52,010 nucleotides of DNA, from positions 1 to 52,010 of the forward strand of contig JACDHS010000015.1 of NCBI GenBank assembly GCA_013820875.1, in the 5' to 3' direction. Of this stretch, positions 1 to 52,010 are shown piece after piece. A program made the position numbers and the translations under genes. The stretch is from Verrucomicrobiota bacterium (GTDB taxonomy: Bacteria; Verrucomicrobiota; Verrucomicrobiia; Limisphaerales; JACDHS01). The stretch's first letter is position 1; every line of letters starts with the position of its first letter. The notes under the pieces were generated by a model. It ran no database searches, was not told the DNA's origin, and saw nothing but the letters and a program-made list of their open reading frames with translations.

Positions 1-2
1 TT

Positions 3-104
3 GGGCGCAAGGCTGACGGAATGCCAGGCTGGCTGACCATCTGGCGTGGCTGGCAGCGACTCATTTGGATGTGCGAAGGATTAGAAAGCCTTAAGGTAAA
101 CTAA
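3..104 (+). CDS. IS4-type transposase, C-terminal fragment (left edge)
   Basis: The reading frame is open from the window edge to a TAA at 102-104 and gives 33 residues containing GRKADGMPGW and IWRGWQRLIWM. This resembles the extreme C-terminus of IS4-family DDE transposases (G-R-K-x-D-G-x-P-G followed by an aromatic R-G-x-x-R-L segment). Only the tail is visible, so it is unknown whether the upstream gene is intact. The right end of the element would be expected within the next few tens of bases, but the matching terminal repeat lies outside the window. The family call rests on recognising the motif. Confidence 0.65.
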   Translation, partial: GRKADGMPGWLTIWRGWQRLIWMCEGLESLKVN

Positions 105-119
105 AAAGATGTGGGTAAT

Positions 120-144
120 GACAAGGGCTGGAAGCCTATCCTAC
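120..144. repeat. Partial copy of the GACAGGCTGGAAGCCTGTC-type repeat
   Basis: The string gggctggaagcctatcctac closely matches the left arm of the long hairpin at 19634-19669 (ggctggaagcctgtcctac). It lies just past the transposase fragment and overlaps the stop codon of the minus-strand gene ending at 141. It is probably an incomplete copy of a dispersed palindromic repeat. Confidence 0.45.
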
Positions 145-1550
145 TTCGACTGCGCCGCGTTCTTGATGCGGCTCACCAGCCATTTGTGTTTCCCGCGCGG
201 GGTTTTCTCGACCTCGGAGACTTCGCGAAAAACGATCCTGAAATCGTCCGCCAGCTTGCGCCGAATTCCTGATTCAATTTGCTGCAAACGGGAGGAATGA
301 AAACGTGGTCCCGGGACGTAACGAAACTCAGCGACGCCGGGTTGATCCTGGAAAAATTGCACAGCGTAAAGATCATCAAACACTGCGTCATGCATGTTGA
401 ACGCGGTTAAGGAAATGCGGCGACCGGTGTTGCTGACGAGGAATTCCTGTTCGCGGCCAGCTATTTCCACCGCGGCAGGCCAGGGGAATTCTTTATTATC
501 ATCTGTCGCAGCGGACAACCGAACATAATCCCCAGTGCGATACCGAACGAGCGGCATGACTAGATTATGAAAGGATGTTCCAATGACTTCCTGAAGCCCT
601 TCCGAATCAGGTGGACCGAATTCAACAAACCCATACTGCGGCCAAAAATAAAACAGTTCTGAGTCGCGCCCCTCACCAGCAAGAATCACGCGTTCGGAAT
701 GCCCATACCAACGATAAACACGCGCCTTAAAGACTCGTTCGAGAAGTCTTTTTTGTGGCAAAGTTAGTCGTTCGGAACCACATAAAACACCGCGAAGGGG
801 AACTCGCCATGTTTGTCCTGCTGTCTCCAGGAATTCGGCCAGTTGCAATGCGGCCGACGGATAGGCATGCAGCAGGTCAGGCTTAAATTTTTCAATCTGT
901 TCCAGGTATTCAGGAAGGCGGTCCTGGGTGAGATGATAGGAGGAGAGCATCAACCAATCGCGTGTCGCATCGTAACTTGAGATCTTTCCCTGCGCCTTGT
1001 CGCTCGTCACATGACCGCGAATGACGGCGAGGCGAGCGCCAGTGAAATAGCCGGCGCGCCGCCACATGGCTTCGAGGAATGCCTGCTCTTTCGGACGACT
1101 CACTCCTTTGTGCAAATAAAAACCCACCGGGACACCGGTTGAACCACCGGTCGTGATGTAAAGGCGGGAAGATTTGGGAAACGCCGATGAAACCATTTCC
1201 GGCAAATGATCTATCACCAGCCTTTTATCGAGCAGCGGACAATTCTGCAGATCGTCGGGCGACCTAATCCGCCAGTCAAAACCGGCTTCCGCAAAAGCCT
1301 TGCGGTAAAAGGAACAATGCTGACCCGCATCTTCCAAGGTTTTGCGGAGTTGCTCAAATTGGTATTCACGAATTTGGGCAGGAGACCATTTCTCACCCTC
1401 TTCCATCAGTGATTGGAACTCCGGAAAGTGTGCGCCCAACCGCACGCGCACCGGCAAGGAGCGATACATTCTCCCAATGGCACGCTTCGCACCCTGGGGC
1501 ATTCGCTCGTAAAGGGAGAGGAGCGGATAAAGACGATCCTCCAGGCTCAT
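141..1550 (-). CDS. PaaK/CapK-like adenylate-forming enzyme
   Basis: This 469-residue protein belongs to the phenylacetate-CoA-ligase-like branch of adenylate-forming enzymes. The ATP-binding loop is TTGGSTGVP at residues 133-141. A YGHSE segment sits near 285 and an RYRTGD motif near 340, the usual ATP-contacting aspartate region. Family members activate a carboxylic acid as an acyl-adenylate; those near capsule clusters are often called CapK and have unknown substrates. The start overlaps the stop of the upstream DUF362 gene by 4 bp, so the two are probably translationally coupled. Its place at the end of a glycosyltransferase cluster suggests a role in modifying the polysaccharide or its carrier, but the substrate cannot be read from sequence. 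Confidence 0.8.
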   Translation of the reverse strand: MSLEDRLYPLLSLYERMPQGAKRAIGRMYRSLPVRVRLGAHFPEFQSLMEEGEKWSPAQIREYQFEQLRKTLEDAGQHCSFYRKAFAEAGFDWRIRSPDDLQNCPLLDKRLVIDHLPEMVSSAFPKSSRLYITTGGSTGVPVGFYLHKGVSRPKEQAFLEAMWRRAGYFTGARLAVIRGHVTSDKAQGKISSYDATRDWLMLSSYHLTQDRLPEYLEQIEKFKPDLLHAYPSAALQLAEFLETAGQTWRVPLRGVLCGSERLTLPQKRLLERVFKARVYRWYGHSERVILAGEGRDSELFYFWPQYGFVEFGPPDSEGLQEVIGTSFHNLVMPLVRYRTGDYVRLSAATDDNKEFPWPAAVEIAGREQEFLVSNTGRRISLTAFNMHDAVFDDLYAVQFFQDQPGVAEFRYVPGPRFHSSRLQQIESGIRRKLADDFRIVFREVSEVEKTPRGKHKWLVSRIKNAAQSK

Positions 1551-2953
1551 GCAGAAAGAGACTTGGTTTGCTTTTCAATGGCACCTGTCCACCCGAAGTG
1601 CGGTTTGAAATGAAAGGTCTCTTCGATTGCATCCAGTTTGCCATTCCAGGCTGGATTGTTCGAAATCACCTGGATGTCTCCTGGAGAAAAATTAACAAAA
1701 CTCAACTCGCGCATGTTGAAACTATTTTTCAGCAAACGAATCTTTTGCCAGTCAAATCCCATCAAAGTCGCCGCCACACAATCAACTGCTACCGGGTGCG
1801 TCCCCGCAATGATGACACCGCACGGTTTGGGATCAGGCGCCATCGGCCCGTTCCCTTCGCCACCCACAATTCCATCCACCACAGCGAGATAACGGATCGG
1901 TTTAGTGCGACGTTTCCCCGCGCCATCGAAAAAGAAGAGGCATTTATTCAGATCGAGGACCATTCGCCAGCAAGTATCGTTGCCAAACCAGTTCCCGGAG
2001 CGAACCACTTTTTGCGTATCGCCAAAGTAAAGGCGCCCCAATTTTTTCAATGGCACAAAAAGGCGCGACAAGGTGGGCCGATTTTTCAACCAACGTTTTG
2101 CTGTCCCCATCAGCGAACGTTCCATGCGGGCCTTGGAGGTTGCCACCGGAAACTGATCGCCACCCTGTTCTGGCGTTCCTTCGGTATGATGCGGAAGCCA
2201 ATTCTTATTGGCATTAATGCCTACAAGATTTTTCAGCGCACAAGTCAAACCGACCTTCTTGTGTGTCTTCAGTTTGGGCAGGTTGATAAACACATCCGCA
2301 TCCATTGGCGTGCGACACAGCATGTATTCATGACGCGTGCCGGTGTGGCGCTCATTGGTTTCAGCCATGTCATAAGAGGCACCGTAAAGCTGGCCTTGCC
2401 CGGAAAACTCAACAAACTCGCTCGCCTCATTCAACTGCACGTGAGTGCTGCCGAGAGGATCGCCGGGTAACGACGTTTTCGAAACCGTCACCCCATCCAC
2501 CGCGTGCCATTCCTCCGGGCGCAGATCGAGCAATTCAATTTGCACGCCTGGGAAATCTTTACGGCACCGCGCCACCACCTCATCCAGACGGCAATACTCG
2601 CGCAACCTGGCAAACGAAGAATCCGTCTGCGGCGCATCACAAATGATAATTGAACCGCGACCTTGAAGCTTTTCCGCCACCCAACTTGTCACCTCTTCAA
2701 TGACGGCCGGATGGGTGACAACATGTTCCCATTGGTTTGGACCGGGATGGCGCTCGTCGTGTTCTTTGACCCAATTTGGTTTTAGCACCACGCGTTCGCC
2801 CGGTTGAATGACGAAATCCAAAGCCGACAAAGTTTGACGAACGACGTCCTTTACGACTGCGACATCGTAAGTAGCTGCCGATTTGAAAGCGGCAACACGA
2901 CTCTGTAAAAATTGTTTCTCCGGATGAAACACTGGGAGAAAACTATACATCAA
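1547..2953 (-). CDS. DUF362 domain protein
   Basis: This 468-residue protein carries DUF362 hallmarks: VVLKPNWV near residue 55, INLPKLKTHKKVGLTCALKN near residue 225, and a late GTHPVAVDCVAATLMGFD segment where a family-typical aspartate follows the HPVAVD motif. It has no CxxCxxC ferredoxin clusters, unlike many DUF362 proteins, so this version is iron-sulfur-free. There is no signal peptide. It overlaps the downstream PaaK-like gene by 4 bp, and the two probably act together. The biochemical function of the family is not established, and none is claimed. Confidence 0.8.
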   Translation of the reverse strand: MMYSFLPVFHPEKQFLQSRVAAFKSAATYDVAVVKDVVRQTLSALDFVIQPGERVVLKPNWVKEHDERHPGPNQWEHVVTHPAVIEEVTSWVAEKLQGRGSIIICDAPQTDSSFARLREYCRLDEVVARCRKDFPGVQIELLDLRPEEWHAVDGVTVSKTSLPGDPLGSTHVQLNEASEFVEFSGQGQLYGASYDMAETNERHTGTRHEYMLCRTPMDADVFINLPKLKTHKKVGLTCALKNLVGINANKNWLPHHTEGTPEQGGDQFPVATSKARMERSLMGTAKRWLKNRPTLSRLFVPLKKLGRLYFGDTQKVVRSGNWFGNDTCWRMVLDLNKCLFFFDGAGKRRTKPIRYLAVVDGIVGGEGNGPMAPDPKPCGVIIAGTHPVAVDCVAATLMGFDWQKIRLLKNSFNMRELSFVNFSPGDIQVISNNPAWNGKLDAIEETFHFKPHFGWTGAIEKQTKSLSA

Positions 2954-2995
2954 AAGGGCAAATTGTTGAGGTTTTTTGCAAAACAGGACCTTTGA

Positions 2996-4036
2996 TTAAC
3001 CGGTTAGCAAGAATTTTTGCCGAACCTGCCAGGGGGTCGCCTTTCGTCGCTGCTGGATGATTTTTCTTTTTTTCAGAATCTTGCGCAGGTTCTTCAGCAC
3101 GAAACTGTAGGCCTTCAATGAAGTGCGCTCAAACAGCAGCACATAACCAAAAATAGCGACTTGGCGGGGCACAATGTAGAAGAAATCTTTCAAAAGATTG
3201 ATGCCATCCTCGTTTTTCAAGAGCAACAGCAGATCATTTTTAACGGCATGGTATTTCATCTCCGGTGCAATCTTACGACGTAAGGAAAGATTTCCAGGTT
3301 TGAAATGGCGCGGATGAACTGCAACGCAACGTGCTTCGAAAACAGTCTTCCAACCGAAGATCTGCGCACGCCACGCTATGTCATGATCTTCCTTGTGCGC
3401 AAAAAACATGGAATCAAAGAACTCTCCATTCACTGAGATTTCATCAATCATTTTCCTGCGAAATAACGGTAAAGCACCATCGCAACCAAACACTTCACGT
3501 GATGCAGGAGTTACAGTCGATAACGGAGCACAGTGGAATCGAAGAATCGGATGACGGGAACGTGACATAAGAAGGCCGGCACCATCTACCGTGCAGTCCG
3601 GTTGCACCGGCTCACCCTGGAGCAACAATCCGCAAACGGTGCCCACCTGCGGATCCACTTCCATTCGGGCAACGGCTTTTTCGATGTAATCCGGCGGCAG
3701 AACCACATCGGGATTCACAAGCAACACCATTTCACTCTGGGTACTTGCGATGACTGAATTGTGCCCACCACAGAACCCAGTGTTGATTTCGCCGAATCGA
3801 ATAATAATCTGTCCGGAGAATTTCTTGAGAACCTCGCGAGTTCCATCCTGAGAAGCGTTGTCGTGAACTACTATGGAAAGCGGCCCGTAATTCTGGTTGA
3901 GCAAGGAGTTCACGCAAGCCTCGATGCACTGGGCATGATTCCAGGTGACTACCGAGGCAAGCACCCGAAAATCTTTGGACTGGTTCTCGTTGAAGTCAGC
4001 TCTGTTCACAAGATGGCAAAAAATTATCAGCCGCAA
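2996..4036 (-). CDS. Family 2 glycosyltransferase (rhamnosyltransferase-like)
   Basis: This 346-residue cytoplasmic GT-A fold enzyme starts its domain at VLASVVTWNHAQCIEAC near residue 26 and continues with VVHDNASQDGT (nucleotide site) and VLLVNPDVVLP, where NPDVV replaces the metal-binding DxD as in rhamnosyltransferase-type members. The C-terminal 80 residues are basic and hydrophobic and may touch the membrane. The first 25 residues are not conserved-looking, so an internal start is possible. It is divergent from the ligase-like gene at 4237 and runs toward the DUF362 gene 42 bp downstream. It would add a sugar to the growing repeat unit; donor and linkage are unknown. Confidence 0.85.
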   Translation of the reverse strand: MRLIIFCHLVNRADFNENQSKDFRVLASVVTWNHAQCIEACVNSLLNQNYGPLSIVVHDNASQDGTREVLKKFSGQIIIRFGEINTGFCGGHNSVIASTQSEMVLLVNPDVVLPPDYIEKAVARMEVDPQVGTVCGLLLQGEPVQPDCTVDGAGLLMSRSRHPILRFHCAPLSTVTPASREVFGCDGALPLFRRKMIDEISVNGEFFDSMFFAHKEDHDIAWRAQIFGWKTVFEARCVAVHPRHFKPGNLSLRRKIAPEMKYHAVKNDLLLLLKNEDGINLLKDFFYIVPRQVAIFGYVLLFERTSLKAYSFVLKNLRKILKKRKIIQQRRKATPWQVRQKFLLTG

Positions 4037-4117
4037 TTCGAGTCCGTTGCAATTAGCACCGGTTTACGTTGGAGGCAAGCGACAATGAATGTTTTACATA
4101 CAAAGAGCAGTGGCTCG

Positions 4118-4127
4118 CCCCCCCCCC
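4118..4127. repeat. C10 homopolymer in a divergent promoter region
   Basis: Ten consecutive C residues lie in the 200-bp gap between the minus-strand glycosyltransferase start (4036) and the plus-strand ligase-like start (4237). Mononucleotide tracts of this length are prone to slipped-strand mutation. Confidence 0.9.
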
Positions 4128-4236
4128 GTGAAGAGCCTCAAGATAAATAGTTGGTATTCAAAACTTCTGGCGCAATCGTTGGACCTGTGGAACCGTATTG
4201 GCTAGTGTGCATTAATTTGTCCTCACCTACCTTCAG

Positions 4237-5757
4237 ATGAATCATAATCAGATAAGGGCACTTTCGCTTTTAATTGGCGCCGCATTCTTTGCGGTTTGTA
4301 TTGGATATTCGGTCGCAGTAGAGCAGTACTTTTTACTTGCGCTCGCAACTTGTGGAGTGATTGGAACCATTCTCTTCCTGATGCCTGGCTATATTCCGTT
4401 GTTGGCATTTGGCCTACTCACCCCCTTTGCAATTCCTTTACCCTTCATCTGGGGGTTTCCTCCCGTCTTGTTCGTTTTGTTATTCTGCTTCCTGAAGAAG
4501 TCGTTTCGCGAAGGGTTGGCCCGCCATACGAATCAAAGGATTAATGTCATGATCGTACCATTTTGGATTTTCTTTGGATGGATCTTTATTCGTTACTGTA
4601 TGAATCCAGTCCTTCCCAACGCCGCTGGTTTCGGGGAAAATGTGACTGGTTTTCGGCCCTACCTTAATTATGGGATCTGCTTTGCGCTGGTAGCAACCCT
4701 TGGTTTTTTCATTCGGGTCCGTGCCGATATATCCAAGATGATCCGGTGGATGGCTTGGGTTTCACTTTTTCTCGTTTTACTACTTGTACCACTCATGTTT
4801 GTTCGAAGCATGGGCGTTGCGGCGGTGCTGCAATATTTAGGTCTTTATGTCGACATGTACGACAACGGGGTTTTTCGATTCGTTGTTCTTCCATTTTTTG
4901 GAATCATCCTTGTTTCACTAAGCCTGTTACCTGAACTGCTCCAAATCAGAACTACATTTCGATGGTTTCTACTCAGCATCGGCGGGTTGGCAGTGGTGTT
5001 GGGAGGAAGCCGCAGTGGTTTGCTAATGGCTAGCGCTGTCGTCCTCGTCATTCCGTTGCTGCAGAGGAATTTTCGAAAGTTCACCGTAATTCTAGTTGCC
5101 ATTGGTGCATTTTTTACCGCGGCGTATTTCGTAGGCGAGAAGGTTGGTCGTGGTGATGCGGCGGTGTTGCGCGTGCTGGCACTTGTCAGTCCGAAGGTTG
5201 CCGAGAGCACACAGGCTGCCGGAACGTGGGAATTCCGGGAAATACGCTGGAGAAGGGCTTGGATGGAAATTCAAAATCGACCGCTCGTTGGCAGAGGCTA
5301 CGGCGGAGTTGAGAATGCGTTTATTTGGAGTAACTGGAGTAACTTCGAAGATGCTCGGGTGGAAATTGATATCGCCTCAGGCGGTGTACACAATGGGTAC
5401 ATTGCCTGTGCGCTGATCTTCGGAATTCCTGCTGCACTGTTGTTCATTGGTATTCTAGCTTGGACAATTTGGCGCAATGCCAAAATGGCGATGAGAGAGA
5501 CCTCTGATTCTTTTTCAAAAAACATTCATGCCTTCGTGTGCGTGAACCTCATTGCTTATGCATTAACTATTTATATTGGCACGGATTTAAACAACCCGAT
5601 GCTTTGGTTCCTAATGGCGCTTGGCGTTTTAATGGAGCGAGTGAAGCGTGCTAAATCGTCGCGATTGCCGCCCAAAGAAGCTGTTGTGCCCAATCGCACT
5701 CCTTTGCACGGAGCGCTCAATACGGGTGGGGCGGGTTCTGCCCGAGCCATCGTTTGA
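4237..5757 (+). CDS. O-antigen ligase / polymerase-like membrane protein
   Basis: This 506-residue protein has about eleven hydrophobic segments and resembles the Wzy/O-antigen ligase (Wzy_C) family. Support includes GGSRSGLLMASAVVL in a membrane segment, a following extra-membrane stretch with RPLVGRGYGGVENAF, and VHNGYIACALIFGIP, the histidine-containing region typical of the large periplasmic loop. Such proteins polymerise repeat units or transfer glycan to an acceptor on the periplasmic face. It is the only plus-strand gene in the glycan cluster. Its last 41 bases overlap the 3' end of the minus-strand glycosyltransferase at 5717. Ligase and polymerase cannot be distinguished from sequence. 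Confidence 0.8.
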   Translation: MNHNQIRALSLLIGAAFFAVCIGYSVAVEQYFLLALATCGVIGTILFLMPGYIPLLAFGLLTPFAIPLPFIWGFPPVLFVLLFCFLKKSFREGLARHTNQRINVMIVPFWIFFGWIFIRYCMNPVLPNAAGFGENVTGFRPYLNYGICFALVATLGFFIRVRADISKMIRWMAWVSLFLVLLLVPLMFVRSMGVAAVLQYLGLYVDMYDNGVFRFVVLPFFGIILVSLSLLPELLQIRTTFRWFLLSIGGLAVVLGGSRSGLLMASAVVLVIPLLQRNFRKFTVILVAIGAFFTAAYFVGEKVGRGDAAVLRVLALVSPKVAESTQAAGTWEFREIRWRRAWMEIQNRPLVGRGYGGVENAFIWSNWSNFEDARVEIDIASGGVHNGYIACALIFGIPAALLFIGILAWTIWRNAKMAMRETSDSFSKNIHAFVCVNLIAYALTIYIGTDLNNPMLWFLMALGVLMERVKRAKSSRLPPKEAVVPNRTPLHGALNTGGAGSARAIV

Positions 5758-6523
5758 TTCGACGGACTTCCCTTCTGATCCAGCGGATCCGACGTAAAGG
5801 ATCTGTATAAATGTAAAAGCGGCTACGCAGCTCCCCCAAAGAAAAATGCGATTTTCCGTAGATTCGCCGAATACGGAGAAACTCCTGAAACTGTTTGACC
5901 TGATTTGCATCCGTAATAGACCCGGGACGTCTGCGGTAATAGGCTAGTACATGCGGGATGGGAACGCATCGATAATGGTGCATAGCTCGCACCAGCCATT
6001 CATAATCCATCGCATATTTATTCGATACATCGAGCAAACCGACCTTTTCGTAGACACTTCGGTGGACGAAAGTCGCGGCTTGATTGATTCCGGTACGGTA
6101 TCCTAAGAGGTCGTCGAGGTTATAGTCCCATCCTGGGACGGTTTGTTCCACTGTTCCGTCGTAACGGAGGATGATTTGGTCTCCTGAAAAGATTCTGACG
6201 TCGGAGTAGCGCGCAGCATACTCCAAAAAAACTTTACATGCATCCGGTGAGAGCATGTCATCCGCGTTAAGCCAAATGATCCAGTCCGCTTTGCTGCGGA
6301 GAATACCCTTATTCACTGCGTCCGATAACCCTTTGTCGGGCTCCGAACTCCACTTAATTCCTGAGGCTGCTCGCAAAAGTTCCACGGTGCCATCGGTTGA
6401 ACCTCCGTCCACGATTAGATGCTCCAACTGGTCAGAGTCGAAACCTTGAGCACGCACAGACTCCAAGTTTTGAAGGATGAAATTCTGACAGTTGAACGAA
6501 GGCGTGATAACAGAGAAAATCAT
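5717..6523 (-). CDS. Family 2 glycosyltransferase
   Basis: This compact 268-residue GT-A enzyme begins at FSVITPSFNCQNFI. It has HLIVDGGSTDGT near residue 37 and WIIWLNADDMLSP near residue 82, where NADD stands for the metal-binding motif. A YRTGINQAATFVHRSVY segment and YAMDYEWLVRA follow, as in WcaA-like enzymes. The start overlaps the upstream glycosyltransferase by 4 bp (6520-6523), showing co-translation. It probably adds one sugar in repeat-unit assembly at the inner membrane. Confidence 0.85.
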   Translation of the reverse strand: MIFSVITPSFNCQNFILQNLESVRAQGFDSDQLEHLIVDGGSTDGTVELLRAASGIKWSSEPDKGLSDAVNKGILRSKADWIIWLNADDMLSPDACKVFLEYAARYSDVRIFSGDQIILRYDGTVEQTVPGWDYNLDDLLGYRTGINQAATFVHRSVYEKVGLLDVSNKYAMDYEWLVRAMHHYRCVPIPHVLAYYRRRPGSITDANQVKQFQEFLRIRRIYGKSHFSLGELRSRFYIYTDPLRRIRWIRREVRRIKRWLGQNPPHPY

Positions 6524-7620
6524 CTGTGCCCCTCCGCATACTGGCCCTTAAGGCAAGCATCAAAGGCATCAATCAGCCTGTGCCAAGGCCATTCCTTAGC
6601 AGTGTCCAACCCGCTCCTGATAAGACGCTCTCGCAACTCCTTGTTGGCGTGCACTTCTTCTATAGCTGCGGCCAAATCTTCGGGCCGATCCGAAGTAACG
6701 ATTAGGCAGTTATACCGATCTTTGCAAAAATCCCTGATCCCTCCTGAGTCAGTAGTTACAACCGGCGTTCCACAGGCCATTGCTTCAAGAAGGGGAAGAC
6801 CGAAACCTTCCATTGCAGAGGTTGAAACAAAACAGGAAGCACGTCTGTAGAGGTCCGCCAGCTCATAATCATTACGTGATGCAGTCGCTTCAAGGTCTAA
6901 ATCATCTACCCTGAACAGCGTGGGACTGTGGGACGCCACGAGAAATCGGCTACTTAGACGTTTGTTTAATGCTCGTGCCGTGGCAGCAAATAAATCAAAC
7001 CGTTTAATCGGGTTGCTATTCCCGATCGCCATGACAAAAGGCTGAGCATTGCCTGGCTCGCACTTCACAGAATCAGGATGAAAGATACCGGTGTCGACGC
7101 CCAGCGGAGCAATCATTGAGTTCACACTGTGCTGTTCGCGAAGCATTTGAGCCGTCCATCGGGAATTGGTGACACATTCCACGCGTAAGTGATAGGTCAG
7201 TCTGGCCGCTATCGTTCTAACCTTTTTCAACCACGCCGATCCTTGTCCATACGCGCCAAAGGCAAGAGGTTCATAATGCTGAACAAAATACAATCCCCGG
7301 TCACAGCGCCCGATAGCCTTACTGAATCGCACGGAGTAGGCGGTCATGAAAGCATTGGCGATAGCGACGTCCACCCGGGGCGGCAACCCAAACGCCAGCT
7401 GCACTTTTTTAATCAGGCCACCTAAAAGGCTATCACCCGCATCGCTGCCGACGATATGCACGTTTACTCCTGGATCAAGTGGGAAAAAGGGGCTGTGGCG
7501 CCCACGAGGAACTACAAACGATACATTATAATCCCGAGCTGCCAGTCCATTCGCCAGGACCGTAAGAACGCGGATTCCTCCACTGCTATCGAATCGAGAA
7601 ATCGGAATGGCTACGTTCAT
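6520..7620 (-). CDS. Family 4 (GT-B) glycosyltransferase
   Basis: This 366-residue retaining glycosyltransferase has an N-terminal acceptor domain beginning MNVAIPISRFDSSGGIRVLT. Its C-terminal donor domain includes FVMAIGNSNPIKRFDL near residue 195 and SAMEGFGLPLLEAMACGTPV near residue 270; the glutamates there bind the sugar-nucleotide. It overlaps the next gene by 4 bp and lies 168 bp downstream of the GT4 gene at 7789. The gap shows nothing clear. It is part of the minus-strand glycan operon. Confidence 0.88.
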   Translation of the reverse strand: MNVAIPISRFDSSGGIRVLTVLANGLAARDYNVSFVVPRGRHSPFFPLDPGVNVHIVGSDAGDSLLGGLIKKVQLAFGLPPRVDVAIANAFMTAYSVRFSKAIGRCDRGLYFVQHYEPLAFGAYGQGSAWLKKVRTIAARLTYHLRVECVTNSRWTAQMLREQHSVNSMIAPLGVDTGIFHPDSVKCEPGNAQPFVMAIGNSNPIKRFDLFAATARALNKRLSSRFLVASHSPTLFRVDDLDLEATASRNDYELADLYRRASCFVSTSAMEGFGLPLLEAMACGTPVVTTDSGGIRDFCKDRYNCLIVTSDRPEDLAAAIEEVHANKELRERLIRSGLDTAKEWPWHRLIDAFDACLKGQYAEGHR

Positions 7621-7788
7621 TAAAAGGGACGCCTATTGTACACCAGTTCACAATGGCTGCCAATTCAAAGCGAACCAATGCAGGCTGTTGCCTTGTGGAT
7701 GAGAAAAGTAGAAAAACGTATAGGGTTTAAATACCAGCCAAGGGTAGCAAAATTGGGGGTGCCATCTTGTTGTGAAAATTTCAAGTAA

Positions 7789-8805
7789 TCAGTCTTTTTG
7801 AAGGCTCCGGTAGATCCCCTGCAGCCGAGCTGCCACTGACGGCCAACTAAACTCCTTTGAAAGTCTGGTTGGCTTTGCCTCGTGCCAACAACCCTGAAGT
7901 GTTCTGACAACTTGGTCTAAAGACGGATATGACACTTGAGGCAGATCTTTGAACAATGGATCGCGCGTGTAAGCTGCGCGCTGCAAGAGAACCGGTTTCC
8001 GAGCAGCCATTGCTTCAAGAACACTTATAGGCTGCGTCTCTGAGGCACTCAGCAAGGCGACCATTCTGGAAGCATCGTAAGCAGATTGCAGCAGTGGGTC
8101 ATGATTGTTCAGGTTTTGGAGCCATCGACCGCCGAATTCTGCATTGGCTTGAACCGCCCTGTCTACTTCCGCTCCATAATCTTTCTCTCCTGGCAATACT
8201 GGGCCAAGTAAGACGAGAGGCAATTTCAACGCATTGCAAGCTTGAGCCAGCAGCAGCTGTCCTTTCCGTCTTTGAATTGCTCCAACACATAGAACGAAGG
8301 GCGATGCGCCATAGCGGTCCTGCCACGGCTTTGGACTCAAATGATAAAATTCCGGTGCAATGCCGTGAGGGATCACCTCGATCCGCCCCTTATCGACGCC
8401 GTAGATTACGTGGGCTGCTTCAGCATCAGCTTTCGTGGCAGTGACAATTCGTTGCGCATTCACGACTGCGTTATAGCGTGAACTTCTCCGAAGCACTTGA
8501 GAGTTTAAGTACTGTCGGATTGCGGCAGACCACATACATATGGCACTGGAATCACTGCCAAAAAGCAGAGTGATAATATATGGGCGACGCGCTTCCCGTA
8601 CGAGTTCCACCACCTGTGCTAAATAAGAGGGCAACCCGATGAAATGATAGATATCCGCAGGCGGCTCCTTTGTCGTCCAATCGAACAATTCGGCGCGAAT
8701 GTCGCCCCCAAGGGCAGAAAGCGTCTCGAATGTGCGCAGCGCCTGGACCTGGAGCCCTCCTGTCATCAGGTTCATGGGATATTCCGGCACGATGCAGACC
8801 CGCAT
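7789..8805 (-). CDS. Family 4-like glycosyltransferase
   Basis: The start is taken at MRVCIVPEYPMN (8805) because the frame upstream overlaps the methyltransferase gene and has no family similarity; this leaves one base between the two genes. The 338-residue protein has an N-terminal GGLQVQALRTFETL segment and a donor domain with FVLCVGAIQRRKGQLLLAQA and SASETQPISVLEAMAARKP. These match the GT-B phosphate-binding lysine and the E-x7-E region, although the usual EGFG is replaced by ETQPIS. It likely uses a nucleotide sugar on a lipid-linked intermediate. Confidence 0.82.
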   Translation of the reverse strand: MRVCIVPEYPMNLMTGGLQVQALRTFETLSALGGDIRAELFDWTTKEPPADIYHFIGLPSYLAQVVELVREARRPYIITLLFGSDSSAICMWSAAIRQYLNSQVLRRSSRYNAVVNAQRIVTATKADAEAAHVIYGVDKGRIEVIPHGIAPEFYHLSPKPWQDRYGASPFVLCVGAIQRRKGQLLLAQACNALKLPLVLLGPVLPGEKDYGAEVDRAVQANAEFGGRWLQNLNNHDPLLQSAYDASRMVALLSASETQPISVLEAMAARKPVLLQRAAYTRDPLFKDLPQVSYPSLDQVVRTLQGCWHEAKPTRLSKEFSWPSVAARLQGIYRSLQKD

Positions 8806-8806
8806 A

Positions 8807-9601
8807 TTAGCTCTTTTTCTGAAATGCCCGATTGTGGCCAACCGCGAGGATTTCGCTAAAAAGGGCCGAATCGATTTCTGCCGCAACCCTCGAAGGTCCG
8901 GGATGCCCCGCAGTAGAAAAGGCAGGTGGCCTAAAGTCTGTCTGCAGTGATGAATCGTCGAGGATTATGATGCCTTTCGATGCAAGGGCAGCGGCACAGG
9001 TCTCCCAATCCTGGAGTGCAACTTCGTAGTCGTGATTACCATCGATATACGCGATCTGCCATTTGCCAGCACTAATAAAAGTCGAAGCTTCCGCTGATGT
9101 TGATAAAGATCGGCAAATGCGCGGAAGCGGGAGGTTGAATCTGTTATGGTTGGTGATGACATCCTCGTGATAGTTTATTTCCGTTCGATACCCGCTGACA
9201 GAGTCGCCGATCGAACTGAATGGAGATACACAGGCGATGTCACATTCGAACCCGAAATGTTCCGCCAGAAGTTTCCACAGAGTAATGGTTTGACCGCGGT
9301 AGACCCCAATCTCCAATGCGGTCCCAGGGCGGAAATGTTCAAACAGAAGAAACCACATCGCATGGAATGCGTCTTCCCCAAAACCTCTTCCCGCTGCCGA
9401 AAAATATTTTCGATGTGCCTGCAATTCATCTGGCAAATAGTGATCGAAGTAATAGGCGCAATAGAGATAAAGCTCGGTTCTTGAGAGCTGCTGATGCTGC
9501 AACTCATCCAGCTTCATCATACGCTTCAAGTGAGCAGGCAAATTGCTCGCGTTCCGGCGCTTTGCAATCAGTTTACGTATTCTGGTTTGAACTCCAAGCA
9601 T
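8807..9601 (-). CDS. Class I SAM-dependent methyltransferase (family 24-like)
   Basis: The start at MLGVQTR (9601) leaves one base after the upstream stop and gives 264 residues. A Rossmann core is visible: ALEIGVYRGQTITLW is motif I, IAYIDGNHDYEVALQDWE is the D-x-H-x-Y segment, and GIIILDDSS is the late metal or substrate aspartate pair. This is typical of Methyltransf_24/CmcI-like enzymes. It is sandwiched between another methyltransferase and a glycosyltransferase, so sugar O-methylation of the surface glycan is a reasonable inference. Confidence 0.8.
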   Translation of the reverse strand: MLGVQTRIRKLIAKRRNASNLPAHLKRMMKLDELQHQQLSRTELYLYCAYYFDHYLPDELQAHRKYFSAAGRGFGEDAFHAMWFLLFEHFRPGTALEIGVYRGQTITLWKLLAEHFGFECDIACVSPFSSIGDSVSGYRTEINYHEDVITNHNRFNLPLPRICRSLSTSAEASTFISAGKWQIAYIDGNHDYEVALQDWETCAAALASKGIIILDDSSLQTDFRPPAFSTAGHPGPSRVAAEIDSALFSEILAVGHNRAFQKKS

Positions 9602-9602
9602 G

Positions 9603-10493
9603 TTACTTATCCGTTGAGTTTCGCAAGGAGAGCACAACAAGGGCCTGATCTCCTAATGAGACAGCATCCATCAATCGATTCGCGGTGGAAAGGGATAGCC
9701 CCAGCTTTTTCCACCCCCTGAATCCAGAGCTGCTGTATTTGTAGAATCGTTCAATTTTCAAATCGCAGTTATCAGCCAAGCGAGAGAAGCTCTTGTAGGT
9801 AAAGAAATTACAATGCGTGGGAGGCACCACCATCTTCCATTTACCTTTGCGGATCTTGGCTGGCAAAGAATCGCCAAAAGGGAAGGAGAGGAACATTTTT
9901 CCGTTATCATTCATGTAACGCTTCATCAACCGAATCATCGGCTTGGGGTCGGGTTGATGCTCGATCACATCCGTTGCTGAAACTGCATCAAACCTCTTGT
10001 TGAAAGTTCCTTCGGTTAAAAGACCATTCACAATTGAGATTCCTTTGTCTCGCGCGGAAATTTGCCCCCATCCGCCAGGCTCCACCCCAACCGAATCTAT
10101 TCCGATTTTTTTCAACTCGGCCACGAGAAATCCGGAACCACTTCCGACATCCAGCCAGTCTTTGGGTTGCCAACCTGGGCTCTTGACCTGCCTAAGGATC
10201 AAATTCGCTGTGACGAACGTGTGCGCCCCTTTGATCTCTCCCTGGCAAAGATGACGATAATAGGCGTCATCGCTGGCCATGAGCTCATTTGTGATATGCC
10301 GCCTGAACTCTTCCGAATTGGACAAGGTTTCCGGGTTTGTACGCACATCCGCAAAGAAGTGGGTGCAATCGCAGCACTTATAAAGTTGATAGCCGCTTTT
10401 CGAACCCCAGTCCTTCAGGTGCACATCGTCGCAGACCGGACAATGTAGGCGCTCAGATGATTTAAGGCTGGATACCATTTGGGAGACAAACAA
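9603..10493 (-). CDS. SAM methyltransferase with N-terminal zinc ribbon
   Basis: This 296-residue protein has an N-terminal four-cysteine ribbon (CPVC near residue 19 and CCDC near residue 40). A class I methyltransferase domain follows: WLDVGSGSGFLVAEL is the SAM loop, VGVEPGGWG the acidic-loop region and SATDVIEHQPDP motif II. The arrangement is typical of methyltransferases in polysaccharide and deoxysugar loci. A second start at residue 6 (10478) is possible. It sits 12 bp downstream of the flippase gene and one base upstream of the next methyltransferase. Confidence 0.82.
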   Translation of the reverse strand: MFVSQMVSSLKSSERLHCPVCDDVHLKDWGSKSGYQLYKCCDCTHFFADVRTNPETLSNSEEFRRHITNELMASDDAYYRHLCQGEIKGAHTFVTANLILRQVKSPGWQPKDWLDVGSGSGFLVAELKKIGIDSVGVEPGGWGQISARDKGISIVNGLLTEGTFNKRFDAVSATDVIEHQPDPKPMIRLMKRYMNDNGKMFLSFPFGDSLPAKIRKGKWKMVVPPTHCNFFTYKSFSRLADNCDLKIERFYKYSSSGFRGWKKLGLSLSTANRLMDAVSLGDQALVVLSLRNSTDK

Positions 10494-10505
10494 TAACTAC
10501 TTCTC

Positions 10506-11900
10506 TCACGACGTCAAAGAAGACCAATACGTTTTTCGAATGATTCTGAGACCAGGAACTATGAAAAATAGTGTAAATCCAATCACCGTTGCCCACACCG
10601 CGCCTGGAGCTCCCATTATCTTACAGAGCAATATTTTCAGGATAAAAGAAGCTCCAGCCGCAAATGCGAGTAGAACAAGTTGCTTTCTCAGCAAGGACGT
10701 TGAGTTAAAAACGACCGCGATCACTCCGACAACGCTGTTGGTCAGAATGAAAACGGAGAAGCTCAAAAGTAGATTCGATGACGGGGAAACAGATTCTTTC
10801 AACCAGATTTTGATTAATGCCCCCCCAAAAAAGAACAAGATAGCTGCGAACAACGAGCCAAACAGTAAACTCAGTTTCAGCGAACGAACTATTGTTTTAC
10901 GGACCCAGTCGAAGTCGTTTCGAGCCACGGCTTCTCCATAAGCGGGCCACAACGCTTGCAGAAATGCCCAATATAAAAACGCAATTTGGGACAAGCGTTG
11001 AACTACGGAAAAGGGAGTGACGGCTTCCGGCCCATTCACACGCGCAATTATCAGGGCATCCGTCTGCATACCTAGAACTGTCAATACGGTTAACCCAAAG
11101 AAGAGGCCACCGGTCGAAAGCAGCGTTCGAGCGCTCCCTTTGTCCATTGCAGCGATCGAAGGACGCGCCCATTTTTTTCTAAAACCAAACTGAACAACGA
11201 AGCCAAGTAAATTGGCAAATAGTGGACCGGCAAGAAGGCTGAAGACCAACGCTCGAAGACCAAGATTCATTTTTATTGTCCCGATTATCAATGCCAGGCT
11301 GAGAACATTCCCGACTATTTGTACCAGGTAATTGCTAAACCCTTCCTGCAATCCCTCCTGCAAGCGAAGAATCACGGTAAACGGCAGGCTTACCGCAAAC
11401 ATTCCAACCAACACCATGATAGCTTGATCGACCGCAAGCCCCGAAACGCCAGAAGGAACATTAAAGAAGGAGTGAACGGATATGAACGGCTTCACAGCAA
11501 AGAGCAGGAGCCCGATCGAAAACCCAATAATCAAAAACAAGCCGAAAGCAGTGGAAACATGCCGTGCTACCAACCGTCGATCGTCCTTTCCGTGTGCCGC
11601 AGAGATCATATTTAATAAACCATTCCCTACACCGAAATCAGCGACGCCCAAAATAAGGAAGATGGAAGTGATGGCAATCCAGAGCCCATATTCTTCGGGG
11701 CCTAGATAGCTTAATGTGAGTGGAACCGTTATCAGGTTCGTTATCACCGAAACGCCCTTGGCGGCAGCAGAAGCTGCGGTGGTCATCGCAATCCGACGAT
11801 ACCTTTCCTTGGATTGCCCCTCAGCCGTTGCCGTCTCGAAAGCGCGCCATCGCAAAAGTGACAGGATCGTTCGGACTCGATGCATCAAGCTAAACGGCAT
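10506..11900 (-). CDS. Polysaccharide flippase (Wzx/MOP superfamily)
   Basis: This 464-residue integral membrane protein has about twelve to fourteen hydrophobic segments. A basic cytoplasmic N-terminus (RRIAMTTAASAAAKGVSVITN) leads into LTLSYLGPEEYGLWIAI, a common start of Wzx-type translocases. The family moves lipid-linked repeat units across the inner membrane. It is first in the minus-strand run of cluster genes, so the promoter is probably in the 87-bp gap before the secreted-protein gene that ends at 11988. Confidence 0.85.
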   Translation of the reverse strand: MPFSLMHRVRTILSLLRWRAFETATAEGQSKERYRRIAMTTAASAAAKGVSVITNLITVPLTLSYLGPEEYGLWIAITSIFLILGVADFGVGNGLLNMISAAHGKDDRRLVARHVSTAFGLFLIIGFSIGLLLFAVKPFISVHSFFNVPSGVSGLAVDQAIMVLVGMFAVSLPFTVILRLQEGLQEGFSNYLVQIVGNVLSLALIIGTIKMNLGLRALVFSLLAGPLFANLLGFVVQFGFRKKWARPSIAAMDKGSARTLLSTGGLFFGLTVLTVLGMQTDALIIARVNGPEAVTPFSVVQRLSQIAFLYWAFLQALWPAYGEAVARNDFDWVRKTIVRSLKLSLLFGSLFAAILFFFGGALIKIWLKESVSPSSNLLLSFSVFILTNSVVGVIAVVFNSTSLLRKQLVLLAFAAGASFILKILLCKIMGAPGAVWATVIGFTLFFIVPGLRIIRKTYWSSLTS

Positions 11901-11987
11901 TGGCCCTGAAAAGTAGCATCAGGAAATTCAGAGACAACGATTTCGTTCAAAAAGCGGGGTTATAGAAAACTAAACTGCCCTTTGCAA

Positions 11988-14900
11988 CTATCGAACTCCG
12001 ACCACCCGCCAACCTGTTGATCTCGCGGGGCCATCTCGAAGCCGAACGGCTTGCACGAAGTTGGTCTGATTCATGAACCAGACTGCTAAACGGCCATCGT
12101 GATGTCGGATCAGGATATCTTTCTCACCGTCGTCATTGAAATCACTTAATCCAGCAACTCTCCACCCAACGGGGGCAGGCTTGCCCTCACGAAGCACCAC
12201 ACGATTCACCAAATTTGTCTCATTCATTTGCCAAATGGCCATTCGGCCATCATCGTGTTGGAGCAGAACGTCAGAATGTCCGTTGTGATCGAAATCGTAA
12301 CTGGCCATGGCGCGCCACCCTAAGCCTGCGGGCTTGCCATTATGCAGCACACCCGAACCGAGGAAGTTTGTGCCTTCCATGAACCACGCAGCTAAACGCC
12401 TGTCTGTGTTCTGCCACAAAATATCTTTCTTACTGTCGCCATTGAAGTCTCCAAAGCCAACGAAGCGCCAGGCAGAGGACACCGGCTGTCCGTTGCGCAG
12501 AAGGGCTGTTCCCACCCGGTTCGTTTGATTCATAAACCAAACTGCCAGCGTGCCGTTTGTCTTTTGCCATAAGTAGTCAAGTTGCCCATCGCTGTTAAAA
12601 TCATTCACACCGATTATGCGCCAAGCCGCGAACGACGATTCTGGAAACTGGCCCACTAGTGTAGAGTGTTGGAAGTTCGTTCCATCTAACTGCCATAGTG
12701 CCAAACGGCCATTGTCATTTTGCCAGTGAACTAGGTTAAACAATCTTAAGGTGGCGTTCGAACTTATTGCAGTACCAAATTCATTCGAAACCAAAAAGGA
12801 GTAGTCACCATTATGCTCAGTGCGAGCAGAGGAAATTGTGAAGGTCGAGTTTGTCGCCCCTGCGATATCGCTTCCATCGAAGCGCCATTGATACTGAAAA
12901 GGGCCTGTACCGCCAACCAGGGCATGGAAGGAAACGCTTTCATCAAAAGATGCAATCTGATGTTGTAGCTGTCTGGTGATAACCGGAGGCATATTTAAGA
13001 GCGCTGCACCATGAGCACTCCCCAAGTGGTTTGAAACCACGATGGAGTAGAGACCAACGTTCGTCACTTGAGCGATAAACGAGTAAACGGAATTCGTCGC
13101 TCCCGAGATAGCGCCGCCATTGAAGAACCATTGATAGCGGAGCGGTGTACCCTTCGCACCGGCAGAGAAAGCCACATTGCTCCCCGGAAGTGCCGTTTTA
13201 CTCCCAGAGAAGGATGTCAAAGTAGGAGTGATTGAAAATGTAAGCGATTTAACCCCACCAAGATTATCTTCAAACAAAACCCGGTAAACGCCAATATCGG
13301 TCGCTTGAAGATTGTCTCGGAAATAGGCGCGGCCAATTTGTTGAGCTAATAGATTCGTCTCAGAAAAAAACCAATCAAACCCAGCGTCTGCCAAGTTATT
13401 TCCCGTTACCGAAAACAAAGCATCTGCACCATCTGCAAACGCGTCACCGGGCAAAATGGTTTGCAAAATCAAGAAATTGGATGAGATCGAGGAGTTGGAA
13501 AGTGTGATGGCATTAGTGGTAAACACCCCGGCACCACCACCAATATCAGAACTCCTGACGAAATTTTCGTTTAAGCTGCTGTCCTTAATGACCAGTGTGT
13601 TGTAATTGGCAATTCCACCGCCTGAAGCGTTCCCATCCTTTGCTCTCGACGGATAGTATGTAGAACCCGCACCACCGAACGCTATGTTCGCAGAAACAAT
13701 GCAATTCGTTAGAAGTGCTTTCCCGACATTATAAAGAGCGCCCCCTTCAGCGGCACCACCTTCAGTAGTGGATAAGAGCCAACCGAGCGAAAATACGTTT
13801 GATCCGCCGCCGCCGTATGCGGCATTTGAATACAGATCTGTATCAACAAGGGCAAGGCGATCAACGTTGTAAATTGCTCCTCCCATCGCGTGCGCTCCCG
13901 CCCCAGGCCCTCGTGTGCCAAGGTTTCCACCCATTACGTGATTGCTCACCACTAAGCTGGACTGAAAGGAGACGAGCCCGTTCTGATTGAAACACGCGCC
14001 CCCAAAGCCATGAAGCCCAGTAGCGTTGTTTCCTGCAAAGGTACTTTTAATTGACTCACTCTTCCCTCCCTCGTTGTAAAAAGCTCCACCGTATCCGACT
14101 CCCGAACGCCCTCTGTCGCCTCCTCCTCCCGCTAGACAAGAATTAGCATCGAACCGACATTTTGAATGAATCACTGTTCCATTGCGATTGTAGACTGCGC
14201 CACCATATCCGTTGCCCCCATTACCCTGTGGGCCACCACCGGAACCGGCGAAGGCCGCATTCGCCTGAAAAACGCAGTTGGTTAAGGCCAATTTCGCGTA
14301 ATTACAGATGGCCGTTCCTCCTGCATCGCCGCCTTTGGCTGCAAAAAACGAATAAGCGTAACTATCGATTATTACCCAACTGCCTCCAGAACCACCGCGT
14401 GTAACATTGGTGGCAAAAGTGGTCTCATCAACCATGGTATCTCCTAAGTTCAGAATAGCTGCCCCCAAACCATCCCCACCCTCCTGGGGACTCACGCTTT
14501 TGAATCCGAGTCCTCCACGTCCGCCAATGGCTGAATTATAAGCAATGAAAGATTTGGATAGTCTGAGGCTCCCAGAGTTCAAGATCGCTCCGCCAGATCC
14601 TTGTTCACCTGGAAATGAAACATTCGCATTAGTTGCTTCCGACCACGACTGTGGAAACCCAGGTTGACCCACCGCAGAATTGCGCAGGAAAGAGCAATTC
14701 GTTATCGTAACAAATCCCCCGTCGTTATAGAGACCGCCACCGCTGGTGCTGAAGCCATCAACCACAGCGATATGTTTCAAACTAACTTGAACGTTGGTTT
14801 GGACGTAGAAAACCCGGTTTGAACCACCCCCGCTGATACTGACGGAATATCCATTTCCATCCAAAACGGTGTTCTGTGAAATAGTAATGGTATTGGTCAG

Positions 14901-15065
14901 GTAAATAGTGCCTTCGCAGGCGAAGGTGATGGTGCCGCCTCCTTCCAGGGCGGACAAGAGTTCGGCTTGAGTGCAGTTGGTGATTACTCCGGCGGCGTGC
15001 AGGCGGGAGTTGCAGATCGTTCCAAAGAAGAGTAGTGCGAGTAAGGATAGATGGAAGGTTTTCAT
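11988..15065 (-). CDS. Giant secreted beta-helix / Ig-like / FG-GAP-type repeat protein
   Basis: This 1025-residue protein starts with a signal peptide (MKTFHLSLLALLFFGTIC, cleavage probably after LHA). Residues about 30-590 form a right-handed beta-helix with recurrent GGA[ILVF] tetrapeptides (GGAILNSG, GGAVYNRN, GGAFYNEG, GGAIYNVD, GGALYNVG) and FxxN partners (FLRNSA, FQANAA, FDANSC), similar to chlamydial polymorphic membrane proteins. Two Ig-like domains with YQWFFNG and YQWRFDG follow at about 600-775. The last about 245 residues hold five 48-residue repeats with DFNGDSKKDILWQ-type calcium loops and AVWFMNQTN. There is no beta-barrel or obvious sorting signal. It is probably an exported adhesin or matrix protein. 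Confidence 0.85.
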   Translation of the reverse strand: MKTFHLSLLALLFFGTICNSRLHAAGVITNCTQAELLSALEGGGTITFACEGTIYLTNTITISQNTVLDGNGYSVSISGGGSNRVFYVQTNVQVSLKHIAVVDGFSTSGGGLYNDGGFVTITNCSFLRNSAVGQPGFPQSWSEATNANVSFPGEQGSGGAILNSGSLRLSKSFIAYNSAIGGRGGLGFKSVSPQEGGDGLGAAILNLGDTMVDETTFATNVTRGGSGGSWVIIDSYAYSFFAAKGGDAGGTAICNYAKLALTNCVFQANAAFAGSGGGPQGNGGNGYGGAVYNRNGTVIHSKCRFDANSCLAGGGGDRGRSGVGYGGAFYNEGGKSESIKSTFAGNNATGLHGFGGACFNQNGLVSFQSSLVVSNHVMGGNLGTRGPGAGAHAMGGAIYNVDRLALVDTDLYSNAAYGGGGSNVFSLGWLLSTTEGGAAEGGALYNVGKALLTNCIVSANIAFGGAGSTYYPSRAKDGNASGGGIANYNTLVIKDSSLNENFVRSSDIGGGAGVFTTNAITLSNSSISSNFLILQTILPGDAFADGADALFSVTGNNLADAGFDWFFSETNLLAQQIGRAYFRDNLQATDIGVYRVLFEDNLGGVKSLTFSITPTLTSFSGSKTALPGSNVAFSAGAKGTPLRYQWFFNGGAISGATNSVYSFIAQVTNVGLYSIVVSNHLGSAHGAALLNMPPVITRQLQHQIASFDESVSFHALVGGTGPFQYQWRFDGSDIAGATNSTFTISSARTEHNGDYSFLVSNEFGTAISSNATLRLFNLVHWQNDNGRLALWQLDGTNFQHSTLVGQFPESSFAAWRIIGVNDFNSDGQLDYLWQKTNGTLAVWFMNQTNRVGTALLRNGQPVSSAWRFVGFGDFNGDSKKDILWQNTDRRLAAWFMEGTNFLGSGVLHNGKPAGLGWRAMASYDFDHNGHSDVLLQHDDGRMAIWQMNETNLVNRVVLREGKPAPVGWRVAGLSDFNDDGEKDILIRHHDGRLAVWFMNQTNFVQAVRLRDGPARSTGWRVVGVR

Positions 15066-15402
15066 CGCCGGGTGTAGTTGGTTGTTTTGGGTGTCCTTTT
15101 TATTGACCGACTACAGGAGTATTCCGTTCAGAATTATTTCTGACGTGATGGTAGAGCGTTGCTGGCCAGAAAGAAACGCTCAATTCCTGCACTGTGAAAT
15201 CGTAGAGATCGTAGCACCGAATAAATCCCTTGGCAGAATTGCAAAAAAACAAGCCTCGCCTCAGAAATGAAGCGGGGTTTTTTGTTGAAATGTCGCTGTG
15301 GGATAATCAATGTCGCTGTGGTATAACTGATTCCGATCAAGGCTAGGGCTCTACGGCAGCACATATGCTCATCTTCAGGGTGTTCCTCAATAAAAAAATC
15401 AT
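15066..15402. other. Divergent intergenic region (337 bp)
   Basis: This gap separates the divergent starts of two secreted-protein genes. It holds a bidirectional hairpin terminator (15251-15284) and a short direct duplication, aatgtcgctgtgg, at about 15289 and 15310. No tRNA or convincing small gene is visible. Finding a terminator between divergent genes suggests a short untranslated transcript or a former gene. Confidence 0.6.
15251..15284. terminator. Bidirectional hairpin terminator
   Basis: aagcctcgcctc (15251-15262) pairs with gaagcggggttt (15269-15280), with one mismatch and two G-T pairs, around a 6-base loop. A T-run follows on the plus strand (15278-15283). An A-run precedes on the plus strand (15244-15250), which gives a T-run for the minus strand. 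Confidence 0.65.
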
Positions 15403-17994
15403 ATGAAAAATAAAACGAATGCAGACGGCTTCGCCTTCCGAATGAAAGCGAGAAAACTATTCAATGCGACGTTGCTTGTTACGGGGTTGTTCTCTGCAAC
15501 GATCTCACAGGCGACCAGCACAAACGTCTATCTGACAACAAATGTCTCCCACATTGCCAATCCGTGGCCGGGAAGCTCGGTTTCTCCATTCTATGTTGGC
15601 ACGGCGCAGCGATACACTGACTTGCTGGTCACCAACAATGCGAACTGCAATTTCTACTATGAGACGGGGACTTACGAAACCTACGGCTGGAATGCCGGAG
15701 GAGAAGGAACCGCTCTGAGGATTACAGCAAACCCTAATTGCAAACATTTTGGTGCTGGAACAAACACGATAATCAAGCTGGTTGACTCAAGTCGGCATTA
15801 CATTTCCGACGGGATTATCTTTGCATGCGATTATGAGACCCAATCCTGTGACGGTTTCGAAGTGCGGGATATGCTCTTGGATTGTAATGCAAACAACCAA
15901 CCGAAGTTTGCAAACGGACAGCCCAAGTGGGTGTATGTCGATCTCGGAGCATCCGAAACGATCAACAAAGTGGTCCTGGAGTGGGCGACCTACTTTTCTG
16001 AGGAATACCAGATTGATGTATCCGACGATGCAGAAAATTGGGGATCCGTCTATAGCACGACCGGTGGGGTAGGAGGAACTAGCACGATCAATTTTCTGGA
16101 CACGTCGGCCCGCTTTGTTCGATTTTATGCTCCCAAACTAAGCGGCACTAATGATCTTTACCAAATACGAGAGTTCCAAGTTTTTGGACCATCCGCTCCT
16201 ACCAGCAATCTAGCGAGCGGCAAAATGGCTCAGGGCAGTGGAAGTCATCACGGTTATGAACCTTCGAATGTTACCGATAGCGATCTTGATACGCGCTGGG
16301 AGCCATATTCACATGGTATGGTCACTGCACTTGTAATTAGCGGAAGCAACATCACGATTAGCAACGCGACTATCATCGGATTTGGAACCAAAAGGGGAAA
16401 AGAAGCTTTTCCACTATTTTACCTTACGACTAAAAACGCCCCTGCTAGCACAGTGTTTAGCAACGTTTTTATCTCGGGCGTAACGTTTACGTCTCCAGCC
16501 ACCAACAACACAGATGGAATGACGGTTTGTTTGGTTGGAGCCTATTCCGACGGCATCAACGGGCAGGATGGTAAACATTTCCTCCAAAACGCAATTGTTA
16601 CGAATTGCCTCATTCTCAACACGACGTCTGATTTTTGGTATGCAAATGGCTTCAGTGTTCCCGTCTTGGTTAATTCAGTGGTTGATGGGAATCAAACTGC
16701 ATTCTATCATGAACCAAACAATACTTTCGGCTATGATTACGGAACGGATTATCTGATCGCTGGAAATCTATTCACTAACATTTCTTTTGGTATTCAATAC
16801 ACTATCAGCGACGCGGAAAACCCAATCGATATTGGACATATTACCGCGATTTCCAACAGGATATATATTTCGGAAAGCGTTCCATATCATGGTTGTGCGT
16901 TCGATTGGTTTACGTTTCAAGGCGGCGAGGCTCGCTTTGCTTCAATTACGTTGTTAAACAACATTGTATCAACAAATGATTCCGGCGCGGCGGGAACCAA
17001 TCTTTTTGGGTTCGACTTCCAAAGGACGAGTATGCAGGAGCGAGCAACAAACGTCCATGTTGGATTCAACAGCATCTCGCTTCCACACCCTAGTATGGCA
17101 ATTCGTTTCGACACTAATGCGGTTTTATTTGCTTCAATTTACCAAAACCGTGACCTCGACAGCACGCTTTTAACTCTGCGAGACAATTATGGGTATAATG
17201 GAGATACAAACGGCACCCAACAAAAGTGCGACTTCAATCTGGACACGCATACTGACCTGTTGTGGAGGAATTACACCACCGGGAGCAATTTGGTTTGGTA
17301 CATGAATACAACAAATTTGGTGTCCTTCGAATACATTCGTCATCAGTTGAACCTGAATTATGAGATTCGGGGAACGGCGGATTTCACCGGTGATTGCAAC
17401 AATGATCTGGTGTGGCGCTTGAACGGAGCGACGAACAACGCGTTCTGGTTCATGGAATCTACGAATTTTGTGCAATCAGTGCTTACCCGGCAAGCTGGAG
17501 TTGCCTGGGACATGGCTGGGACAGGGGATTTCAATTACGATGGGAAGGCGGACATCATCTGGAGAAATTACACGACGGGCAGCAATGTCGTTTGGCTCAT
17601 GGACGGGACCAACTTCATAGAAGCACTCAACTTTCCAGGCACTACCAATCTAACCTGGCATCTGGTCGGGGTGGGTGACTTCAATCAGGATGGAAAGGAT
17701 GACTTGTTGTGGCGTTTCTATGGGAACGATGGCATCCGGAATGGGAACAATGCCATTTGGTATATGGATGGAACCAATCTCCTTTCAAACGTTAACATTG
17801 ATGCCGAGACTAATCTGGATTGGGAGATACAAGCTGTCGGAGATTTCAATATGGATGCCAAGCCGGATATCGTTTGGCGAAACATGAGCACGGGAGCAAA
17901 TCGAATCTGGCTGATGGATAACACAACGAAACTGGAAACTGTGAATCTGCAGACCGTTTCGAATCTCGGCTGGGAAATCGTCGGGCCGAAGTAA
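15403..17994 (+). CDS. Secreted beta-helix protein with discoidin-like insert and FG-GAP-type repeats
   Basis: The frame is 863 residues; a second start at 15442 (MKARKLFNATLLVTGLF) begins a better signal peptide, so 850 residues is equally likely. Residues about 40-170 and 300-600 look like pectate-lyase-type parallel beta-helix (ITISNATIIGFG, FSNVFISGVTF). Between them lies an F5/8 type C (discoidin)-like stretch: WVYVDLGASETINKVVLEW near 174, VRFYAP and EFQVFG, then NLASGK near 267 and DTRWEP near 296. From about 608 to the end are five to six repeats such as GDFNYDGKADIIWRN with VVWLMDGTNF. The usual order of discoidin halves appears swapped. A strong terminator follows at 18009. Confidence 0.83.
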   Translation: MKNKTNADGFAFRMKARKLFNATLLVTGLFSATISQATSTNVYLTTNVSHIANPWPGSSVSPFYVGTAQRYTDLLVTNNANCNFYYETGTYETYGWNAGGEGTALRITANPNCKHFGAGTNTIIKLVDSSRHYISDGIIFACDYETQSCDGFEVRDMLLDCNANNQPKFANGQPKWVYVDLGASETINKVVLEWATYFSEEYQIDVSDDAENWGSVYSTTGGVGGTSTINFLDTSARFVRFYAPKLSGTNDLYQIREFQVFGPSAPTSNLASGKMAQGSGSHHGYEPSNVTDSDLDTRWEPYSHGMVTALVISGSNITISNATIIGFGTKRGKEAFPLFYLTTKNAPASTVFSNVFISGVTFTSPATNNTDGMTVCLVGAYSDGINGQDGKHFLQNAIVTNCLILNTTSDFWYANGFSVPVLVNSVVDGNQTAFYHEPNNTFGYDYGTDYLIAGNLFTNISFGIQYTISDAENPIDIGHITAISNRIYISESVPYHGCAFDWFTFQGGEARFASITLLNNIVSTNDSGAAGTNLFGFDFQRTSMQERATNVHVGFNSISLPHPSMAIRFDTNAVLFASIYQNRDLDSTLLTLRDNYGYNGDTNGTQQKCDFNLDTHTDLLWRNYTTGSNLVWYMNTTNLVSFEYIRHQLNLNYEIRGTADFTGDCNNDLVWRLNGATNNAFWFMESTNFVQSVLTRQAGVAWDMAGTGDFNYDGKADIIWRNYTTGSNVVWLMDGTNFIEALNFPGTTNLTWHLVGVGDFNQDGKDDLLWRFYGNDGIRNGNNAIWYMDGTNLLSNVNIDAETNLDWEIQAVGDFNMDAKPDIVWRNMSTGANRIWLMDNTTKLETVNLQTVSNLGWEIVGPK

Positions 17995-18008
17995 GATTTT
18001 AGGAATAA

Positions 18009-18038
18009 CCGGCTGCCCGAAAAGGCAGCCGGTTTTTT
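18009..18038 (+). terminator. Rho-independent terminator
   Basis: A perfect 9-bp stem ccggctgcc/ggcagccgg with a cgaaaa loop is followed by six T residues, 15 bp after the stop of the plus-strand secreted-protein gene. Confidence 0.92.
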
Positions 18039-18189
18039 GTTGCGGAAGGTAGTGGCAACGAGGGGATTCACGGGTGACGCGCTGGCCGGGGCCAGTTCTT
18101 GTTTTGGGTGTTTTGACCCGCTTAACGTGGTTCGCGGACAGTTCCGGAGAGCAATCACCTTGATCCGGAGCTTAGAGCCTGTCTGAAAA

Positions 18190-18296
18190 TGGGTGGAACG
18201 GGCCCTGCCGCAACGCTGCAAATCGACTCTACAGTTCTGTTTTTCCAGCCCATTGTCGGCGGCAACCGATAACGGCCAGGTTGGCCGTTCCACCCA
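18190..18296. repeat. 107-bp element bounded by inverted repeats
   Basis: The left end tgggtggaacgggcc (18190-18204) and right end ggccgttccaccca (18283-18296) are inverted copies differing by one inserted G. The interior (Ctgccgcaacgctg…) has no open frame. It resembles a small non-autonomous palindromic element; the family is not identified. Confidence 0.65.
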
Positions 18297-18490
18297 ATTA
18301 GTTGCGGCTAATTAAGCTAAGTAACGGGGTTTCGGATGATGTAAATTGCTGGGAGGTAAATGGAGCGATGGCTGGTTCGATGAGATGGACTGCTCGCGGG
18401 AATGTCGGGATCGAGTCGACCGGGTCTGGAGGGCATCCCGGAAATAAGGATTTTGGGTCAGCGGATTCGTTCCGTTCGCCGGGAAACGGG

Positions 18491-18759
18491 GTCTGATCCC
18501 GCCGGACACAAACCTTTTTCCGCGGAATTGCCTCTGATCCCGCGTGGATTGAACTTATTTCCGCGGAAATAAGTCTGTGTCAGGCGGGAATGAAGAATTT
18601 TCTGCGGAAACAAGTCTGTTTCACGCGGGATTGAAACATTTTCCGCGGAAAATGTTCCATTACAGGCGGGAACAAAGAATTTTGCGCGGAAAAATGTTCA
18701 TTCCACGCGGACAAAGACTTATTTCCGCGGAAAAGGGTCCATGTCCGCGTGGAAAATAG
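18491..18759. repeat. Alternating-palindrome tandem array 1 (about 41-bp period)
   Basis: Six and a half diverged units alternate a palindrome centred on CCGCGG (TTTTCCGCGGAAAA-like) with a second GC-rich core. Core positions are 18539, 18581, 18622, 18663, 18704 and 18744, a spacing of 40-42 bp. The palindromes at 18553-18574 and 18635-18656 are perfect over 22 bp although their outer arms differ (acttat versus aacatt). The second core reads CCCGCGTG in one unit and CACGCGGG, its reverse complement, in another; the units at 18704 and 18744 are likewise exact reverse complements (CACGCGGA/TCCGCGTG). The period is not a multiple of three, so the array is not coding. Confidence 0.9.
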
Positions 18760-18826
18760 CTCATATTTTGAGTTTATGCCATCGTAAGGCGTTGCTGGAG
18801 TGTGGGTTGGTGGCTCTTTCGGCGGT

Positions 18827-19552
18827 TTACCTCACAGCCTTGCCCGAGAAGCGGTACATATCGCCGCGATAGACGGCGTCTTCCATTTCGAGGATCAGAC
18901 CTTTGCCGCAGAGGGTGACGCCCTGGACGTGGAAGGCGGGGATCGGTTTCTTTAGCTCAAAGGTTTCAAGCCAGTCGCCTTCCAGGAGGATGGCGCTCAG
19001 GGATTGGTCGAACTCGGTCATTTGCAGGCCGTAAACGCGTTCGTAGATGTCGAAGAGAGATTTTTCGAGGTTTTGTTTGTGAACGTCGGGGCAAAGCTTC
19101 AGCGAAATGTAACGGGTTTCTTTCATCATCGGGATGCCGTCGGCGAAGCGGATGCGTTCGATTTCGCAGTAGGGCCCTTTCAGTCGGTAATCGCGGCCGT
19201 TGACGTTCATCACGTGATCGGCGTTGCGCAGGTGGAACCCGGTTAGTTTGGTGGACGGTTTGCGTCCGGCTTCGAGCATGTTTTTGGTGAAGCCAAAGAT
19301 GCGGTTGATGGAACGTTCGATGGTGTATTTTTTGACGAAAGTTCCTTTGCCTTTGATGCGGGTGACCCAACCGGCTTTTTCCAATTCGAGAAGGGTTTTG
19401 CGCGCGGTGGTGTTGCTGACGGCGTACTTTGCGATGATGTCGTTCTCGGATGGGGCGAGGCAATCGGGCTTTAATTCGCCGGATTGGATGCGGCCGATGA
19501 TCTCGCGGCTGATCTGAAAATATTTCGGCAGATGAAAAGATTCGGCGGTCAC
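18827..19552 (-). CDS. GntR-family regulator with UTRA domain (HutC-like)
   Basis: A GTG start at 19552 is chosen, giving 241 residues from VTAESFHLPKYFQI. The longer frame up to 19738 reads through a dispersed hairpin repeat and is unlikely to be coding. The N-terminal winged helix contains APSENDIIAKYAVSNTTARK (recognition helix) and GWVTRIKGKGTFVKK (wing). A UTRA effector domain follows (RIFGFTKNMLEAGRKPSTK to ERVYGLQMTEFDQSL). HutC/UTRA proteins bind small ligands, often sugars or phosphosugars, and usually repress nearby operons. The adjacent isomerase-like cupin gene at 19829 is a plausible target. No operator was identified. Confidence 0.85.
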   Translation of the reverse strand: MTAESFHLPKYFQISREIIGRIQSGELKPDCLAPSENDIIAKYAVSNTTARKTLLELEKAGWVTRIKGKGTFVKKYTIERSINRIFGFTKNMLEAGRKPSTKLTGFHLRNADHVMNVNGRDYRLKGPYCEIERIRFADGIPMMKETRYISLKLCPDVHKQNLEKSLFDIYERVYGLQMTEFDQSLSAILLEGDWLETFELKKPIPAFHVQGVTLCGKGLILEMEDAVYRGDMYRFSGKAVR

Positions 19553-19633
19553 GATTGCAAGATTGCCACAGGGCGATTGGAAATGGAATATCGCATTCGA
19601 GTGGGCCGATGGACGGGGTGAGACCCTGATTTT

Positions 19634-19730
19634 CCCCTTTCCCCGGGACAGGCTGGAAGCCTGTCCTACCTTACAGGCGGCTTCGCCGTTAGCGTAGGAC
19701 AGGCATCTTGCCTGTCCCCGGGGAAAGGGG
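19634..19730. repeat. Long imperfect hairpin repeat (37-bp arms)
   Basis: The arm cccctttccccgggacagg plus gctggaagcctgtcctac (19634-19669) is inverted at 19694-19730 with few mismatches. The 24-bp spacer contains a small ggcggcttcgccg hairpin. A partial copy lies at 120-144. The element sits in the 5' region of the GntR gene and creates a spurious N-terminal extension in that frame. It resembles dispersed palindromic repeats of Verrucomicrobiota. Confidence 0.8.
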
Positions 19731-19828
19731 TGACCCACTTACTTTTAATCAGAGGCCCGATGGACGTAGCAGCTACAGGAACTCAGCTTGTTACTGTTTT
19801 TCATTAACAAAACCCGCTGGCCCGCTCA

Positions 19829-21100
19829 TCAAAACTTATTCTTTCGATACGCTCCCATGGCTGGAGCATTCGGATTCACTTCCGGACCGAAGTAGCGGAG
19901 AATAACCAGCGGTTCTGTTTCGCTGTGATTTTCGAAGGTCACACCAGCTTTCGCGCCGTCTTCGGTGCAGAAATACTCATCTTCGGTGAGTTCGTGAAAC
20001 CGGATCAGCTTCGGGCTGTTGAGCGGTTGTCCGTTGATTTTTCCGATGCCCTGCACGCAGATCAAGCCGTAGGCGCCGTTGTCTTTGATTGTCGCTTTTG
20101 CGCCGGGATCAACGGTCAATTCTTTGGCGGTGAATAGTTGTTCGCCATCCACTTTGCCGTAAACGATCCAACGATCCACGAAACCTTCCTTGCGCGTATC
20201 AGCGACCGGAACGGGTTCGAGGTAATGGTGCTCTTTAAATTTCGGATCAACGTTCTTTTCCCAGGCAAGCTGGTCCACGATGAAGTCGAGGTCCTTATGC
20301 TTGTTCTTGGGCATGTCTTTGACGAGGAGCGCCCAGGGCACTTCGCGACCTTCGACGAGTGATTGATACATGCCGAAAACATCAGAGCCCCATTGCGGTT
20401 CGTAAGTGCAGAGAGAACCGGGCGCGTGCAGGATGCAGGGATCGATCAACCATCCGGAGCCTACTTTCAAGCGGTAAGCTTTCGAAAGATCAAGGATTCC
20501 GTTGTCACCTTTGTTCCAGTTTTCGAGACATTTGCGAACCTGCGCCTTCGTTGTGCCTGGTTCGAAACCCATGAACGTGTAAGGGAAATTGTTCCCGACA
20601 TTGTTATGCTGTGGCGGGAAGTAATAGGACTCCGGCTTGCCTTCCTGGCCGACGAGTTTTGCCTGCTGCTGCGACTGATGCATGTGATGCGGGATCGGCC
20701 CCATGTTGTCGAAAAATTTCGAGTAAACCGGCCACTTCTTATATTTCGTCCAAATCGAGTTGCCGATCAGAGTACTGCCGCATTCCGCAACGGCTTGTTG
20801 CAACGTGAACCGTTGCTTGCCGACAACCACGTAGCTGAGACCTTCGTCCGGTGTGCGATTGTCGTTCGCCGCGGGAGTGGTGGAGGCGAACCAGCGTTCG
20901 TCGATGCCGCCGCGATTCAGGCCAAAGGCGTAGAGATCATCGGGATGAAGTTTGAGCCGTTTGCCGGGCTGAAGAAATGAGCGTGGCACCCAGCATGGGG
21001 CGAGCCGGAGCAAGCCGCCGGTTTTGGAGATTTCTGCTTCGACAGATTTTTGGACGTTTTTCTTAACCGTTTTCAGTGCGGTGACAGTATTGATGGCCAT
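19829..21100 (-). CDS. Mannose-6-phosphate isomerase-like cupin protein
   Basis: This 423-residue cytoplasmic protein resembles class I phosphomannose isomerases. GPIPHHMHQSQQ near residue 133 supplies the cupin H-x-H metal ligands, and IDPCILHAPGSLCTYEPQWG near residue 220 is a probable second metal or active-site segment. A C-terminal cupin-like domain follows (ICVQGIGKINGQ, RFHELTEDEYFCTEDG, VTFENHSETEPLVILRYFG). The family interconverts aldose and ketose phosphates. The sequence is diverged, so the exact sugar is uncertain. The neighbouring GntR/UTRA regulator and divergent secreted toroid-like protein point to carbohydrate metabolism. Confidence 0.6.
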   Translation of the reverse strand: MAINTVTALKTVKKNVQKSVEAEISKTGGLLRLAPCWVPRSFLQPGKRLKLHPDDLYAFGLNRGGIDERWFASTTPAANDNRTPDEGLSYVVVGKQRFTLQQAVAECGSTLIGNSIWTKYKKWPVYSKFFDNMGPIPHHMHQSQQQAKLVGQEGKPESYYFPPQHNNVGNNFPYTFMGFEPGTTKAQVRKCLENWNKGDNGILDLSKAYRLKVGSGWLIDPCILHAPGSLCTYEPQWGSDVFGMYQSLVEGREVPWALLVKDMPKNKHKDLDFIVDQLAWEKNVDPKFKEHHYLEPVPVADTRKEGFVDRWIVYGKVDGEQLFTAKELTVDPGAKATIKDNGAYGLICVQGIGKINGQPLNSPKLIRFHELTEDEYFCTEDGAKAGVTFENHSETEPLVILRYFGPEVNPNAPAMGAYRKNKF

Positions 21101-21291
21101 AATAAATTTTCGCTGGAGAACTTAAGACGAAGAGGTTTGTAAAGAGTTGCGCGGCGTTTTGGAATCTTTTTCCGAGGGAGCGTGGCGAGCATTGGAAAGG
21201 CTCGGGGAGCATTACACGTTGCGAGGAAGGTTTGAAATGCACTGAATTGCCGCTTATATCAGGACGTCTCAATCGGGCTCACATCGTTATT

Positions 21292-23418
21292 ATGAAAAAC
21301 TGCGTTGCTATCATCCTGACTTTTCTGGCCTGCAGCTTAAGCCTCATGGCAACACCGAAATTTGTCCTGAGCTGTTCACCGGAGAACGACCTCTATCGTG
21401 TCCTCAAGAAGAGCGGCGTCAAATGTGTGCGGACAGATTCGCCTGAAGCAGCCATTGCGAAAGCTGGGGATAATTCTGCCGTTCTTATCCTGGCGAAAGA
21501 TTATCCTTCACGCCCGACCACAATCCAAAAGCAAACGTTGGAACTGGCGGAAAAGAAGCGGCTCCATCTCTTCATTGAGTTTGCGGAGTCTCTGCCCGAC
21601 ATTGAACAACTCTCCACCGAAGCGCGAGGCGTCACCTGGGAACGTGGCATCGTTTCCTCGGACGCGTTCGGCAGCAAGTTGCCCGCGCAAAGCATTCTCG
21701 CCCTGCATGATTGTCGGTTCCTGCCGGTGAAAGCCGGGAAACCGTGGATTGTGATCGGGCGCGTCGCGGGATTTGACCGGGCAGTTTACGGGATTCCGGA
21801 AAATGCATTTCCCATCCTCTTCGAAATTCCTGAGCGTCGAATGATCATCGCAACCACGAAACTCAGCGACTTCGTGACCGCTCGCTATGCTCCGACAGAA
21901 CATTGGACAATCATCTGGGAAAAACTTTTGGCGCAGCTTTCCGGCGATGACACCATTCGGCTTAAGTCGAGCCCCACGGTTGCCCCCACTTACGCCGCCA
22001 CGGAAAAGCTGCCGCGCGATTTCGAAAAACGGGCATTCAATGCCGCCGCCAATTGGATTCACAACTCCCGTTTACTCGTGCCAGCCGAAAGGACGAATGA
22101 AATCCATAGCGCCCTGGCAACGAATGGAGAAATCGCTCCGTTGCCGGCTGAAACAACGAAAAATGGCGATGGCTCACATGGTATTCTGGAAGGCTATGCG
22201 TCAGGGATCTTGCCGAGCGGTGACCAGCAACAACGACTTCCGTTGCGCGCGGATTGCAACCTGGAATCGGCTGCCGTTTTAGCTTTCGACCACTTGCTGA
22301 CCCGCGACAAACGTTCAGCAGCAGTCGCCGAAAACCTGGTCGATTTTGTTTATTTCAACTCAGGCATGTGCGCTGGCCCAAGAGCGGACGCTCGTCACGG
22401 GGCATACGGTTTGATCGGCTGGGGAGATATTTCCCCTGCATGGCTGGTCGCAAATTACGGAGACGACAATGCACGGTCTATCCTCGGCACAATTGTCGCA
22501 GCCGCAGCGTTGAAGAATGAAAAGTGGGACACCGTTATTGCCCGGGCGTTGCTCGCGAATTTTCGAGTCACGGGAAAATACGGTTTCCAAGGAGATCGTA
22601 TCGACAATCCAGCTCTGGCCAACGGCTGGAAACAATTCTTCAATGCGGAAACCATTAATTACTCACCTCATTTTGAATCGGGGTTGTGGGCCTGCAACTT
22701 GTGGGCGTATCGCGCCACGGGTTACGAACCGTTTCTGAATCGCGCGACGAACGCCATCGCGATGACGATGAAAGTGTATCCCAGCGGGTGGCGTTGGCAG
22801 AACAATCTGGAACGTGCGCGCATGCTGCTTTGCCTCGCCTGGCTTGTGCGGGTGCAGGACACCGCACAGCATCGCGAATGGTTAATGGCTGTCGCAAACG
22901 ATCTGCTTAAACAGCAGGAATCCAATGGAGCCTTGCGCGACTGGATAGAAGGCACGGGAGGCGGTCACTACCAGATTCCACAATCCAACGAAGCGTATGG
23001 CACCGCGGAGACACCGTTGATCCAGGAAAACGGCGATCCCGCGAGCGATCAACTTTACATCACAGGATTTGCCCTGCTCGGCTTAAGAGAGGCAGTCGGC
23101 GCCACCGGTGATAAAAAATTGAAGCAAGCAGAAGACAAACTTGCAGAGTTCCTCTGCCGGATCCAGGTCCGCTCCTCAAAGCCTTATCTGAACGGATGGT
23201 GGTTTCGGGCTTTCGATGATCGTCGTTGGGAATATTGGGCGAGTTCCGCGGACATGGGGTGGGGTGCGTGGTCCCTGGAGGCTGGCTGGGCGCAAGCATG
23301 GACTGCCGTGACGCTCGGGTTGCGCGAAAAGAAAACAACCCTCTGGGATTTTACCAAAACCGTCGAGATCCAGCAGGAGTTTGAGTCTTTGAAACCAACG
23401 ATGCTCACGGAGAATTGA
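21292..23418 (+). CDS. Secreted protein with alpha/alpha-toroid glycosidase-like domain
   Basis: The start at 21292 gives a signal peptide (MKNCVAIILTFLACSLSLMA) and 708 residues. The N-terminal about 210 residues look like an alpha/beta domain (VLSCSPENDLYRVLKKSGVK, VLILAKDYPS, LHLFIEFAESLP). The rest is helix-rich with repeated aromatic motifs: RADCNLESAAVLAFDHLL, GLIGWGDISPAWLVANYGDD, HFESGLWACNLWAYRATGY, WGAWSLEAGWAQAW. These suggest a six-hairpin toroid as in many glycoside hydrolases and lyases. No catalytic residues can be assigned. It is divergent from the isomerase-like gene with 191 bp between. A weak hairpin (23511-23533) may end transcription. Confidence 0.65.
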   Translation: MKNCVAIILTFLACSLSLMATPKFVLSCSPENDLYRVLKKSGVKCVRTDSPEAAIAKAGDNSAVLILAKDYPSRPTTIQKQTLELAEKKRLHLFIEFAESLPDIEQLSTEARGVTWERGIVSSDAFGSKLPAQSILALHDCRFLPVKAGKPWIVIGRVAGFDRAVYGIPENAFPILFEIPERRMIIATTKLSDFVTARYAPTEHWTIIWEKLLAQLSGDDTIRLKSSPTVAPTYAATEKLPRDFEKRAFNAAANWIHNSRLLVPAERTNEIHSALATNGEIAPLPAETTKNGDGSHGILEGYASGILPSGDQQQRLPLRADCNLESAAVLAFDHLLTRDKRSAAVAENLVDFVYFNSGMCAGPRADARHGAYGLIGWGDISPAWLVANYGDDNARSILGTIVAAAALKNEKWDTVIARALLANFRVTGKYGFQGDRIDNPALANGWKQFFNAETINYSPHFESGLWACNLWAYRATGYEPFLNRATNAIAMTMKVYPSGWRWQNNLERARMLLCLAWLVRVQDTAQHREWLMAVANDLLKQQESNGALRDWIEGTGGGHYQIPQSNEAYGTAETPLIQENGDPASDQLYITGFALLGLREAVGATGDKKLKQAEDKLAEFLCRIQVRSSKPYLNGWWFRAFDDRRWEYWASSADMGWGAWSLEAGWAQAWTAVTLGLREKKTTLWDFTKTVEIQQEFESLKPTMLTEN

Positions 23419-23661
23419 TCTCTCTAAAATTAACCATGAGATATTCGCGATTGGATTCTTTCATTAAGCTAAAAACGGCAGTTACTCGATAAAAGGTCAA
23501 TCAGAAGAACCGAGGTTCTGGTTGCAGACCTCGCTATTTTCGGTGGAATCGGAATCGTGAATGTTCTGTCTCTGGCAGATCTGAGGCTCGATTGTTTCGC
23601 GAGCGGAAAACCGGAAATTTGTTTCAAAAAGGCGTCGGAGGGTGTTTTATCGCGTCGGCTG

Positions 23662-24408
23662 ATGAAAATTCTTGGCATTATTCCGGCGCGATTCGCTTCC
23701 ACCCGATTTCCAGGGAAACCGCTGGCGCTCATTGCTGGCAAACCGTTGATTCAACACGTCGTGGAGCAATGCCGCTCTGCAAAATCGTTGAGCGAAGTGG
23801 TTGTGGCAACGGATGACCAGCGGATTGCCGACGTGGCAAAGAGCTTTTGTCGTGTCGAAATGACGCGAAACGATCACCCGAGTGGTTCGGATCGGATCGC
23901 GGAGGTGGCGAACCGGAACGACTGTGATGCTGTGGTGAACATCCAGGGAGATGAACCGTTGATTGATCCGAGCGTGATTGATGCAGTAGCCAATGCGCTG
24001 GCGGACAACGAAATGTCCACTGCGGCGACCCTAATCACGGAGGTTTCCGAATACGAAACGTCGAACGTTGTAAAAGTCGTTGTCAATTCTTCGGGACGAG
24101 CCTTATATTTTTCGCGTCGCACGATTCCGTTTGTGCGCGATGCCGCCAGTAGTTCCGCTGTCGAACAGTTGGCGGCGTTTCCTTTTTTGAAGCACCTCGG
24201 CATTTATGGTTATCGGCGCGAGACATTATTGCGTTTGGTAACCTTTCCAGTTTCACCACTGGAAAATGCGGAGAAGCTGGAACAATTACGCGCGCTCGAG
24301 AACGGCATTCAGATTGCAGTGGTGAAAGTGAATTATGACAGCATCGGGGTGGACGTGCCGGAGGATGTGGCAAGGGTGGAAAAGATTCTGAATCGGTTGC
24401 ATGGTTGA
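23662..24408 (+). CDS. kdsB: 3-deoxy-manno-octulosonate cytidylyltransferase (CMP-KDO synthetase)
   Basis: The family start [20 protein letters not shown] is at 23662, giving 248 residues; the frame continues upstream but is not conserved-looking. Motifs are the CTP-binding [20 protein letters not shown] near residue 47, [10 protein letters not shown] near residue 93, and [13 protein letters not shown] at the end. It activates KDO with CTP for lipid A-core synthesis in the cytoplasm, which indicates a Gram-negative envelope. Its last codons and stop lie inside a dispersed repeat (24395-24477). pyrG, which makes CTP, follows 116 bp downstream. Confidence 0.95.
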
Positions 24409-24477
24409 ATTGTTGCATCGTTGAATGGGAAGACGGGACGCAACGATGTAGCTGTGCAACCATTTTAACGATTCAAC
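24395..24477. repeat. CGTTGAATGG-type palindromic repeat, copy 1
   Basis: The words ggttgcatggttgaattg and gttgcatcgttgaatggg are mirrored by caacgatgtagctgtgcaac and ccattttaacgattcaacc, making an imperfect hairpin. The repeat overlaps the 3' end of kdsB. A related copy lies at 28176-28250. Confidence 0.65.
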
Positions 24478-24524
24478 CGCGCAGCGCAGAGCGAGCAGCA
24501 ACCAATCACAAAGCAACGAAACAG

Positions 24525-26141
24525 ATGAAATACATTTTTGTTACTGGCGGTGTAGTGAGTTCCCTCGGCAAAGGGCTGACGGCAGCGTCCCTCGGGACGT
24601 TGCTGGAGAAGCGCGGGCTCTCGATCACCATCCAGAAGTTCGATCCTTATCTCAACGTGGACCCTGGCACGATGAGCCCGTATCAGCACGGTGAAGTTTA
24701 TGTGCTCGATGATGGCGCGGAAACCGATCTCGACCTCGGCCATTACGAGCGCTTCACGAATGTAAAACTGACGCGCCTGAACAACCTCACCAGCGGACAG
24801 GTTTATCAGACGGTGTTGGACAAGGAACGTAACGGCGATTATCTCGGCAAGACCGTGCAGGTGATTCCCCATATCACCGATGAAATCCAGAATCGCATCA
24901 CCCAACTCGCGGAACATTCCAAGGCGGACATCGTCATCACTGAACTGGGTGGAACGACCGGCGATATTGAAGGACTCCCTTTCCTGGAAGCCATTCGTGA
25001 GTTCGCCCTCGAAGTGGGGCCGACAAACGTTCTCTTCATGCACGTCACTTACGTGCCATTCATCAAGGCTGCCGGTGAACTTAAGACGAAGCCGACCCAA
25101 CAATCGGTCGCGAAACTGCGCGAGATCGGTATCGCTCCGCACATTTTGATTTGTCGCTGCGAAAAGCCGCTGGATGCCGAATTACGCCAAAAGATTTCTT
25201 TGTTCTGCAACGTCCCGAGAGAAGCGGTCATTGAAGAAATGGATGTGGAGCACAGCATTTATGAAGTGCCATTGATGTTGCAGCGCGAGCGTCTTGATGA
25301 GCTTGTGTGCCGTTATCTCCACCTGGAAACGCCTCCAGCCGACATGACCGAATGGCAGGATATCATTCGCAAACTGATCGCCCCGCGTCATCGGGTCCGT
25401 GTTGGTGTGGTCGGCAAATACATCGAATTGCAGGATGCCTATAAATCGGTTTACGAATCGGTGATTCACGGTGGCATCGCGAATGATTGCGGGGTTGAGA
25501 TTGTGAAATTTGACGCGGAGCAAATCGAGCAACTCGGCGCGGAGAAAGTTCTCGGTGGTTTGGGTGGCATCCTGATTCCCGGCGGTTTCGGAGAACGTGG
25601 TGTTGAAGGAAAGATTCTCGCCGCACAGTATGCCCGCGAAAAAGGTGTGCCATACCTCGGGCTTTGTCTTGGGATGCAGATTGCCACCATTGAGTTTGCC
25701 CGGAACGTGTTGAAACTCGACAAAGCGCACTCCACGGAATTCGATCCCGAATCGCCGCACCCGGTGATCGCCTTGCAGGAAGGCCAAAAGAAAGTTTCAA
25801 AAAAAGGTGGAACGATGCGTCTTGGCTTGCAGGCGTGCCAGTTGAAGGAGGGTTCCCTTGCGAATCAACTTTACGGCTCACTTCTGATTCACGAACGGCA
25901 TCGGCATCGCTACGAGTTGAACAATTGTTACCGGGAACAGCTTGAAGGAAAAGGATTGGTGATCAGCGGCACGACGCCCGACGGCACTCTGGCGGAAGTG
26001 GTGGAAGTCCCGGGGCATCCATTTTATATCGCCTGCCAGTATCATCCAGAGTTCCAAAGCAAACCGATCCGCCCACATCCCTTGTTCAAAGGTTTCATTG
26101 CGGCTGCGCACGTCTATATGCATCAGAAGCCGATCAGCTAA
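24525..26141 (+). CDS. pyrG: CTP synthase
   Basis: The start at [20 protein letters not shown] (24525) gives the usual 538 residues. The N-terminal amidoligase domain has the P-loop [13 protein letters not shown] and [20 protein letters not shown]. The C-terminal class I glutaminase domain shows [12 protein letters not shown], the nucleophile cysteine in YLGLCLGMQ, and the His-Glu pair in [10 protein letters not shown]. It converts UTP to CTP using glutamine and ATP. Directly downstream, with no gap, a nucleotidyltransferase gene begins (TAA followed immediately by ATG). Confidence 0.97.
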
Positions 26142-26675
26142 ATGAATGTGCTGCAGACCATCTGTCAGCGTGCTTTTGAAAAACATCTGCCTCTCATTTT
26201 AATGGGCGGACATGCGGTCATTGCGCATGGTCACCCAAGGACAACTTTTGACATTGATCTAGTGGCCAGAAACACAGACCGCAACGTGTGGACTGACTTA
26301 TTAAAAGAGCTTGGCTATACAATATTCTCAGATCGCGAGACGTTCCTGCAATTTAGCGCACCCGACGAACATACAATGGCAGTGGATGTGATGTTTGTGA
26401 ACGAGGGAACATTTGAAAAATTTCTGACTCAATCTCAACCTCTTCCCGAAATTGCGAAGAATGCAAAGGTGGTGTCGCTGCAACATCTTCTTGCGTTGAA
26501 AAGCCACGCTCTAAAGCACGGCCATCCGCAACGAACGTTCAAAGATTTGGACGACGTGATGAATTTAGTGGAGGTTCATCATATTGATGTAACTCTCCCA
26601 GAGTGGCGTGAATTATTTTTGAAGTACGGCACCATAGAACTTTATGAAAAGCTCAAGCGAATCTCGGGCAGCTGA
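26142..26675 (+). CDS. Nucleotidyltransferase (AbiEii/MNT-like)
   Basis: This 177-residue protein has a minimal nucleotidyltransferase core: MGGHAVIAHGHPRTTFDIDL at residues 21-40, with the GG loop (22-23) and the metal aspartates D37 and D39. A third carboxylate is probably in MAVDVMFV. The C-terminal helical part contains LLALKSHALKHGHPQRTFKDLDDVMNL, as in AbiEii-type and related proteins. The start directly follows the pyrG stop, and the 3' end overlaps a small gene by 32 bp. Such proteins are often toxins or RNA/protein-modifying enzymes of two-gene modules; activity here is inferred from family only. Confidence 0.75.
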   Translation: MNVLQTICQRAFEKHLPLILMGGHAVIAHGHPRTTFDIDLVARNTDRNVWTDLLKELGYTIFSDRETFLQFSAPDEHTMAVDVMFVNEGTFEKFLTQSQPLPEIAKNAKVVSLQHLLALKSHALKHGHPQRTFKDLDDVMNLVEVHHIDVTLPEWRELFLKYGTIELYEKLKRISGS

Positions 26676-26847
26676 AATCTCCGATCTGGATTTTCCCGAT
26701 TGGAATGGGATGGTCGATTCGGGGGTGAACATATCGACCAAAGCTGCTTTTGAGGCATGCGAAGAGTACTTGCGGCTATTCCCCAAGGCAGTTCAAAACC
26801 GGAAACAGAAACGGTCCGTAAACCCGGTTGCTGAATTCAAGCTGTAG
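26644..26847 (+). CDS. Small partner protein of the nucleotidyltransferase
   Basis: This 67-residue frame starts inside the nucleotidyltransferase gene (32-bp overlap) in another phase. The acidic N-terminal half contains DLDFPDWNGMVDSG, the middle is TKAAFEACEEYLRLFP and the tail is basic. No fold is recognised. Size, overlap and order suggest a cognate partner, perhaps an antitoxin or adaptor. It could be a chance frame, but the composition looks coding and nothing else occupies the gap before folC. Confidence 0.55.
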   Translation: MKSSSESRAAEISDLDFPDWNGMVDSGVNISTKAAFEACEEYLRLFPKAVQNRKQKRSVNPVAEFKL

Positions 26848-26879
26848 TTCACCCTACCGGGATCGGTTTCCAATCGTCC

Positions 26880-28163
26880 ATGACCTACCCAGACGCCATT
26901 CAGTTCCTCTACGACCTGCAAATGTTCGGGGCGAAGTTCGGTTTGGAGAACACTTTCAAGCTGGCTGAACTCGCGGGGAATCCGCAGAGCAAACTTCGCT
27001 TTATTCATGTTGCTGGAACCAACGGGAAGGGATCCACCTGTGCAATCCTGGAAAGCATTTATCGCGCGTCGGGGGTGCGCGTTGGCTTGTTCACTTCGCC
27101 GCACATGGTTTCTTTTGCGGAACGGATTCAAGTCAATCGGGAACCGATTTCTGAAGCCGATGTGGTGCGGGGTGTTTGCGAGATGAAAACGTTGCTGGCG
27201 GATGCGGACAGGCAGGATGCCAATCCTACTTTTTTTGAAGTCGTTACGGTGATGGCGTTGAAATATTTTGCTGAGAAAGAGTGTGACCTGGTGATTTGGG
27301 AGACGGGGATGGGGGGGCGGTTGGATGCGACAAATATTGTCACCCCACTCGCGAGCGTTATCACCAATGTGGAGCTGGATCATCAGAAGTGGTTGGGCGA
27401 AACCATTGAACAGATCGCCTTCGAAAAAGCGGGCATTATCAAACCAGGTGTGCCGGTCGTTACTGCTGAGAACAAACCAGAGGTGTTGCAGGTCATCGGA
27501 GAGACGGCGACGGAACGACGCGCGCCACTCAAGATTGTCGGAGCCGAGGCCACAGGTGCGGGCCTTCTCACGAGCATCAAGTTTCCGCTGCTGGGTGAAC
27601 ATCAAAAAATGAACGCGGCCCTGGCGTTGGCAACAGTTGAAGTTCTTCAGGAAACAATACCCGTTGCGGGAAATGCACTTCGCGTCGGTTTGGAGACAGT
27701 CACCTGGCCTGGTCGCATGCAGTTGTTGCAGAGGGCTTCCGGGCAAAAGGTGATTCTCGATGGCGCGCACAATTTGGCTGGGACGGAGGCGCTTCGCAAA
27801 ACGTTGAAGGAAGAATTCGCCTCTGACAGCTTCGCGCTGATTCTTGGGATTTTGCGCGACAAACAATTTCCTGAAATCTGCCGGATGCTTTCGTCATTAA
27901 GTGACAAGATTTTACTGGTTCCTGTTGGAAGCGAACGCACGGCGTCACCCGAAGAGCTGAAAGCCATTTGCCGCGCGACAAACCCAAACGCGGAAGTCAC
28001 AAGCTGTGAAACGTTGGCACAAGCTTTACAGCAAACGGAGGCTAGTCCGTTCGTCGTGATTACCGGTTCGCTTTACCTCATCGGTGAAGCCATGGAGTTG
28101 ATGGCGATCTCGCATGGGAAGAATGAGCGAGGATTAAACGAGTGGAGTCCTGCGAAGAAGTGA
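26880..28163 (+). CDS. folC: Folylpolyglutamate / dihydrofolate synthase
   Basis: This 427-residue Mur-ligase-fold enzyme has the ATP loop VAGTNGKGSTCAI near residue 43, LFTSPHMVSFAERIQ (folate-binding loop), TFFEVVTVMAL, and WETGMGGRLDATNIV near residue 140. The C-terminal domain has VILDGAHNLAGTEALR. It adds glutamates to reduced folates, and in many bacteria also makes dihydrofolate. It lies 32 bp after the small partner gene and is followed by a dispersed repeat. Confidence 0.94.
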   Translation: MTYPDAIQFLYDLQMFGAKFGLENTFKLAELAGNPQSKLRFIHVAGTNGKGSTCAILESIYRASGVRVGLFTSPHMVSFAERIQVNREPISEADVVRGVCEMKTLLADADRQDANPTFFEVVTVMALKYFAEKECDLVIWETGMGGRLDATNIVTPLASVITNVELDHQKWLGETIEQIAFEKAGIIKPGVPVVTAENKPEVLQVIGETATERRAPLKIVGAEATGAGLLTSIKFPLLGEHQKMNAALALATVEVLQETIPVAGNALRVGLETVTWPGRMQLLQRASGQKVILDGAHNLAGTEALRKTLKEEFASDSFALILGILRDKQFPEICRMLSSLSDKILLVPVGSERTASPEELKAICRATNPNAEVTSCETLAQALQQTEASPFVVITGSLYLIGEAMELMAISHGKNERGLNEWSPAKK

Positions 28164-28175
28164 GTGATTGGGAGA

Positions 28176-28250
28176 AGTTGCATGGTGCAATCGTTGAATG
28201 GTTGAATGGTGGGGGGCGAACGTGCCGTTCACCATGTAACGATCCAACGG
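28176..28250. repeat. CGTTGAATGG-type palindromic repeat, copy 2
   Basis: The words gttgcatggtgcaatcgttg and aatggttgaatggt are followed after a G-rich spacer by accatgtaacgatccaacg, which is complementary to the left arm at about 15 of 19 positions. It shares its words with copy 1 at 24395 and fills the gap between convergent folC and recD. Confidence 0.6.
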
Positions 28251-28255
28251 TACTG

Positions 28256-30061
28256 CTACCCCCACAATTGCGATTCCAATCCTGACGAACGTTCCACCCG
28301 ACGCGATACCGCGAGTCTCAGCACCCTTTCACTTGCAAATAAGCTTACCGATTTCCGCGCGCGGGTGATGCCGGTGTAAAGCAGTTCCTGCGTCAGCATG
28401 GGGCTTTCATTCTCCGGCAGGATGATGAGCACGTGATCGAACTCCGACCCCTGGCTTTTGTGGATGGTCATCGCAAATACCGTTTCATGCTCCGGCAAAC
28501 GGGCGGGCAATACTTTGCGAAGTTGATTATCGGCCGTTAAGAAAAATGCTCGCGACTGACCAGTCTCCTCATCGTGCCGCAGAATGCCGGTATCACCATT
28601 GAACAAGTTGAGAGTGTAATCGTTGCGGGTGACCATGACTGGTCGCCCCTCATACAACGGGTGCGAATGTTTGATCAGTCCTTGCTCGCGCAAAATCCTT
28701 TCAATTCTGCGATTGAGTTCCACCACCCCGAATTCACTGTCGCGCACTGCGGCCAGGACACGGAAGTGGTTGAGAAGTTGCAACGCTTCGACCGGGGTTC
28801 CTGCCGTGAGAAACTTCTCGAAACCGTCGATCACAAGCTGTTTGAAACCTTCGTTGAGCCGGGCCGTTGGCTGCCATTCCAGCTCGACAGATTTCGTTGC
28901 GAGCAAATCTTTCAACCCAACAAAATCTCCCGTTCGCACTGCGGCGCTCATCCGGTAAATAGGGGAATCATCTCCGAAACGATAATTCTTCTGCAACTGC
29001 ACTATGCAGTCGTTCATCGGATTCTTCGCGCCACAGAATTGAGCTGGCATTTTCTCGCTGGTGATGCGCGCGTAGTCATTGCAGAACGTTTCCGAAAATT
29101 TGCTTTGCGACGAAGAGCTACAGATATCGCCGAGGACGGCCCCGGCTTCGACGGAGGAAAGTTGGTCTTTGTCGCCCAGCAAAATAACGCGGGCGGATTC
29201 CGGGATCGCGGCCAGCAATTTTGTCATGAGCGCCAGGTCCACCATGCTCGCTTCGTCAATCACGACGACATCCACCGGAAGTTGATTCTTTGCGTTGTGC
29301 CGAAAAAAAGGCGAATCGGGAATCACACCGAGCAACCGGTGAATTGTGGAGGCAGTCTCCGGAATCGCTCCTTTGACCTCCTGGGTGCAGTCCAGTTTTG
29401 GTTTGGCAGTTTTGATTGTGTCCTGAAGGCGGGATGCCGCTTTGCCGGTCGGAGCCGTTAATGCGATGCGCAACGTCTTCCCTTGTTCCAACAGGAGGGC
29501 AAGAATCTTGAGGACAGCCGTGGTTTTGCCGGTTCCTGGTCCGCCGGACACGACTGTAAACCTGCGCGTGAGCGCGCCGAACGCGGCGATCTTTTGCCAG
29601 TTCGGGTTTTCTGTCTCCGTGAATAACCGCTGCAACCCGTTCGCGAGGATTGTTTCGTCTGCTGGAACATGACCTATTCGGCGACGAATCGTTTCCGCCA
29701 GATCGTGTTCATATTTCCAATAGCGATGGAGGTAGAGTCTGTTGTGATCATCCAGGATGAGCGGGCAAAAGTCGCCCGGCTTTCCTACCACCTTGGATTT
29801 GCGGAGTTCAACCAGCCAAGGCTTCAGTGGAGGACAAGAGACCCGTTCGCTTGAATCGGGCAGAAACGGGATTTTGCAAAATGCGCTAAGATCCAGGCAG
29901 ATGTGGCCGCGTCCCCGGAAATAACTGACCAGCGCTGCTGCCAAATGAATTCTTTCATTCTTCGCACCAGCAAACTTTTCCATCAACCCCGCGAAATGCA
30001 TATCCAACGGAGAAAACGGCGAGTGCTGTTCTGGCTCAAGGCTTTTTGCGACGACAGGCAT
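28256..30061 (-). CDS. recD: Exodeoxyribonuclease V alpha subunit / RecD helicase
   Basis: This 601-residue SF1B helicase has Walker A GGPGTGKTTAVLKIL near residue 173, VDVVVIDEASMVDL (motif II), VILLGDKDQLSSVEAGAVLGDIC (motif III region), MTIHKSQGSEFDHVLI (motif V) and LLYTGITRARKSVSLFAS (motif VI). An N-terminal RecD-type domain precedes the helicase, and the length matches classical RecD. It moves 5'-3' in RecBCD. No recB or recC is present next to it here, although those may lie elsewhere. It is downstream of purL with a 144-bp gap holding a hairpin. Confidence 0.92.
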   Translation of the reverse strand: MPVVAKSLEPEQHSPFSPLDMHFAGLMEKFAGAKNERIHLAAALVSYFRGRGHICLDLSAFCKIPFLPDSSERVSCPPLKPWLVELRKSKVVGKPGDFCPLILDDHNRLYLHRYWKYEHDLAETIRRRIGHVPADETILANGLQRLFTETENPNWQKIAAFGALTRRFTVVSGGPGTGKTTAVLKILALLLEQGKTLRIALTAPTGKAASRLQDTIKTAKPKLDCTQEVKGAIPETASTIHRLLGVIPDSPFFRHNAKNQLPVDVVVIDEASMVDLALMTKLLAAIPESARVILLGDKDQLSSVEAGAVLGDICSSSSQSKFSETFCNDYARITSEKMPAQFCGAKNPMNDCIVQLQKNYRFGDDSPIYRMSAAVRTGDFVGLKDLLATKSVELEWQPTARLNEGFKQLVIDGFEKFLTAGTPVEALQLLNHFRVLAAVRDSEFGVVELNRRIERILREQGLIKHSHPLYEGRPVMVTRNDYTLNLFNGDTGILRHDEETGQSRAFFLTADNQLRKVLPARLPEHETVFAMTIHKSQGSEFDHVLIILPENESPMLTQELLYTGITRARKSVSLFASERVLRLAVSRRVERSSGLESQLWG

Positions 30062-30158
30062 TTGTTTCTAAACGAGATAAACCCCGACTGCCTGTGACAC
30101 AATGAGAAACGTGCAGTCCTGGCTAATGGTTGGTGCGCGGTACTGGCACCAGCAATGT

Positions 30159-30190
30159 ACTGCCAGCGTCTCGTCGATGAGACGCCGGCA
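30159..30190. repeat. Palindromic repeat/hairpin between purL and recD
   Basis: ctgccagcgtctc and gagacgccggcag pair over 13 positions with one mismatch around gtcgat. No T-run follows closely on the minus strand, so it looks more like a dispersed palindromic repeat than a terminator. Confidence 0.6.
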
Positions 30191-30205
30191 GCACGTTGAA
30201 GGCAC

Positions 30206-32527
30206 TTACGCCTGCATAGCGCGGGCGATGGAGTTCCACCAACCATCGTGCAGTTCTGCGAGGGACCAGGTCAGCTCCTCAGTGGCCGTTTTGATTTTCA
30301 ATTCACTGCCGCCCACCGTGCCGAGTTTCACGGCTGGAACACCCAGGATTTTGGTGCGTTCGATCACTTTCACCGCATCGTCTGCTTTCGTTGTAATGAC
30401 GATGCGCGATTGCGTTTCGCCGAAGAGCAGAGCATCGAGACGAACGTCTTTAATTTCGGAAATATCCAACTGTGCGCCAAGAAGACGTGGCGTTTCACGG
30501 GCGACGTTTTGCGAAATGGAACTTTCAGCCACGGCAACCGCGAGGCCGCCCTCGCTGCAATCGTGCGCGCTTTTAACCAGGCCGGTGTGAATCAATCCCA
30601 GTAACGTGGTGTGAAGTGTCTTTTCTTTTTCCAGATCGCAACGCGGCGGTGTGCCGGTTTTTTTGCCATGCACTTTCTGCAAATAAGCTGAGCCACCCAG
30701 GCCGAGGAGTGGATCGTTCTTATCCACGATATCGCCGAGCAAAATGACGACATCTCCTTCGTCCTTGAACCATTGCGTGGTGATATGCTCTTCCTTTTCG
30801 ATGATACCAACCATCGCAACCGTCGGAGTCGGATCAATTGGGCCGTTCGGGTTTTGATTGTAGAGACTGACGTTACCGCCGGTGACTGGCGCGTTGAATG
30901 CGCGACAAGCTTCTGCGAGACCGCGCACTGATTCCTTCAATTGATAAAAAAGTTCCGGGTTATGCGGATTGCCAAAGTTGAGATTGTCGGTGCTGCCGAG
31001 TGGAACCGCGCCGGAGCAGGCCAGGTTGCGAGCGGCTTCGGCCACCGTCAATTTGCCCCCTTCATAAGGATCGAGATACACATAGGTACCGTTGCAATCC
31101 ACCGTCATGGCAATGTATTTCTCGCCGGTGAACTCGGTGACCTTTGCTTTCAATTCTTCCGATAGCACTGGAAGCGAATCCTGTTTGATGCGAATCACGG
31201 CCGCATCTGATCCGGGACAAACAATCGTGCCATCGCGCACCATGTGATCGTACTGACGGTAAACCCAATTCTTGGAAGCGATACTGTGCGTGCTGAGAAG
31301 TGTCTTCAGATTTCCGGCGGCGTCGGTTGTGTCTGGAATTTCATTCAGGTTAAAAGAGCGAACCGCCTCCAGGTAAGCGGGTTCTTTGGATTCGCGGTAA
31401 TAGATTGGAGCTTCGTCCGCCAATTTCTTTGCCGGGATATCGGCCACGATTTTCCCATCATGACGCACTACCATGCGACCGGTATCAGTCACGACGCCCA
31501 CCTGGGCCCATGGCAGATCCCATTTGTCGAAAATCCGTTTCACTTCATCTTCGCGACCGGCCTTCACGATGATGAGCATTCGTTCCTGTGATTCGCTCAA
31601 CATGATTTCGTAGGAAGTCATGTTTGGCCCGCGTTGCGGAACTTTGTTCAGTTCAATTTCGATACCCGTTCCGGCACGAGCCGCGGTTTCGCAGGTGGAA
31701 CAGGTCAAGCCGGCCGCGCCCATGTCCTGAATCCCGGCGACGGCATCCGTCGCAAGCAGCTCCAGACAAGCTTCGCAGACGAGCTTTTCCATGAATGGAT
31801 CACCGACCTGCACTGCGCCGCGTTGTTGCTCGGCCGATTCATCGGTCAAATCCTGGGAAGCGAACGCCGCACCAGCGAGACCGTCGCGACCGGTAGCGGG
31901 TCCGACGTAAAAGACTGGATTGCCAATTCCTTTGGCGGCACCGCGCGCGATTTGTTCGTGCCGCAGCACGCCAAGGCAGAAAGCGTTTACCAGCGGATTT
32001 CCCTCGTAGCACTTGTCGAAATAAACTTCGCCGGCAACCGTCGGAATGCCGAAGCAATTGCCGTAATGGGCAATGCCGCTGACCACGCCGCTAAATAAAT
32101 GGCGCACATCCGGGTTGGAGAGTTCACCGAAACGGAGCGAGTTCACCGCGCAAACCGGGCGGGCACCCATTGTGAAAATGTCGCGCACGATTCCGCCGAC
32201 GCCAGTCGCGGCACCCTGGAATGGTTCCACCGCGCTCGGGTGATTGTGCGATTCGATCTTGAATGCGATCGCGATGCCATCGCCGACATCAATGATCCCG
32301 GCATTCTCCTCCCCGGCCCCGACGAGAATCTTTTCTGATTTGGTCGGAAAAGTTTTCAACAACGGGCGGGTGTTCTTATAGGAACAATGCTCGCTCCACA
32401 TCACCGAGAAGATGCCGAGTTCAGTATAGCTCGGTTCGCGCCCAAGGATTTCAAGGAGTTTGGCATATTCCTCTTCGGTGAGGTTATGCTTTTTGACGAG
32501 TTCGGGAGTGATCGCTGGTTCAGTCAT
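30206..32527 (-). CDS. purL: Phosphoribosylformylglycinamidine synthase II (small PurL)
   Basis: The start is set at [16 protein letters not shown] (32527), giving 773 residues; the frame upstream is not conserved-looking. Family features are [20 protein letters not shown] near residue 43, the ATP/FGAR region [20 protein letters not shown], and [14 protein letters not shown] in the C-terminal half. This is the short form that works with separate PurQ and PurS, neither of which is in the window. It is divergent from the GYF/cyclic-nucleotide gene at 32667. Confidence 0.95.
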
Positions 32528-32666
32528 CGCTTCAGAAAATTCGCCGCGAGAATGCGGGTTTCGATTTCGAGACACAAGTACGATGAAAGGGGGAAAAAGC
32601 AAACTTCCCTGTAAACAAACCGATTTCACTTTCTTTCACCGCTCGATTTCCTTACAAACGCGCACC

Positions 32667-33365
32667 ATGCAAGAAACCCAAGCAGGATCTGGATACAAAA
32701 TATGGGCCGTCGATGGAGTGGTTTACGGACCGGTCGAATTGCCCACAATGGCCGAATGGATTCAGGACGATCGCATTTTGGCTGATACCTGGGTCTTTGT
32801 GGAAGCGAAGGATACCTGGCTGAAGGCGTCCCAGGTCGATGATCTGGTTTGTCACTTTCGCGCCAAGGCAGGTGCAACGGCTGCCCCACGGATCCTGGGC
32901 TTTTCTTTGGGCGCACTCCGTCGGATTAAAATTCTTGGCGGATTGAGCGATCATCAGATCGAGCGTTTCGCGCAATTGATGGAAGAGCGTTCCGCCAAAC
33001 AATGGGAACAAATCTTCAAACAAGGAGAGCCGGGCGATGCCATGTACCTGGTGATGGAAGGCGAATTGCGTGTTCGCCTGATGATCGGCGGTAAAGAAAC
33101 GGTGCTGACGACGCTCGGAGCTGGAGAATTTTTCGGCGAAATGGCGCTGTTCGATTCCGGACCTCGCTCAGCGGATGTCCTCGCCAATAAAGAAAGTATC
33201 CTTCTGAAAGTGTCCCGGGAGAACTTTGAGAGACTTCAGTCGCGCGCTCCGGAACTGGCTACCCCAATCCTTTTCGCCATCGGCAAGACTTTGGTAGCTC
33301 GGATTCGCGATGGCAACCGACGCTACAAGGATGCTGTGAGCTTCGCGAGAGCAGCAGGGCTTTGA
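32667..33365 (+). CDS. GYF_2-like plus cyclic-nucleotide-binding domain protein
   Basis: The start at MQETQAGSGYKIWAVDG (32667) gives 232 residues. The first about 55 residues resemble the DUF4339/GYF_2 fold (YKIWAVDGVVYGPVELPTMA, then WVFVEAKDTWLKAS). Residues about 95-215 are a cyclic-nucleotide-binding barrel: IFKQGEPGDAMYLVMEGELR, LGAGEFFGEMALFDSGPRSA (phosphate-binding cassette with E and R), then SRENFERL. There is no helix-turn-helix, so this is not a Crp-type regulator. It may sense cAMP or a related ligand and pass the signal through protein contacts. 139 bp separate it from purL. Confidence 0.8.
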   Translation: MQETQAGSGYKIWAVDGVVYGPVELPTMAEWIQDDRILADTWVFVEAKDTWLKASQVDDLVCHFRAKAGATAAPRILGFSLGALRRIKILGGLSDHQIERFAQLMEERSAKQWEQIFKQGEPGDAMYLVMEGELRVRLMIGGKETVLTTLGAGEFFGEMALFDSGPRSADVLANKESILLKVSRENFERLQSRAPELATPILFAIGKTLVARIRDGNRRYKDAVSFARAAGL

Positions 33366-33374
33366 GGGGGGCAG

Positions 33375-33501
33375 TTTGGACTGCGCTGGCAGAGCGCAGC
33401 GGCGACAGCGCTTTCGGGCGCATTAAGCACCAGGAAAATGAAAACTCCGCATTGGGCGTCCGAAAGCGGTGTCGCCGCTTCGCTTGCCACCGCAGTCCAA
33501 A
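33375..33501. repeat. Inverted-repeat element, about 45-bp arms
   Basis: The left arm begins tttggactgcgctggcag (33375-33420) and the right arm ends gccaccgcagtccaaa (33457-33501). The arms are complementary along most of their length, including gcggcgaca and cgctttcgg, around a 36-bp loop. It looks like a dispersed palindromic repeat and starts 10 bp after the upstream stop codon. Confidence 0.8.
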
Positions 33502-33516
33502 TTCGTCTTCTTCATT

Positions 33517-33713
33517 CTATAACGGTTGCCATAAGTAATTTCCGAAAAGAATGGATTCAGAGAAATTATTGGCTCGCCCTCATCCTAACCTTCTCCCCCG
33601 AGGAGAAGGAACCAGACAGCCCGCCGTGCAATAAACGCTCGCGGTTGAACACCGGACGTTTCCGATGGAACTTGAAGTGCCTATCCGGAAATTATTTTTG
33701 AGAACCGCTATAG
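33517..33713. mobile_element. MITE-like element with imperfect 33-bp terminal inverted repeats
   Basis: ctataacggttgcc…taatttccg at 33517-33549 is inverted at 33681-33713 as cggaaatta…gaaccgctatag, with roughly three quarters of positions matching. Inside is a second hairpin, ccttctcc/ggagaagg (33589-33609). No open frame of significance is inside. Terminal inverted repeats with a non-coding core of 197 bp fit a non-autonomous element. Confidence 0.55.
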
Positions 33714-33720
33714 TTAGTAG

Positions 33721-33768
33721 TCAAGCGCGTTGACTGCCCTCTTAATCGGAATCCTGATCTTAGTCTCA
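33721..33768. repeat. AAGCGCGTTG-CTGCCCTCTTAATC repeat, copy 1
   Basis: aagcgcgttgactgccctct followed by taatc, then a TGATCTTA block, is shared with copy 2 at 42089. Copy 1 appears to be missing the right half that makes copy 2 palindromic. Confidence 0.75.
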
Positions 33769-33847
33769 ATCAAACAGCACGATACGAACCAAAGTTCACT
33801 GTCCAAAATGCATAAGGAGTGGAAAAGTCATTAAACCTCTTTCATCC

Positions 33848-34160
33848 GTGCAAAACGGCCCTCAAAAAGACTTTTTTGGCCAATGTCAGGACCGTCTGGC
33901 CATTGAAACGGACTTTTTTGGCCAAAGTCAGGACTGACTTTGCTCAAAAAAGTCTTTTCCAGCCAATGTCAGGACTGACTTTGCCCAAAAAACTCTTTTC
34001 CGGCCAAAGTCAGGACCGACTGCCCACCCAAACGGACTTTTTTGGTCATTGTCAGTCCTGACTTTGCTCAAAAAAGTCTTTTCTGACCGTTGTCAGTCCT
34101 GACTTTGGCCAAAAAAGTCTTTTTTACGCAAAGTCAGGACCCGCCGGCCTCCAAAAAACC
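33848..34160. repeat. Alternating-palindrome tandem array 2 (41-bp period)
   Basis: About seven diverged units follow the pattern GACTTTG-CCC-AAAAAAGTC then TTTTTTGGCCAAAGTCAGGA. Each unit has a long AT-centred hairpin (GACTTTG…CAAAGTC) and a short GTCA-N4-TGAC hairpin. The short core reads GTCAGGACTGAC at 33927 and 33968 but the reverse complement GTCAGTCCTGAC at 34051 and 34092, with exact 41-bp spacing within each pair. The AT hairpin centre also switches between GAC (33869) and GTC (33952). The array is nearly strand-symmetric, and its period is not a multiple of three. Confidence 0.92.
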
Positions 34161-34205
34161 TTCGCGATTCAATTGCCGGTTCCAGGCTGAACACTTGACT
34201 TATTT

Positions 34206-34230
34206 CACTTTGTGCTGCAAAGTGCTTTGC
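34206..34230. promoter_or_regulatory. Overlapping palindromes, candidate operator
   Basis: CACTTTG-N5-CAAAGTG (34206-34224) overlaps GCAAAG-TG-CTTTGC (34217-34230), ending just before the ATG at 34231. A TTGACT box precedes at 34195-34200. The downstream operon encodes a winged-helix protein, so autoregulation at this site is a reasonable inference. Confidence 0.6.
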
Positions 34231-34860
34231 ATGGAATCCAACTGGGCTTCCGACAATCTACAAGTTATCCGCACTTTAATGGAGCGTTCGTCGCTTTACA
34301 GACGCGCTCTTGCTCCGGTCATGATATTTGCCGGGTGCGTCGGAACCATCGCTGGGACAATCGGCCTTCAGGGCATTGACTCTGCGTCTGGATTTGTTCG
34401 GCTTTGGATTTTGGCTGGATTGATTGCCGCGGCGGGCGTTTTCGTGTTGATCCGGCGGCAGGCGTTGAAAGATGTCGAACCTGTCTGGTCTTCACCAACC
34501 CGACGCGTGGTGCAGGCAATTATTCCTCCGCTGTTTGTGGGGTTGGTGGCTGCGGTGCCTTTTCTTGCGTCCGAAGTGCGCTATCCGGAACTGGCCCTGG
34601 CGTTGATCCCGGCATGGTTCGCGCTCTATGGATGTGCATTGTGCGCGGCGGGTGCTTTCATGCCGCGCGGTATTAAAATCTTTGGTTGGTTCTTTATCCT
34701 GGCTGGCTCGGCTCTCTTCATTGCCGGATTGACCAGGACTGCCGCACTGCCGACCTTGCCCCAGGCGCATGGCATCATGGGTGTTGCCTTTGGCCTCATC
34801 CATTTGCTCTACGGCGGTTACCTGTATGTCACTGAACCTAAGAGGAAGAATGCAGTGTGA
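34231..34860 (+). CDS. Six-helix membrane protein co-operonic with a winged-helix regulator
   Basis: The start at MESNWASDNLQVIRTLMERS (34231) gives 209 residues; the longer frame runs back into the repeat array. About six hydrophobic helices are visible (ALAPVMIFAGCVGTIAG, LWILAGLIAAAGVFVLI, AIIPPLFVGLVAAVPFLA, ALALIPAWFALYGCALC, FFILAGSALFIAG, IMGVAFGLIHLLYGGYL). No catalytic motif is seen. The stop overlaps the start of the regulator gene by 4 bp (GTGA), indicating translational coupling. The function is unknown; it may be the sensed or controlled partner of the regulator. Confidence 0.75.
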   Translation: MESNWASDNLQVIRTLMERSSLYRRALAPVMIFAGCVGTIAGTIGLQGIDSASGFVRLWILAGLIAAAGVFVLIRRQALKDVEPVWSSPTRRVVQAIIPPLFVGLVAAVPFLASEVRYPELALALIPAWFALYGCALCAAGAFMPRGIKIFGWFFILAGSALFIAGLTRTAALPTLPQAHGIMGVAFGLIHLLYGGYLYVTEPKRKNAV

Positions 34861-35168
34861 ATCCAGAACCGTTTCTACAGCTCGACCGCGTGATTCACGA
34901 GAAAGGGCGGCTCGGTATTATGTCGCTGCTCGCAGCCACGCCCGAGCTTTCGTTTACTGACCTGCGCACCCATTTAAATATGACCGACGGCAACCTCACA
35001 ACTCACATTCGCACGCTCCAGGAAGCGGGATATGTTGCCGTAACCAAGACTTTCCAGAACAATCGCCCTCTCACGACTTGCTCCATGACGGAGCAGGGCC
35101 GGAAGGCATTTTCAGAATACATCAACTTGCTGGAACAGATCGTCCAGCAAACTCGCGGAGGAAAATGA
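34857..35168 (+). CDS. Winged-helix transcriptional regulator (MarR/HTH_34-like)
   Basis: This 103-residue protein with a GTG start is a stand-alone winged helix: IHEKGRLGIMSLLAA, LSFTDLRTHLNMTDGNLTTH (recognition helix), IRTLQEAGYVAVTKTFQNNR (wing), and a C-terminal dimerisation helix. It resembles small MarR/ArsR-like regulators that pair with membrane proteins. The palindrome at 34206-34224 lies at the operon start and is its likely binding site. It has no metal-binding cysteines. Confidence 0.85.
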   Translation: MNPEPFLQLDRVIHEKGRLGIMSLLAATPELSFTDLRTHLNMTDGNLTTHIRTLQEAGYVAVTKTFQNNRPLTTCSMTEQGRKAFSEYINLLEQIVQQTRGGK

Positions 35169-35256
35169 ACTCACCCCTTGAACAAAAAATGAAAACGCCT
35201 GGTCTTATACTTTGTGGCGCAAAGCTTACATTCTTAACCTTCTACAAAATGTCTTC

Positions 35257-36108
35257 ATGAAAATCATTCGAGCAGAACACATGGGCATGTGCTTTGGTGT
35301 TCGGGACGCAGTTGCCCTTGCCAAAGAACACGCTAAAAACAAACCGATCACCATCCTTGGAGAACTTGTCCATAATGAAACAGTTCTCCGCGATCTACGC
35401 TCACACGGCGTTCAATTTCAGTCGCAATTGGAAAACGTTCGCACCGCAGAAGTGATGATTACGGCACACGGTGCGTCCGATCAGTTGATCAACAAAGTTC
35501 GCCAACAAGGGCACAAGGTCGTGGAGGCCACCTGTCCGCTGGTCCATTTCGCGCATCGTTCCTTACGCAAGCTCGTGGAGGAGGGGTATTATCCAGTGGT
35601 CATCGGCAAACGGGATCACGTGGAAGTCCGTGGCTTGACTGAAGATTTCTCGGAATGCGATGTCGTGCTCAACGCGGAGGAGATCGGGAGAATAAAAGAG
35701 CGAGCACGTTTTGGTGTGGTTTCACAAACGACCCAACCGGTGGAGAAAGTTCTCCAGCTCGTTGGTGTTTTAAACAATCGGTTTCCCAATTCTGAAGTCC
35801 GCTTCATTGACACTGTTTGCCAACCGACCAAACAACGCCAAAGCTCAGTCGTCGCACTCGCTAAACAATGTGATGTGGTCGTGGTGGTCGGCGGCGCAAA
35901 CAGCAATAACACACGGGAACTGGTCGCTACCAGCAGGCTGTATTGCGGACGGGTGCATCATGTTCAGACCTCTGCCGATCTCCGTGAACAATGGTTCAAC
36001 TCCGCCGAAATCGTTGGGATCACAGCCGGAACCTCGACCCCTGACTCCATGATTGAGCAAGTTGAACGGGCCATTGTCCAAATCTCACAGCCTGCCGTCT
36101 TTGCATAA
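35257..36108 (+). CDS. ispH: 4-hydroxy-3-methylbut-2-enyl diphosphate reductase
   Basis: The start at MKIIRAEHMGMCFGVRDAV (35257) gives 283 residues. The three conserved iron-sulfur cysteines are in MCFGV, ATCPLV and DTVCQPT. Substrate-binding segments include GELVHNETV, TAHGAS, and AGTSTPDSMI with the conserved serine/threonine. It makes IPP and DMAPP in the last step of the MEP isoprenoid pathway. The stop overlaps the next start by one base (TAATG), so it is co-transcribed with the membrane protein at 36108. Confidence 0.93.
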   Translation: MKIIRAEHMGMCFGVRDAVALAKEHAKNKPITILGELVHNETVLRDLRSHGVQFQSQLENVRTAEVMITAHGASDQLINKVRQQGHKVVEATCPLVHFAHRSLRKLVEEGYYPVVIGKRDHVEVRGLTEDFSECDVVLNAEEIGRIKERARFGVVSQTTQPVEKVLQLVGVLNNRFPNSEVRFIDTVCQPTKQRQSSVVALAKQCDVVVVVGGANSNNTRELVATSRLYCGRVHHVQTSADLREQWFNSAEIVGITAGTSTPDSMIEQVERAIVQISQPAVFA

Positions 36109-36815
36109 TGAAAACTGCGCCGCCAAACACCGCGCGCTTTGCTTTGCTCCTGCAAGGCGAACCCAAAGTCCTCAGTGACTGGGTCCAGAACTGGACGGTT
36201 CGCCATCTGCTCTTGAACCTCGCGGTGATCATCGGCGGCACGGCAGCGTACGGTGCGGCGATGGGTGTTTGGCGCGACGAAATGCAGGCGGTCTATACCG
36301 GGATCAAACTGCCACTGGTGATTCTCCTGACCATTTTTGGCAATGCCTTGTTGAATGGAATGTTGGCGCCGTTATTCGGCGCCAACCTTACATTCCGGCA
36401 ATCACTATTGGCAGTCATGATGAGTTTCGCGGCGGCTTCCGCGATTCTCGGCGCGTTCAGTCCATTGATATTTTTCCTGGTGTGGAACAGTCCGCCTTTC
36501 GCAGACCGCAGCCAGGCTGGCGCGGTGCATAGTTTCATTTTGCTCACGCATGTGGCCGTTATCGGTTTCGCCGGGGTAACAGGAAATTTGCAACTCTTCC
36601 GCTTCCTCGCGCATGCGACCGGCAATCGTGCTGCCGCATTGAAAATTCTGTTCTCCTGGCTGCTCGCCAACTTATTTTTCGGCACGCAGCTTTCCTGGAT
36701 CTTGCGGCCATTCGTCGGCTCGCCCGGTCTGCCGCTCCAATTCCTGCGCGACGACGCGCTTAGAGGAAACTTTTTCGAAGCTGTCTTTCACGCGATTCGC
36801 CATCTCACCCGTTAA
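36108..36815 (+). CDS. Conserved-looking integral membrane protein
   Basis: This 235-residue protein begins with about 30 soluble residues, then has about five to six membrane segments (LLLNLAVIIGGTAAYGAAMG, LPLVILLTIFGNALLNGML, SLLAVMMSFAAASAILGAFS, LLTHVAVIGFAGVTGNLQL, LFSWLLANLFFGTQLSWIL). No family is recognised with confidence. It is coupled to ispH by a one-base overlap and followed 18 bp later by another membrane protein of similar style, so the two may form a complex. Confidence 0.65.
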   Translation: MKTAPPNTARFALLLQGEPKVLSDWVQNWTVRHLLLNLAVIIGGTAAYGAAMGVWRDEMQAVYTGIKLPLVILLTIFGNALLNGMLAPLFGANLTFRQSLLAVMMSFAAASAILGAFSPLIFFLVWNSPPFADRSQAGAVHSFILLTHVAVIGFAGVTGNLQLFRFLAHATGNRAAALKILFSWLLANLFFGTQLSWILRPFVGSPGLPLQFLRDDALRGNFFEAVFHAIRHLTR

Positions 36816-36833
36816 CCAAAAATAAAAATAACT

Positions 36834-37619
36834 ATGAACGAACCAAATCAGCCCCAATTCCCTCCGCCACCACCGATCATTTCGCCGCAGGCAAATGAAA
36901 CGGTGAACGTCCTCGGGCAAAATCCCGAAGAGCGTATTCCCATTCATGGCGTCATCGGCGCTATCGAGGCGATGCTGCGCAATCCACGACGGGTATTATT
37001 TCAATTGGGCCAAAGCGGAAGTGGTGCAGTGACGTTTGCACTCGTGCTGATCGCGATTGTTTGCAGTCTGGTTTACGGTGTCGTGATTGGAACCTTTTCG
37101 GGCGGGGACCAGTTATGGGCAGCGCCATTGAAAGTTTGCCTCGGCCTGTTCATCGCTGCGTTGATCTGTCTGCCCAGCCTTTACATCTTCGCCTGCTTGA
37201 GCGGTTCACAGGCGCGGTTGGTGGAAATCGCCGGAATGGTCGCAGGGCTTCTCGCCTTGATGACCGTCCTGCTCATCGGCTTTGCGCCAGTAGCGTGGGT
37301 CTTCTCGCAATCCACTGAATCGATTGCCTGGATGGGAGCACTGCATCTTGTCTTCGCGTTAATCGCCCTCTTTTTTGGATTCCGCTTTTTGCAATCCGGC
37401 TTTGTTCATTCGGCTGCCAAATCCACGATCGGCTTCAAAATGTGGACCGTTGTCTTCCTTCTCGTGATTTTACAGATGTCCACTGCGTTGCGCCCTTTCG
37501 TCGGAACCGCCGAAACATTTCTTCCGACGCAAAAGAAGTTCTTCCTGGCGCACTGGGAGGAATCGATGAAGAAGCCGAAAATCGTGGAAGCATCGAGTGA
37601 GCCTTCGACTCGTTATTGA
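36834..37619 (+). CDS. Proline-rich N-terminus membrane protein (YIP1-like architecture)
   Basis: This 261-residue protein has a proline-rich head (PQFPPPPPIISPQ), a short amphipathic region (IGAIEAMLRNPRRVLFQL) and five membrane segments (FALVLIAIVCSLVYGVVIG, VCLGLFIAALICLPSLYIFA, MVAGLLALMTVLLIGFAPVA, ALHLVFALIALFFGFRFL, WTVVFLLVILQMSTAL). The layout resembles YIP1-type membrane proteins, but similarity is weak. It is convergent with dnaE, with 9 bp between. Confidence 0.6.
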   Translation: MNEPNQPQFPPPPPIISPQANETVNVLGQNPEERIPIHGVIGAIEAMLRNPRRVLFQLGQSGSGAVTFALVLIAIVCSLVYGVVIGTFSGGDQLWAAPLKVCLGLFIAALICLPSLYIFACLSGSQARLVEIAGMVAGLLALMTVLLIGFAPVAWVFSQSTESIAWMGALHLVFALIALFFGFRFLQSGFVHSAAKSTIGFKMWTVVFLLVILQMSTALRPFVGTAETFLPTQKKFFLAHWEESMKKPKIVEASSEPSTRY

Positions 37620-37628
37620 GGAAGCACC

Positions 37629-40600
37629 TTATTCATCCCCACCGTTTCCGTTTCCGCTGGACTTGGTTTCCCATCTGCGACGTTGCGGTTCTGGCAAAGT
37701 GGTGTCCACTTTGGCGTAGTAGGTCTGCTCTCCAAACACTTCGTCAATCGTCTGCTGTAATTGGTGCGACGGAGTAACGGAATACTTTTCGTGGGTCTCA
37801 ATGAAAACCATTTCACCTCCAGGCCGTTTTATACAGAGAAAGAGGGGAATTTTGCCGGGGGAACTTTCCGCGTAACCGCGCAGAAGCTGAAATGTTTCTG
37901 GATCCACTTGCGTGGTGTTGAGACGAAAATGGACCTGTTTGGTAAATCGTTTCGGCGCATCTTCCAGGGGCATGATCTCTTGAGGAAAGATCTTCGCTTT
38001 ATCTTCTGAATTATTGACCTCGCCAATTACGAGCACCGCCTTGTTTGCTTCGAACAGATGCCGGAACTTATCAAAGTTCTCATTCATGCAAAGCACCTGG
38101 ATTGTTCCCTGCAAATCTTCGAGAGTCACCATTGCGTAAGGTTTGCCGGATTTCTTGGAGATGCCTTGTTGAACAGCGGAAACGAGACCAGCAATACGTG
38201 TCATGGTGCGACCGGGCAACGCTGATAACTCCGAGGTTTTATGCACCCCATAGCGCTCAATGAGCGAAGCGAAAGGTGTCAGCGGATGACCACTCACGTA
38301 GAACCCCAGCAATTCCTTTTCATGCGCGAGCAACTCGTGCTGCGGCCATTCTGGAAGTTGCTTTTCCGGTTCGGGAGGATTTTGTGCGGCTTGCTCTTCG
38401 AACATCCCGAACAAAGTATTTTGACCGCGTTGTCGGTCGGAGATGATTCCTGCCGCGCGAGTGAGAACGCGATCAATCTTGGCGAATAACGAAGCGCGCG
38501 TTTCACCAAAGCCATCGCAAGCACCAGACTTGATTAACGCTTCGAGCACCTTGCGATTCACAGTGCGGCCATCCACCCGTTCACATAAATTCTCCAGCGA
38601 CGTAAACCTTCCACCTTCCTTGCGCGCGTCGAGAATGCTTTGCACCGCGATTTCGCCCACGCCTTTGATTGCAGCCAATCCAAACCGGATCACTTCGTTG
38701 GAAATGGGAACCGCATCCTGCCGGTCGTTCGTCAGGCCAGATGCTTGCCCTGCTTTGCGCAAGGCGGGCGCAAACTGCACAAAACTTTCGTTCACATCCG
38801 GCCCGAGTGTCTCGATGCCGAACTGTTTCCCCTCTTCGATGAGTACCCCGAGCTTCTCGGTGTTGCTCATTTCGTTCGTCATGTTGGCAGCGTAAAATTC
38901 GACGGGATAATTCGCCTTCAGATAAGCTGTTTGATACGAAACAATCGCGTAAGCGGCCGCATGCGATTTGTTGAAACCGTATCCAGCGAATTTTTCCAGC
39001 AAATCGAAAATCTCATTCGCCTTGGGGGCGGGAATATTGTTCACCCGGGCAGCGCCCTCCACAAACGTTTTGCGCTGCTTCGCCATTTCTTCCAGCTTCT
39101 TTTTGCCCATCGCACGACGCAACAAATCTGCGGCGCCCAGCGTATAACCGGCAAGCACCTGCGTCGCCTGCATGACCTGCTCCTGATAGATCAGCACGCC
39201 GTAAGTTTCCTTTGAGAGCGGTTCGAGCAAAGGATGCGGATATTCGATCTTCACCTCACCGTGACGGCGCTTGATGAAGTCTGGGATCAGGTCCATCGGT
39301 CCCGGCCGATAGAGGGCGACGAGTGCCGTGATGTGTTCAACGGAACTGATCTGGAACTTTCGACAGAGATCACGCATCCCGCCCGATTCCAACTGGAACA
39401 CACAGGTAGTGTTTCCTTTGTTAAGCAGATCATAAGTCCTGGTGTCGTCCAGCGGCACATCGTCGATATCGAGGTCGATGCCTTTGTTCTGCTTCACCAT
39501 CTCGCATGCGTTGCGAATGACCGTCAGAGTCTTCAGCCCAAGAAAGTCCATCTTCAGAAGACCCAGATCACCGACCGGATTCATCGCGTATTGCGTCACG
39601 ATGGTTCCGTCTTCGTCTTGTTTCAGCGGAAGCAAATTCACCAGCGGTTCAGGACCGATCACCACACCCGCCGCATGCACGGAGGAATTGCGGGTTAAGT
39701 CTTCAAGAACAAACGCGGTGTCGAGCAACTCGCGCGTGGTCTCTTCGGTTTCGTATGCCTGTTTGAATTCCGGCGATTGCTCAAGAGCCTTCTTCAGGTT
39801 CATCTTGAGTTCGTTGGGAATCATCTTCGCCAGGCGATCGACTTCCCCATAGCTAAGGCCCATCACACGGCCGACATCGCGGACGACCGATTTCGCGCCC
39901 ATGGTACCGAAAGTGATAATCTGCGCCACGCATTCGCGCCCATACTTTTGGCGGACATACTCGATCACGTCCGCGCGACGATCGTCCGCGAAATCAATAT
40001 CAATATCAGGCGGGTTAACGCGCTCGGGATTCAGGAATCGTTCAAAGAGCAACCCGTAACGAATCGGGTCAACGTTCGCGATTTCAAGCAGGTAGGTAAC
40101 AAGGGAACCTGCGGCGGAACCACGAGCCACGCAGCTAACACCCATCTTACGACGGCCGTAACTCACGAAATCAGCGACAATAATGAAGTAGGAAACGAAA
40201 CCGGTCGTCTCAATGACCTTCAACTCGGCTTGAAGGCGGTCGATGACCTCCGTGACGGCCGCGGCGACTTCTGGATCGTTGATGTCATTTGAGACATCCT
40301 TGCGACCGGACACAGTGAACTTCGGCAGGCGCGATGCATCCTCGATTCGTTCTACAACAAAGTCATCTCCCTCTGCCCGTGCATGCATCGTATAACGAGT
40401 GTACAACGCATCCGCCAACATTTTGCGCAGGTAACCTTCCCTTGTGAAATGTTCCGGCGGCTCGAACGATGGGTAATGCAATTCGCCAAACTTAATTTCG
40501 ACATTGCACTTTTCGGCAACCTCCAGTGTGTTCGTCACGGCATCCGGCACTTCGCTAAACAGCGCTTTCATTTCCTCGGCCGACCGCAGATAGTACTGTT

Positions 40601-41342
40601 CCCGCGCGTAGCTTGCGCCGAGTCGTTTGGGATCCTGCAGAGTGGTCTGCGTGCCGATGCAGACCAACACGTCGTGCGCGTGAGAGTGACTTTTCTCGAT
40701 GTAATGAACGTCATTCGTTCCGACAAGCTTCACCCCGAATTCTTTGGACCATTGAATGAGCTGCCGATTTACCTTGGCGTCCTCAGGGCTGCCGTGGTTC
40801 TGCAATTCGAAATAAAAATTCTCCGCACCAAGAGTTTGCTTGAACCAATCCACGGTATCGCGGGCCTTTGCGAGATCATCATGCAAAATTGCCTGGGGAA
40901 TTTCGCTGGCGAGACAGCCCGAGAGCGCAATCAAACCACCGTTGTGCGCGGCTAAAAGTTCCTTATCGATGCGCGGCTTATAGTAATAGCCTTCGAGATG
41001 ACCTGCAGTGACAAGCTTGGTCAGGTTTTTGTATCCGGTTTCATCTTTGGCGAGCAGGACCAGGTGATTGTAAAGATCCTTGCCGCTACCGCCACTCGAC
41101 TTTTTTTCCAACCGACTGCCGGGGGCGACATACACCTCGCAACCGATGATTGGCTTGATGCCCTTATCGCGAGCTGCCTGGTAAAACTCAATTGCTCCAT
41201 AGAGCGCGCCATGATCAGTGATTGCGATCGCGGGAAAGTTCAGCTCATGCGCTTTTTCCATCAACCTGTCCAAACGGCAAGCCCCATCGAGCAACGAAAA
41301 CTCGGTGTGCAAATGGAGATGAACAAAGTCGGAATGCGACAT
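37629..41342 (-). CDS. dnaE: DNA polymerase III alpha subunit
   Basis: This 1237-residue C-family polymerase begins with a PHP domain (FVHLHLHTEFSLLDGA). The palm carries the catalytic aspartates in PPDIDIDFADDRRADVIEYV near residue 447. FGTMGAKSVVRDVGRVMG and SSVHAAGVVIGPEPL follow. The helix-hairpin-helix and OB domains are in the last third (TRIAGLVSAVQQGISKKSGK). The C-terminal tail after KVDTTLPEP is short and polar. It is the replicative polymerase subunit. The upstream gap of about 90 bp leads to the toxin-like pseudogene. Confidence 0.97.
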   Translation of the reverse strand: MSHSDFVHLHLHTEFSLLDGACRLDRLMEKAHELNFPAIAITDHGALYGAIEFYQAARDKGIKPIIGCEVYVAPGSRLEKKSSGGSGKDLYNHLVLLAKDETGYKNLTKLVTAGHLEGYYYKPRIDKELLAAHNGGLIALSGCLASEIPQAILHDDLAKARDTVDWFKQTLGAENFYFELQNHGSPEDAKVNRQLIQWSKEFGVKLVGTNDVHYIEKSHSHAHDVLVCIGTQTTLQDPKRLGASYAREQYYLRSAEEMKALFSEVPDAVTNTLEVAEKCNVEIKFGELHYPSFEPPEHFTREGYLRKMLADALYTRYTMHARAEGDDFVVERIEDASRLPKFTVSGRKDVSNDINDPEVAAAVTEVIDRLQAELKVIETTGFVSYFIIVADFVSYGRRKMGVSCVARGSAAGSLVTYLLEIANVDPIRYGLLFERFLNPERVNPPDIDIDFADDRRADVIEYVRQKYGRECVAQIITFGTMGAKSVVRDVGRVMGLSYGEVDRLAKMIPNELKMNLKKALEQSPEFKQAYETEETTRELLDTAFVLEDLTRNSSVHAAGVVIGPEPLVNLLPLKQDEDGTIVTQYAMNPVGDLGLLKMDFLGLKTLTVIRNACEMVKQNKGIDLDIDDVPLDDTRTYDLLNKGNTTCVFQLESGGMRDLCRKFQISSVEHITALVALYRPGPMDLIPDFIKRRHGEVKIEYPHPLLEPLSKETYGVLIYQEQVMQATQVLAGYTLGAADLLRRAMGKKKLEEMAKQRKTFVEGAARVNNIPAPKANEIFDLLEKFAGYGFNKSHAAAYAIVSYQTAYLKANYPVEFYAANMTNEMSNTEKLGVLIEEGKQFGIETLGPDVNESFVQFAPALRKAGQASGLTNDRQDAVPISNEVIRFGLAAIKGVGEIAVQSILDARKEGGRFTSLENLCERVDGRTVNRKVLEALIKSGACDGFGETRASLFAKIDRVLTRAAGIISDRQRGQNTLFGMFEEQAAQNPPEPEKQLPEWPQHELLAHEKELLGFYVSGHPLTPFASLIERYGVHKTSELSALPGRTMTRIAGLVSAVQQGISKKSGKPYAMVTLEDLQGTIQVLCMNENFDKFRHLFEANKAVLVIGEVNNSEDKAKIFPQEIMPLEDAPKRFTKQVHFRLNTTQVDPETFQLLRGYAESSPGKIPLFLCIKRPGGEMVFIETHEKYSVTPSHQLQQTIDEVFGEQTYYAKVDTTLPEPQRRRWETKSSGNGNGGDE

Positions 41343-41434
41343 GCATTTAACTTAGCGGTGCAAAGCGGCGTGTCGCAAGTACGCGGTGTCATTACATGCA
41401 ACTTCCGCTCCGTCGCGTGAATCTCTAATCAAGG

Positions 41435-41787
41435 TCACGCAACCACCTGAAGTGACTGATGGTTTAGTTCCAGGAGAGAATTCTGGTTCAGCGCCGAGAT
41501 TATTTCTGGGAGATGTTTTTGAAACAATGTCCTTAGCTCTCGATTGCCGATGTTGCCGGTTCGTACCAATACCAATTTCCAGGCTTGTGATGCAACAAAA
41601 GCGAATAATAGAAATCGGTATCCTTCGAAATCAGCACACGTTGTTCGCTCAACGAAAGCTCGTTAATCGTTTGGTCACTGGTTCGGTTTCCATTCGACAA
41701 CTGGGTCGTGTGGATCGCGTCGTGCCCCGCCGCCTGCAGCATCTTGCAAATCCCCGGCGACAGATGCGCATCCACTATGAATCTCAT
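41435..41787 (-). pseudogene. DUF5615 PIN-like toxin gene with a -1 frameshift
   Basis: The intact frame (41533-41787) encodes MRFIVDAHLSPGICKMLQAA and ISKDTDFYYSLLLHHKPG, the N-terminal part and acidic motif of DUF5615 Mut7-C/PIN-like proteins. It then reads NWYWYEP and stops. One base shift at the GGAAATTGG sequence (about 41578) gives KLVLVRTGNIGNRELRTLF and continues through LPEIISALNQ to a TGA at 41437-41435. That is a normal DUF5615 C-terminus, so a single base has been lost or missed. These proteins pair with DUF433 antitoxins, and the upstream DUF433 gene overlaps this start by 4 bp. Confidence 0.85.
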
Positions 41788-42017
41788 GTAAGAGCGAGAT
41801 GCTGGCTTTTAAGTTGCAACGAGCGGGCAGCGAATTCGAGGCATGCCTGCAAATCTTCGCGTTCAAGATCAGGGAATTCGGCGAGCAAATCATCAAAGGT
41901 GTCGCCCGCGGCAAGATACTCGAAAATGGATTCAACCGGATAACGCAAATTCCGGATGACAGGCTTTCCGTGACAGATCTCAGGATTGATCGTGATGCGG
42001 GAAAGTAACGAATCCAT
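41784..42017 (-). CDS. DUF433 antitoxin-like protein
   Basis: This 77-residue protein is a typical DUF433 member: RITINPEICHGKPVIRNLRY, then VESIFEYLAAGDTFDDLLAE and FPDLEREDLQACLEFAARSL. DUF433 proteins have a helix-turn-helix-like fold and are antitoxins of VapC-like or DUF5615 toxins, controlling their own operon. It remains intact while its partner is frameshifted, which fits a decayed or silenced toxin kept together with its antidote. Confidence 0.9.
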   Translation of the reverse strand: MDSLLSRITINPEICHGKPVIRNLRYPVESIFEYLAAGDTFDDLLAEFPDLEREDLQACLEFAARSLQLKSQHLALT

Positions 42018-42088
42018 GGCAAAATGTGGACGCTAACCTGATTACTTGTCAAGCGAGGTGAGTCGCACTTGAGGGCATTGCCGGTTGG

Positions 42089-42176
42089 TTAAGCGCGTTG
42101 GCTGCCCTCTTAATCATAATCTTGATCTTAATCGGTTTTCCGGAGATTAGGATTAAGAGGACACCTCGCTAACTAA
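42089..42176. repeat. AAGCGCGTTG-CTGCCCTCTTAATC repeat, copy 2 (palindromic)
   Basis: The left part, ttaagcgcgttggctgccct plus cttaatcataatct, is matched by an inverted right part, agattaggattaagagg plus acacctcgctaac. The left half corresponds closely to copy 1 at 33721-33768. It occupies the gap between the DUF433 gene and the permease gene; the remaining 130 bp show nothing else. Confidence 0.75.
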
Positions 42177-42309
42177 ATTTCCTACTTTATTTGCGGCTTC
42201 GCCGCCCTGTGCCTCCATAGTGAATTCCGGGGCGAATTACAAACTTCCCCCTCCTTTCTAATCACTCCAGCATTGCTGGTTGGTGAAATTTAGGGTTTTG
42301 TTTGCACCG

Positions 42310-43551
42310 ATGAACATTCCGCCACCCTCCGACAAACAAGCGCGGGTTCTATGGTTTTCACTGACTGCGCTGGCCATTTCGATTTTGCTTGGGTTGATCA
42401 GCATCCTGTTCTGGGGTCTGGGTTGGGTGATCGACAAACTGACACCTGTCCTGCTTCCACTTGCATTGGCTGGCGTCATTGCCTATTTGCTCGATCCGTT
42501 GGTCGATTTCCTGGAACGCAAAAAGATACCGCGAACACGCGCCATTGTGTTGGTCTTCTTCGCAGCAACGATGCTTTTTGCAGGAATGCTGGCAACAGTG
42601 GTTCCTCGACTCATTTTTGAAACGGGCGCACTCATCGAACGTGTTCCCGCGTATTCGCAAAGCTTGCACCAGCGTTTTCAGGGTTCCTATCTCGGCCAGA
42701 AACTTGAGCAAGCCTGGACGGCCAATCTGCCCGTGACCAATGTTGTTGAATTCACCACAACGACTAACGGAGTCACGGGAACAAGCAACATCCCGGACGC
42801 TCCCGGGGGGGTGGTCGCAACGGCCAAACCTGCTTTTCTGGAATCGCCCATGACAGCAAAAGTGCTCTCGTGGACTGCACAGATTTTGCCGGAGGTCGGC
42901 GGTTGGTTGCTGACACAACTGAAGCGAGTCGGTTCCTGGCTTGGCTGGCTGATCGGTTTGGTCCTCGTCCCGGTTTATGTGTTTTATTTCCTGAAGGAGA
43001 AATCGGGCATTCAGAGGAACTGGCGGGATTACCTGCCGGTGAGGGATTCGCGAGCGAAAGATGAACTCATTTTTGTCCTTTCCTCAATCAATGACTGTCT
43101 AATCGTCTTTTTCCGGGGACAGGTTCTCGTCGCGCTCTGCACCGGAACCTTGCTCACGATTGGTTTCCTGGCCATGGGATTAAACTACGCAGTGCTGCTG
43201 GGGGTAATGGCCGGTTTGCTTGGAATCATTCCTTATCTCGGTGTCATGATCAGTCTCCTTCCCGCGGTGATTCTGGCCGCGGTGCAATTCGGAGATTGGC
43301 TTCACCCTGTGCTCGTACTGCTCATCTTTGGATTGGTGAACCTGCTCGAAGGGTTCGTCATCTCGCCAAAAATAATTGGTGACCGGGTAGGTCTGCATCC
43401 GCTCACCATCATTGTCTCAGTGGTGGTGGGCACAACTTTGATGGGAGGAATCATCGGCGGTGTTCTGGCGATCCCGCTAACGGCTGCCTTGCGGACGATG
43501 ATGTTCCGTTATGTCTGGAAAGTACGGCCATCCCCAGGAAAAAGACGTTAA
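42310..43551 (+). CDS. AI-2E-type transporter family protein
   Basis: The start at MNIPPPSDKQARVLW (42310) gives 413 residues; a GTG 30 bp upstream is also possible. It has the AI-2E family layout: two N-terminal helices (LTALAISILLGLISILFWGL, LLPLALAGVIAYLLDPLVDF), a periplasmic segment, then FYFLKEKSG, a glycine-rich block near residue 300 (LGVMAGLLGIIPYLGVMISL) and a C-terminal IIVSVVVGTTLMGGIIGGVL. About eight membrane helices are expected. Members export autoinducer-2 or act as Na+/H+ antiporters; the substrate cannot be told here. Confidence 0.88.
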   Translation: MNIPPPSDKQARVLWFSLTALAISILLGLISILFWGLGWVIDKLTPVLLPLALAGVIAYLLDPLVDFLERKKIPRTRAIVLVFFAATMLFAGMLATVVPRLIFETGALIERVPAYSQSLHQRFQGSYLGQKLEQAWTANLPVTNVVEFTTTTNGVTGTSNIPDAPGGVVATAKPAFLESPMTAKVLSWTAQILPEVGGWLLTQLKRVGSWLGWLIGLVLVPVYVFYFLKEKSGIQRNWRDYLPVRDSRAKDELIFVLSSINDCLIVFFRGQVLVALCTGTLLTIGFLAMGLNYAVLLGVMAGLLGIIPYLGVMISLLPAVILAAVQFGDWLHPVLVLLIFGLVNLLEGFVISPKIIGDRVGLHPLTIIVSVVVGTTLMGGIIGGVLAIPLTAALRTMMFRYVWKVRPSPGKRR

Positions 43552-43591
43552 CGCAAAGCCGCGGAGGCTCGGTGCGCTCGGCGTGTTTAAC

Positions 43592-43642
43592 GTCCAGCGG
43601 ATTAGAGATCCGCGCTACAGCAGACTGAAAGTCCGCGCTACG
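43592..43642. repeat. GCGGATTAGAGATCCGC-type palindromic repeat pair
   Basis: gcggattagagatccgcgctac is followed directly by agcagactgaaagtccgcgc with a second tac. Two small hairpins share the tail ccgcgctac. This looks like a dispersed short palindromic repeat and lies between the convergent permease and porin genes. Confidence 0.65.
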
Positions 43643-43654
43643 AGCAAACTCAGA

Positions 43655-43693
43655 AAACAAAAAAACCCCTCCCGATTTTCTCAGGAGGGGTTT
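43655..43693 (-). terminator. Rho-independent terminator of the porin gene
   Basis: aaacccctcc (43663-43672) pairs with ggaggggttt (43684-43693). On the minus strand the hairpin is followed by a run of seven T residues. It starts 19 bp after the porin stop. Confidence 0.9.
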
Positions 43694-43711
43694 GGATAGC
43701 TTCAAGCTAAA

Positions 43712-44848
43712 TTAGAACTTGTAAACCAAGTTCGCTGCAACGAGCCAATCGTTCTTCTTGCTGCCGTTGCCGAGGAAGCGGGCATCATCAGCATGATCCC
43801 AGCGGACTTCCAAGCGGCTCAGGACGTTTTCCCAGATATCGTACTGCACTGTAGCTGTAACAGCAAACAATTCAGTTTCGATTGCACCGACACCGCTGCC
43901 CACTTCGAGGTCAACGTATTCAGCACGAGTATGGAGACTCAGCTTTTCAGTTGCTTGGAAGGAGGCATACAGAGCGGCCGTCCAGATATCAGTATTGCCT
44001 CCGCCAATCGGAGCGAGAGCTGCACCACCAAGAACAGAGTCATTGATGTAATCGAACGCTGCACCCAGGCGGAGACCTTCCACAGGAGTTGCGAGCGTTG
44101 CACCAACATAATAATGCTGCTGGCTTTTGGTGGAAGTCGTCGAGTCGCCGATGACTGCGCCGGCATAGAGAGCGGAACCAGCGAGGAAGCCGAGGTCTTC
44201 TGGTGCGGTGAGCGCCACAGAGGCCATATAAGCCTTGCGGGATTCTGCACGAGAATTACGGGCATTGATCGCGTGAGTCGTTGCGGTGTTAGCAACACCA
44301 GCATTGACGGTCAGGAATTCAAGCGCCTGATAGGTAGCCAAGAGACCAGTGTGTTCGGTCGGCTGAATGCTGTAGCCGTAGGAACGGGTATAGTTCGGGT
44401 TCTTGTAGCTGTCGGTGGATTCGTAACCAATAATGGTATCCCAACGACCCAGTTTGAGGTCCAAACCATTGCCAATAGGTGCGCGCAGGGCGACGTAGGC
44501 TTGGCGAATGTCAGCATCACCAGTTGCTGCTGGTGCATCAGGTCCCCACATCAAGTCAGCGCGGTAACCGGCAGACCATTCGCCTTCTTCCAAAGGCTTT
44601 TCCAAGGTAACGAGAACGGAATTCACGTTGAATCCGTCACGCTTGGTTGGGGTGTTGAAAGCAAAAGGAGCAGGAACAGCGTTGCCTGTACCTGGATTCC
44701 AGTGAGCTCCAACATCAACGTAACCGCTGATTGTTGTGGAAGAGAGAGCAGTCAACAAAGGCTGCGCAGCTTCTTCCGCTTGTGTAACTGACGAAAGGCT
44801 GACGAGACCGACGGCCGCCAGACCCAGTGTCCATTTATTAATTTTCAT
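43712..44848 (-). CDS. Outer-membrane beta-barrel porin (BBP2-like)
   Basis: The start at MKINKWTLGLAAVGLVSLSS (44848) is set by an AGGAGGAA ribosome site 4-6 bases upstream, giving 378 residues. A signal peptide ends near TQA-EEA. Alternating aromatic and small residues throughout indicate beta strands (TISGYVDVGAHWNPG, WSAGYRADLMWGP, LRLGAAFDYINDSVLGG, LSLHTRAEYVDLEVGSG), and the chain ends in LVYKF, the terminal aromatic recognised by the BAM machinery. It probably forms a general diffusion porin. The codon use and strong ribosome site suggest high expression. Confidence 0.9.
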   Translation of the reverse strand: MKINKWTLGLAAVGLVSLSSVTQAEEAAQPLLTALSSTTISGYVDVGAHWNPGTGNAVPAPFAFNTPTKRDGFNVNSVLVTLEKPLEEGEWSAGYRADLMWGPDAPAATGDADIRQAYVALRAPIGNGLDLKLGRWDTIIGYESTDSYKNPNYTRSYGYSIQPTEHTGLLATYQALEFLTVNAGVANTATTHAINARNSRAESRKAYMASVALTAPEDLGFLAGSALYAGAVIGDSTTSTKSQQHYYVGATLATPVEGLRLGAAFDYINDSVLGGAALAPIGGGNTDIWTAALYASFQATEKLSLHTRAEYVDLEVGSGVGAIETELFAVTATVQYDIWENVLSRLEVRWDHADDARFLGNGSKKNDWLVAANLVYKF

Positions 44849-45038
44849 TAGTTCCTCCTGCAATGTGTTTTTGTCACTTGCGTTTTTATGCGTTTCTCAT
44901 GGGGCAAAAAACGGTTTGCCCGCGCACCAAAACGGTGGTGCATTGCGCCGGACACTAACAAAACCTTTTACTTTGACAATAGTTTTTTTTGGTTTTTTCC
45001 AAACGAAAAAACGTGTTTTCCTGAGGAAATCGAACTTT

Positions 45039-45707
45039 TTAGTGCCCGGCACACCACCAAACACCCACTGCAACTGCCAAAAAAGAGCAGGAAAACACTG
45101 TCGCGCGGTATGCTTTAACACCTGTTTTGGCGATGCATCCGCCGATCCAACCGGCCGCGGAGGAGAACAAAGTCATGCCCGCAATGGTTCCCAGCGCATA
45201 GGCCGCCAAATAGGTTATGGCTGCGGCTCGCGTCGGAAATGCCAGCGCCGGGAGAACGCCGAAAAAGTGGGAGCTACCCGCCAGGCCGTGTAGCGTGCCA
45301 ATGCCAAATGCGGCGTGGGAATGGACGTGAGATTGGTGCTTCTCCTGGGGATGTTTATGACAATGAATGTGCATATGAGATTCCCCCTCGTGCTGGTGTT
45401 CATGGACATGTAATCGCCGTGAAAACGCGAGCCGAATTCCCCATACCCCAATCGCAATCAGCATCAGTCCAACCAATTGTTCGCTCCAGGCAGAGATATG
45501 TTCCATGGGCAGCAGTTCCCTGAAGAAGACAAGCAGAACGCCAATCAAAATGACACCCGCAGCATGACCTGCTCCCCATTTTGCTCCCGCAATCCATGAA
45601 TGCTTCCGCCGGTCAATCGCCGCGAGAGGAGCCACTGCGGTTAAATGGTCTGGCCCGGAGAATACATGGACCAAACCCGCAATAAAACCTGCAGCAGCAG
45701 AAAGCAT
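45039..45707 (-). CDS. NicO/HupE-like nickel-cobalt transporter
   Basis: This 222-residue protein has six to seven membrane helices. Motifs are FIAGLVHVFSGPDHLTAVAP near residue 7, where H-x4-D of the first helix binds metal, and GTLHGLAGSSHFFGVLPALA near residue 137. Between them lies a histidine-rich loop (LHVHEHQHEGESHMHIHCHK onward), likely to collect Ni2+ or Co2+. The related family includes RcnA exporters and HupE importers, so direction is unknown. The porin follows 190 bp downstream on the same strand. Confidence 0.88.
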   Translation of the reverse strand: MLSAAAGFIAGLVHVFSGPDHLTAVAPLAAIDRRKHSWIAGAKWGAGHAAGVILIGVLLVFFRELLPMEHISAWSEQLVGLMLIAIGVWGIRLAFSRRLHVHEHQHEGESHMHIHCHKHPQEKHQSHVHSHAAFGIGTLHGLAGSSHFFGVLPALAFPTRAAAITYLAAYALGTIAGMTLFSSAAGWIGGCIAKTGVKAYRATVFSCSFLAVAVGVWWCAGH

Positions 45708-45972
45708 GGCGTGTTTGTGCAGCCATTAAGGAGCAGAAGCAAGGGGGAAACATGTTTATGCGGTGATTATAGTCACCACCTCACGCCGTGCGCTTTCGCC
45801 GCCGTTGTTCACTGTGGAAACGGCAATCTCATTCACCGGGTACGCAGGCAGATTCTCGAGCATGAAATTCAGGTCAATCGGGCTGCCCACTGGCCCCCAC
45901 CTGATCCACTCCGTTCACCTTTATTCAGACGCGGTGATACTTCGCGGCTAGTTCGCCTGCGGTTTTTTAGAA

Positions 45973-46536
45973 TTATACCGTCAGAATTTCTTTTTCTTTC
46001 TTACTGAGGTGGTCGTCGATTTTGCCAATGTATTGGTCGGTCAGCTTTTGAATTTCTTTTTCCGCCGCTTCCACCTGATCTTCGGTAATGCCGCCAACTT
46101 TTTCTTCTTTCTTCAGCGCTTCCATGGCATCGCGGCGAACGTGACGGATCGCAACCCGCCCCTCTTCAGACATTTTGCGCGCAATCTTCACAAATTCCTG
46201 GCGCCGTTCTTCGCTCAGTTCAGGAAGGACAATGCGGATAAACTTGCCCTGCACGGCGGGATTCAAGCCGAGGTTCGCTTTTTGAATGGATTTTTCAATC
46301 GCAGTAGTGGTGCTTGCGTCCCAGGGTTGGATCAGGAGCATGCGCGCTTCGGGCGTGCTGATGCCAGCGAGTTCACGAAGACGCATGTGGGAACCGCCAT
46401 ACACTTCCACCATGATATTCTCAACGAGACTCGGCGATGCCTTGCCGGTGCGAACCCCGGTGAAATCCCTTTGCACGACCTCTTCGGTCTTTATCATTTT
46501 CTCTTCCGCTTCCAACAAGATGTCATCAAGTGCCAT
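45973..46536 (-). CDS. frr: Ribosome recycling factor
   Basis: The 187-residue protein has the usual two-domain form: a long three-helix bundle (AEEKMIKTEEVVQRDFTGVR) with the conserved TGKASPSLVENI, VEVYGGSHMRLRELAGISTP and LIQPWDAS, then IRIVLPELSEERRQEFVKIA. It splits post-termination ribosomes with EF-G. It is last in the rpsB-tsf-pyrH-frr order, 51 bp after pyrH. Confidence 0.97.
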   Translation of the reverse strand: MALDDILLEAEEKMIKTEEVVQRDFTGVRTGKASPSLVENIMVEVYGGSHMRLRELAGISTPEARMLLIQPWDASTTTAIEKSIQKANLGLNPAVQGKFIRIVLPELSEERRQEFVKIARKMSEEGRVAIRHVRRDAMEALKKEEKVGGITEDQVEAAEKEIQKLTDQYIGKIDDHLSKKEKEILTV

Positions 46537-46587
46537 AAATTCAGTATTAAGTATCCAGTGTTTCGCAGAACTATCCAGCGGTTTCGC

Positions 46588-47355
<768 letters not shown>

Positions 47356-47415
47356 CTATCATCGGACTCGCCACCCGTCAACGCGACATCTCCCATCGAA
47401 CCGATAAAAAGCAAC

Positions 47416-47439
47416 CAAGACGGACATGGGTCCGCCTTG
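47416..47439. terminator. Hairpin terminator after the thioester-like gene
   Basis: caag-a-cggac and gtccg-c-cttg pair with one mismatch around atgg. On the minus strand a T-run follows within 6-10 bases (47406-47410 reversed). The plus strand also has a T-run at 47446, so it may work both ways. Confidence 0.7.
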
Positions 47440-47467
47440 ATTCGAGTTTTTTATCTTAATTTTGGTA

Positions 47468-48397
47468 TCAGTCCCGAGAAGGCGCGCAAAGCAACCCCTC
47501 ATTGTAAGCCGTTAATTCTGTTAGCAGATCCTCACCCAGCGTTTGCCATGCGGTGCTGCTCCCACGAACTCCGCTGCCGATAGGGAATGCGCTCAGAAAC
47601 GCATCAGCGTTTGCAATGGTATCCGCGATGCAACTGGACTCGTTACCAACTGCCACATTCAATTTTGCCGCGATCAATTGTTCGGCCAGATTATAAGTTT
47701 TATCGTTTCTGATTGGGTTTTGCATGATGTTAATCGCTTGCTGTTTGGTGTAACTCACACCGCCAAGGACAATGTTGGCAACGGGCCATGCGCCTGGATG
47801 ATTCTTCCAATAACCAGGAGTGCCCACTCCGGGCTCTTCCTGCGGCACCGGCACTTCAATGATCATGATCTGTGGAGCATCCACAGCACCGAGGTCGAGA
47901 ACGACTGCAACGACATCCCCAGATCCCGGCACAAAAGAACCCTGTGAGGCAGCAGCGGCCAGAAGGCTTTGATAGGCCGCCGTGTTTTCGGCCGGTGTGA
48001 CCGGCCATCCATCCGTAAACCACCAGATGGCGTTCTGCACATCCTCGGGCGTTCCCTGCTTATTGTTCAGGATATAATTTACGATCCCCCACGGAATGCT
48101 TTGGAGATGACTTGGCAAACCTGCATCGGTGCTCAATCGCAATATGGCGCCACAATACTGGGCACCGACGCTAAACTCGAAGTTGTAGGCTTCAACGCAC
48201 CAACCGGGGTAAGTGTTATTTCCCACCGAATAGCCAGCAGGCACCCCGCTCAAGGTGAGATCCAGATAACTGAAGCTGGCACTGGGATATGGCCCTGACG
48301 AGAAACAGACAGGCCCCGGTGGCAACGAGATTGCCGCTTGTGTATTGATGTTTACTGCAAGCAATGCTGCAGCCGCTAGTACCATTAGTTTTTTCAT
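47468..48397 (-). CDS. Secreted protein with a thioester-domain-like (TQXA) module
   Basis: This 309-residue protein has a signal peptide (MKKLMVLAAAALLAVNINTQA). Residues about 60-175 fit a class I thioester domain: Cys67 in PGWCVEAYNF and Gln121 in DVQNAIWWF match the C and Phi-Q-x-x-Psi-W positions that form the internal thioester in Gram-positive adhesins. IPWGIVNYILNNKQG between them is typical. A GTPGYWKNHPGAWP module (near 193) and a helical C-terminal domain (GVSYTKQQAINIM, YNLAEQLIAAKLN) follow. It is inserted between tsf and pyrH, flanked by terminators on both sides, and no sortase or membrane anchor is seen. Confidence 0.7.
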   Translation of the reverse strand: MKKLMVLAAAALLAVNINTQAAISLPPGPVCFSSGPYPSASFSYLDLTLSGVPAGYSVGNNTYPGWCVEAYNFEFSVGAQYCGAILRLSTDAGLPSHLQSIPWGIVNYILNNKQGTPEDVQNAIWWFTDGWPVTPAENTAAYQSLLAAAASQGSFVPGSGDVVAVVLDLGAVDAPQIMIIEVPVPQEEPGVGTPGYWKNHPGAWPVANIVLGGVSYTKQQAINIMQNPIRNDKTYNLAEQLIAAKLNVAVGNESSCIADTIANADAFLSAFPIGSGVRGSSTAWQTLGEDLLTELTAYNEGLLCAPSRD

Positions 48398-48574
48398 TTT
48401 GAGTAAGTGGATTAACTTTCGCGGAACATCGTAATCAGATGCGGACGAAGCGATAGAAGGCCTTACGCTGTTTCACTGTTGGGCGATTGCCATTATGGAC
48501 GGGTCGTCCAGTTTGAGTAAACAGCGAGCGGCGGAAGTATTTTCACAACGTGAATGTTTGGATGGATGAGGGTA

Positions 48575-48611
48575 CAAAAAAAGCCGAGCTCCTGAAAACC
48601 AGGAGCTCGGC
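48575..48611 (-). terminator. Rho-independent terminator after tsf
   Basis: A perfect 12-bp stem gccgagctcctg/caggagctcggc with a 5-base loop is followed, on the minus strand, by seven T residues. It begins about 20 bp after the tsf stop and separates tsf from the secreted-protein gene. Confidence 0.93.
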
Positions 48612-48632
48612 AATCGAAAGAACAAGAAACGT

Positions 48633-49478
48633 TTAAGCAGCCGTTTCGCCTACCTGAAAACGAACAAACCGGCGAATGACAATTTCGTCACCCAATTGCT
48701 TGCTTACATTGGCAACGTGTTCCTTGACGGTGATTTCAGAATTCTTCTTCACAAATCCCTGGTCCACCAGGCAGACCGTTTGGAAAAACTTGTCCACCAC
48801 GCCATCCAGAATCTTCTCCAATGCCTGCGCCGGCTTGTCTTTGAGACGATCCGATTGCGCGGCAATTTCACGTTCCTTTGCGACTACTTCAGCGGGCACG
48901 TTTTCGCGGGAAACCGCAATCGGATTGGCGGCAGCGATTTGCAATGTGATATCGCGAACAAGCTGCTTAAACTCTTCCTTCTGGACTGTTTCTTCTTTGC
49001 CAGCGCCCACTTCCACCAGAACGCCAACTTTCGCGCCGGTATGAATGTAAGCTGCGACCATCCCATTTCCGGAAACCTCAATACGATGGAAACGAGCGAC
49101 CTTGATGTTCTCGCCGATTTTCGTCACGGCAGCGACGCGGTCTGCTTCGAGATCGATCGCAGGATCGTTCGCCAGCTTCTTGGCCAGTTCATCGCAGAAC
49201 GCCTTGAACGATTCATTGCGTGCGACGAAATCGGTTTCGCAATTCACTTCCACGATCAGGCCCACCTTGGCGCCGGGAGCGATGTGTTGTGCGATGACAC
49301 CTTCATTTGCGTCACGGCTCGATTTCTTAGCAGCAGTGGCAGTGCCTTTTTTGCGAAGATTATCAACAGCAGCGTCAATATCACCATTGGATTCAACCAA
49401 CGCTTTTTTGCAATCAAGCAGACCGGCCCCGGTCATTTCACGCAATTTCCCGACAAGTGCAGCAGTAATTTCAGCCAT
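48633..49478 (-). CDS. tsf: Elongation factor Ts
   Basis: The 281-residue protein starts MAEITAALVGKLREMTGAGL and continues LLDCKKALVESNGDIDAAVD, the signature N-terminal domain. The core has VGLIVEVNCETDFVARNESF (TDFV contacts EF-Tu) and IHTGAKVGVLVEVG. It exchanges GDP for GTP on EF-Tu. It lies 122 bp downstream of rpsB and ends at a strong terminator. Confidence 0.97.
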   Translation of the reverse strand: MAEITAALVGKLREMTGAGLLDCKKALVESNGDIDAAVDNLRKKGTATAAKKSSRDANEGVIAQHIAPGAKVGLIVEVNCETDFVARNESFKAFCDELAKKLANDPAIDLEADRVAAVTKIGENIKVARFHRIEVSGNGMVAAYIHTGAKVGVLVEVGAGKEETVQKEEFKQLVRDITLQIAAANPIAVSRENVPAEVVAKEREIAAQSDRLKDKPAQALEKILDGVVDKFFQTVCLVDQGFVKKNSEITVKEHVANVSKQLGDEIVIRRFVRFQVGETAA

Positions 49479-49542
49479 AGTAGCAGTTATAAATTAGATA
49501 AGTGTTTGAGAGTTGAGAATCTCGCCTTCGAAAATTCCTGGA

Positions 49543-49586
49543 GAAAAAACGAAAGCGCGGAGCGAAGCTCGAGCGAGCTCCGCTCC
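49543..49586 (-). terminator. Intercistronic hairpin between rpsB and tsf
   Basis: ggagcgaagctcg and cgagctccgctcc pair over 13 positions with one mismatch. On the minus strand a run of six T residues follows ten bases after the stem. It could reduce tsf expression relative to rpsB or mark mRNA processing. Confidence 0.65.
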
Positions 49587-49600
49587 GATTGCTTTAAAAA

Positions 49601-50446
49601 CTAAACCGTGGCTGGAGCAGCAGCATCCGTCGGCGTAGCGACTGGCGCTTCCGCCGGAGCGGCGGCAGCGGCCGGCGCTGGGACGCCCTCAACTGGAGCA
49701 GCAGCAGCCGGGTCCTTTTCTTCACCAGCCTCGCCAGCTTTGCGACGAGCGTACTTCGCATCGTATTCGCCTTTGGCCTGGGTGATGGTTTGCACCACGG
49801 TCGTCAAAATGATGCGGAGCGAACGAATCGCGTCATCATTCGCCGGGATTGGATAATCCACCAGGTCAGGATCGCAATTGGTATCAACGATCGCGATAAT
49901 CGGAATCTTCAAACGACGCGCTTCAGCAATGGCGTTGTGCTCGCGCTTCACGTCAATGATGAACATCGCCGGCGGGAACTTGTCCATCGTGCGGATACCG
50001 TCGAGATATTTGAATAGACGGGCTGCTTCACGACGATAAACAGCTTGTTCCTGTTTGCCGTATTGATTGATAGAGCCGTCTGATTCCATCTTTTCGATCT
50101 GTTTCAAACGAGCGATGGAACGTTTCACCGTCTGGAAATTTGTCAGGGTGCCGCCGAGCCAGCGTTCGGTGACATGAAACTGGTCGCAAGCCTTGGCTGC
50201 TTCTTTCACTGCTTCCTGTGCTTGTTTCTTGGTGCCGACAAAGAGAACTTTGCCGCCTTTGCCAACAATCTTGCTCATGAACTCACACGCTGCGTTCAAC
50301 TGTGTGTGGGTCTTGCTGAGGTCGATAATGTGGATCCCGTTACGCGCGTCAAAGATGAAACGCTTCATCTTGGGATTCCAACGCTTTGTCTGGTGTCCAA
50401 AATGAACGCCAGCATCCAACAATTCTTTAATACCGATGCTAATCAC
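49601..50446 (-). CDS. rpsB: 30S ribosomal protein S2
   Basis: The 281-residue protein has a GTG start with an AAAGGA ribosome site and begins MISIGIKELLDAGVHFGHQT. Conserved blocks are RWNPKMKRFIFDARNGIHII, GKVLFVGTKKQAQEAV, ERWLGGTLTNFQTVKRSI, PIIAIVDTNCDPDLVDYPIP and ANDDAIRSLRII. The last about 45 residues form an Ala/Pro-rich tail (AAAAPVEGVPAPAAAAAPAE and onward) beyond the usual S2 end. It is the first gene of the rpsB-tsf pair. Confidence 0.97.
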   Translation of the reverse strand: MISIGIKELLDAGVHFGHQTKRWNPKMKRFIFDARNGIHIIDLSKTHTQLNAACEFMSKIVGKGGKVLFVGTKKQAQEAVKEAAKACDQFHVTERWLGGTLTNFQTVKRSIARLKQIEKMESDGSINQYGKQEQAVYRREAARLFKYLDGIRTMDKFPPAMFIIDVKREHNAIAEARRLKIPIIAIVDTNCDPDLVDYPIPANDDAIRSLRIILTTVVQTITQAKGEYDAKYARRKAGEAGEEKDPAAAAPVEGVPAPAAAAAPAEAPVATPTDAAAPATV

Positions 50447-50756
50447 AATTTTCCTTTGTTAAAGATCCGCCTTTTGGCGAACCATCCCGCGGAACACGGG
50501 ATTATTTTAGGTGTTATTATGGCCGCCCAAACTTCACACGAAGCCGGATTTTCAAGGCCGTTTACCTTCCTGAACAGCAAACTGACACACGCCAGACCAT
50601 TCAAAAAGGAGCGGCAACGTAACAAAAATGCGCTGCCGGGCAACTATTATTTTGAGGAAAGCCTCACCACGGGTGTGATTTTTTCCGGGTGAGATGAAAT
50701 AAAATAGTTGTAGAATAAGATCGTACAAACTTTATCATTCCTCTAATACAGTGGGG
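50447..50756. other. rpsB leader and left flank of the ISKra4-type element
   Basis: About 310 bp lie between the divergent starts of rpsB and the transposase orfA. The left end of the insertion should be inside the AT-rich last 60 bp, but no terminal inverted repeat can be confirmed because the right end is outside the window. No gene is seen. Confidence 0.5.
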
Positions 50757-51053
50757 ATGAAGAAGAGTAAAAAGAAGGTTGAGCAGAGTTTGACGCCAAA
50801 GGAACGGCAACTGGTTGAACAGCTGCGAAAAAGCCCCGGATTAATGGAGCGAGTGCAGAGCATAGTCGATTTGGCTGAGAACGCCGAAGGTCCACTCAAA
50901 ACCGCTGATGAGATAGAGGAAGCTCTCGTGGAAGAGATTCGGCGGCTGGGCAATGAGACGATGCATCACTGGGCGACAAAGGCCCAAGAGCGTGTCAGTG
51001 ACGAACTCAAAGCCGAACACCCGAAGGTGCTGAGCTTCAAAAAAAAACGCTAA
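50757..51053 (+). CDS. ISKra4-type transposase, first frame (orfA)
   Basis: The start at MKKSKKKVEQSLTPKE (50757, two codons after an upstream GTG) gives 98 residues, ending at TAA 51051-51053. The protein is charged and helical (EQLRKSPGLMERVQSIVDLA, EEIRRLGNETMHHWATKAQE) and ends at VLSFKKKR. This matches the N-terminal part of ISKra4-family transposases. Nine A residues at 51039-51047 just before the stop allow a shift into the -1 frame, where the remainder is encoded. Confidence 0.8.
   Translation: MKKSKKKVEQSLTPKERQLVEQLRKSPGLMERVQSIVDLAENAEGPLKTADEIEEALVEEIRRLGNETMHHWATKAQERVSDELKAEHPKVLSFKKKR
51039..51047 (+). promoter_or_regulatory. A9 slippery tract, candidate programmed -1 frameshift
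   Basis: Nine consecutive A residues sit 3 bases before the orfA stop, where orfA and orfB frames overlap. Slippage by -1 at this tract would produce a fused transposase. Confidence 0.7.
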
Positions 51054-52009
51054 AGTGGTGGTGTGTCTTTGGTCTGATAGAGGTAAAGGATCGCATTTGG
51101 CGCATTCCGACAAAGAGTTATGTGCGTCCTCTTCCCAAGCGACTCGCCGTTACTCCAAGAGGGAAATCACGCCGACTGGAGAGAGTTTTGACCGACTTCG
51201 GCTGCGAACATTCTTTTGCCCGAGCCACTGAAAGTGTGCTGGAACACTATGGTTTTAAACTGAGTGCAACTGCGGTCCGGAAATGCACGTTGACTCATGC
51301 TCAACGAGCGAAAGCCAAACAGGAAAAACAATATACAGAATCGTTTCGGACCCTGCCTCCGCAGGGGCAGGAGAATATTATCTCAGAGGCCGATGGGACG
51401 ATGATCTGCACAGTGGAGGCAGGTTCCAGAAAGGGTAAACGTCCGCGAGAATGGAAAGAAATCAGGCTTCTTGCTGCCCAGGCCAGTGGCAGCACCCAAA
51501 CAACCTATGCCGTTACATTTGGCACGGTGGAACAGGCGGGAAGACGCTGGGGACATTGCACCAAAGAAGCCGGTTGGGGGCTCAATAGCCGCATCCATGC
51601 AGTAGGCGATGGAGCGGAGTGGATTCGTCTTCAGTGCGAAGAAGTTTTCCAGAAACAAGGCAAGTTCCTCTGCGACTTTTACCATGTCAGCGAGTATTTG
51701 GCCAAAGCGGCACCAGCTTTTCGACAAGCCAATCCACATCAATGGGGCCGAACCCAGCAGAAACGCTTGCGTCGAGGCGCTGTTGATCTGGTCATAGAGA
51801 CTCTGGCCCAACACTTGGAACCGGCTGCCACCGCAGATGAACAAGCGCCCGTTCGCAACGCTCACCGTTATCTCACCAATCGCGCCGACTGTTTAGATTA
51901 TCCCGACGCTCTGCGCCGAGGCTTGCCCATCGGTTCCGGGATGATCGAATCCGGACATCGCCATGTCCTTCACGCCCGCCTCAAAAAGGCAGGAACAGCC
52001 TGGTTGCAA
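51053..52009 (+). CDS. ISKra4-type transposase, second frame (orfB), cut by the window edge
   Basis: In the -1 frame relative to orfA the sequence is open from before the orfA stop to the window end. It reads KWWCVFGLIEVKDRIWRIPT, then RRLERVLTDFGCEHSFARAT, EADGTMICTVEAGSRKGKRP, VGDGAEWIRLQCEEVFQKQG and DFYHVSEYLAKAAPAFR. This is a typical ISKra4 catalytic region with aspartates in EADG and GDGAEW. GLPIGSGMIESGHRHVL near the end is the late E motif region. There is no separate start codon needed if frameshifting at the A9 tract joins the frames. The C-terminus is missing only because the window stops. Confidence 0.85.
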
Positions 52010-52010
52010 T

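Follow-up and report, generated by a model that had tools for sequence, protein, structure and literature searches.

A ladder of near-palindromic 41–42-bp units, apparently internal to a dispersed, MITE-like element of a Verrucomicrobiota genome

Within a 52,010-nt stretch of DNA from a Verrucomicrobiota bacterium (hereafter, “the window”) lies a tandem array of seven near-palindromic units, array 2, the short cores of which are found in both orientations. We consider it probable, at roughly 60%, that array 2 forms the interior ladder of a MITE-like mobile element, old and non-autonomous, ~310–340 bp in length and resembling BOX elements in its general build. Such an element would consist of an edge, n tandem units of ~41 bp, and a second edge, with the whole block having been copied to ~10 places in the genome. 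The near-palindromic nature of the units would allow recombination or template switching within the array to use another unit as donor, whichever way that unit is oriented, and copying from such a donor could reverse the non-palindromic centres. Array 2 belongs to a lineage-specific class of ladders, which we would group with BOX-like MITEs as a variant form.

The original prediction was of about seven units at 33848–34160. Direct-repeat analysis bears this out, with seven units of 41–42 bp at 33864–34149; 38-nt copies begin at 33864, 33906, 33947, 33988, 34030, 34071 and 34112, i.e., with a spacing of 41–42 nt. The units are nearly palindromic, the array is rich in inverted repeats, and no gene lies within the array 2 element. 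Superimposed on the single-unit period is a higher-order repeat of three units (124 bp). The features are as follows:

33864..34149, strand not assigned: array 2, seven 41–42-bp units (from the copy register; TRF periods 41 and 124)
33864..34111, + strand: higher-order repeat, in which units 1–3 (33864–33987) recur as units 4–6 (33988–34111) with 81% identity
33846..34158, + strand: dispersed element, as common to other copies in the genome, with left edge CCGTGCAAAACGGCCCTC and right edge GGCCTCCAAAAAA

The span of the dispersed element is that aligned, in whole or in part, by copies on contigs C27, C43, C87, C20, C60, C239, C2 and C189. A search for the units elsewhere in the 5.7-Mb genome (239 contigs), which had been proposed as a check, was productive: there are ~10 dispersed copies with 77–96% identity, including those on C27 (96%), C43 (94%), C87 (91%), C20 (83%), C60 (82%) and C239 (77%); on C2 and C189, only part of the element is present. 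Several copies stop at contig ends, as expected for multi-copy repeats. The copies align unit for unit, and sister copies are 91–96% identical, as compared to 66–82% between the units of one array. Because copies are more alike across places than units are within an array, the block of seven units arose first and was copied later. The number of units differs between copies, with one extra unit in each of L005 and L006 between shared edges; hence, these elements have the BOX-type layout of a variable number of tandem units between conserved edges. We found no copies of array 2 in 57 other genomes of the order, and the genes beside it are not syntenic in the relatives that we compared in looking for empty sites. 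A phage or plasmid origin was considered and set aside: array 2 has no match in a phage collection or a plasmid collection, and the one match of the core in a viral contig is isolated, falls where there is no array of this kind and is attributed to chance.

The sequence GTCAGGACTGAC occurs twice and GTCAGTCCTGAC twice, at the positions originally given. The motif that covers both, GTCAGNNCTGAC, has exactly four occurrences in the window, all in array 2 (GGAC cores at 33927 and 33968, GTCC cores at 34051 and 34092), against 0.02 expected from shuffled sequences, with none of 100 shuffles reaching four. The four short cores are:

33927..33938, + strand: short core of unit 2, GA orientation (exact motif search)
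33968–33979, + strand: short core of unit 3, GA orientation (exact motif search)
34051..34062, + strand: short core of unit 5, TC orientation, private to the window copy (GA in five sister copies)
34092..34103, + strand: short core of unit 6, TC orientation, the same in every readable sister copy

Across units 1–7 of the window, the short cores read GA, GA, GA, GA, TC, TC and GA, and the centres of the AT cores read GAC, GAC, GTC, CTC, GAC, GTC and GTC. This pattern had been taken to mean that the left and right halves of the array favour opposite orientations, as if part of it had been inverted. The split is weak. Since units 4–6 repeat units 1–3, the AT cores are alike at units 2/5 and 3/6, and their centres track the three-unit repeat. 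Exact core reversals do exceed the expectation from point mutation, so this half of the claim stands; the inversion of an array part does not. Over all copies, read in family orientation, the core dinucleotide is GA in 29 cases, TC in 9 and AA in one, and with the exception of that single AA, one-step intermediates such as GC and TA are absent. Unit 6 is TC in all five of the full copies that can be read there; therefore, its TC state predates dispersal.

A live or recent inversion switch, in which part of the array is flipped through recombination between inverted arms, would produce core states that are exact reversals, in an array as rich in inverted repeats as this one, but we regard it as highly improbable. 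The orientation pattern is largely common to all copies, and the AT cores follow the three-unit repeat as opposed to a left/right division. The sole change specific to the window, in unit 5, has unchanged flanks and a direct donor immediately adjacent: neighbouring unit 6 offers an 18-nt direct match, as compared to 16 nt for the best inverted donor, so simple copying from unit 6 suffices.

Orientation exchange in either direction within the quasi-palindromic array is nevertheless real in sister copies. When units were compared in both orientations, as originally suggested, direct and inverted donors were both found among them. In copy L004, unit 4 has GAG in place of CTC and is an exact 31-bp inverted copy of that array's own unit 7; the 31-nt stretch has no direct donor. 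In copy L003, the inverted donor for unit 3 (15 nt) is better than the direct donors (8–12 nt). Since each unit is a quasi-palindrome, copying can proceed either way round. We conclude that the flips are short, local, one-way copying events inside a quasi-palindromic array and not a switch. Exact “flips” in palindromic arrays can come from copying between units, which is a trap for readings that invoke a switch.

The predicted RNA fold of array 2 lies 10–11 SD below that of dinucleotide shuffles on both strands. Folds of this stability (z about −10) are what would be expected if the array were transcribed into RNA hairpins that act as small RNAs, decoys or mRNA 3′ ends, yet an equal fold on both strands is expected of tandem palindromes in any case. 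Several observations make this explanation quite unlikely. Hairpin arms are not kept by compensatory change between units: in 30 arrays, 309 of 737 doubly variable cells are complementary, as compared to 324 ± 9 after shuffling, and an excess of compensatory arm changes is confined to family C arrays. The palindrome is not universal, with little of it in families E, L144 and L096, and several arrays and families of the class are without an unusual fold. There is no Rfam match at the gathering score and only miRNA-type chance matches below it, and no promoter- or terminator-like site is found around array 2. Two family C ladders, L115 (12441–12825) and L057 (10824–11178), alternate CGACAGGCTGTCG and CGTCAGGCTGACG.

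Array 2 is one of many such ladders. In a 1.81-Mb sample of the genome, arrays were called with TRF, joined from rows with a period of 40–44 and its multiples, and sorted into families with BLAST, giving 91 arrays that fall into ~30 families, most of them unrelated in sequence; in nearly all, the unit is 41–43 bp long. Among the 69 arrays with ≥3.5 copies and a unit of ≥15 bp, 66 have a period of 42 (31 arrays), 41 (26) or 43 (9), with three having other periods. Cyclic comparison of 31 representative units on both strands gave a median of 14, as compared to 13 for shuffled units, with ~3% of pairs excepted. What is conserved is the step, not the sequence, and not always the palindrome. The density of ~1 array per 22 kb, leaving out contigs picked for holding a hit, suggests a total of roughly 200–260 ladders in the genome, a figure that may be high because contig starts are over-represented in the sample. 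No protein family recurs beside the arrays. Six arrays with a period of 41–42, but with sequences of their own, occur in G001, which represents another genus of this family (197 kb read), and no array with a period of 40–44 was found in ~417 kb around dnaE (28 other loci, from more distant Verrucomicrobia), where ~19 would be expected at the present density. Array 1 of the window (18503–18754) is of the same class, with a 41-bp step and a TTTCCGCGGAAA palindrome; its sequence family, unrelated to that of array 2, makes up at least 13 of the sampled arrays.

Bacterial tandem repeats usually vary in period by family, whereas here ~30 families, and six in another genus, share one step. We found no description of tandem palindromic repeats of such a period in the open-licence literature, and no known system that we found explains the shared step of 41–43 bp. 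One unlikely explanation is that these are plain satellite-like tandem repeats, which would owe both period and sequence to a single old ancestor, the step itself being under no selection. A few pairs of families do have part of the unit in common, and the arrays of families D, C and E are homogeneous inside, as such an origin would predict. However, most family units are unrelated, being alike only at the level of shuffled sequences; drift by single indels should have spread the period beyond 41–43; and there is phasing of AT steps at a quarter of the period (see below). Family E arrays have eight, four and two units between shared edges; the edges vary, with too few readable copies to decide on 5′ truncation of the retro type. 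A generator resembling a reverse transcriptase or telomerase was also considered and dropped, the genome having a single weak, partial reverse-transcriptase match.

The step corresponds to four turns of DNA. For A/T dinucleotides in 27 families, the share of the fourth harmonic (~10.4 bp, a quarter of the unit) is 0.158, as compared to 0.080 ± 0.014 for dinucleotide shuffles and 0.083 ± 0.015 for intergenic DNA from elsewhere (0 of 400 for either null), and 0.075 ± 0.016 for palindromic random units. No other harmonic is as prominent. In the six families of the second genus, the share is 0.122, which is not significant (P = 0.12). A four-turn unit in which the AT steps are phased favours a function in double-stranded form. 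From the 41–43-bp step together with the helically phased AT steps, we infer that the step is maintained by an agent that works on the DNA duplex, which would most likely be a protein bound every fourth helical turn, i.e., a transposition complex or a nucleoid protein, with the ladder presumably serving as its platform. The shared four-turn step suggests a physical ruler that works on DNA. More specifically, and tentatively, this lineage might possess some protein or process by which tandem ladders of any sequence are maintained or built, provided that they have a four-turn step (41–43 bp) and AT steps on one face; we see this as possible but doubtful. Were it true, each genome would contain a couple of hundred sequence-diverse landing platforms.

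Evidence on mobility comes from a terminal motif, CCTDAAAMCGGCAGTTNAA, which has 190 matches in the genome when searched as CYTNAAANCGGCAGTTNAA, as compared to 12 for the reversed control. Inverted pairs of CCTDAAAMCGGCAGTTNAA bound array-free elements of ~150–210 bp. They also bound family D elements of 550–620 bp, the interior of which is a 42-bp ladder, and family D copies on C58, C18, C227 and C109 start or finish exactly at the inverted motif. The family D elements with terminal inverted repeats (TIRs) are:

L131, 1466–2046: family D element bounded by a CCTDAAAMCGGCAGTTNAA pair
C18, 23822–24412: family D element bounded by a CCTDAAAMCGGCAGTTNAA pair
C227, 3076–3694: family D element bounded by a CCTDAAAMCGGCAGTTNAA pair
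C109, 90250–90798: family D element bounded by a CCTDAAAMCGGCAGTTNAA pair

Twelve TIR pairs were read, of which five are flanked by a 5-bp target duplication (GTGAA, TTAAT, GTGGA, CTGAA and ATCAA) and one by a duplication of 4 bp. The GTGGA duplication flanks the ladder element at L131, so TIRs with a target duplication are established for one ladder family, D; the other four exact 5-bp duplications belong to array-free elements. Array-free CCTDAAAMCGGCAGTTNAA MITEs with 4–5-bp target duplications lie at L071 10109–10280, L098 10606–10770, L100 10376–10552, L142 456–630 and L150 17359–17534. The interiors of elements with CCTDAAAMCGGCAGTTNAA TIRs hold short repeats, e.g., CGCTAATC and CACAGATG.

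Of 50 full arrays, 15 have CCTDAAAMCGGCAGTTNAA at a distance of no more than 350 bp, as compared to 6.5% of control positions, and most array families are without recognized ends. Near array 2, a motif search of the window returned one degenerate copy:

34168..34186, − strand: degenerate CCTDAAAMCGGCAGTTNAA copy with two mismatches (match CCTGGAACCGGCAATTGAA)

This copy is likely the right terminus of the array 2 element. In sister copies L066 and L070, CCTDAAAMCGGCAGTTNAA lies 30–75 bp to the right of the array, and in L056 it lies 54 bp from the array. In the window, neither a clear left TIR nor a target duplication accompanies array 2, which shows only the degenerate right end. The ends of array 2 would be terminal repeats of the same kind as those of family D, and a transposase would have moved the element. 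The ladder and the CCTDAAAMCGGCAGTTNAA TIR are separable, because the motif is not enriched in G001, which carries ladders. In several distant genomes of the order, CCTDAAAMCGGCAGTTNAA is moderately above control (50 vs 12 in G054, 33 vs 4 in G034; also in G029 and G018).

We found no intact transposase with CCTDAAAMCGGCAGTTNAA ends in the genome. There is a truncated remnant of an IS1380 transposase on C188, and a TIR starting with CCT combined with a 5-bp target duplication is in keeping with the IS1380 family. In this form the elements resemble IS1380-type MITEs, but the remnant is not bounded by CCTDAAAMCGGCAGTTNAA, and MITEs mostly have no internal ladder. As a partner for the elements, the remnant was set aside because no matching TIR lies around it; the link is a lead only. 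TIR-bounded candidates L074 and L147 carry host genes, and L074 (2000–3742) was rejected as an autonomous element because its genes encode a DUF6370 protein and an unknown protein, with no transposase.

Of the described repeats, BOX elements of Streptococcus pneumoniae and S. suis, with their boxA-boxB(n)-boxC build, offer the closest comparison in layout (PMC3049150). Both are small, dispersed, intergenic elements with conserved edges and a variable count of tandem units of similar length. Inverted ends, here those of family D, are a further likeness, as are a proposed mobilization by a transposase in trans and a frequent occurrence in clusters with other repeats or as insertions into them (PMC3049150). 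In contrast to the one boxB type of S. pneumoniae (PMC3049150), the present genome has a couple of hundred arrays in ~30 mostly unrelated families with one 41–43-bp step, and its ladders reach ~10 units with helically phased AT steps. The apparent likeness is one of build only, and the host phylum differs; we do not claim membership in the BOX family. As regular arrays of intergenic repeats, some families of which have a conserved leader, the ladders also recall CRISPR, but they have no spacers, let alone unique ones, and it is the whole unit that repeats.

Palindromic, intergenic, dispersed sequences in alternating orientations are likewise typical of REP/REPIN/BIME elements with RAYT (PMC3733652). 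Array 2 could be an element of this kind moved by a RAYT (Y1) transposase; it is palindromic, intergenic and dispersed, and there are seven Y1 matches in the genome. We nevertheless consider this very unlikely, since the RAYT genes that we examined have other REPs of ~100–140 bp on their flanks in place of the 41–43-bp arrays, which also differ in having a fixed period. In the window, positions 33371–33511 comprise a quasi-palindrome of ~140 bp with at least 10 copies. A Y1/RAYT gene on C134 has a copy of it on either side (L069 6099–6238 and 6900–7039), and this quasi-palindrome is probably the REP element of the C134 RAYT.
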